Shown: piece after piece, positions 1 to 36,114 of the stretch
How the letters are laid out: each line of letters starts with the position of its first letter
How positions within the stretch are numbered: position 1 is the stretch's first letter
Origin: Verrucomicrobiota bacterium
GTDB taxonomy: Bacteria; Verrucomicrobiota; Lentisphaeria; Victivallales; UBA1829
Direction of reading: 5' to 3'
Assembly: GCA_022703965.1 (NCBI GenBank)
Contig: JAKJHH010000009.1
Span: 6,148-42,261 of the forward strand
DNA: 36,114 nucleotides
The notes under the pieces: generated by a model
Told to the model about the DNA's origin: nothing
The model's input: only the letters and a program-made list of their open reading frames with translations
Database searches by the model: none
Made by a program: the position numbers and the translations under genes

Positions 1-213
1 TTTCATGGCTTCTTCGATCCGGAGATTGTCGTCAACTGTTCAAAAAATGTACTTATCAGCGGAAATATTTCTGACAGACAGGGAAAAATTCTTAGTTCCA
101 CTGAAAAAAACACAGGAATTACAATCGATAATAACAAAGACATGATAAAACAATCTGAAAATATTGATTCCTTGTGGCTTTGGAGGGAACTCCATTTTTC
201 CGCGTACAGATAA
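1..213 (+). CDS. C-terminal end of a probable parallel beta-helix protein (partial)
   Basis: An open frame enters the window from the left and stops with TAA at 211-213, giving the last 70 residues of a longer protein. The visible part contains short strand-turn repeats of the kind NVLISGN followed by an NTGITIDNN-like rung, which is typical of right-handed parallel beta-helix proteins such as polysaccharide lyases and GH28-like enzymes. The tail after the last rung is short and ends in LHFSAYR. It lies 20 bp before the pseudopilin start and on the same strand, so it probably belongs to the same transcription unit as the pseudopilin and the hydrolase that follow. The catalytic part is outside the window, so no enzyme activity can be named. 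Confidence 0.6.
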
Positions 214-233
214 TTTTAATACTGGAGAAATTC

Positions 234-962
234 ATGTCAGCAACAAATTTTTCAATCAGAAAACTAATACGCGGCAAAGAGTTCACACTCATTGAACTCT
301 TAATTGTGATTGCCATCATTGCGATCTTGGCTTCGCTTCTGATGCCTGCCTTGGGCAAGGCAAGAGAATCTGCCCGAGGAATAGCATGTTCTAACAACCT
401 CAAGCAACTTGGAGTCCTATGCTCAATATACGAAAGCGACAATAACGATTACATAATAGGAGCCATGCCGCCTGGCTACATGGATGAGAGCATAAATATG
501 CCGACTTCACAGAAACGATGGTACAGAATCCTTATTCTCATGCAAACAGGAAAAACATGGTGGGCACGTCTTCCTGTCATGATTTGCCCATCTTCAAAGG
601 AACAAATTTCAGTAAATGCAACTAAAGAAATGACCAATTACGGAATGAACAGCTATTGCGGTTGGGCTGGAGATGAGAGCAGTTATCCGTTTCAACGCAT
701 AAGCTCCATTCAACGGATTTCACAACGACTCAGAATCGCCGATTGTGAAAACGTAATACCTGTGTATTCACCAACAAATCCAGCATGGATTGTAGATGGA
801 AAAGGATGCTTTGATTATACAGTAGCTGAAAAGCAGAGGGGGCTTGATCCGCGTCATTCGTGGCGAACTAATTTCCTTTACCTCGACGGACATGTCGGAG
901 CCCTGCTGCCGAAAGAAGTTAAAAGATATCAGGTTAACTTTACGTACAATGGAAATGACTGA
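234..962 (+). CDS. Pseudopilin with prepilin N-terminus and H-X9-DG C-terminal motif
   Basis: This 242-residue protein has a 16-residue basic leader followed by FTLIELL and a hydrophobic helix of about 20 residues, the class III (type IV pilin/type II secretion) signal processed by a prepilin peptidase at the inner membrane. Glu is at mature position 5, as expected. The residue before the cleavage site is Glu rather than the usual Gly. Near the C-terminus there is His, nine residues, then Asp-Gly (in RHSW...YLDGH), the H-X9-DG signature of the large pseudopilin families of Lentisphaerota and Planctomycetota. I chose the ATG at 234 because GGAG at 224-227 is well spaced before it; an upstream in-frame ATG at 174 would overlap the preceding gene. 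The gene lies between a beta-helix protein and a secreted hydrolase. A role in secretion or surface display of these enzymes is inference. Confidence 0.85.
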
Positions 963-1014
963 ATTGATTATTCACTTAAGATAGTCCAACGCATAATATT
1001 GAGGAGCCGAGAAG

Positions 1015-3459
1015 ATGCCACTGAATCCTGCTATGAAATTAATCTTTTCACTAATAATATGCCTCCTTGCGCAGCTCACATTCTCTGATGTTCCCATTTT
1101 TCCAGACAGAATGAATGTATTCACGACAGAAGAAAATGTTCAATTCATATTGCCTCAGGCAGCAGGACAAAAAGTCAGCATATGCGACAGCCTTGGTAAA
1201 ACAATGGATTCAATTTGCGATTCATCAGGAAAAGTTGAATTCGGTCTTCTGACAACAGGCTGCTACAGGATCAAGGCAAATGGCAAAGATGTCGGCTGTC
1301 TCGTTGTTACCATTCCAAAATCCCGATATCCTAATGACACAAACACATCCATAGGTCTTGACTACGCCATGAACACAGCGGGATTTCCTTTTGACGATAA
1401 ACTTATTCCAGAACTGAAAAGAGCCGCAAGCATGGCTCAAAAAGCCGGAGTCAAACGCGTTCGGGAGCGCTTGCGCACAAGCGGACAGAAAAAGGAACTA
1501 ATCCGCAATCCTGACGGTTCTTTCTCAATTGACGAACAAGGATGGACAAGTACATGCCTCAAAATCAATAAGGCTGCGGGATTTTCAGTTTGCGCTGTGG
1601 CTCAAGTAAGTCCGCCATCAATCAATATTGACAGAAATCCCAAGAAGGTTCCAGACTCACTAAAAGATACATATGCTTTATACACTGCGATAGGATCTGC
1701 ATGGGGACCGCTTCTGGAAGGAATCGAACTTGGTAACGAGATAGACTTAAAAACATTTTACAACGGCACGGCCGGCGAATACGCTGCTTATGTCAAAACA
1801 GCATCTTTCGCACTCAGATCCGTAAATCCCTCCCTGCTTTTAGTTCAAAGCTCTTTTGCCCGTCCAGCAATTAATCTCAAAGCGGCACTGGCTGAAAACG
1901 GACTTCAAAACTTTTGTGACATATTCAACTATCATGTCTACGGTGAAACTGGTAAAAACATGAATGATTACGCCAGCTACATTATCTCGCAGGAAAGCTA
2001 TTCCAGACTTTGGTGCACTGAAACAGGCAAAGATATCGGCATATGGGATTGGAATAAAGCAGGCATCACAGATTATCCGCCGGAAATTTCAGATTCAATC
2101 GCTCGAAGTCTAGGATCAATTTATGCAGAAAATCTTGCTGCCGGCGCGGAAAAAGTCTACTACTTCTACTGGCGTTATGGAGCAGAATTATCAGCAGGAA
2201 GCATTCTTGATAAAAACTACATGGCAACCGAACGGTATGCCGCCTTGGCAAGCATAAACAGAATGCTTGGAAACGCAATATATCTCGGCTCAAAAATTGA
2301 TGACACGACACGTGCCCATCTTTTCGCTGACGGACACGGCAAACAAACATTCTTAATCTATAATGATCAGGATAACGCAAGTTTCACAATAAAAGCAAAA
2401 GGTCCATGGGAACTACTGCGTTACACTGGAGAACTAATCGCAAACGGAGAAGCTGATGGAGAAATCAGATTGTCCTTGAATGCAAAAACTCCAGTGTATC
2501 TGCGCATCAGCTCCTTGCTTGATTCGTTTCAGGACTTGCGCCGACAAAAAATACAGAAACACGTCAAGTCCATCCAAACACAAGCAGTAGTCATGGAACT
2601 GCGTCCCGACACAAAAGTAACTTATGATAATTCACTGGCAGCCTTTCTGCTTTCTCCAGGCGAAGAATGTCCTCTCACACTGAGCATTCACAACTTCGGA
2701 AACAAAACGTATAAAGAACATCTCAGCTTGAGAATTCCGCCTCCATGGAAAATAAGTCCCGATTCCATTGACGCAGAAATTCAGGCAGGAGACATGATTA
2801 CTGTGAAAGCTATTATAAAAGCACCATCCGAGCGCAATTCCGGTCGTCTGCAAGAAAGCTTACGAGCAGAAGCCTCAGGCCTCAGCCCGGCTGCCATCCG
2901 CCTTGGTCTGGCACCTGAAAAAATCACAGCAAAACAAAGCCAAGCTGCATTTCGCGATCTCAACAGCGGCTCATGGACTTGCGCCACTAATGCATCCCTC
3001 TTCGATTTTCAGGTAAGCAAAGGACAAACAGGCCCTCGTTTCAGAATAAATTTCAAAAATTCAGGATCACGCATGTTCTGGCCTGTAATGAGCTGTTTAC
3101 CTGACAAGATGTCCAGCTTGAACTGGGGAGACTGGGAAGCAGTAAAAGTAAGACTGCTAGTACACTCCACACGACCGGGAACATGGTTTATGCTCTATGC
3201 AACAGAACTCAAAGGTGCACGCTATGCTAGCAACAGAATCAATGCAGATACTCCAGGTGAACACGAATTGATCTTTCCATTCTCTTTTTTCAGTTATATC
3301 ACCGAAAATTCTGCCCCTGATGCACCGGAATTCAGTTTTAATCCTGACCAAATCAAAACATTCGGACTTGGCTCAAACAATTCTAATTCAATGACGGTTA
3401 AAGATGTAAACTACACTGTCGATTATGAAATCATGAGTATTGATCTCATGAAATATTAA
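1015..3459 (+). CDS. Secreted clan GH-A-like glycoside hydrolase, 814 residues
   Basis: The N-terminus is a Sec signal peptide (hydrophobic MKLIFSLIICLLAQ, cleavage near residue 24). A small beta-sandwich (about 25-100) precedes a TIM-barrel-like region (about 110-420). In the barrel, LGNEID places a candidate acid/base at Glu242, and WCTETGK places a candidate nucleophile at Glu336, which is the usual clan GH-A pairing on strands 4 and 7. Residues around 545-605 (PGEECPLTLSIHNFGN onward) resemble a NEW3-like Ig domain, and the last 200 residues look like a carbohydrate-binding beta-sandwich. GAGGAG at 1001-1006 supports the ATG at 1015; the ATG at 1033 is the alternative. The substrate cannot be read from sequence. 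GH39- or GH5-like families are the nearest guess. The export and co-transcription with a pseudopilin suggest polysaccharide breakdown at the cell surface. Confidence 0.72.
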   Translation: MPLNPAMKLIFSLIICLLAQLTFSDVPIFPDRMNVFTTEENVQFILPQAAGQKVSICDSLGKTMDSICDSSGKVEFGLLTTGCYRIKANGKDVGCLVVTIPKSRYPNDTNTSIGLDYAMNTAGFPFDDKLIPELKRAASMAQKAGVKRVRERLRTSGQKKELIRNPDGSFSIDEQGWTSTCLKINKAAGFSVCAVAQVSPPSINIDRNPKKVPDSLKDTYALYTAIGSAWGPLLEGIELGNEIDLKTFYNGTAGEYAAYVKTASFALRSVNPSLLLVQSSFARPAINLKAALAENGLQNFCDIFNYHVYGETGKNMNDYASYIISQESYSRLWCTETGKDIGIWDWNKAGITDYPPEISDSIARSLGSIYAENLAAGAEKVYYFYWRYGAELSAGSILDKNYMATERYAALASINRMLGNAIYLGSKIDDTTRAHLFADGHGKQTFLIYNDQDNASFTIKAKGPWELLRYTGELIANGEADGEIRLSLNAKTPVYLRISSLLDSFQDLRRQKIQKHVKSIQTQAVVMELRPDTKVTYDNSLAAFLLSPGEECPLTLSIHNFGNKTYKEHLSLRIPPPWKISPDSIDAEIQAGDMITVKAIIKAPSERNSGRLQESLRAEASGLSPAAIRLGLAPEKITAKQSQAAFRDLNSGSWTCATNASLFDFQVSKGQTGPRFRINFKNSGSRMFWPVMSCLPDKMSSLNWGDWEAVKVRLLVHSTRPGTWFMLYATELKGARYASNRINADTPGEHELIFPFSFFSYITENSAPDAPEFSFNPDQIKTFGLGSNNSNSMTVKDVNYTVDYEIMSIDLMKY

Positions 3460-3593
3460 GATCCCTATAAACAATTTGTCTTTCCTAGGTGACGGAAAAA
3501 CGTTTCGCTTTGATTTTGAGGCAAGTACAAAGAAGCGACAAAAAAAGCATTGAAGAGAACATGGCTACAGCTTAAAGGCTTTTAAAAAGATGT
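3460..3593. other. Intergenic stretch before the MITE, no gene seen
   Basis: Between the hydrolase stop and the MITE there are about 134 bases with no convincing reading frame. The last nine bases, AAAAGATGT at 3585-3593, are the left copy of the target-site duplication that is repeated at 3812-3820. Confidence 0.5.
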
Positions 3594-3811
3594 CAGTGTC
3601 ATCCCATAGTCAATTGGAAAACACTGACTGAAACAACTTGCTTTGAACTTAAAATGAAAAGCTTTTACGAAACATAAAAATTAGAATTGGGTATTTTAAT
3701 ACCAAGCGGCGGAGAGGAAGAAAATCGCTCTGCCGCCGCTCGGCGGGCAGGAATGAATTCCTGCACTCTGTTAAAATGCTTCGCATTTTACTTTCTTATG
3801 GGATGCCTGTG
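3594..3811 (-). mobile_element. 218-bp MITE, full copy A
   Basis: A 218-bp element bounded by imperfect 15-bp terminal inverted repeats (CACAGGCATCCCATA and CAGTGTCATCCCATA) and flanked by a perfect 9-bp direct repeat AAAAGATGT (3585-3593 and 3812-3820). It reads as the exact reverse complement of 24237-24454; no mismatch was found by eye. It has no coding capacity. It contains nested perfect hairpins, including AAAATGC/GCATTTT, GCAGGAA/TTCCTGC, CCGCCG/CGGCGG and GGTATT/AATACC. This structure is that of a miniature inverted-repeat transposable element mobilised in trans. The 9-bp duplication fits families such as IS1, IS4, ISAs1 or IS256, but the parent is not in the window. It sits between convergent genes, 15 bp past the histidine kinase stop codon. 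Confidence 0.9.
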
Positions 3812-3826
3812 AAAAGATGTTTCTTT

Positions 3827-6800
3827 TCAAGCTGAAATCCAGCCGTTGCGCTCCAGGAGCTCCTTGAGCGGAGTAAAAGAATTTTCAAGCTCATGCAGTT
3901 CAGTTTCAGTTCCTGTAATGCCTTCGGCACGCAGTTTCTTTTCAAGCATGGCCGCTCTTTGAGAAAGCTGCTGCGCTGAAACATTCGAGGACATACTTTT
4001 CATATTGTGAACATGTCTGATAGCGTCATCAAGAAGACCTGAATCTATGGATTCCTTTATCTTCTCAATAAGAAGCGGATATTCTTTCATGAACATCTCA
4101 AATATTTCGCGGGCAAGTTCACTGTCGCCCATCGTACGTTCAAGAAGCTCGGCTTCATCAAAGACAAGCTGCCGTTTTTCGGATGACGATGAGTCGGAAT
4201 GAGAGGTCTCCGCAACATGATTGTTTTGTTTGAGCCACTGCATGATTTTTTCGACCAGGTCGGCAGGTTTTACCGGCTTGGATATATAATCATTCATTCC
4301 GGCAGACAGACAGGCATCTATGTCGCAAGGCATTACGTTGGCTGTCATGGCGAGAATCGGGATAGAAATATTGATACATTCAGCTTTGCTGTCCCTGATA
4401 AGTTTTGTAGCTGTTATGCCGTCCATTACAGGCATCATCATATCCATGAGAACGAGGTCGAAATTTTCTCTGCTCAGGATGGCGATAGCTTCGCTTCCGT
4501 CGGCGACGGCTTTTACCGTAAAACCTGCCTTTTCCAGCACACTGACGGCAACTCTCCTGTTTACCGGATGATCTTCCGCGACAAGAATTTTATACTTCGC
4601 TCTTTCCGGATCATGAACTGCATTCACCAAAGCCAGTCCTGATGCGGTTTTGGACGCATAGGATTCATTTTCGGCATTCATTCTCAAAACCTTGCGCAAT
4701 TCAAAATAGCGTATGGGCTTGCTGAGTGAATAGAGCACTCCTTTTGAGCGCTTTACAACAACCCTGTCGGACAAGTCATTCATTACGGCAAATGCCACGG
4801 AACGGAACGCTTCAGCCTCAAGAAGATGAGCCAGTCCGGACATCTTCCCGTCGGCAATCACAAGCATGGACTCTTTTTCTTCGCGTGTAGCAGCTTCTAT
4901 TCTTGCGATTATTTCACCTGTGGAGGAAACAGATTCAGGATCAAAACTCAGGCCTTCCAGCATATATAAAAGCGCTGCCTGTTCCGTGGAATCCTCGCAG
5001 GCAAGCAAAAGCGGAAATGAGGAAATCATCGCACGCGTCGTCTGCTCCGCTTCTTTTTTGACTTCGACCGTAAACCAGAAAAGAGAGCCATTTCCTTCCT
5101 CGCTTTCAAATCCCATCCTGCCGTTCATCATATCGACAATACTCTTGGAAATAACAAGGCCGAGGCCTGTTCCTCCATGAGTCCTTGTAGTAGACGCGTC
5201 AAGCTGCTGGAAGGCGTTAAAAAGAAGATGTTGTTTTTCGCGCGGAATTCCAAGTCCCGTGTCTCTCACATCAAAACGCAATTCGACTATTGATTCATCA
5301 GATGAAAGAACAGAAACAGCGAGCTCGATTTCTCCTGAGTTCGTAAACTTAACAGCGTTGCCGCAGATATTATTCAAAACCTGTTTAAGACGGTTTGAGT
5401 CGCCTTTCAAGTTCAAATCCGCGTCAGCTCCGCTGCGGCAGATAAAACGCAATCCCTTTTTCTGAGCTCTGACCGCCATTGGAATCATAAATTCTTCAAG
5501 GAGCTTCTGAAGATTGAAATCAAGCTCTTCAAGCTCCATTTTCTCCGCCTCGATCTTTGAGAAATCCAGAATGTCGTCAATAACTTTCAACATTGAGTGA
5601 GCGCTTGCCGCCACCATTTCGGCGTAATACTTCTGTTCATCGTTGAGCTTGGTTTCAAGCAGAAGCGCAGTCATTCCGACCACTCCGTTCATCGGCGTCC
5701 TGATCTCGTGGCTCATATTCGCCAGAAACTGGCTCTTGGCAACATTTGCGGATTCCGCCTTGACGGTCAGCTGCTTCTGTATGCTGATATCCATAAATGA
5801 TTCTATCAGGCGGGGCTCGCCGTTTACATCTATTTTAGTGACAGATTTCAATATGGGAATCTGCGAACCGTCCGCTTTTACAAGTATTCTTTCAGAGTTC
5901 TCAATACAGAACCCCTTGTTAGTCACCGGACAATGTCCGCACTCGGCAGGACATATGTACTTATGACATACATGCCCCACAATATTTTCCCTGCCTGTCC
6001 CTATCATTGAGCATGCAGCCGGATTGGCATCAAGAATCTCATGCGTCCTGCCGTCAATTATCACAACCCCGTTCTGCATGGCGTAGAGGATATTTTTAAG
6101 ATAGCGGCGTTCCTCTTCACTGCTGTCGGCAAAACGGTTTATCATGACACCGGCTCTTATGTAGAGCACCAGCAGTACAGTAAACAGGAATACTCCGGCC
6201 GATACCAGAACAATCCAGAAAAGAGGATATCCCTTCATCCAGTCATGGACGGACACAAGATGCCATTTTCTGCCGTCGGAACCGACTATGTCAACAGCCT
6301 TGCGGGTTACAATCAGCTTCTTTCCGTTTTTGACTACAGTATCTCTGACAAGATTAAAGTCTTCAGGGAAAACACCGCCTGCCATCCCGGAAAACTGTTT
6401 TTCGCTCTCAATCCGCTTCATCTCCTCTTGAGAAGGCTGTCCCATGGCATACTTCATCGTCCAGTCCGGCTGATTGGATATGAACACAACTCCTTCAATC
6501 GACACCAGAGCCACAGGATCGGGATAAGTCGACAGCAATTGTTCAACTATTGATATACCGCTTTTTATGGCAAGAACACCTATCGGCTTATCTCCGTCAT
6601 AAATAGTGGTGCTTCCGTAAATTCCACGGATTTTGGTAATATTACCGACCGCAGGATAAACACAATTTTTCCCCGACATGGCTTCTTTGAAATAATGTCT
6701 GAAAGCATAGTTCTTTCCGGTCAGAGAGCCGTCAAGTCCCCTTCTGACGGCGCAAGCCACGACATCGCCTTTTGCATTCAGCACAAAGGCCTGATCTGCA

Positions 6801-7123
6801 TCAAAGTCTGTACGGATTGTGTCAAGGAGAAGTAATGATTCAGGGTTGTCAACTCCCAGCTCTCCTAGAGCTGTACGCTTTATGAGCGAACCTTTGCCTA
6901 ATTCAATAGCCGCTGAGCGCAGACGCGCAATAGCCTGATAATCCATAGTTCTGGCGAGCTCGTCAAGACGCTTTTCCTGATCCTCTTTCACGTGCCAGAT
7001 ATAGTCTCTGTTCATGTAGCTGGCACAGAAAAAAGACAACGCAAAAGCTACGCATATTAATGCAAAAAACCATGCGGATCTCAATCCCATGAACATGGCT
7101 TTAAGTATCGGATGTATCCTCAT
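3827..7123 (-). CDS. Hybrid sensor histidine kinase with Cache, PAS, two receivers and HPt
   Basis: This 1098-residue inner-membrane phosphorelay protein has a transmembrane helix near residues 12-35, a periplasmic double-Cache-like sensor (about 40-295, with the DctB-like block [12 protein letters not shown] and [21 protein letters not shown] in two parts), and a second helix near 300-325. A PAS domain (about 345-455) carries five clustered Cys ([13 protein letters not shown]). HisKA contains MSHEIRTP with phospho-His472, and the HATPase domain contains GTGLGLVIS. Two receivers follow: a divergent one with Asp758 and a canonical one with Asp894 in VLMDMMMP. The C-terminal HPt has His1039 in HVHNMKS. 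GGAGGA directly upstream supports the start. The DctB-like sensor suggests a small carboxylate or sugar-acid ligand, which is inference. The output response regulator is not in the window. It lies 179 bp behind the minus-strand hydrolase operon and may report on its products. Confidence 0.9.
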
Positions 7124-7302
7124 TTGTCCTCCGGAAGAGCCTATAGAAGCTCTCCCAGTAAATTATCCTGCAAATTCCCTTCTGCAATCAGCATCATCCG
7201 CCATGTTCAATATTTTATATCCGATATTTTTTATCAATAATAAATCCTGTTTTTCATCAATTTAAGCAGTTTAAATCCCTATTCTTCAAATAGAGATTAA
7301 CT

Positions 7303-9576
7303 TTAATATGCTCGAATTTCAAAAACCCTTGCAGATTGGGCGTTTCTGTTCATTTTTGTCACTGTCAATGAAATTGAATCTGTCAGAATCGGATCAAAAT
7401 TATGAATTCTGAAAAAGGATTTATTAGCGTGGCATTCGACAATAATCTTTTCATCAGCTTTGATCTGATAATCGGCTACCAGTGTTTCAGGAGCATCCAC
7501 AGCCACTTGAGGCATATCGGTGTCCGCATCAAAAACAATTCTCAGCGACGATATCTTTTTCTTTTCCTTCCAAGTCAATTTAACGCTCTGAGGAAGAGGT
7601 GAAAGCGGATCGGAAATCCACAAGTCCGGCATAATATCTGTGTGCGAAACTCCACTGAGTATCTGAGACGCCGAATAGGGTCTCTGCACTGGACTCATTT
7701 CAATATACGGCAAAGCAACACGTTTACGATCAAAGCTCTTGCCATATTGACAAAGCCGCATTTTAACCTGACGTATCCACTCCACAGGCTCGGAATCCGG
7801 CGTCAGCATAACCGCTTTATGTATTGCAAAGAGATCTGTTTTATCATCTTTTGACGGTGTGAAATATCTGTCCGGTTCATACAAAGCCGTATAGCAACCG
7901 TAAGGTTCCGAAGCGGAACACATCCATGAAAAGCTATCTCCCATCGCAAGAACGGCATAGAGCCCATTCTTCAAGCCATTCAGATTCAAATCCCAGCACA
8001 GTTCATTTATACCAGTTTTCAAATCGAATTCCTTCTCCGCAAGCGGAGTTCTATGCGAAAAATGGTTCGGGTGATGCGATTCCGCAAAATAGAGTCTGAC
8101 TTTTGAGTTTTCTGATTTTTCATTTTTCAAAATCAGTTTAAGCTTTTCCACTCGTCCTTCAGTCACAGGAAACGACAATGCCCGCCCTTTGCCTGAACTC
8201 AGAAATTCCTCCGACTTCTCAAACACAAGCTTAAGTTCACTGTCCGCAGTAATTTCGGCAGAACGCGCATAATCTCCCTCATCAAGATTTCTGAATCCAG
8301 GAATAAACGAGCCTTCCTTCAATACAGCCTGCTGAACCTCTCCATAGGCTCTCGCAGAAAGTTCACGGCAGGACTCCCCTGCTTTCAAGAGTGATGCCGC
8401 GATTCCCACTGCATGACCCGTCGCTCCTATTGTCCCCTGAAGCCTTGTAGCGCCTAACGCCACGTGCGAGACGCTCATATCACGTCCTACAAGCCAGAGA
8501 TTTGAGACATCTTTTGAGTAAAGAGAGCGAAGCGGTATCTGAAATACCCACGGAAAAAATGCGTGCACATTCGGACGTAACGGCGACTTAAACCCCCCCG
8601 GAACATGAATATCTATATTCCAGCCTGCATACGCTACCGCATCATAAAATTCAGTACGCTCGACAATATCCTTCTCAGTAAGCACATAATCGCCGAAAAA
8701 TCTTCTGCTTTCGCGCTTCGCCGGAGAAATGCTCACGTAATCCATCGACCAGTTTTCCATGCCTCTTGCCGGATCGTTTTTGAGATAGCCCCATACTCCG
8801 AAAACACATTTAAGCAGTTCAAGTCTGATTGACTCATAATCGCCGGACGGATCATTATTGTCTCCTGCGTATTCAATCCACCAGAACCCGTGATCCGGCT
8901 TCCCCTTGATCGTGCAGAGACGATGCGGCAGATCGGACTCTTTTTCATAGTGATAAGCCCATGACGGAGTCTCAAATTTTGAAGGAACCTCCTTCCTGCT
9001 CGCTCTCAAGCCGCAGGACGCTCCCATGATACCGCAATCGGCCTCCAGTGGAGCCATAATTTCGCCGTACTCGCTTTTAGCTTCCCTTCCCATGCTGAAG
9101 GATGCTCCAGCAAGAAAAGCAATCGTTCCATCGCCTGTGGCATCACAAAATTGAGGCGCATTAAACTTATAAAAACGCTCTGTTCCGCCCTGAGCTCCTG
9201 AAACAGAAACTATTCTGCTTCCATCCATCTCAACAGAATGAAGATGAAGTTCGGAATAGACATCAACATTTTCCTCCCGACACCAGAAAAGCAAGACGGG
9301 ACTGCTAAGAGAATTCTTGCCGAACTTGTCTATCTCAGCAATACGCTCCTTCAATTCCTCAACAAGTCCGCCTTCCCTCATGTTGGCAAAAAAGCAGTTG
9401 AAAGATGCTCCTTCTATAGTCACCCCGATATCGGAGTTTGCATTGCCTCCAAGCCCTGTTTTATTGTCAACAAGAGCCACTTTCAAACCATGCCTTGAGG
9501 CCGATATCGCAGTCAGACAACCGCCGATACCTCCTCCGCATACCACAAAATCATACGTTTTTTCTATTGTTTTCAT
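7303..9576 (-). CDS. FAD-dependent oxidoreductase of polysaccharide-utilisation type, 757 residues
   Basis: The N-terminus YDFVVCGGGIGGCLTA, followed by KVALVD about 20 residues later, is a dinucleotide-binding Rossmann motif. GLGGNANSDIG and the later GRDMSVSHVALGATRLQGT match the FAD_oxidored (PF12831-like) family that is frequent in carbohydrate loci of Lentisphaerota, Planctomycetota and Bacteroidota. The FAD part covers about residues 1-420. The remaining 330 residues are beta-rich and of unknown role. There is no signal peptide, so it is probably cytoplasmic. The gene starts 3 bp after the upstream secreted protein gene ends, and its only plausible ribosome binding site lies inside that gene, so translation is likely coupled. 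It is the last gene of the GntR-headed operon and may oxidise a sugar or sugar alcohol released by the hydrolase; the substrate is unknown. Confidence 0.78.
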   Translation of the reverse strand: MKTIEKTYDFVVCGGGIGGCLTAISASRHGLKVALVDNKTGLGGNANSDIGVTIEGASFNCFFANMREGGLVEELKERIAEIDKFGKNSLSSPVLLFWCREENVDVYSELHLHSVEMDGSRIVSVSGAQGGTERFYKFNAPQFCDATGDGTIAFLAGASFSMGREAKSEYGEIMAPLEADCGIMGASCGLRASRKEVPSKFETPSWAYHYEKESDLPHRLCTIKGKPDHGFWWIEYAGDNNDPSGDYESIRLELLKCVFGVWGYLKNDPARGMENWSMDYVSISPAKRESRRFFGDYVLTEKDIVERTEFYDAVAYAGWNIDIHVPGGFKSPLRPNVHAFFPWVFQIPLRSLYSKDVSNLWLVGRDMSVSHVALGATRLQGTIGATGHAVGIAASLLKAGESCRELSARAYGEVQQAVLKEGSFIPGFRNLDEGDYARSAEITADSELKLVFEKSEEFLSSGKGRALSFPVTEGRVEKLKLILKNEKSENSKVRLYFAESHHPNHFSHRTPLAEKEFDLKTGINELCWDLNLNGLKNGLYAVLAMGDSFSWMCSASEPYGCYTALYEPDRYFTPSKDDKTDLFAIHKAVMLTPDSEPVEWIRQVKMRLCQYGKSFDRKRVALPYIEMSPVQRPYSASQILSGVSHTDIMPDLWISDPLSPLPQSVKLTWKEKKKISSLRIVFDADTDMPQVAVDAPETLVADYQIKADEKIIVECHANKSFFRIHNFDPILTDSISLTVTKMNRNAQSARVFEIRAY

Positions 9577-9579
9577 ATT

Positions 9580-10131
9580 TTATTTATCCATAAATTCGAA
9601 CCCGGATATCATAATTGAACCCGAATTCAGTCCATCAAAAAGATTTGACTTTGAAACTATAAATGAAATGCCCGTAACAGGATCATGCCATTTCCCATCC
9701 TTGACCCCTCCGAATGAATTGTGCTTAGATTTTCCATCATTTTTAAGTATGATCTCCTGCCATTCATCAGTATCCTTCAAGCTCAACTGATATTGATGAA
9801 CTTGTTTAGTTCCATCCTGAATTCTCAGCGTTAGCCTGTCCATATCCGATGTTTTTATTCTGATGCGCAGAAGCTTAAACTCAGGTACGTCTTTTATCTG
9901 TTTCGTTACCCCTGCATAAATGCCGCCTCCACCGAAATTACCCTCTATATACAATGCGTGACCACCTGAAAGACTTCCGTTTTTCACGATGCAGACAGTC
10001 CCTTGAGCGCCTCCGAATTCTCCTCCGTTATTGAAAATCCAGTCTTCGGCTGAATTTTCACCGATTTCATATGCCGAGGCTGTTTCCGTGATACCGAAGA
10101 TCAGAAGGGCAGAAAGAATTATGGACTTCAT
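9580..10131 (-). CDS. Small secreted beta-sandwich (CBM-like) protein
   Basis: The 183-residue product begins with a clear Sec signal peptide (MKSIILSALLIFGITETASA). The mature part is Gly-rich and strand-rich, with alternating hydrophobic stretches (FKLLRIRIKT, LTLRIQDG, HQYQLSLKD), the look of a jelly-roll carbohydrate-binding or concanavalin-like domain. No catalytic motif is visible. GGGAG lies 8 bases before the ATG, inside the end of the upstream hydrolase gene, and only 3 bp separate the two genes. A similar small secreted domain protein precedes the hydrolase in the plus-strand cassette at 21255, suggesting a common accessory role in substrate binding. The family was not identified. 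Confidence 0.65.
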   Translation of the reverse strand: MKSIILSALLIFGITETASAYEIGENSAEDWIFNNGGEFGGAQGTVCIVKNGSLSGGHALYIEGNFGGGGIYAGVTKQIKDVPEFKLLRIRIKTSDMDRLTLRIQDGTKQVHQYQLSLKDTDEWQEIILKNDGKSKHNSFGGVKDGKWHDPVTGISFIVSKSNLFDGLNSGSIMISGFEFMDK

Positions 10132-10134
10132 ATC

Positions 10135-12120
10135 TTATTCTCCCTTCAAAACTATCCAGTTGTAGAGGAGCGGATTTTTCCCGGGACTTATGCCGTCTCC
10201 CCAACGCAGATATCCTTTCCGTCCGCTTCCGTCATCGTCATTTACAAGAATTGAAAAACCGAAGGCTTTGTCCTTATCCAAGCCCTTCAAAGCAAGTTCT
10301 TCTCTTGGAAACTTGATATTCCATACAGAAGTTTTGCCGTCTTTCTCACGCTTGACCTCAACTTTTTCAGCCTGCCCGGCACTAAGTTTAATCTGGGAAA
10401 CTTCTCTATAGCAGAGAAGTCCCTTATCAGTTTCACCGATGCAGTATTCCGTCCAAGCCTCAGGATTGCCTTTGTCCAAAGCATAGAAAGCAACCTGAAT
10501 GCTGTCGGACATCCACATGGAATCAATGGGATTTTTCTGTACATCAATATCATCAGTCACTCTTACGCTCAAATAGATATAATCGTCATCATATCTTAGC
10601 GAAAATGCAGATTCAAGGCTGTCTTTTGAGTATGCTGATTTATCCTTTGCGATCCTGTAATTGGCAGCCGAAGAAAAATCATATACTCTATCAGAATTTT
10701 TTGAGCTAAGTGGAATTGCCTCTCCTATTATTGCCGGAGCCTGATAAGTCTTTCTTGCAGATTTCGTTAAATCCGGAAACTCTATTCTCTTTACAGACTC
10801 AACAGTAAGTCCTGAGAGATCACCTCGCATAATATATGGACGTCCCTTTACTGTCACCATGAGTTTATCATCCATTACAGGAGCCGTTTTCTTATCGACC
10901 CAGTCTCTGGCTCCCCATTCGCGTTTCTGCTCGGCGAATCCGGCAAGGAAACAGCGCAATGAAGTCTTCTCCTTTGCAGAATTCTTGAATGTCACGCGGA
11001 GATTATGATCAGCCGCCAGAGACCAGAATGCAAGTACATCCGAAGAGTCGGGCATTTTGAATTTCAAGATGACAAGATCCTTGTCATCTGTCTGAATCTT
11101 TTCAATAAACTGTCCTTTCTTCACAATTTCAGCAATTGATTTCAGCACATAATAAGGTTCCTTGGGTGTGAGATCTGTACGCACGATGCCGAAGTTATCC
11201 TCGTTGTATTCGTGATCGAAACCGTCATCCTGAAAATCATACCACCAGACACCTTTTATAGACGGCAGCGTTCTTGCAAGCAGATACAGTCTGGCGATAA
11301 AATCAGCGGTCTGATCTTCTGTTGTTCCGCCGCGCTTTGTATAGTTTGGCCAGCCGATTTCAGTTGCATATATCGGAAAAGGCTTTCCGTTGTTATATGA
11401 GCGAAGCATTTTATCAATGCCTTCCATACGCTTGAGCCAGTCCTCAGGCGTTTTTTCCGCCTTGTTGTAATTGTATGCGTGAAAAGCTATCCCGTCACAG
11501 TTTTTCAAAATCCCGGCCTTGAGCGTATCTTCAAGAAATCTTTCGCCTGTGCAAACCGAATTCGCCACTACGGTCACTGATGGATCGGCTTCTTTCATCT
11601 TTGCATATGCGGCCTCCAGAAGAACGGCGTAGCTGAGTGGATCGCCCTGCCCCTTGCATTCCGGAGGCATGGCGCAACCGCCGTCCCATTCGTTCCACAC
11701 CTGATAGAGATCGCATTTTCCCTTCCACTGACGCACGATATGAGCCGCGAACTGCGCATAAGCATCCACATATTCCTTTGACTTAGGATATCCGCTTCCA
11801 AAGGCCGGATGTCCGTGGTTGATGATTGTCAGCGGTCGAAGTTTGAATTCTTTGCATTTATCGAAATATTCTCCGAACATCCGAGGCACGATATACTTGT
11901 TTCTGCTCGGTTCCCATATTTCCCATCCTATGCTGTCGCGAGGAGAATTTATTCCTGCATCGCGCAGCATTTCCATGTTCGCGTCGACGATACCTTTATA
12001 GTGACATCCGAAATGCGTCATGGCTCCTAGGAGAAACTCATCATTTTTGACTTGACCAAAGGCAGTGCATGAGGCTGAAACTGCCAAGAGTGCAAAGAAA
12101 TTTTTAAACAGTTTTTTCAT
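10135..12120 (-). CDS. Secreted GH-A-like hydrolase with CBM9-like C-terminal domain
   Basis: The 661-residue protein has a signal peptide (MKKLFKNFFALLAVSASCTAFG) and a TIM-barrel region from about 25 to 340. QVWNEWDGG places the candidate acid/base at Glu144, and YATEIGWP places the candidate nucleophile at Glu254, as in GH39/GH5-like clan GH-A enzymes. A small beta-domain follows, and residues about 480-660 (FSLRYDDDYIYLSVRVTDDID onward in short form) match the CBM9-like pattern also seen at the end of the 21787-24252 protein. AAGGA upstream supports the start. It lies between a pseudopilin (19 bp upstream) and a small secreted protein (3 bp downstream), so all are probably one operon under the GntR-type regulator. 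The substrate is not readable. It lacks the NEW3-like domain of the 814-residue hydrolase. Confidence 0.75.
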   Translation of the reverse strand: MKKLFKNFFALLAVSASCTAFGQVKNDEFLLGAMTHFGCHYKGIVDANMEMLRDAGINSPRDSIGWEIWEPSRNKYIVPRMFGEYFDKCKEFKLRPLTIINHGHPAFGSGYPKSKEYVDAYAQFAAHIVRQWKGKCDLYQVWNEWDGGCAMPPECKGQGDPLSYAVLLEAAYAKMKEADPSVTVVANSVCTGERFLEDTLKAGILKNCDGIAFHAYNYNKAEKTPEDWLKRMEGIDKMLRSYNNGKPFPIYATEIGWPNYTKRGGTTEDQTADFIARLYLLARTLPSIKGVWWYDFQDDGFDHEYNEDNFGIVRTDLTPKEPYYVLKSIAEIVKKGQFIEKIQTDDKDLVILKFKMPDSSDVLAFWSLAADHNLRVTFKNSAKEKTSLRCFLAGFAEQKREWGARDWVDKKTAPVMDDKLMVTVKGRPYIMRGDLSGLTVESVKRIEFPDLTKSARKTYQAPAIIGEAIPLSSKNSDRVYDFSSAANYRIAKDKSAYSKDSLESAFSLRYDDDYIYLSVRVTDDIDVQKNPIDSMWMSDSIQVAFYALDKGNPEAWTEYCIGETDKGLLCYREVSQIKLSAGQAEKVEVKREKDGKTSVWNIKFPREELALKGLDKDKAFGFSILVNDDDGSGRKGYLRWGDGISPGKNPLLYNWIVLKGE

Positions 12121-12139
12121 AATATCTTCCTTAAATATC

Positions 12140-12871
12140 TTATGGAGTATTTACTACCTGAAACGATGAATCCAGACAAGCTTTTATTTCTGTTCTACTG
12201 TCACGCAACCTCTTAGGATTAGCCGGAGCAACATGTCCATCCACATACAGAGAATTCGCAAATCCTGAATGAATGATCCCTACGTAATACGCATAACTTG
12301 AAGTTTTAGGAATAAACGTCTGACACGGTTTCTGATAAATAACCGTATCCCAGGATGTCAGAGCAAGGGAGTCTGCTGCTATAATGAAATTTGAAGGTGA
12401 AGGAAAAGCCTCAAGCTTGTAAAAGACGAAGCCAAGATTTGTTCTGAATCTCTCATCCGCAAAATGGTATGATTTTGTGTCATAATCTCCATCCAGACTG
12501 CCTCGATACATCCCGTAGACATTCCAGTCATTCAAATATTTAGGAACCATTGAAGAAGGACAGCAAAAAATATTCCTGTTAGCTGTATATCCCTGCTTAT
12601 ACAACGCTTTTGACCACGTATCATAGACCGTTGAACTGTAGGCATGATTCCATATCCAGCCGCCATTGTCCCCTGCATAGGATGCAAAAGCTATTCCGCA
12701 CTGCTTGAGGTTACTTGCGCAGACTATCTTTTTCGCCGATTCCCTTGCCTTGTTCAGAGACGGCAGAAGCAGACTCGCCAGAATCGCTATAATTGCGATC
12801 ACGACCAATAGCTCGATCAGCGTGAAACGCCTTTTCAAGGCAGGTAGATAGAGTCTTCTTAATGAAGCCAT
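12140..12871 (-). CDS. Pseudopilin with prepilin N-terminus and H-X9-DG motif
   Basis: The 243-residue protein begins with a 15-residue Arg/Lys-rich leader, then [16 protein letters not shown], the prepilin-type cleavage and membrane helix, with Glu at mature position 5. The residue before the cleavage site is Arg, not Gly. The sequence [12 protein letters not shown] near residue 210 is a perfect H-X9-DG motif. Cys residues after the helix ([12 protein letters not shown]) and in the middle (FCCPSS) recur in the other two pseudopilins here and could form disulfides. AAGGAG at good distance supports the ATG. It is the first structural gene behind the regulator, 28 bp downstream, and directly precedes a secreted hydrolase. 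This gene order is shared with the plus-strand cassette at 19445-24252. Confidence 0.87.
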
Positions 12872-12899
12872 TTTGAAATCTCCTTTTCAGGAATTGAGT

Positions 12900-13979
12900 T
12901 TAGCGGGGCTTTTTCAAGCCCAAGGTGGATTCTCCGACGCTCAGCCGGAGTTCTTTCGGTACAAGTTTAAGAGGGCCGTCCCAGGATTCGCCATTGCCGT
13001 CAATGAGCCAGCTCAGACAGCGCGCTATGTATGAATCAGGCGACACATCTTCAAGGCTCGTCAGACTTGGATTGAGATATTTTGCCATCCCTACGCCGTT
13101 TATCGTGCATACTGCTGTATCGGTTCCGGGATTGATTCCGTTGTCCAGCATTGCTCTCATCAGGCCTGCCGCTGCCGACATCGTCATGCAGACGACTGCT
13201 TTCGAACTCCAGTTGCCTTCCTTTATCAGCAGAGTCCCGTATTCGTAGGCTCTCGACATAGAATCCCCGTAGGACTCCACAGGATTATTGTAGAATTCTC
13301 CTTTGAGATGTCTGGCGGAAAGAAATTTCTGCCAGAGCGTCAATGACTCTTTCATGCTGTCGTTCAGCGGCTGAGTATTGAAGCAGTCTATCTTTTTGTG
13401 CCCGAGATCAGCCAAGTGTTCCAGAAGAACATCAATCGATTCCGGCGGCCTTAGCACTATTGAAACAAATCCTTTGTCCGACCAATCCTTGGACAAGACT
13501 ATCACAGGCTTGCCGCAGTTGCGCAAACGCTCTATTACGCTAGGAACTTCAGGATCAAGCGCAGGCAAAATGAATATGGCATCGAAATTCTCAATCGTCT
13601 CCGTCATTATGGAGTCTTCCCAGTGCACAAAGTAGACAGGTCTCAGCCTGCAATTCCGGCCTGCCATATTACGCTCCAGCGCAACATACCACTCCTGACT
13701 CAGCAATGACACAAAGGCGGGAGACAGAAATGCAAAGGAAAGCGTCTTTTTTCCTGCATCCGTATGTTTTGAATGAGATGCTATCAGAGTTCTGCCGTCT
13801 TCGGTTCTCAGGAGCAAACCTGAATCTATAAGTTCTTTTACCGCCTTGCGTGCCGTCATATAGCTGACCTGTTGCTCTTCCGCGATCTTTCGCTCGCTTG
13901 GAAGCTCGGCATTCAGATAATCACCGTGTTCAATACGGCTTCTCAGCACACTGACCACATCCTGATATTTAGAACTCAT
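12900..13979 (-). CDS. GntR-type winged-helix regulator with LacI-like sugar-binding domain
   Basis: The 359-residue protein starts with a GntR-family winged helix (about 1-70: LPSERKIAEEQQVSYMTARK in the recognition region). A periplasmic-binding-protein-like effector domain of the LacI/GalR type follows (about 75-350), the AraR-like domain combination. The promoter upstream is a perfect consensus with an 18-bp palindrome at the expected transcription start, which suggests that the protein represses its own operon until a sugar binds. The gene heads a minus-strand operon of pseudopilin, hydrolase, secreted beta-sandwich protein and FAD oxidoreductase. Its effector is probably an oligosaccharide or monosaccharide from the hydrolase substrate, which is inference. 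Confidence 0.85.
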   Translation of the reverse strand: MSSKYQDVVSVLRSRIEHGDYLNAELPSERKIAEEQQVSYMTARKAVKELIDSGLLLRTEDGRTLIASHSKHTDAGKKTLSFAFLSPAFVSLLSQEWYVALERNMAGRNCRLRPVYFVHWEDSIMTETIENFDAIFILPALDPEVPSVIERLRNCGKPVIVLSKDWSDKGFVSIVLRPPESIDVLLEHLADLGHKKIDCFNTQPLNDSMKESLTLWQKFLSARHLKGEFYNNPVESYGDSMSRAYEYGTLLIKEGNWSSKAVVCMTMSAAAGLMRAMLDNGINPGTDTAVCTINGVGMAKYLNPSLTSLEDVSPDSYIARCLSWLIDGNGESWDGPLKLVPKELRLSVGESTLGLKKPR

Positions 13980-13998
13980 AGCATCTCTTTTTTCTTTT

Positions 13999-14016
13999 TA
14001 TAGCAACATTGCTATA
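13999..14016. promoter_or_regulatory. Palindromic operator of the GntR-type regulator
   Basis: TATAGCAA and TTGCTATA form a perfect 8-bp inverted repeat around two central bases. It lies just downstream of the -10 box and covers the predicted transcription start, the position expected for autorepression. Binding by the adjacent regulator is inference. Confidence 0.7.
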
Positions 14017-14020
14017 TTTC

Positions 14021-14049
14021 ATTATAGCAGATTAGAAATGATATGTCAA
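14021..14049 (-). promoter_or_regulatory. Consensus sigma-70 promoter of the GntR-headed operon
   Basis: On the minus strand TTGACA (14044-14049) and TATAAT (14021-14026) are separated by exactly 17 bases. Both hexamers match the bacterial consensus perfectly. It is about 40 bp upstream of the regulator start codon, and the regulator operator lies directly downstream. Such a strong core promoter implies that repression is the main control. Confidence 0.85.
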
Positions 14050-14080
14050 TAGAAAAATTTCTTTTTATGGATTTTTACAG

Positions 14081-14488
14081 ATCAGACGCCGAAGTTTAGC
14101 TTCCAAGCCGGAAAATAAACCACGAAGGACACGAAAAATGCAGAAATTAGTATTTTATAATTAAAGACTTACGTCTGAATGTTCTTTAATCAATAGTGGA
14201 CTGATAACGGGTAGCGACGGCAGTCCCTTGCCGTCGAATCCTTAGACGCTAATGCCGGAAGCAATGGGAGAAGAAGCCGTCAAGGGACTGACGGCACTAC
14301 CCGTCAAATGTCCCTAAAATACGAAATATAAGACTTTATCATTGGATATTTACAAGATAAAATTCAATACAAATATCATTGTAAAGGTCTTTCGCAAGTT
14401 TTTAATTATTAAAGCATTCCCTTGTATTTTTTCGTGAGCTTCGTGGTTTAAAATCCCCTTGCAATAAATCAAATCAGACGCCGAAGTT
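14081..14488. repeat. Inserted repeat region flanked by a 16-bp duplication of the araC-type gene end
   Basis: ATCAGACGCCGAAGTT occurs at 14081-14096 and again at 14473-14488, where it is the stop codon and last codons of the minus-strand AraC gene. Between the copies lie 376 gene-free bases. They contain an outer inverted repeat (14116-14138 and 14428-14450, core AACCACGAAG and CACGAAAAA) and an inner imperfect inverted repeat with arms of about 27 bp (14209-14235 and 14276-14302). The inner arms belong to the same family as the repeats at 32774-32969. Nothing in it looks coding. It resembles a repeat insertion that duplicated the gene end. Confidence 0.7.
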
Positions 14489-15280
14489 GTCGCGGTACTC
14501 GCCTGGCGGAAACTGATACTTCTTTTTAAAGAGACGCGAAAAGTAAAAGAGGTCAGGAATTCCGGCTTCCTCGGCGACGGACGATATCTTCATGTCCGTT
14601 GTCCTTAAAAGATAAGATGCCATTTCCAGACGAGCCGACATCAGATACTGACAGGGCGGCGTGCCGAAACTCTTCCTGAAAAGACGCCTGAAGTGAATAT
14701 AGGACATATTAAGTTTCGCGGATTCACCCTGAAAATCCCAGTCCGTAACAGGATTCTTTCTGATCTGCTCACCGAGACGCATTATCTTCATCTCGTTGAC
14801 TGACCCCGTATTACTCTTTAAAGCAGGTCCCTGCTGCTCATGGAGTTGAAGAAGCAAGCCCTCCAGCAGATTCACGGCGCGATTTTTGGCGATCTCACCG
14901 GCATCACGACATTTTACTATCTCGGAAAGCGAAAAGAGAAATTTCTCAGACTGATTTATCCTGATAAGAGGATTCTTCAACGAAATCGGCAGAAGCCCCG
15001 ACTCTATATAGGACTCCACACGCGGCCCACGAAAACAGACGAAGTTGTGACTTCTCGTTTCTCCCGGCGGTGGGCTGTACTCAAACATCGGCCCCGGATG
15101 GGTTATGAACGCAAATGCGCCCTCCACAGTTCTTGTTCCGCAACCTTCTTTGTAAAGACGCAGACGTCCGCTGTGATTATACTGGATTCCGTAGTATCCG
15201 TCAAACCTCTTGGCTGTATGTCCTTTATCCACTGAACTGCATGAACAATGCAGAATTGTTAAGCCGTCAAAATAGTTCAT
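14474..15280 (-). CDS. AraC-family transcription regulator, 268 residues
   Basis: The N-terminal half is a cupin-like sensing domain (GRLRLYKEG, FAFITHPGPMFEY). The C-terminal 100 residues hold two helix-turn-helix units of the AraC/XylS type (LNMSYIHFRRLFRKSFG and ISSVAEEAGIPDLFYFSRLFK), ending PPGEYRDNFGV. Its ATG overlaps the stop codon of the TOPRIM-like gene (ATGA overlap at 15277-15280), and GGAGAA lies about ten bases upstream, so translation is probably coupled to the ATPase and TOPRIM genes. AraC proteins of this layout usually regulate sugar genes, so its place in a defence-like unit is odd. Either it regulates that unit, or the genes were brought together by chance. The 3' end is duplicated beyond a repeat insertion. 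Confidence 0.85.
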   Translation of the reverse strand: MNYFDGLTILHCSCSSVDKGHTAKRFDGYYGIQYNHSGRLRLYKEGCGTRTVEGAFAFITHPGPMFEYSPPPGETRSHNFVCFRGPRVESYIESGLLPISLKNPLIRINQSEKFLFSLSEIVKCRDAGEIAKNRAVNLLEGLLLQLHEQQGPALKSNTGSVNEMKIMRLGEQIRKNPVTDWDFQGESAKLNMSYIHFRRLFRKSFGTPPCQYLMSARLEMASYLLRTTDMKISSVAEEAGIPDLFYFSRLFKKKYQFPPGEYRDNFGV

Positions 15281-15942
15281 ATGATATTTTCTCCGGCCAG
15301 CAACTGGAGAATTTTTGTCTTAAAATATTGAAAACTAGGAGAAATATTCGCATCAGGATTCAGATGAGGGCTAATATTTCTTGCCCAATTGCTTTTTTCC
15401 GCTCCTATAGCCTGATAACCTCTGCTCTTTAAGGCATTTGCTCCTCCTGAATATACCGCATTTGCAAGCAGTTCCCATGTACCACAGATAGAATCATTCT
15501 CGTATTTTTTCAAAATTACTTTTTTGGCCGCAGGATATGCTCTATAAATAGCGGTCAAGTCTCCTAGAAGCCATGCCTCTCCCTCTTCCACGGCAATACA
15601 GAATCTAGTCTCAGGCTTCATTGTACATGCATCAAGAATTTTTATGAGCTCGGATCGAAACTGTTTCAGACATTTATCGTCAAGATCACATACAATTATA
15701 AGTACAGCCTTGAAATCAGTATATGAAGAGAAAGTTTTACCATAACCTGCTAGTAATCTCGGCAACTCCTGTAAAAGAATTCTTTTTGAGGGATCGGATC
15801 CGGCAGTCAAGCTGGCCGGAATACGCCCAAGGCCTTTGTATGACTTAACGCTGAAAGAATGGGAGGAGTCGATAATTTTAGGAAGCAGAATATCCAGCAT
15901 TTCTTTCCCTGAAATATCTTCTATGAGAAATTCAAAGTGCAT
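15277..15942 (-). CDS. TOPRIM-like (DUF4276-like) protein, partner of the AAA ATPase
   Basis: The 221-residue protein starts FLIEDISGKEM with acidic residues Glu8 and Glu14. A hydrophobic strand VLIIVCDLDD follows with Asp86 and Asp88 (a DxD pair), then AVEEGEAW with Glu119, Glu120 and Glu122. This acidic layout is that of a TOPRIM fold, the metal-dependent catalytic module of OLD-type nucleases. I chose the ATG at 15942 because AGGTG lies 5 bases upstream, inside the ATPase stop region; an ATG at 15960 would overlap the ATPase gene. The gap to the ATPase gene is 4 bp. Proteins of this size next to such ATPases are a frequent pair in bacteria and resemble two-gene OLD/PARIS-like defence systems. 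A nuclease activity is inference, and the family name is tentative. Confidence 0.65.
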   Translation of the reverse strand: MHFEFLIEDISGKEMLDILLPKIIDSSHSFSVKSYKGLGRIPASLTAGSDPSKRILLQELPRLLAGYGKTFSSYTDFKAVLIIVCDLDDKCLKQFRSELIKILDACTMKPETRFCIAVEEGEAWLLGDLTAIYRAYPAAKKVILKKYENDSICGTWELLANAVYSGGANALKSRGYQAIGAEKSNWARNISPHLNPDANISPSFQYFKTKILQLLAGENII

Positions 15943-15946
15943 ATTT

Positions 15947-17215
15947 TCACCTAGGGTCAAGATAATCGCTATACCACAAGCCGCCCAGAGGAAGACCTTC
16001 TTCCGTAAGGTTCTTCACCAAAGGATTTTGACTTGCTCTCTGGATTGTCGAAAAACCATCTAAGCCCTTATCCAAAATCCATACCTCCTCAGGTTGCAGT
16101 GCATCAACAAGATATGGCTGATGAGTCGTCATGAACACCTGAGAGCCTTTTACATTATTCTCGGCATGTTCTCTGAATTCTCTCGCCAGAATCTCCAGCA
16201 ATTTATGGTACAAACCGTTTTCCGGTTCTTCTATACACAGAAAAGGAGGCGGTTCAGGATCTTCAAGCATCAAGAGATAAGCAAAAACTTTCAATGTCCC
16301 GTCAGAAATCTGTTGAGAATAGAAAGGATCTTGAAAGCCTTTATTATTGAAACATAAAAGCAAACGTCCATCTTTGGTTTTTTCTGTACTTATAGTGTCT
16401 ATTCCAGGAATTTTCTTTGAAATTCTATTCAAGATGGACTGAAAAACTCTGGGATGCTCGCGTTCCATGAACTGAACTACGTTACCGAGGTTTTCACCAT
16501 GCATGTCCAGATGTTTCTGAGGTCCTGCCAATGGAATTACCCGCCTTACGGCATCCGGTGTGAAATAGCTAAGATACCAGCCTTCTATAAATTTTCGGAA
16601 AGCAGATATTCTCGGATGCTGTTTCAACGATCCTAAAGTTGCAATTCCTAAACGGCGCTTATCTTCCAATTCGACCTGATCAGAATCATGCTCATCTTTT
16701 TCAGTTATTGAATTCAGCTGTTTGACAATTGACTCGTTATCTTTGATTCGTATGCCTGCCGCGTCTCCGCGCCACACACGCCCTTTTCCGTCCTCAAGAA
16801 GCAGAAAAGAAAAGGGACGACCTCTTTTTTGTATCCTTTGTCGCAAGCGTTCTCCAGCAACATAGGGACGGGAAAGCTCATCCATGGCAATCGATAATTC
16901 ATATGTTATCGGTCTTGATTCATCATTTTCTCTATAATATATTTCAAACTCTATCGCTCCGTCTGCTCCACGAGACCTGATCTTTTCAAATCCTCCACGG
17001 TTGCGCAAATCGCATGCCTCTTCTACTCCGAATTTCAAGGCATCAGCAAGGAATCCCAATGCATCGAACAGAGAACTCTTGCCAACTCCGTTTTTCCCAA
17101 TAACAGCGGTCAGAGGAGTCAATGGAACAGCCTTCCGGTCTTCTCTCAACTTTCCTAGTGCGATATCCTTTAAAGACTTAAAGTTTTTTATGCGCAATCC
17201 TTCTATTTTTGGCAT
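15947..17215 (-). CDS. OLD/RecF-like AAA (ABC-type) ATPase, 422 residues
   Basis: The protein begins IEGLRIKNFKSLKDI, the typical first strand of SMC/RecF/OLD ATPases. Walker A is GKNGVGKS at residues 40-47. A signature-like ISDGTLK lies near 303, Walker B with a double Glu (FLCIEEPENGLY) near 328, and the switch His (MTTHQPYL) near 366. There is no fused nuclease domain. Instead a separate TOPRIM-like gene follows after 4 bp, which is the two-protein version of the OLD architecture. GAGAGG five bases upstream supports the start. Proteins of this sort form dimers that hydrolyse ATP upon sensing phage or DNA structures in known systems; here that is inference. A possible promoter lies at 17267-17295. 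Confidence 0.85.
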   Translation of the reverse strand: MPKIEGLRIKNFKSLKDIALGKLREDRKAVPLTPLTAVIGKNGVGKSSLFDALGFLADALKFGVEEACDLRNRGGFEKIRSRGADGAIEFEIYYRENDESRPITYELSIAMDELSRPYVAGERLRQRIQKRGRPFSFLLLEDGKGRVWRGDAAGIRIKDNESIVKQLNSITEKDEHDSDQVELEDKRRLGIATLGSLKQHPRISAFRKFIEGWYLSYFTPDAVRRVIPLAGPQKHLDMHGENLGNVVQFMEREHPRVFQSILNRISKKIPGIDTISTEKTKDGRLLLCFNNKGFQDPFYSQQISDGTLKVFAYLLMLEDPEPPPFLCIEEPENGLYHKLLEILAREFREHAENNVKGSQVFMTTHQPYLVDALQPEEVWILDKGLDGFSTIQRASQNPLVKNLTEEGLPLGGLWYSDYLDPR

Positions 17216-17266
17216 ATTAACCTCTCTTGGCCAAGTAGCATCTAACTTGTGAAATAAATCTCTCCA

Positions 17267-17295
17267 ATTATACTATGATGATTAAAATATACAAA
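17267..17295 (-). promoter_or_regulatory. Possible promoter of the ATPase-TOPRIM-AraC unit
   Basis: On the minus strand TATAAT (17267-17272) is preceded at 17 bases by TTTGTA (17290-17295), a weak -35. It lies about 52 bp before the ATPase start codon, in the gap shared with the divergent isomerase gene. Confidence 0.4.
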
Positions 17296-17385
17296 CGATT
17301 GATTATTTTCTACATGTAATTCCATAATTTTAACGTGTATAATTTATACATTGATCCAAATCCACACTCAAGGAGTACGCTTATA

Positions 17386-18126
17386 ATGAAAGTCGGAGTC
17401 GCCGATTACGGCATGAATGTCTGGTACGGAGGCCTTTACAACATAGAAGAACGCCTCGCCGATCTCAAGAAGATAGGATACGACGGAACCGAACGTCTTG
17501 AAGCCTCAAGCCCTTCCGATGCCGTTTACAAAGCTGCCATGTACAGAAAACTCGGCGCCGACTTCAGCACATGCCGCGGCCCGGATGTCCAGTCAGGCAT
17601 ACTCTGGACTGCCGCTTTCGGCAAAAATTACGTCTGGCTCACAGTTCCAGACAACACAAGAACTGGCGATTTTGAAGTCTTCTGCCGTCGTTCAAACGCA
17701 ATGATCAAAGCCTGTGCCGTACACGGCATCCGCGCTTCGATCCACAATCATCTCTGGCAGAGAATCGAAAACCAGCAGGAACTTGAAGACTTCCTCAAAA
17801 AATGCCCTGAAGCCGGTATCGTCTTCGACGTAGGACATCTTGCTGCGGCTGGAGGAAATCCCGTCGAGATTATACAGAAGTATCACGACAGAATTGCTGT
17901 CATGCACCTCAAGGATGTCATCTCGTTCGAGGAGAACGGCGAAAAGAAAGTCCGTTTCTGCGAACTCGGAGCCGGTAATATCGGCATGGACTTCGGCAAA
18001 ATCGTCAAAGCCCTCAAAGACGCCAAGTACGACGGATGGATTCACATCGAACACGACACCCATCTCAGAGATCCGCTGATCGACCTTTCCGTAAGCCGAA
18101 ATGTCCTCAAGGAACTTGGAATTTGA
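17386..18126 (+). CDS. Sugar phosphate isomerase/epimerase (xylose isomerase-like TIM barrel)
   Basis: The 246-residue product fits the AP-endonuclease-2/xylose-isomerase-like fold. Metal-ligand motifs occur in order: ERLE near 45, HNH near 120, FDVGH near 150, VMHLKD near 180, ELGAGN near 200 and IEHD near 225. AAGGAG at 17370-17375 supports the ATG at 17386; a start at 17335 would have no ribosome binding site. There is no signal peptide, so it acts in the cytoplasm. It is followed after 29 bp by a Gfo/Idh/MocA dehydrogenase, a pairing common in catabolism of inositol, keto-sugars and related compounds. The exact substrate is unknown. A TATAAT at 17338-17343 may be its -10 box, but no good -35 is seen. 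Confidence 0.82.
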   Translation: MKVGVADYGMNVWYGGLYNIEERLADLKKIGYDGTERLEASSPSDAVYKAAMYRKLGADFSTCRGPDVQSGILWTAAFGKNYVWLTVPDNTRTGDFEVFCRRSNAMIKACAVHGIRASIHNHLWQRIENQQELEDFLKKCPEAGIVFDVGHLAAAGGNPVEIIQKYHDRIAVMHLKDVISFEENGEKKVRFCELGAGNIGMDFGKIVKALKDAKYDGWIHIEHDTHLRDPLIDLSVSRNVLKELGI

Positions 18127-18155
18127 ATTAAAACCAATCAAGGATCATAAATATT

Positions 18156-19232
18156 ATGGCAGCCCCCATCAAAATCGCTATCATCGGTGTCGGACGCGCA
18201 GGCTACGGCATGCATCTTTCCGAGATCAAAAACCGCACGGACAAATTTAAAGTCGTCGCCGCCTGTGACATCGAAAAGTCACATCTCGACAAGTTCAAGA
18301 AGGATCATCCCAAAGCCAAGACATACAGCTCCATTGAAGAGCTTCTCAAGGACAAGGATGTTGAACTCGTAACAGTCGCAACACGTTCACCAGACCACCT
18401 CAAACACGCGAAAATGGCTCTTCTCGCAGGCAAATACGTCTTCGGCGAAAAGCCCCTCAGCACAAAATATACTGAAGCCCTCGCCTTCCAGAAGTTCCTG
18501 AAGGCAAACAAGCTCGAAAAGAAGTTCTTCGTCCGCCACAACCGCAGATTCGAAGCTCCTTTCGTCGAGATCATGAAGATAATGAAGGAAGGACTTCTCG
18601 GCAAAGTCTACTCAGTCAAGCTCAGACGTCACGGCTATCAGAGACGCAACGACTGGCAGACTCTCATCAAGTACGGAGGCGGCCAGCTCAACAACTGGGG
18701 ACCTCACATTGTCGACCATTCTCTGCGCTTCCTGGAATCGCCTGTAAAGGAAATCTGGAGCGACCTCAAGAAAGTAGCCGCTGTCGGTGATGCAGAAGAT
18801 CATCTGAAGATCATCCTCAAGGGTGAAAACGGCAGAATCGTCGATATGGAAATCAGCGGCGGCGCAGCAATGCCCGAACCCGAATACCTGATCTCCGGCG
18901 ACAAGGGAGCCCTTTCCTGCACAGGAACAGAAATCAAGCTCAAATATCTGAATCCCAAAGTCAAACTCGGCCCCTGCAAGGCTCTTGAAGACACTCCTCC
19001 GCTCGAAGGCTCCTTCGGCAACACCGAAAAGCTTGAGTGGATCGAAAAGACCATCAAAGTCGAACCCGTATGTCCTCCCTGCGACACCCACAGAATCTGG
19101 GATTTCCTTTTCGAGTCGATCCGCAGCAAAAAAGCTTTCCCGATCAAGTACGAGGAAGCTCTGGAAGTTGTAAAAGTCTGCTCAAAAGTAAAGAAGAATT
19201 CCGGCTTTGAAAAAGCCACAATGTATGTCTGA
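18156..19232 (+). CDS. Gfo/Idh/MocA family NAD(P)-dependent oxidoreductase
   Basis: The 358-residue protein has a Rossmann N-terminus (IAIIGVGRAGYGMHL, then VVAACDIEKSH), and the EKPLS catalytic motif with its conserved Lys near residue 98. Further on, GGGQLNNWGPHIVDHSLRF is the substrate-side helix with the His used in this family, and the rest is the alpha/beta dimerisation domain. AAGGA at 18140-18144 precedes the ATG. It is probably co-transcribed with the isomerase and ends at a strong terminator, so the two genes form a closed transcription unit. It likely oxidises or reduces a sugar, sugar acid or cyclitol. The particular substrate cannot be told. Confidence 0.88.
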   Translation: MAAPIKIAIIGVGRAGYGMHLSEIKNRTDKFKVVAACDIEKSHLDKFKKDHPKAKTYSSIEELLKDKDVELVTVATRSPDHLKHAKMALLAGKYVFGEKPLSTKYTEALAFQKFLKANKLEKKFFVRHNRRFEAPFVEIMKIMKEGLLGKVYSVKLRRHGYQRRNDWQTLIKYGGGQLNNWGPHIVDHSLRFLESPVKEIWSDLKKVAAVGDAEDHLKIILKGENGRIVDMEISGGAAMPEPEYLISGDKGALSCTGTEIKLKYLNPKVKLGPCKALEDTPPLEGSFGNTEKLEWIEKTIKVEPVCPPCDTHRIWDFLFESIRSKKAFPIKYEEALEVVKVCSKVKKNSGFEKATMYV

Positions 19233-19267
19233 TTATTGACCTGACTCAGTAATCAGCCTTTTCTCCT

Positions 19268-19306
19268 CCCGGCGTCCATGCTCAGGACGCCGGGTTTTGT
19301 TTTTTA
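19268..19306 (+). terminator. Rho-independent terminator after the Gfo/Idh gene
   Basis: A perfect 10-bp stem, CCCGGCGTCC (19268-19277) with GGACGCCGGG (19285-19294), and a 7-base loop are followed by a T-rich run to 19306. It closes the isomerase-dehydrogenase unit and isolates it from the LacI-headed cassette. Confidence 0.93.
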
Positions 19307-19368
19307 TCCCCTTTAGATATTCTTTTAATTCAAAATTATCAGGAAACTGCCTTTAATTTCTGGCGCTG

Positions 19369-19397
19369 TTGACATCTTCTTGCAAGTGTTGTATAAT
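19369..19397 (+). promoter_or_regulatory. Consensus sigma-70 promoter of the LacI-headed cassette
   Basis: TTGACA (19369-19374) and TATAAT (19392-19397) are separated by exactly 17 bases, a perfect match to the consensus in both boxes and spacing. It is 48 bp before the LacI-type gene. Palindromes lie in the spacer and just downstream. Confidence 0.85.
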
Positions 19398-19415
19398 ATT
19401 AATGCAAGACTTGCA
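19379..19415. promoter_or_regulatory. Two candidate LacI-type operators over the promoter
   Basis: CTTGCAAG (19379-19386) is a perfect palindrome in the promoter spacer, and TGCAAGACTTGCA (19403-19415) is a 6-1-6 inverted repeat just past the -10 box. They share the TTGCAAG core. Their places over the RNA polymerase site and near the transcription start fit autorepression by the adjacent regulator; binding is inference. Confidence 0.7.
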
Positions 19416-19444
19416 CTGATGAACTAAATCTTCGGAGATTACAT

Positions 19445-20482
19445 ATGAGCCCCAAACGTGATTGCTCTCTCGTTGAACTGGCAAATAAAGCCGGAGTTAA
19501 TATAAGCACAGTATCCAGAGCACTGAACGGAAGCCCTCTGCTCAGCGAAAAACTCATAACGGAAATACGCAAACTGGCGGAGTCCATGGGATATCGTCCG
19601 CAACCTTTGCGCACAAAGAGAAAAAACGCCATAGGTCTGATAATAGCCAGCTCAAAGGAGACCTGGCATGATGATGATTTTCAGTCCCGCGTATCACTCG
19701 CGGTAATGCACGAAATGGAAGAACGGAAAATCCATCTTAATGTCGAAAGCAGCTGGAGCGCCAGCAGCGCAAAAGAAGGCAATATCCCGGAGCTGGTCAG
19801 ACAGAACCGGGTGGACGGCATCATACTCGCCTGTCATCCAGACAAGACACAGGTCGAAGCTCTGAAAAATCTGGGAATTCCGACAGTCGCCCTCAACGAC
19901 ACCGTATCAAGACTCGGCGTCCCTTGCGTAAGCAACAGCCCCTACAACGCGGTCAAGGAAGCGGTAAAAACACTGGCGGCGCAGGGACATGAAAAGATAG
20001 CCATGTTCAATACCAAACTGGAATTTCCGACAGTAAGAGCCAGAAGCCAGGCGTATTCAGATGCCATGGATGATATCGGAATGAGCTCTGAAAAACTCGA
20101 AATCACTGGACTGGCAACCGACATCAGCGGAGGCCGGAATGGAGTAAGACAGCTCAAAAAAGAAAAAAAATCTCCTTCCGCCATCATATGCTGCAATGAC
20201 TGGATGGCTCTCGGAGCCATGACTGAATTGCAAATCAACAAGATTAGAGTTCCTCAGGATGTATCGGTCATCGGTTATGGAGATCTGCCCCTCTGCACTC
20301 AGCTTGAACCTCAACTCAGCACGATCTCGTGCGATCTAGGGAAGATCGTATCCATGGCGGCGGACCTGCTGATGGATCAAATAGACGGGAAAGCATCGGA
20401 AGCTCAGGACTACACCATAAACGGTCATATGATCTGGCGCCAAAGCAGCGGCCTTTCACCCTCAAGATCAAAATCCAAATAG
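19445..20482 (+). CDS. LacI-family transcription regulator
   Basis: The 345-residue protein begins with a LacI-type helix-turn-helix (SLVELANKAGVNISTVSRAL) and hinge (ESMGYRPQP). A type 1 periplasmic-binding-like effector domain follows (about 60-335), with the family pattern CCNDWMALGAM and VSVIGYGDLPLC. GGAG at 19434-19437 supports the ATG. The consensus promoter and two palindromes directly upstream suggest that it represses its own cassette. A pseudopilin starts 26 bp downstream, followed by a small secreted protein and a hydrolase, so a poly- or oligosaccharide-derived sugar is the likely inducer. It is a different regulator type from the GntR/LacI hybrid in the matching minus-strand cassette. 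Confidence 0.9.
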   Translation: MSPKRDCSLVELANKAGVNISTVSRALNGSPLLSEKLITEIRKLAESMGYRPQPLRTKRKNAIGLIIASSKETWHDDDFQSRVSLAVMHEMEERKIHLNVESSWSASSAKEGNIPELVRQNRVDGIILACHPDKTQVEALKNLGIPTVALNDTVSRLGVPCVSNSPYNAVKEAVKTLAAQGHEKIAMFNTKLEFPTVRARSQAYSDAMDDIGMSSEKLEITGLATDISGGRNGVRQLKKEKKSPSAIICCNDWMALGAMTELQINKIRVPQDVSVIGYGDLPLCTQLEPQLSTISCDLGKIVSMAADLLMDQIDGKASEAQDYTINGHMIWRQSSGLSPSRSKSK

Positions 20483-20508
20483 AGCACCGAAAAACAGGAG
20501 AAACTGGA

Positions 20509-21234
20509 ATGAAAAAAAAGTTCACACTTATAGAACTATTGATCGTAATAGCCATAATATCGATTCTGGCGTCCATGCTTCTGCCTGCCCTCAATTCAAC
20601 ACGGGAAAAAGCGCGCAGTATAAACTGCGTTTCCCAACTGCGTCAGACAATCAACGGAGGACTTGCCTATTCTCAGGACTATAACGGATGCGTGCCTCGA
20701 GCCTGCAATTATGCGTCCGATAAATATTCATGGGTCACACTGATGTGCAACAAGCTCCAATATCTTCCGCGCAAAATTTTGATCTGCCCGTCAAGCAGAA
20801 ACGTTCCTGAAGCAGCACTCATCCCGAGCAGTGGAACTGAATATGCATACTTCAATACTTACGGCATTTCGCGCTGGAACAACAATAACGCACTCATCAC
20901 GCGTTTCGGAAATCCTTATTATGACATCACACATCAGACAGGCTCAAACAGCAACGGCTATTACCTCCATCGTATCCAGAACAGCAGTGCTTTTGTTTTA
21001 TATGCGGATACAGCGGTCGACAGTTCAAAATCAGCGACTCCTCGCACTGTATGGGAATTTACTCCAAGAAGCCGGACTGCCGACGGAGGAGCCGTTTACC
21101 TGACTCATCCGAATAACAGAGCCGGAGTCGCATACGCGGACGGACATGCTGAGCTTGCAAGCAGAAATCTTTTGAGCAGCAATTCTGAAATCGTAATATT
21201 CACTTCCTCAGATCTCAATAAAATCGGCGATTAA
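20509..21234 (+). CDS. Pseudopilin with very short leader and H-X10-DG motif
   Basis: The 241-residue protein starts MKKK then [18 protein letters not shown], a prepilin-type signal with only four leader residues and Lys before the cleavage site instead of Gly. Glu is at mature position 5. The body has the Cys pattern INCVSQLRQ and LICPSSR shared with the other pseudopilins. HPNNRAGVAYADGHAE has ten residues between His and Asp-Gly, one more than the usual H-X9-DG. CAGGAG at 20495-20500 supports the ATG at 20509; longer in-frame starts would run through the LacI gene. It lies in the same relative position (after regulator, before hydrolase) as in the other cassettes. Confidence 0.85.
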   Translation: MKKKFTLIELLIVIAIISILASMLLPALNSTREKARSINCVSQLRQTINGGLAYSQDYNGCVPRACNYASDKYSWVTLMCNKLQYLPRKILICPSSRNVPEAALIPSSGTEYAYFNTYGISRWNNNNALITRFGNPYYDITHQTGSNSNGYYLHRIQNSSAFVLYADTAVDSSKSATPRTVWEFTPRSRTADGGAVYLTHPNNRAGVAYADGHAELASRNLLSSNSEIVIFTSSDLNKIGD

Positions 21235-21254
21235 TCAAACACAGGAGTTCTCAG

Positions 21255-21809
21255 ATGCGTATGAAATTATTATGTTTTTTTGCGTTTTCTGCAAGTCTTA
21301 TCTTATCCTCTCTTCAAGCTCAGAATCAAGCGGACTTTGAATCTCTGTCCTTCAAAATCACCAAAGGAGAAGAACGCCGCCAGCACTTAAAGGACGACAA
21401 AGAACAGCGGACTCTTCAATGGGATGAAAATGCCAACAACTACTCAGAACTCTACTTCACGCGCCCGACCGTAATTCAAAATTCCCAAGGCGGAATATTC
21501 TATTTTGAATTTACATGTCCAAAAGAGACAGTTATCGAGAATCTCGGCCTTCGTCTGAGCGACTGCAATGGGGAAGTGCTGAGCTTTCAGGGAGATCTTA
21601 AACGTCTGCCCGATACGGAAATTCTAATCGGCACGGTCAAAATGGCTCCTGATGCTCCTCAGAACAGCTGGGGACAGAACATCAATAAAAAGGTCGAGTT
21701 TCCTGCAAAGCTCATCGGCTTCAGAATCACCAAAAAAGGCAAGGATTCCGGAGAACTCAAGCTGGACAAAATCACCTTTGTGGAAAATGGAACTGCACAG
21801 GAAGATTAA
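21255..21809 (+). CDS. Small secreted beta-sandwich protein, or N-terminal part of a frameshifted hydrolase
   Basis: The 184-residue product has a signal peptide (MRMKLLCFFAFSASLILSSLQAQ) and a strand-rich domain (GGIFYFEFTC, NLGLRLSD, KLIGFRITKKGKDSGELKLDKITF) of carbohydrate-binding look. It ends at TAA 21807-21809. The hydrolase reading frame that follows is shifted by +1, overlaps its end, and lacks any signal peptide of its own. Two readings are possible. It may be a separate accessory protein, like the secreted protein at 9580-10131. Or one inactivating or recoded frameshift near 21785-21812 may have split a single secreted enzyme. I favour the frameshift because an unsecreted GH-A enzyme would make little sense, but cannot prove it. 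Confidence 0.6.
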   Translation: MRMKLLCFFAFSASLILSSLQAQNQADFESLSFKITKGEERRQHLKDDKEQRTLQWDENANNYSELYFTRPTVIQNSQGGIFYFEFTCPKETVIENLGLRLSDCNGEVLSFQGDLKRLPDTEILIGTVKMAPDAPQNSWGQNINKKVEFPAKLIGFRITKKGKDSGELKLDKITFVENGTAQED

Positions 21810-24252
21810 AGCGGAAACAGGACTCCCCATAGCCATTCTCAAGCCCGGCGAGGAAGATAAACTCAGCTTCATTGCCGAAAACAGCTCCCCTCTCCCGTTC
21901 AAATTCAATACGCGGATTGTCTTGAGCAATATCGACAACAAGAACTATGAATATAAACAGGAAATTACTCTAGCGCCGCGTGAAAAAAAGAAACTCAATA
22001 TTTCTCTTCCTGCAGGATTCCCGCTCGGCATCTGGAATATAAACTGCTATGTCGAAGATAAGAAAATTCCAGGCGGACAGGTTTTCGGACAAAGCAGTTT
22101 CGCCTATATGAAGCCTTCCGGTCCGAATTCCATGAGCAATCCTGATTTCACTTTTGGAATATGCGATCACATTGGAAGATGGAGTCCTTCAGAATACGAT
22201 CAGGGAGCCTTTGCCGCCGCGGCATGCGGGATCAAACTCTTCCGCAGCAATGTCGGCTGGTCTTTGGTTCAGCCGGAAAAGGATCAATGGGATTTCAGCC
22301 GTTTTGATACCGCCATTGCACTTCTGGAAAAATATAATATGAAATATTGTTCCTCCATCGCTTATACTCCTAAATGGGCAATAGCTCAGGGAGCTCAATA
22401 TACCGGCAAAAAGACAAGCTCAGCGCGTCCGGACATCGAAGCATGGAAAAACTATGTATCAGAAGTCGCAAAACATCTTGGGGAAAAGAATTTTTACTAC
22501 GAAATCTGGAATGAACCGGATCATCCGAGCTTTCTGAATGCAAGCCCGGAAGAATACACAGATCTCATGATCGCCGCATACGAAGAAATTAAAAAGGTCA
22601 ATCCCAGACTGCGTGTCACAACCGGAGGTTTTGCCACGGTCAAAAGTGAACGTGCGCGTCTGTTTCATACCAGCGTACTGACAAAGGGCAAAGGATATTT
22701 TGATCTTTATTCCCATCATGAACACGGCTATTTTGAATCATTTCAGTTCGCCATTGACAATATTCTCATTCCCCTGCGTACACAATATGGAAATGAGAAA
22801 ATGCCGTGGTTTGCCACGGAAACAGCCATCAGTTCAGCCTACGGAAATGATGTCCTGCAAGCTGAAACCCTCTTTAAGAAACTGCTTTTCGCATGGAGCC
22901 GCGGAGCCATCGGGTACAATTGGTACAACCTAAAAAACAAGGGCAGCGAGCCGAACAATCAGGAACACAATTTCGGACTGCTTTCCGAACAATGGGAACC
23001 GAAGTTCGTTTACGGAGTCTATAACACCCTCAGCCTGCTTTACGGACAGGCATCATACGTAAAGGATTTACATGCTTCAGACAAAGTAAGTTCTCTTCTC
23101 TTTAAAAGTCCAGAGGCACAGATTCTAGCTGTATGGCCTGAAAAAGGACAGAATAAAGCAGCTCTTTTATTCGGAACAGACGCAGTAAAAGCTGAAGAAT
23201 TTGATATGATGGGCAATAGTGAAGTATTGCCCGTAAATCATGGAATTTGCGCAGTATCCGTTCAGGAAAAACCGATCTCTGTAAAGTTCACAGGAGCCTC
23301 GTACGTTGATTTCATGGGAGAACTTGCCTCCATCCCGAACGGACTGATTATAAAAGGCAAACCGCTCATTCTTAATCTCAGTCTCCATAATCCTGCCAAC
23401 ATTAAACAGAATGTGCTGATAGACTATCATTTTCCAAGTTTCCTTTCAGGTGAAAAATTGCCGCAAAGTATTGAACTTGCCCCCTCGGAAAATAAAATCA
23501 TTCCGCTTCATTTCGTAGTTAACGACAATCTGCCAAAAGGCAGAGAATCCTCGGAAATCATAATCGCCTTGAAATATCCTTATTCAAACTGGAATCTAAA
23601 CTGTTCATCATCTCTTAAAATAGCTCCCCTGATTGAAAACCTGCCTATATCGCAGCGTGCGCCTGATTTTGTGCTGAACAAGTTTGGACAGAACCGTTCT
23701 CGTTTTGCAAATAACCCCGGCACCATGCACCTGCTCTGGCAAGGCCCTAAAGACCTCAGCGCAAAAATATGGCTATCAATCAATGGTGAAAAGCTTATTC
23801 TGAATGCAATTGTCGAGGATGATATTCATGTCCAGAAAGAAACAGTCTCCAACAGTTGTTATCAGGGCGATTCCATCCAGTTCGCCCTAGCGTTTCCCGG
23901 GCAGAAAGGCTACTGGAAATTAGGAGCAGCCAGGCATGAAAGTGGAAACATGATAAAAAGCATCTGGACATATCCTGAATCATTGAATCCTGAAGAAGTT
24001 CTGAAAAACATGTCTGTACAGATTGATCGTCGGGGAACAGAAACAAGTTATGAACTGAGTATTCCGTTCAAATCACTGGGGATTGATCCATCGCTAGCTT
24101 ATTCAGGATTCCAGTTCAATCTCATCGTCAACGACAACGATACAGACGCCAGAGAAGGCTGGCTTGAAATAGCTCCCGGCCTCGGCTCAAACGACAGTCC
24201 CGCAGAATTCCCGGTCATGCTTTTTAAGAATACTTCCACAGGCATCCCATAA
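21787..24252 (+). CDS. GH-A-like hydrolase with CBM9-like domain; no own signal peptide; 3' end in a MITE
   Basis: From the ATG at 21787 the frame gives 821 residues. It has an Ig-like N-domain (PGEEDKLSFIAENSSP), a TIM-barrel-like region with YEIWNEPDH (candidate acid/base Glu243) and WFATETAISS (candidate nucleophile Glu345), a NEW3-like domain (about 520-600), and a C-terminal CBM9-like domain (LILNAIVEDDIHVQ, GDSIQFALAF). No ribosome binding site precedes 21787, and no signal peptide is present, so the true start is probably the upstream signal-peptide frame at 21255, joined by a frameshift. The last codons (TGIP and the TAA at 24250-24252) come from the inserted MITE. Without it the frame would have ended SKEN at a TGA at 24474-24476. 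It is the hydrolase of the LacI-headed cassette. Confidence 0.72.
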   Translation: MELHRKIKAETGLPIAILKPGEEDKLSFIAENSSPLPFKFNTRIVLSNIDNKNYEYKQEITLAPREKKKLNISLPAGFPLGIWNINCYVEDKKIPGGQVFGQSSFAYMKPSGPNSMSNPDFTFGICDHIGRWSPSEYDQGAFAAAACGIKLFRSNVGWSLVQPEKDQWDFSRFDTAIALLEKYNMKYCSSIAYTPKWAIAQGAQYTGKKTSSARPDIEAWKNYVSEVAKHLGEKNFYYEIWNEPDHPSFLNASPEEYTDLMIAAYEEIKKVNPRLRVTTGGFATVKSERARLFHTSVLTKGKGYFDLYSHHEHGYFESFQFAIDNILIPLRTQYGNEKMPWFATETAISSAYGNDVLQAETLFKKLLFAWSRGAIGYNWYNLKNKGSEPNNQEHNFGLLSEQWEPKFVYGVYNTLSLLYGQASYVKDLHASDKVSSLLFKSPEAQILAVWPEKGQNKAALLFGTDAVKAEEFDMMGNSEVLPVNHGICAVSVQEKPISVKFTGASYVDFMGELASIPNGLIIKGKPLILNLSLHNPANIKQNVLIDYHFPSFLSGEKLPQSIELAPSENKIIPLHFVVNDNLPKGRESSEIIIALKYPYSNWNLNCSSSLKIAPLIENLPISQRAPDFVLNKFGQNRSRFANNPGTMHLLWQGPKDLSAKIWLSINGEKLILNAIVEDDIHVQKETVSNSCYQGDSIQFALAFPGQKGYWKLGAARHESGNMIKSIWTYPESLNPEEVLKNMSVQIDRRGTETSYELSIPFKSLGIDPSLAYSGFQFNLIVNDNDTDAREGWLEIAPGLGSNDSPAEFPVMLFKNTSTGIP

Positions 24253-24454
24253 GAAAGTAAAATGCGAAGCATTTTAACAGAGTGCAGGAATTCATTCCTG
24301 CCCGCCGAGCGGCGGCAGAGCGATTTTCTTCCTCTCCGCCGCTTGGTATTAAAATACCCAATTCTAATTTTTATGTTTCGTAAAAGCTTTTCATTTTAAG
24401 TTCAAAGCAAGTTGTTTCAGTCAGTGTTTTCCAATTGACTATGGGATGACACTG
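24237..24454 (+). mobile_element. 218-bp MITE, full copy B
   Basis: Same element as 3594-3811, in opposite orientation and identical over 218 bases as far as can be read. It is flanked by the perfect 9-bp direct repeat GAATACTTC (24228-24236 and 24455-24463). It inserted into the last codons of the hydrolase gene and separates it from the convergent cstA gene. The internal hairpins could act as a terminator for both genes; that is inference. Confidence 0.9.
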
Positions 24455-24490
24455 GAATACTTCTAAAGAAAATTGACTTGCTGCGGCAAA

Positions 24491-26251
24491 TCAAGCTTGA
24501 GCTTCGCTGCTTTTTCCGCGGTAGATTTCGCAGAACTTACGCACGGAGAGAATGATTACTCCGGCGGAAAGAACTATCAGCAGGCTTGCGGCTATAATGA
24601 GCGGAATCTTGCCGTTCGGAATGTAGTTTGTGAAAAGCAGGAAGAAAAGCGTATAAGCCGTCGTGCACATCATGAATACAGCCGGAAGCAAAGTAAACAT
24701 ATTCGGCTTCTTTCTGGCGGCAAGCCAGACTGAAACTACAATCAGGCTCAAGGCTGCAAGAAGCTGGTTCGCCGTACCAAAAATCGGCCAGATCAGTTTA
24801 AACGAGTTCGTGGATGCCATCAGAAGCATCAGCGCTGCTGAAAGTATCGCATTGAAAAGATAAGACTTAAGTATCGCCGGAGGATGCTTCATCAGGATTC
24901 TCCAGAGCTCTTCAAAAAGATAACGGTTAAGTCGAACCGCGGTATCCAGTGTAGTGATTACGAAGCCTTCGACCATCAATATTCCCATGACTGTCCCTAT
25001 TGCGACAGGAAGATTAAGAGCGTTATTCAGCATGGTTCCCATCGCCAGCGCAAAGGCAAGAATCGGATTGGATTCAACTCCCTTGACCGTCGGAAATACT
25101 ATTTCGCTGTAAGTTGCGTTGGAAAGTCCTGCGCAGACTGTGACTATCACCAGTACTGCAAGGATTGATTCAAGCAGCATGCCTCCGTAACCTAGCGGCT
25201 TTGTATTGGCCTCCGTCCTGACCTGTTTAGCTACAGTTCCGCCTGTTACGAGAGCGTGGAAACCGGATATCGCCCCGCAGGCGACCGTGATGAAAAGAAA
25301 AGGCCATATGGAGCCGAGCTGAGAGGTTCCCTGAGCAATGTTCCAGGCCGGAAGCTGCATTGACAGATTGCCGAAGCAGCCGAAAACGACTCCGACAAGC
25401 AAGGCAGCCATACCGATATAGAGCAGAAAGGAGTTAATCATATCGCGAGGCTGGAGAATTATCCATACCGGAATTCCCGCCGCAATTACTACGTATATAG
25501 TCAGCAGGATCATCCAGATATTCTGATGCAGTATTACAGGAAAATGTACTCCGACCAGAACGGACACCGCGCAGACGATAAAAGCCAGAATCGAAACCAG
25601 CGTTACGCTGTAATGTTTTTTGTAGTAAAGCCAGCCGATAAGCGGAGCAAAAATCGTCATGATTATGACTGATGTCGAGGCTATACCGCCGATCTGGACT
25701 TTTATGATTCCATTTACTGTCGTTGTTTTGAGCAGCGAGAGCGTTTCATCCGGACTTATCCTCATGTCAGCCAGAGACACCAGCGAGGTCAGCGATACCG
25801 TTGTCATCTTGAGAAAGGCCGATGTAACAAGCAGCAGCATTATGATTGTAAACGAAATGAAAAGCAGGAATCCCCATTTTCCCATTGCTCTGTGAGCGAC
25901 ATCCGCCATTGAGCGTCCATTTTCGCGCATACTCACGAAAAGAGTTGTGTAGTCCTGAACGGCTCCTATGAGCACCGTTCCGAGCAGAACCCAGAGCCAG
26001 ACTGGCATATATCCGAAGCCCATTGCGATAATCGGGCCGACGATGGGACCGGCTCCTGCTATCGCGGCAAAGTGATGTGAAAAAAGAACTCCAATCTTTG
26101 TCGGAACGTAGTCCACGCCATCGTTATGTATATGAGCCGGAGTCTGTTTTGAATTGTCCAGACCGAGAGTTTTTGAGATATATGCCGCGTAAAAACGGTA
26201 GGCAAGAAAAAAGACGAGCAAGGAGACTGATAAGATACTCAGAATTTCCAT
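24491..26251 (-). CDS. cstA: CstA-family peptide/pyruvate transporter (carbon starvation protein A)
   Basis: The 586-residue protein is almost wholly hydrophobic, with some fifteen or more membrane helices. It carries the CstA hallmarks RFYAAYISKTLGLD near the N-terminus, HHFAAIAGAGPIVGPI near 60-75, and GAVQDYTTLFVSMRENGRS near 100. The first 380 residues match the CstA core and the rest the C-terminal five-helix part. CstA members import peptides or pyruvate in carbon-limited cells. It is divergent from the AraC-type gene at 26425, with a gap of 173 bp. Its 3' end converges on the hydrolase gene, with the MITE between. No partner small protein of the YbdD type is seen next to it. Confidence 0.93.
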   Translation of the reverse strand: MEILSILSVSLLVFFLAYRFYAAYISKTLGLDNSKQTPAHIHNDGVDYVPTKIGVLFSHHFAAIAGAGPIVGPIIAMGFGYMPVWLWVLLGTVLIGAVQDYTTLFVSMRENGRSMADVAHRAMGKWGFLLFISFTIIMLLLVTSAFLKMTTVSLTSLVSLADMRISPDETLSLLKTTTVNGIIKVQIGGIASTSVIIMTIFAPLIGWLYYKKHYSVTLVSILAFIVCAVSVLVGVHFPVILHQNIWMILLTIYVVIAAGIPVWIILQPRDMINSFLLYIGMAALLVGVVFGCFGNLSMQLPAWNIAQGTSQLGSIWPFLFITVACGAISGFHALVTGGTVAKQVRTEANTKPLGYGGMLLESILAVLVIVTVCAGLSNATYSEIVFPTVKGVESNPILAFALAMGTMLNNALNLPVAIGTVMGILMVEGFVITTLDTAVRLNRYLFEELWRILMKHPPAILKSYLFNAILSAALMLLMASTNSFKLIWPIFGTANQLLAALSLIVVSVWLAARKKPNMFTLLPAVFMMCTTAYTLFFLLFTNYIPNGKIPLIIAASLLIVLSAGVIILSVRKFCEIYRGKSSEAQA

Positions 26252-26424
26252 ATGATTTCAAAGCCGTTTCTTAAATAGTTAGCTTATTAAACCATTTAAT
26301 ATTCCAGTGCTTAGTCGCTTTTTCAAGTTTTTCCACTCAAGGCTTTCTGAAAGAGTTTATTTATTATTGCACTATATAAACTTTTCATATATATTGACAG
26401 AGGCTATTCAAGGAGGCCTAAGTT

Positions 26425-27300
26425 GTGGGAAAGATTTTGTCAGAACCGTACAGTGGGAAATCTTTTTTTAAGCGTAAGTATCCTTTTGCCATATGGGATG
26501 TATGGCACGACAAAAACAGCTTCAGTCCTGACCATACATTTAGACGCGACTTCTGGAAAATAGTGTATATAATTGATGGCAATGGCTTTAAAATAATCAA
26601 TTCCAGGAAGTATCCTCTTGCGCCAGGCAATGTGTATCTGATTCATCCGGAGGATCAGACTTCCTACGAAATAAAGTCTGAAGCAATCCATATTTACAAT
26701 CTGGCATTCATGCCTTCTTTCTTTGAAAATGAGCTTAAAAAGCTCAGTAGCGACTTTAACTTTTTTTCGTTTTTTTATTGGAATTTCAATGAAAGAAAAC
26801 TGAGATCCAAGAACAGAGAGCTTTATATTGTCAAGACCGGAAAGAAAGTTGCATGGCTCTTCCGTTCTCTGCTGAATGAATATGAAACCGATGATATGAA
26901 CTCCTGCAATGCCATAGAATATCTTCTGTTATTGCTTCTGATTGAATTGAATAGAGATGGCGGGAACCGTTCCGAAGGAGTCAGAGCGGAACAGGCTCTG
27001 GATTATGTGGACATGTTCATCAGGGAACATTACAAGGAAGATATTTCGCTGGAAGAACTGGCAAGTCAGGTTTCCATGCATCCAAACTACCTCTGCCGTT
27101 TATATCGAAGCAGGCGCGGGATAAGTATTTTCCATCAGCTCAGACAGATACGCCTGGAGCAGGCCGCTGAACTGCTGAAGAACGGAGACGCAAACATCAC
27201 GGAAATATGCTTTGAATGCGGCTTCAATAACCTGAGTTATTTCTACAGGGCGTTTCACTGCAAGTATGGGTTGAATCCGGGTGATTACAAGAAAAATTAA
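26425..27300 (+). CDS. AraC-family transcription regulator, GTG start
   Basis: The 291-residue protein has a cupin sensing domain at the N-terminus (FWKIVYIIDGNG, PLAPGNVYLIHPEDQ) and a C-terminal AraC DNA-binding domain with two helix-turn-helix units (ISLEELASQVSMHPNYLCRL and NITEICFECGFNNLSYFYRA). A near-perfect ribosome site AAGGAGG (26410-26416) lies eight bases before GTG at 26425, which decides this start. It is divergent from cstA and upstream of an oligogalacturonate lyase gene on the same strand, so pectin-derived uronates are a reasonable inducer. A truncated MITE begins directly after its TAA stop codon, and the last 20 bases of its coding region reappear beyond that element. Confidence 0.9.
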   Translation: MGKILSEPYSGKSFFKRKYPFAIWDVWHDKNSFSPDHTFRRDFWKIVYIIDGNGFKIINSRKYPLAPGNVYLIHPEDQTSYEIKSEAIHIYNLAFMPSFFENELKKLSSDFNFFSFFYWNFNERKLRSKNRELYIVKTGKKVAWLFRSLLNEYETDDMNSCNAIEYLLLLLLIELNRDGGNRSEGVRAEQALDYVDMFIREHYKEDISLEELASQVSMHPNYLCRLYRSRRGISIFHQLRQIRLEQAAELLKNGDANITEICFECGFNNLSYFYRAFHCKYGLNPGDYKKN

Positions 27301-27392
27301 CACAGGCATCCCATAAGAAAGTAAAATGCGAAGCATTTTAACAGAGTGCAGGAATTCATTCCTGCCCGCCGAGCGGCGGCAGAGCGATTTTC
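27301..27392 (+). mobile_element. Truncated MITE, copy C
   Basis: The first 92 bases equal the left part of copies A and B, starting with the intact terminal repeat CACAGGCATCCCATA immediately after the AraC stop codon. After about 27392 the sequence diverges and the right half is missing, although CTATGGG at 27429-27435 recalls the right terminus. No 9-bp duplication is found. A 20-bp sequence from the AraC gene end (27279-27298) recurs with one mismatch at 27433-27452, bracketing the element. Confidence 0.85.
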
Positions 27393-27432
27393 CTTCCCTC
27401 CGTAGCGTGTTCTGAAAATACATATTTCCTAT

Positions 27433-27452
27433 GGGTGATTATAAGAAAAATT
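27433..27452 (+). repeat. Duplicate of the AraC gene 3' end beyond MITE copy C
   Basis: GGGTGATTATAAGAAAAATT differs at one base from 27279-27298, which encodes the last residues GDYKKN of the AraC protein. The two copies are 154 bp apart and enclose the truncated MITE. It may mark how the element arrived or decayed. Confidence 0.65.
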
Positions 27453-27524
27453 TTGCACTTAATTAACTTTTTATCCAGAGATCAGATTTTTCTTTATCCG
27501 GTGCAAAACGATGTACTTTGTTTC

Positions 27525-27533
27525 TGCTATAAT
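27525..27533 (+). promoter_or_regulatory. Extended -10 promoter of the oligogalacturonate lyase gene
   Basis: TGCTATAAT is an extended -10 element (TGn followed by TATAAT at 27528-27533), 59 bp before the start codon. There is no clear -35, which extended -10 promoters do not need and which allows for an activator such as the adjacent AraC protein. Confidence 0.55.
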
Positions 27534-27592
27534 GTTCCATAAACATTCTCTGTTCTTTCAAATTCAAGCAGCAAATGATAGGAACTACAGCT

Positions 27593-28708
27593 ATGTACAA
27601 CGAAAAACAAATGAGCATTGATCAGGTTTCCGGTGTTGAAGTCACTCAGCTTACGGACTACAAAGGACACAGTCATCATCTTTACTTCACCAATCCGGGC
27701 TGGTATGACGAGGGCAAGCGTCTTTTATTCGCTTCAGATCGCAATAATAGAAGCAATCTTTTTGGACTCGATATAGCAAGCGGCGATATTGAACAGATCA
27801 CGGATCTTGACGAACATAAACGCAGTTTTCTGCCTGTATGCGTCAATCCGCTTCGTCCTGAAGCTTATTATCGTGACGGAGAAACTTTTTACGCCATAGA
27901 TTTACACACACATATCTCCAGAGAAATCTTCCATATAGGAAAAGACTGGAACTTGCATATGAGCAACTGCGGAGCGGACGGCAAACACGTTTATATCAGC
28001 ATATTTCACGATCCTGAGCAGTTGATTCCGCGTTTCGGAGCGGCAGCCTCAGCCAGAGTCTGGGAATCGCATCCGCTCAGTAAAATCATAGAAATCTCAT
28101 GCGAAGGAGGTGAAGTCAGACTTGTTCACGAGGAAAAACGCTGGCTCGGACATGTCAACACCTCTCCCACAAGACCGGATTTGATCAGCTTCTGCTATGA
28201 AGGTCCATGGAATAAAGTCGGACATCGCATATGGATAATGAATCTGCTCAACGGAAAAATTCATCCTGTCCGTCCTGTTTCCGGAGAGGAAGTCGTCGGG
28301 CACGAATACTGGTATGCCGACGGAGAACGTCTTGGCTATCATGGAAGGACGGCTCCGGGCAGAGCATGCATGTTCGGTCACATCCGCTACGACAATTCTG
28401 AAAAAACCGACACTGCGTTTCCTGCCGGAGGAGAGACCGGTCACATCTTTTCATTTGACGAAACACTGATTGTCGGCGACGGCGACGGAGTAATAAAGTG
28501 CTGGAAAAAAGAAGGAGACAGCTATTCCTCTCCGCGAATACTCTGCACTCACAATTCAGGAATGAGAATACAGAAAACGCATCCTCATCCCAGAATTTCT
28601 CCTGACGGCAAATATCTCATATTTACATCAGACCGCAGCGGCTACGGCAACATATATATGGTTCCCCTCGTCGAGTTTTATAATCTGCCGGAATTTAAAA
28701 AATCCTGA
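27593..28708 (+). CDS. ogl: Oligogalacturonate lyase (PL22 family)
   Basis: The 371-residue product is a seven-bladed beta-propeller-like protein with WD/TolB-type strands (RLLFASDRNN, GKYLIFTSDRSGYGNIY). It carries the family block Q327-x-x-H330-P-H332 (QKTHPHPRISPDGK), which equals in spacing the metal-binding Gln/His/His cluster of known PL22 lyases; GHEYW with His237 is another conserved site. The enzyme splits unsaturated or short oligogalacturonates into 5-keto-4-deoxyuronate units in the cytoplasm. It has no signal peptide, as expected. I chose the ATG at 27593 because AGGA at 27580-27583 precedes it; the ATG at 27575 has no ribosome site. It follows an AraC-type regulator. No other pectin genes are seen nearby. 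Confidence 0.88.
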   Translation: MYNEKQMSIDQVSGVEVTQLTDYKGHSHHLYFTNPGWYDEGKRLLFASDRNNRSNLFGLDIASGDIEQITDLDEHKRSFLPVCVNPLRPEAYYRDGETFYAIDLHTHISREIFHIGKDWNLHMSNCGADGKHVYISIFHDPEQLIPRFGAAASARVWESHPLSKIIEISCEGGEVRLVHEEKRWLGHVNTSPTRPDLISFCYEGPWNKVGHRIWIMNLLNGKIHPVRPVSGEEVVGHEYWYADGERLGYHGRTAPGRACMFGHIRYDNSEKTDTAFPAGGETGHIFSFDETLIVGDGDGVIKCWKKEGDSYSSPRILCTHNSGMRIQKTHPHPRISPDGKYLIFTSDRSGYGNIYMVPLVEFYNLPEFKKS

Positions 28709-28771
28709 CACCCCGTCCTCAGTTATCCTGACTCTGCCAGATGACGGCTGGAACGGAAACTCTTATTGTCC

Positions 28772-30097
28772 TCAGGTTCTTGAGGGATTGTAAGGGGTTC
28801 TGATACGCGAGGATTTGATGATAGCATCGACTGCCTTCTGTACATCCATCTGGAAGTCCTGCCAGGACTCGTAGCGCTCGGCGGCGTTCTTGGATGTCAT
28901 TCTGGACAGCAATGCGGCGGTTTCCTGCGTAATACTGATATTGGGATTCATGGAGCTGACCGTCGGAAAGGCTTCTTCTATGTGCATTTTGAGCACTTTT
29001 TTCTCGTCCTGATCGTTAAATGGCAGAGAGCCGGTCAGCATTTGGAAGAAAATTATGCCCAGAGAATAAACATCCGCATGCCAGTTGGCGGGACGCCCCG
29101 CTATCTGTTCAGGGCTGGCGTAGTACGGAGAACCGATGGTAATGCCTCCGCAAACATACTTGAAATACCATGGAGAAAGCCCGAAATCTGAAATCACAAT
29201 ATCATCATCGCCTGTAAACAGAACGTTAGATGGCTTGAGGTTTAGGTGAGGCTGTCCTGTTTTCATAAACGCAAGTTCCAGGGATTTACCGACAGCGCGT
29301 AAAATGTATGAAGATTCAAGCTCTGAAAAAGGAGCGTTGCGTGTGATTCTGCGGGCAAGATTTGCGTTTGTAAGGCAATTCATCGTATAAAAACAATGTC
29401 CTTTGTAAATTCCTGCCTCAAGGCGCTGCACAAAGGCCGGACTTGAGAACTCTGAAAAGGACTGCAAGGCTTCAAGGAAATCTCTCTGTGCATCGGGAAC
29501 GGCTGAGAAATCAGCGTTAAAGAGCTTGACCGCAACCGCATCTTTCACATCCGGAGATTTTGCAAGGTAAACTGAACTGCGTGGGCCGTCGCCGAGTTTG
29601 CGTATAATTTCATTGCCCTGGAGCTTATCACCATGCTTGAGCTCAAGAAGACTCTCGGCAACGGGAGGTACAGAGCCTTCATCGCCGCTGAACTTTGGAA
29701 GAGTCTGAGTCAGATCGGCCTCGACCAGATCGTTGAGGCTGAAAACCTTTACAGGAGCAGCAACTTTTTTGATACTGGCGGTGATGGTCGAAGCGTCATC
29801 CGATACGGCAAAACGCATCAGAACGGGACCGATGAGAATCCTGTCGCCGTCTTTGAGAAGGACATCGGAAGATATTCTTGAGCCGTTAAGCATTGTTCCG
29901 TTGGTGGAATGCAGATCGCTTATCGCATATGCGTTCTCTGTCGGGCAGTAGTAAACGCTGCAATGATGACGGCTTATGGCAGGGATGTCGCATAAACTCA
30001 AATCGCTGCTGCGGCTCCTGCCTATCGTGAATTCTTTTTCTGTGTCAAGATGGACGGATTTCTTTTCTCCGTCCTGTTCAAAAATTAAAAGTGCCAT
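28772..30097 (-). CDS. FHA-domain Ser/Thr kinase-like protein with altered HRD motif
   Basis: Residues 1-100 are an FHA phosphopeptide-binding domain: IGRSRSSD (Gly26, Arg27), ISRHHC (Ser42, His45) and STNGTMLNG (Asn66, Gly67). Residues about 160-430 are a Hanks-type kinase fold: LGDGPRSSVYLAK loop, VAVK with Lys191, ISDFG with Asp304, and YASPEQ. The catalytic loop reads HLNLKPSN instead of HRDLKPSN, so the catalytic Asp is Asn286 and the Arg is Leu285. The glycine loop is also imperfect. It may be a pseudokinase or a weak kinase that acts mainly as a phosphopeptide-binding scaffold. There is no membrane segment. It lies 57 bp after the branched-chain aminotransferase gene on the same strand and may share its transcript. 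Confidence 0.88.
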   Translation of the reverse strand: MALLIFEQDGEKKSVHLDTEKEFTIGRSRSSDLSLCDIPAISRHHCSVYYCPTENAYAISDLHSTNGTMLNGSRISSDVLLKDGDRILIGPVLMRFAVSDDASTITASIKKVAAPVKVFSLNDLVEADLTQTLPKFSGDEGSVPPVAESLLELKHGDKLQGNEIIRKLGDGPRSSVYLAKSPDVKDAVAVKLFNADFSAVPDAQRDFLEALQSFSEFSSPAFVQRLEAGIYKGHCFYTMNCLTNANLARRITRNAPFSELESSYILRAVGKSLELAFMKTGQPHLNLKPSNVLFTGDDDIVISDFGLSPWYFKYVCGGITIGSPYYASPEQIAGRPANWHADVYSLGIIFFQMLTGSLPFNDQDEKKVLKMHIEEAFPTVSSMNPNISITQETAALLSRMTSKNAAERYESWQDFQMDVQKAVDAIIKSSRIRTPYNPSRT

Positions 30098-30154
30098 ACT
30101 TTTCAGTTCCTTTCAAATCAGGGCGGGACGTAAAGATTCCGGTGAACCCGCAAA

Positions 30155-31159
30155 TCAGAGCTCAAGCATCCAATTATGCTTGTCCGGACGCTCTCCGTAC
30201 TGAATGCCGGTAACTTCCTCATAAAGTTTCTTGAGGACAGGCCCGCATTCGTCACCGTAGAAAACACTCTTTCCTTCGATGAGAATCTTTCTTATGGGAG
30301 TAATGACGACAGCCGTGCCGCAGGCTCCGACTTCGGCAAAACTTTCCAGTTCGCTCTTGTGTATCGGACGCTTTTCGACCGTCATGCCCATATCCGACGC
30401 AATTTCCATCAGAGACTTGTTTGTGATGCTCTGAAGAATTGAGTGGGAGTCAGGCGTAACGTATTTGCCGTCCTTAGTAATACCGAAGAAATTGCTTGTT
30501 CCGAATTCCTCGATATACTCGTGCGATTTCGCGTCAAGGAAAAGCGGAACCTGGAAGCCGCGTTCCTTGGTTATATGCTGAGGCATGAGGCTGGCTCCAT
30601 AGTTTCCGGCTACTTTTATGTGACCGGTTCCCTTGGGAGCGGCTCTGTCGAAATCCTCGATCACGAGAGAATCGACAGGCTTCATTCCTGCTTTATAGTA
30701 TGGTCCTACCGGAACGACAAGGACGATGAACTCATATTTGTCGCTCGGGGCTATACCGATTCTGGAGCCTGAGCCGATGTGCAGAGGTCTGACATAGAGG
30801 GAGCCTCCGGTTCCGTAAGGCGGAACATATTCTATATTATCGGCAATGACTCTTCTGATTGCTTCAATGAAAATTTCTTCCGGAACTTCGGCGGCAAGAA
30901 TGTGTCTGAGCGTAAGATTCATGCGGGCTGAGTTTTCAGAGGGTCTGAAGACGCGGACTTTGCCATCCTTGCAGCGGAAAGCTTTGAGGCCTTCAAAAGC
31001 GGCCTGTCCGTAATGGAGACATGTTGCCGCGATCGGCAGCGTGATGTTGTGATCCGTTGAAAGCACTCCCGAATTCCATGCTCCGTTTTCGTATGTGTAA
31101 CGGATGTGCGATTTCGCCGGAATGTAGTTAAATCCTAGATTTGCCCAGTCAATTTTCAT
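30155..31159 (-). CDS. ilvE: Branched-chain amino acid aminotransferase
   Basis: The 334-residue protein is a PLP fold-type IV enzyme. It has the family marks CLHYGQAAFEGLKAF, the PLP Lys182 in GTGHIKVAGNYG, and the late EEFGTSNFFGI and GACGTAVVITPIRKI blocks, closest to the BCAT type II subgroup. It transfers the amino group between glutamate and the keto acids of Leu, Ile and Val in the cytoplasm. Length is normal for the family. The ribosome site is weak (AAGTGA). It is divergent from the Pal gene and has no other branched-chain biosynthesis genes at its side. Confidence 0.92.
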   Translation of the reverse strand: MKIDWANLGFNYIPAKSHIRYTYENGAWNSGVLSTDHNITLPIAATCLHYGQAAFEGLKAFRCKDGKVRVFRPSENSARMNLTLRHILAAEVPEEIFIEAIRRVIADNIEYVPPYGTGGSLYVRPLHIGSGSRIGIAPSDKYEFIVLVVPVGPYYKAGMKPVDSLVIEDFDRAAPKGTGHIKVAGNYGASLMPQHITKERGFQVPLFLDAKSHEYIEEFGTSNFFGITKDGKYVTPDSHSILQSITNKSLMEIASDMGMTVEKRPIHKSELESFAEVGACGTAVVITPIRKILIEGKSVFYGDECGPVLKKLYEEVTGIQYGERPDKHNWMLEL

Positions 31160-31256
31160 AGTTTCACTTAAAAACCCGCATTAATTCATTCTAGACTATT
31201 GATTTTTCTAACAGAAAAAATATATTCTTACTGCTTTGAAAAAAAGATAAGCTCCT

Positions 31257-31276
31257 GTACATTTGAAAAAATGTAC
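31257..31276. promoter_or_regulatory. Perfect inverted repeat between ilvE and the Pal gene
   Basis: GTACATTT and AAATGTAC form a perfect 8-bp inverted repeat around GAAA. It is near the middle of the 195-bp divergent intergenic region and could be a regulator site or a small hairpin. No T-run follows, so it is not a terminator. Confidence 0.4.
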
Positions 31277-31354
31277 TTGTTTTTGCTATCAATTCAATTC
31301 TTAAGCAATAAAAATAACGGATTTTAAAATAACATAAGGACGAATGGTAAAAGT

Positions 31355-31966
31355 ATGAACTGGTCTAAACTTTTGAGTCTTGGTATTCTCGCAGCGGGTC
31401 TTGTATTTTCCACGACAGGGTGCGGTCTCTTTGAGTCCGACGAACCGGAAGCAGGATTCATGACAGAAGGTGCCGGTCCGGAAAACGGAGCTGGCGGCAC
31501 AGGCGGCCCGGATGCTCTCGGAGCAGGTAACGCTCATGGCGGCGTTGATCCGATGGCGGCAGGCGACTGGGGAAAACCCGGTGAAGGACCTGGCGGAAAA
31601 GCAGGCGAATGGACTCCCATTCCCGGACTTAATTTCCCGAAAATATACTTTGCCTTTGACTCTGACCGCATCGGCTCTTCGGAAGTTCCGAAGCTCCAGC
31701 AGGTCGCTGCATATATGAAGGAACACAAAGACGTCGGTCTCATCATCGAAGGAAACTGCGATGAAAGAGGCAGCGAAGAATACAATAGAGCACTCGGTGA
31801 GCGCAGAGCTATCGCCGCCAAAGAATTCCTTGTCAGCCAGGGAATTGACGGCAGCAGATTCCAGACCATCAGCTACGGCGAAGAAAAGCCTGCTGATCCC
31901 GGCCACAACGAACAGGCTTGGTCAAAGAATCGTAGAGACGAGCTCATCGGAGCAAAGATGAACTGA
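31355..31966 (+). CDS. pal: Peptidoglycan-associated lipoprotein (Pal/OmpA-like)
   Basis: The 203-residue protein has a lipoprotein signal peptide ending in the lipobox STTGC (Cys near residue 23), a Gly-rich linker (about 30-85), and an OmpA-type peptidoglycan-binding domain (about 95-200). That domain carries IYFAFDSDRI and the conserved GNCDERGSEEYN and LGERRA blocks. Pal proteins are anchored in the outer membrane and bind peptidoglycan, normally with TolB. No tolB or tolQRA genes are in view. A terminator separates it from a second, clearly related copy, so the two are a tandem duplication with separate transcription. Confidence 0.9.
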   Translation: MNWSKLLSLGILAAGLVFSTTGCGLFESDEPEAGFMTEGAGPENGAGGTGGPDALGAGNAHGGVDPMAAGDWGKPGEGPGGKAGEWTPIPGLNFPKIYFAFDSDRIGSSEVPKLQQVAAYMKEHKDVGLIIEGNCDERGSEEYNRALGERRAIAAKEFLVSQGIDGSRFQTISYGEEKPADPGHNEQAWSKNRRDELIGAKMN

Positions 31967-31989
31967 TTTTTCCAACCTCCTTATCCGTT

Positions 31990-32027
31990 AACGCCGCCGG
32001 AATACCTCCTCCAGCGGCGTTTTTTTA
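31990..32027 (+). terminator. Rho-independent terminator between the two Pal genes
   Basis: AACGCCGC (31990-31997) pairs with GCGGCGTT (32014-32021) around a 16-base loop and is followed by a run of T to 32027. It lies 24 bp after the first Pal stop codon. Confidence 0.88.
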
Positions 32028-32057
32028 TATCTGTAATTTCTTTAAAGGATTGTATTT

Positions 32058-32654
32058 ATGAATAAACTGAATCTCATGGCCGCTCTTTCTTTCCTCACAG
32101 TTTCACTGCTCTTTACCGGATGCAGTTCCGACAGCGGCAATAAGAGTTCGGGATATGATCCTTCCGCTTCATCGTCTTCTTCTCCGTCTGCTTCGGACAG
32201 TACAAATAATATTCAGTCTCAGACTGTTGATCCGGCAAGTTCGGGCGCATGGGGAAATCCGGGTGAAGGTCCAGGCGCTAAATCAGGTGACTGGAGAACA
32301 AACTCTCACATAAAACTGCCATACAACAACATTTATTTTGCCTTCGACTCCGACAAAATCAGTCCTACTGAAAGTCAGAAACTCGATAAAATCGCCGAAT
32401 TCATGAAAAATGACAGTTCTATCTGCCTCGTAATCGAGGGAAATACAGACGAGCGCGGCAGTGAGGAGTACAACAGAGGCCTCGGCGAACGCAGAGCTAT
32501 CTCGGTAAAAGAAGCCCTTCTCAGCAGGGGCATAGACGGAAGCAGATTTCAGGTCACAAGCTACGGAGAAGAACGTCCCGCCGACACCGGCCATGATGAA
32601 ACAGCATGGGCGAAAAACCGCAGAGCCGAACTTTTCGGCGCAAAAGCTCAATAA
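32058..32654 (+). CDS. Second Pal/OmpA-like lipoprotein, tandem paralogue
   Basis: The 198-residue product has a lipobox signal peptide (LLFTGC, Cys near 22), a Ser-rich linker (about 25-65) rather than a Gly-rich one, and an OmpA-like domain (about 90-195). The latter shows IYFAFDSDKI, GNTDERGSEEYN and LGERRA. It shares the preceding GEGPG and W-G-NPGEGPG-like block with the upstream copy, so the two arose by duplication; linkers have diverged most. AAAGGA upstream supports the ATG. It probably binds peptidoglycan at the outer membrane. Which of the two pairs with the Tol system cannot be told. Confidence 0.88.
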   Translation: MNKLNLMAALSFLTVSLLFTGCSSDSGNKSSGYDPSASSSSSPSASDSTNNIQSQTVDPASSGAWGNPGEGPGAKSGDWRTNSHIKLPYNNIYFAFDSDKISPTESQKLDKIAEFMKNDSSICLVIEGNTDERGSEEYNRGLGERRAISVKEALLSRGIDGSRFQVTSYGEERPADTGHDETAWAKNRRAELFGAKAQ

Positions 32655-32980
32655 TATTTTTACTCCAGCAAGTCTAGCGCGGCATGGCCTCAAGCAAAGA
32701 AGGTCTGTAGACCTTCACCCAAGCAGTGCGCTCCAGCTTCGCTCAGCGCACGGGAAGAATCTGAAAACGGGATTCGACGGCAAGGGACTGCCGTCGCTAC
32801 CCGTCAAATGTCCTTTTTTGTGTCGCAACGAAGTTGAGCGGCACTGCAAGCTTGCAAGGGCTTCCTTGCCAGTCAAGGGACTGACGGCACTACCCGTCAA
32901 ATGTCCTTTTTTGTGTCGCAACGAAGTTGAGCGGCACTGCAAGCTTGCAAGGGCTTCCTTGCCAGTCAAATGTCCCTCAA
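32655..32980. repeat. Hairpin-rich repeat region with a 93-bp tandem duplication
   Basis: No gene is seen in this gap. It holds the hairpins AAGGTC/GACCTT (about 32699) and GTGCGCT/AGCGCAC (about 32726-32751), then a direct tandem repeat with period 93: 32798-32876 and 32891-32969 are identical over 79 bases. Each unit contains ACCCGTCAAATGTCC, GCAAGCTTGC and a CAAGG/CCTTG hairpin. The ACCCGTCAAATGTCC block and the GGCAAGGGACTGCCGTC-like block also occur at 14209-14310, so this is a dispersed family. Confidence 0.8.
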
Positions 32981-33069
32981 AAATGAAAAAATATTATCAC
33001 GAATTATCGTTTATTCAGATCTTGTCGTGGTTTATTCTGTCCATCAAAAAATGCAGAAGTGAATTCATC

Positions 33070-33100
33070 GGGAGTGCAAGAATACACTCCCTGTTTTTTA
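33070..33100 (+). terminator. Probable rho-independent terminator
   Basis: GGGAGTG (33070-33076) pairs with CACTCCC (33085-33091) around an 8-base loop, followed by TGTTTTTT. It acts on plus-strand transcripts, most likely those from the second Pal gene, and ends where the convergent flavoprotein gene ends. Confidence 0.7.
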
Positions 33101-34165
33101 GTCCTGAGCAGCGTGCATTTCGGCAACAAGCTTTGTGACAAGCTCCTTGACGGAGATTATTTCGTTACACCTGTAAGCATTGGCTCCGGCGAAAGCGAAA
33201 GCATCTTGCATGTAGCCGTCTGCGGCATCGCCAAGAACTCTGGCAATGCAGTACGGAGACTTCTCAGGATCACAGGTCCAGAGACATTTGTATTCGCATC
33301 TGAAAGGAAGTCTTTCACCGTGCTGAAGACGGTTGACAAAGTCATTTCTGATAACACGGCCGGGCAGACCTACAGGACTCTTGATGATTGTTATATCTTC
33401 TTCCTTGGCATTGATATAGGCCTGTTTGAAGTTGTCATGTGCATCGCATTCCGTTGTGCATACGAAACGGGTGGCCATCTGAACTCCGCTTGCGCCGAGT
33501 TTGAGGAAATGCGCGATATCGGCACCGTCGAAAATACCGCCTGCGGCAATAACGGGAATACGTGGTTCGCATGTATTTGCATACTCAATGACACCCTTGA
33601 TGATGTCTTCAAGCTTTTCAGAATTTTCACCGTTGACGGAATCATGGCTGTAGCCGAGATGTCCGCCGGCGAGCGGGCCTTCGACGATTACGGCATCGGG
33701 CTGCTTGTTGAAACGTGCCCAGCGCTTGCAGATAACCTGAAGAGCTCTGGCCGAAGATACTACCGGAATAAGTTTTGTACGGCTGCCGGGAGAAAGATAT
33801 TTCGGCAGATCAAGCGGAAGTCCCGCACCTGAAATAATAAAGTCGGCGTTTTCTTCGACAGCAGCTTTTACAAGTATGCCGTAATGGGTAAGGGCATACA
33901 TTATATTTACACCGATAGGGCCTTTGCTCATTTCCTTGGCCTTACGGATTTCTCTGCGGAGGAATTCGACAGCAGTGTCACCGATAGTCATGCCCGGGAT
34001 TTTGACATCCATGCCGAGGCCTACGCTGGCAATGACACCTGCGCATCCTTCGTTGGCAACAGCAGCCGCGAGTCCGGCTCTTGACACTTTAACTCCCATA
34101 CCGCCCTGGATGATCGGCGGACATATCTCGAGGTCTCCAATTTTGAGCACGGGAATATCTTTCAT
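33098..34165 (-). CDS. Nitronate monooxygenase/FabK-like FMN flavoprotein
   Basis: The 355-residue protein is a TIM-barrel flavoprotein of the NPD/2-nitropropane dioxygenase type. It has IIQGGMGVKVSRAGLAAAVA near the start, VIVEGPLAGGHLGY with the family His near 185, IPVIAAGGIFDGADI and LGASGVQMATRF for FMN phosphate binding. A Cys cluster near the C-terminus (CEYKCLWTCDPEKSPYC) is unusual for short members and could bind a metal or cluster. I chose the ATG at 34165 since GGA/GAGG is upstream and the usual family start is there; a GTG at 34192 is possible. The role may be detoxification of nitronates or an enoyl reductase-like step. It appears to be monocistronic, and 228 gene-free bases separate it from modC. 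Confidence 0.85.
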   Translation of the reverse strand: MKDIPVLKIGDLEICPPIIQGGMGVKVSRAGLAAAVANEGCAGVIASVGLGMDVKIPGMTIGDTAVEFLRREIRKAKEMSKGPIGVNIMYALTHYGILVKAAVEENADFIISGAGLPLDLPKYLSPGSRTKLIPVVSSARALQVICKRWARFNKQPDAVIVEGPLAGGHLGYSHDSVNGENSEKLEDIIKGVIEYANTCEPRIPVIAAGGIFDGADIAHFLKLGASGVQMATRFVCTTECDAHDNFKQAYINAKEEDITIIKSPVGLPGRVIRNDFVNRLQHGERLPFRCEYKCLWTCDPEKSPYCIARVLGDAADGYMQDAFAFAGANAYRCNEIISVKELVTKLVAEMHAAQD

Positions 34166-34420
34166 AGTCCTCATTCCGTAAATGTTGTTCACCTGAAATT
34201 ACTATGTTGTTCCGGTTTCAGGGAGACCATCATACGGATTAACGTTTCTAGTCTGCCTGGAACTGAATCAAAACAATTTTTTACGCCAAACTCCGATGAA
34301 GCCGTTTTAGAGACCTCATAATGAGTAGCTGCAATCTTGATAATCTATCACAGATTAGGAGTCTTTCCAGAGCTTTTTTTTAAAAGCATCTCTGAAGATT
34401 GAGGAATATTTTTCCTGAAA

Positions 34421-35731
34421 TCACATTCTACGCATTTTTTTAAAGCGGATTCCCCAAAGAATAAGCAGAAAAATGATGGCTATAATAAATATGCCGGAAA
34501 AAACCGGACTGCTGAATAGAGCTCCGGCAATAAGGAAGGCAAGGACAAGAAAACCTGTCTGAGCACCGGGCATGGACTTTATAAGAATGGAAGGCATCAG
34601 ACGGTTTCCTGACTGGACTCCGCTGATATTTATAGACGTTGCTGTCCCGCTAGTCCCCTTAGCAGGAATGACATGCACAGAGACGGCCTTGACAAGCGCC
34701 GTGACTTCGCTACCTTCCCTGAGTGCGCTGTCGTTGACAGTCTTGCTTGTAACCAGAGCAGTCAGATCAAAGCCGCATTTTATATTGATTCTGGCAAGCG
34801 GTCCCTCGGGAGTGATAGAGCTTATGACTCCCTTCAGTCTGTTCAAGGGATTGTCTCCATCGTAAGAGCCGCTGTGGACAATAACATCCTGAGCGCGGAT
34901 GCAGATGTTGACATCCCCGCTTAAGCCTTCCTCCGGGCAGGCATAGACAGAGGTCTCGCCCACCTTAATGAGAGCGATTCCGGACGATTCCGAAAGAATT
35001 CTGCCCGGAACAACTGTTTCGACTCCGACAATCCTCGCCACAGACAGATCCGAGGGCTTGCTGAAGACATCGGTTACAGCGCCGGTCTGAAGCACCCTGC
35101 CGTTGCCCATGACAACAATGTTATGTCCGAGCGCTAGGGCGTCCATCGGGTCGTGAGTGACGATCACAGCCGGTATCTCATTGGCCTTGAGAAAAAGGCG
35201 CAGCTCCTGACGGACCAGTTCTCGAGTAGGAATATCAAGAGCGGAAAGCGGTTCGTCAAGAAGCAGCAAGCCGGGTTTTCTGATAAGCGCTCTGGCAAGG
35301 GCGACACGCTGACGCTGGCCTCCTGAAATCTCGTTAGGCATGCGCTTTTCAAGGCCGTCAATTCTGAAGCGCTCCATGAAATCGAGAAGCTGCTTATGAC
35401 TAAGATCTTCCATCCCGTAAGCGATGTTCTGAGCAACCGTCATGAAAGGAAAAAGCGCGTAATCCTGAAAAAGGAATCCGGTTTTCCGTTGCTGTGGACT
35501 CACAAAAACACCGGAAGCGCTGTCGAACCATACGTCATTATTCCAGCTTATGTGCCCTTTTTCGGGTTTTTCGAGTCCGGCAAGACAGCGCAATGTCGTA
35601 GTCTTTCCGCATCCTGACGGGCCGAAAAGTATGGTGGACGAAAAGCCTTCAGTGCTCTGACTGAAGGCCGATTTGATGATTGTGGATTCGAAACGCTTCT
35701 CGAAATCCGCGCATAAGATCATGTTTTTCAT
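34421..35731 (-). CDS. modC: Molybdate-type ABC transporter ATPase with an extra C-terminal membrane hairpin
   Basis: Residues 1-230 are the ABC ATPase: Walker A GPSGCGKTT, Q-loop FLFQDYALFP, signature ISGGQRQRVALARAL, Walker B LLLLDEP and switch His in VTHD. Residues about 295-360 (LKGVISSITPEGPLARINI onward) are a TOBE/MOP oxyanion-binding domain, as in ModC. After about residue 385 comes an unusual tail with two strongly hydrophobic stretches (GFLVLAFLIAGALF and IFIIAIIFLLILWGI) and a basic end (RFKKMRRM), which ModC proteins normally lack. Its ATG overlaps the stop codon of modB by four bases, so the two are coupled. Molybdate or tungstate is the likely substrate; sulfate is less likely. 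Confidence 0.87.
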   Translation of the reverse strand: MKNMILCADFEKRFESTIIKSAFSQSTEGFSSTILFGPSGCGKTTTLRCLAGLEKPEKGHISWNNDVWFDSASGVFVSPQQRKTGFLFQDYALFPFMTVAQNIAYGMEDLSHKQLLDFMERFRIDGLEKRMPNEISGGQRQRVALARALIRKPGLLLLDEPLSALDIPTRELVRQELRLFLKANEIPAVIVTHDPMDALALGHNIVVMGNGRVLQTGAVTDVFSKPSDLSVARIVGVETVVPGRILSESSGIALIKVGETSVYACPEEGLSGDVNICIRAQDVIVHSGSYDGDNPLNRLKGVISSITPEGPLARINIKCGFDLTALVTSKTVNDSALREGSEVTALVKAVSVHVIPAKGTSGTATSINISGVQSGNRLMPSILIKSMPGAQTGFLVLAFLIAGALFSSPVFSGIFIIAIIFLLILWGIRFKKMRRM

Positions 35732-36114
35732 AGAGGAAGATTCCTTTTCTGAAGAGCATATACGCAGCAGAGAGTCACGAAAGCGAAGGCAACAAGCATA
35801 AGAGCCGTCTGATTCGCCGAAGCATAGGACATGGACTGAACGTCATCATATATGGAGGTCGAAATTGTCCTCGTCACGCCTGAAATATTACCGCCAAGCA
35901 TCAGAACAACGCCGAACTCGCCTAGGCTATGCGAAAAGGCAAGTACGATTCCGGTCAGAATTCCGGGCCAGGCCATCGGAATGATTATGCGGAAAAAGGT
36001 CTGGAACTTTGAGACTCCAAGACACCATGACTGCTCCACAAGCTTCCTGTCCACCGAGGAAAAAGCCGAAATAAAGGGTCTCACGGCAAACGGAGTATTG
36101 AAAAGTACCGAGCC
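35728..36114 (-). CDS. modB: Molybdate ABC transporter permease, C-terminal part (runs off window)
   Basis: The frame is open to the right edge and gives the last 128 residues. They contain the permease EAA loop (EQSWCLGVSKFQTFFRIIIP), by which the permease contacts the ATPase, and then helices with FSHSLGEFGVVLMLGGNI, a sequence typical of ModB. The start lies outside the window. The stop overlaps the modC start by four bases, the usual modBC order. A modA binding-protein gene is expected just beyond the window edge. Confidence 0.9.
   Translation of the reverse strand, partial: GSVLFNTPFAVRPFISAFSSVDRKLVEQSWCLGVSKFQTFFRIIIPMAWPGILTGIVLAFSHSLGEFGVVLMLGGNISGVTRTISTSIYDDVQSMSYASANQTALMLVAFAFVTLCCVYALQKRNLPL

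Follow-up and report, generated by a model that had tools for sequence, protein, structure and literature searches.

A candidate family of FHA-fused pseudokinases in the order Victivallales, viewed from one Verrucomicrobiota locus

The window analysed here, i.e., the whole stretch of 36,114 nucleotides, carries on its minus strand (28772..30097) an open reading frame with an ATG start and a product of 441 amino acids. In the first-pass annotation, this product was described as an FHA protein with a kinase fold, in which HLN takes the place of HRD, while the VAVK lysine, DFG and SPEQ are retained. Pfam matches, codons and motif alignment bear out this description in full. The locus thus raises the question of whether the altered catalytic motif is a peculiarity of one sequence or a trait of a family, and what a kinase fold so modified could do behind an FHA domain.

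The FHA domain occupies residues 24–90 (29828..30028, minus strand; Pfam E 9.3e-19) and carries G26 R27, S42 R43 x H45 and N66 G67. It is followed by a linker at about residues 101–150 (29648..29797, minus strand), which is modelled with low confidence (pLDDT < 50 at residues 101–143), is probably disordered and is Thr-rich in several relatives of the protein. The kinase-fold domain spans residues 164–410 (28868..29608, minus strand; Pfam Pkinase E 7e-33), and both Pfam matches exceed the curated cut-offs. Motif alignment places VAVK, with Lys191 kept, at residues 188–191 (29525..29536) and SPEQ, the equivalent of APE, at residues 328–331 (29105..29116). HLN (His284-Leu285-Asn286; 29240..29248) and DFG, with Asp304 kept, at residues 304–306 (29180..29188) were located using both the DNA and the motif alignment. 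All four motifs lie on the minus strand.

In the AlphaFold2 model of the whole protein, built on the family alignment, both domains are folded (mean pLDDT 83). The kinase part superimposes on Staphylococcus aureus Stk1 with Z 29.2 over 265 residues and an rmsd of 2.8 (VIA-align), and the top ten rows of the comparison give VIA Z values of 28–29 and rmsd values of 2.5–3.4 for Stk1 and Mycobacterium tuberculosis PknB/PknA. The FHA part was searched within the whole model, and nearly all the rows listed are kinase matches. The best PDB sequence match is the kinase StkP (E 4e-31).

Homologues were searched for with the protein itself in 61 genomes, a search in which no second genome of its genus turned up, and with a 24-row alignment (A1) in 137 genomes of the order. 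The A1 search yielded a discrete group of proteins of ~400–480 aa at 321–579 bits; the next matches reached 279 bits at most and mostly covered the kinase domain only. At least 27 of the 137 genomes harbor a family member, including two members from genus g8 added by tree placement. About 12 candidates were scored per genome and matches were listed down to ~213 bits, so the counts are lower bounds: at least 13/36 genomes in the bacterial family of the protein (f1), 8/8 in f3, 2/2 in f7, at least 3/4 in f6 and at least 1/2 in f5. Among the matches listed, no member came from f2 (0/4), f4 (0/78) or f8 (0/3). In a 387-genome sample of the phylum, order members included, the FHA-pseudokinase family was not seen outside the order, where the best match (234.6 bits) comprised the kinase domain only. 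None of four tested family members reached the cut-off of any NCBIfam model.

Motif residues were counted in kinase domains aligned to the family model with coverage above 75%, namely 31 family domains and 139 others. The latter comprise kinases of the order and of other phyla and were chosen by similarity, making them a non-random sample; the outside group consists of 80 kinases of other phyla found with one generic kinase pattern. Domains with lower coverage, including a two-piece paralogue from the same genome (L018, L056), were dropped from the trees and counts. The HRD Arg is found in 0/31 family domains vs 129/139 others, the HRD Asp in 7/31 vs 134/139, the DFG Asp in 9/31 vs 139/139 and the β3 Lys in 28/31 vs 136/139. 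Lys, HRD Asp and DFG Asp occur together in a single family domain (L045) and in 134 of the 139 others; L045, judged by these residues, could be an active kinase. The HRD Asp is replaced by Asn in 13 domains, Ala in three, Ser and Arg in two each, and Cys, Glu, Phe and His in one each. The earlier proposal to look for conservation of the Asn among orthologues therefore has a divided answer: the loss of HRD is common to the family and the residue that takes its place is not, Asn being merely the commonest (13/31). Orthologues with a normal HRD, which would have made the change private to this protein, were not encountered within the family (HRD Arg 0/31, HRD Asp 7/31). Several other positions are family-specific: Trp310 (94% of the family, 1% of others), Cys235 (90% vs 4%), Trp339 (84% vs 8%), Trp412 (84% vs 12%) and Phe193 (84% vs 5%). 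This conservation suggests a new constrained binding surface.

Among the residues expected of an active Hanks kinase, the protein possesses the β3 Lys (Lys191) and the DFG Asp (Asp304), and lacks the HRD catalytic Asp (Asn286) and the αC Glu (Ala210, at a position where 96% of other kinases have Glu). Glu209 lies one residue from Ala210, and a shift of the αC register is still conceivable. The Gly loop, GDGPRSS from residue 169, has its third glycine replaced and keeps G169 and G171. Also retained are K288 and N291, the Mg-binding Asn of the catalytic loop. The protein is hence among the better-preserved members of the family, without the HRD Arg, HRD Asp and αC Glu and with Lys191, Asn291 and Asp304.

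The pocket residues K191, A210, N286, N291 and D304 correspond to those of HER3 (ErbB3) and the JAK2 JH2 domain, a likeness of residues without common descent. As far as the accessible part of the source describes them, HER3 and JAK2 JH2 likewise have Asn for the HRD Asp and no canonical Lys–Glu pair, and keep the β3 Lys, the catalytic-loop Asn and the DFG Asp (PMC4718504). Unlike the FHA-fused protein studied here, both are relatives of eukaryotic tyrosine kinases and carry no FHA domain. The same text reports that they bind ATP with one cation and that both have slight activity (PMC4718504). ATP binding has been measured for these two domains, whereas for our protein it is predicted: given the analogous make-up of the pocket, ATP binding is expected, with little or no phosphotransfer. 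The pocket probably still binds ATP and one metal ion, and its occupancy may serve as a conformational signal.

The same analogy supports the reading of the protein as a weak or atypical kinase that slowly transfers phosphate onto itself or onto a bound partner, as has been described for HER3 and JAK2 JH2. In the accessible text, HER3, with the same residue pattern, shows trans-autophosphorylation in vitro and JAK2 JH2 shows low activity (PMC4718504), and the retention of K191, K288, N291, D304, G169 and G171 would be compatible with residual catalysis. However, 22 of the 31 family domains have no DFG Asp and the Gly loop is often gone, so catalysis is not a conserved feature of the family, and we consider a weak kinase unlikely.

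In order to place the family among other kinases, two phylogenies were calculated. In the FastTree phylogeny of 170 domains, the 31 family domains group together (support 0.996) with no other kinase inside the clade. IQ-TREE, applied to a MAFFT realignment of 94 domains (31 from the family, 45 from the order and 18 from outside), recovered the family with UFBoot 97, the protein together with L022 from bacterial family f7 with UFBoot 98, and a clade of the family plus 15 of the order's HRD/HKD kinases with UFBoot 100. The branches are long, and the deep placement of the family should therefore be taken with caution. Read from these trees and the motif counts, the FHA-pseudokinases would descend from active kinases of the order and would have been without the HRD Arg from the root onward. 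The monophyletic clade and the counts for HRD Arg (0/31) and HRD Asp (7/31) extend the pseudokinase interpretation of the first-pass annotation to the family as a whole. The active FHA-kinases of the order (e.g., L180–L188) also combine an FHA and a kinase domain in one chain; unlike the protein studied here, they have intact HRD, DFG and αC Glu, are encoded by frames of ~590–1400 aa and lie outside the family in the tree. The FHA residues of L180–L188 are partly degraded (several have GY, GC, GH or GS for GR), which is opposite to what the family shows.

Selection was estimated in genus g2, whose four species have lost both the HRD Asp and the DFG Asp (HGN or HGH, with DFG lost). The dN/dS values (NG86) of the pseudokinase domain are 0.076–0.125, and those of two HRD/HKD kinases from the same four genomes are 0.005–0.031 and 0.037–0.067; within single pairs, the value for the pseudokinase domain exceeds those of the two kinases by a factor of 1.1 to 15. 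Since most pairs have a dS close to 1 or higher, these values are rough. The pseudokinase domain of g2 is under strongly purifying selection, weaker than that on the active kinases. For a g2 member with degraded motifs, AlphaFold2 still predicts a kinase fold (mean pLDDT 80).

These data also bear on the alternative that the gene is the decaying remnant of a former FHA-kinase, functionless and drifting to loss. The patchy spread (at least 27/137 order genomes), the residue losses that differ by lineage, the additional loss of the FHA domain in genus g10 and selection weaker than on active kinases agree with such a scenario. Nevertheless, nearly all members have an open frame across the matched region, dN/dS in g2 stays at 0.08–0.13, family-specific Trp residues are conserved and gene order is kept over two bacterial families, and decay consequently appears improbable. 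More improbable still is a kinase fold turned to another ATP-using reaction, such as AMP transfer by SelO or glutamylation by SidJ. These are bacterial pseudokinase precedents in the accessible part of the review (PMC12599244), and the protein keeps likely nucleotide-binding residues; however, the family shows no evident conserved residue that could stand in for the catalytic one, the metal-binding Asp is mostly lost and the solved structures that match best are ordinary kinases of the PknB/Stk1 type. SelO/SidJ-like chemistry was rejected, there being no supporting residue pattern. Finally, a mutation at HRD private to this sequence, or a base-calling error there, which a fragmented assembly of 380 contigs might invite, has a negligible probability and is refuted by the family counts (Arg lost in 31/31 domains and Asp in 24/31, in 27 genomes), and the codons CAC CTA AAC on the minus strand differ from a possible His-Arg-Asp set by two separate single bases, so that one wrong base would not suffice to produce HLN.

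FHA domains read phosphothreonine through the residues Gly-Arg, Ser-x-x-His and Asn-Gly. The protein has all of them (G26 R27, S42, H45, N66 G67), and across the 24 rows of A1, G26 is present in 24/24, R27 in 21/24, S42 in 23/24, H45 in 24/24, N66 in 20/24 and G67 in 23/24. The three rows without R27 represent genus g10 (L034, L035, L037), in which the FHA domain is degraded, and for the two members from genus g8 (L063, L064) no FHA part was aligned by the family model. Phosphothreonine reading is thus likely for the protein and most of its relatives, as judged by these residues, and is not universal in the family, since the g10 residues are lost and g8 has no FHA match.

The linker was considered as a possible site of a GarA-like switch, for which ET/DT is the motif. 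The pattern [DE]Txx[hydrophobic] occurs in 10 of the 24 linkers, as compared to a mean of 3.0 in shuffled sequences, and 1 of 2000 shuffles reached 10, with kinship between the sequences ignored. The linker of the protein itself does not contain the pattern. Given this and the unaccounted relatedness, the GarA-like ET/DT switch was kept as a lead only.

Threonine phosphorylation for the FHA domain to read probably exists in the cell, since the genome encodes at least 13 kinase domains (L001–L013) with the β3 Lys, catalytic Asp and DFG Asp, and has one PP2C phosphatase match. The same genome contains further atypical kinase-like genes. A second FHA+kinase protein outside the family (L017:856-2223), incomplete at a contig end, keeps the Gly loop, Lys, αC Glu and DFG and has PRVKLENGSSN in the HRD region. 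A probable pseudokinase at L014:1-1032 (minus strand) has HRN for HRD and Arg for the β3 Lys, and lies outside the FHA family in the tree. In addition, L056:2533-3252 and L018:1351-1971 match a paralogue of the protein (HGH for HRD), the former in its N-terminal and the latter in its C-terminal half; both lie at contig ends and are probably one gene split by the assembly.

Taken together, it is reasonably probable that the protein belongs to an order-restricted family in which an FHA domain that reads phosphothreonine is tied by a flexible linker to a catalytically impaired kinase-fold adaptor. The FHA domain would dock on threonines phosphorylated by one of the 13 or more triad-intact kinases of the genome, and the kinase-fold domain would then hold or allosterically control a second partner. 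The metal-binding DFG Asp is lost in most relatives, and ATP turnover is therefore not the shared function of the family. With the loss common to relatives in the order, the protein looks like a conserved regulator and not a freak mutation. The interpretation given in the first-pass annotation is partly supported: the pseudokinase reading holds across the family, the scaffold role is a proposal and the argument from the neighbouring genes is weak.

Gene neighbourhoods were compared for clues to the partners. The ilvE and cell-envelope neighbours reported earlier are indeed present: a branched-chain aminotransferase-like gene (ilvE-like; 30155..31159, minus strand; Pfam Aminotran_4, aminotransferase class IV) precedes the pseudokinase gene by 57 nt on the same strand, and two OmpA-domain genes identified with Pfam (31355-31966 and 32058-32654) share one orientation. 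No terminator-like site was found in the 57-nt gap, so given the short distance and common strand, co-transcription of the ilvE-like gene and the pseudokinase gene is possible. The adjacency to ilvE is not conserved (0/33), the gene being absent from the 33 other loci searched (E <= 1e-10), and the ilvE/cell-envelope neighbourhood was taken as local and set aside as a functional clue. By eye, the tandem OmpA-domain products (~200 aa) are lipoprotein-like. Just after the second of these genes, two tandem copies of a 93-nt unit with 97% identity occupy 32781-32966 of the window, and 34421-35731 encodes the ATPase of an ABC transporter; it has a TOBE domain, and its hydrophobic C-terminal tail, by eye, apparently spans the membrane.

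Elsewhere in the family, gene order is conserved over two bacterial families. In the subclade of the protein, thyX (Pfam Thy1) is the next gene downstream, in the same orientation, in 14/14 loci of f7 (first copies), g2, g3, g8 and g10, less than 150 nt from the aligned end. The protein itself, L024, L051 and L052 have no downstream thyX. In the genome under study, thyX sits on another contig, where, by eye, thyX is followed by an asparagine-synthetase-like frame and preceded by a divergent small frame; the link to thyX therefore does not extend to this protein. The loci of the other subclade carry, in 11 of 13 cases, the gene of an uncharacterised, apparently exported protein immediately upstream; this protein is mostly ~480–570 aa long, starts with what looks by eye like a signal peptide and gave no Pfam match in the two members tested. 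Unread bases break up one of the eleven, and another is truncated where its contig ends; the two loci without the gene are second copies in their genomes. For this gene family (L204, L211–L215, L178, L194, L195, L203), the gap to the pseudokinase gene is ~6–15 nt in several loci. At one locus, the exported protein seemed to be fused to the kinase domain; this was discarded, since the frame crosses unread bases.

A more far-reaching reading of these loci, which we put forward tentatively and regard as doubtful, is that of order-specific, one-chain phospho-signal adaptors: a kinase captured behind an FHA reader would have given up its HRD Arg at the base of the family and then become a binding module, with or without nucleotide in its pocket, with one subclade coupled to thymidylate supply (thyX, 14 loci, two bacterial families) and the other to the exported partner. 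If this is true, the graded series from members with Lys, Asn and DFG kept, through those with DFG lost, to those with FHA lost would allow the passage from kinase to adaptor to be followed as a natural experiment. The reader and the pseudokinase share one chain of ~440 aa, the ancestry lies with HRD kinases of the order and relatives stand at several stages of loss; the family is therefore a convenient test of whether selection keeps ATP binding or only the fold.

Bacterial pseudokinases are largely uncharacterised according to a 2025 review, the accessible part of which describes no pseudokinase family it covers as an FHA fusion (PMC12599244). Our literature search found neither a description of the FHA-pseudokinase family, which is weak evidence of absence as most subscription papers lay outside its reach, nor work joining Lentisphaerae with a pseudokinase. 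The definitions in the accessible text of the review differ from the protein as follows (PMC12599244). ActPs3 (MviN) has three degraded motifs and an activation-loop deletion, whereas Lys191 and Asp304 are kept here. GLW pseudokinases have GLW for HRD and a replaced β3 Lys, as opposed to HLN and Lys191. DLHK, with the HRD Asp kept and the ATP-binding and DFG motifs degraded, presents the opposite pattern, and DYD has Arg for the β3 Lys and a DYD motif in place of VAVK and DFG. CP1 is linked to a COG3899 ATPase, whereas Pfam gives only FHA-type and kinase domains in our protein. By these partial descriptions, the protein is set apart from the five families compared, ActPs3, GLW, DLHK, DYD and CP1.

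Rad53/Chk2-type proteins share the order of an FHA domain followed by a kinase domain, and Rad53 1-466 was the top Foldseek match. This match spans two domains at an rmsd of 15, so only the domain order is shared; the Rad53/Chk2-type FHA-kinases are active kinases. We know of no FHA fusion of the EssB/YukC pseudokinase of type VII secretion. As described in the accessible text, EssB/YukC resembles the role proposed here in that a non-catalytic kinase fold is used in assembly (PMC12599244); unlike our protein, it is a membrane protein of a secretion machine with all motifs degraded. The nearest functional analogue, by comparison of the descriptions, is the MviN pseudokinase domain with FhaA in Mycobacterium tuberculosis (ActPs3), in which, as far as the accessible part of the review states, a pseudokinase and an FHA domain act jointly on a phosphothreonine signal (PMC12599244). 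There, the two domains belong to two proteins, MviN being a membrane protein with all three motifs gone and no ATP binding according to the same text (PMC12599244), whereas here the FHA domain and the pseudokinase are joined in one chain, with the Lys and DFG kept.
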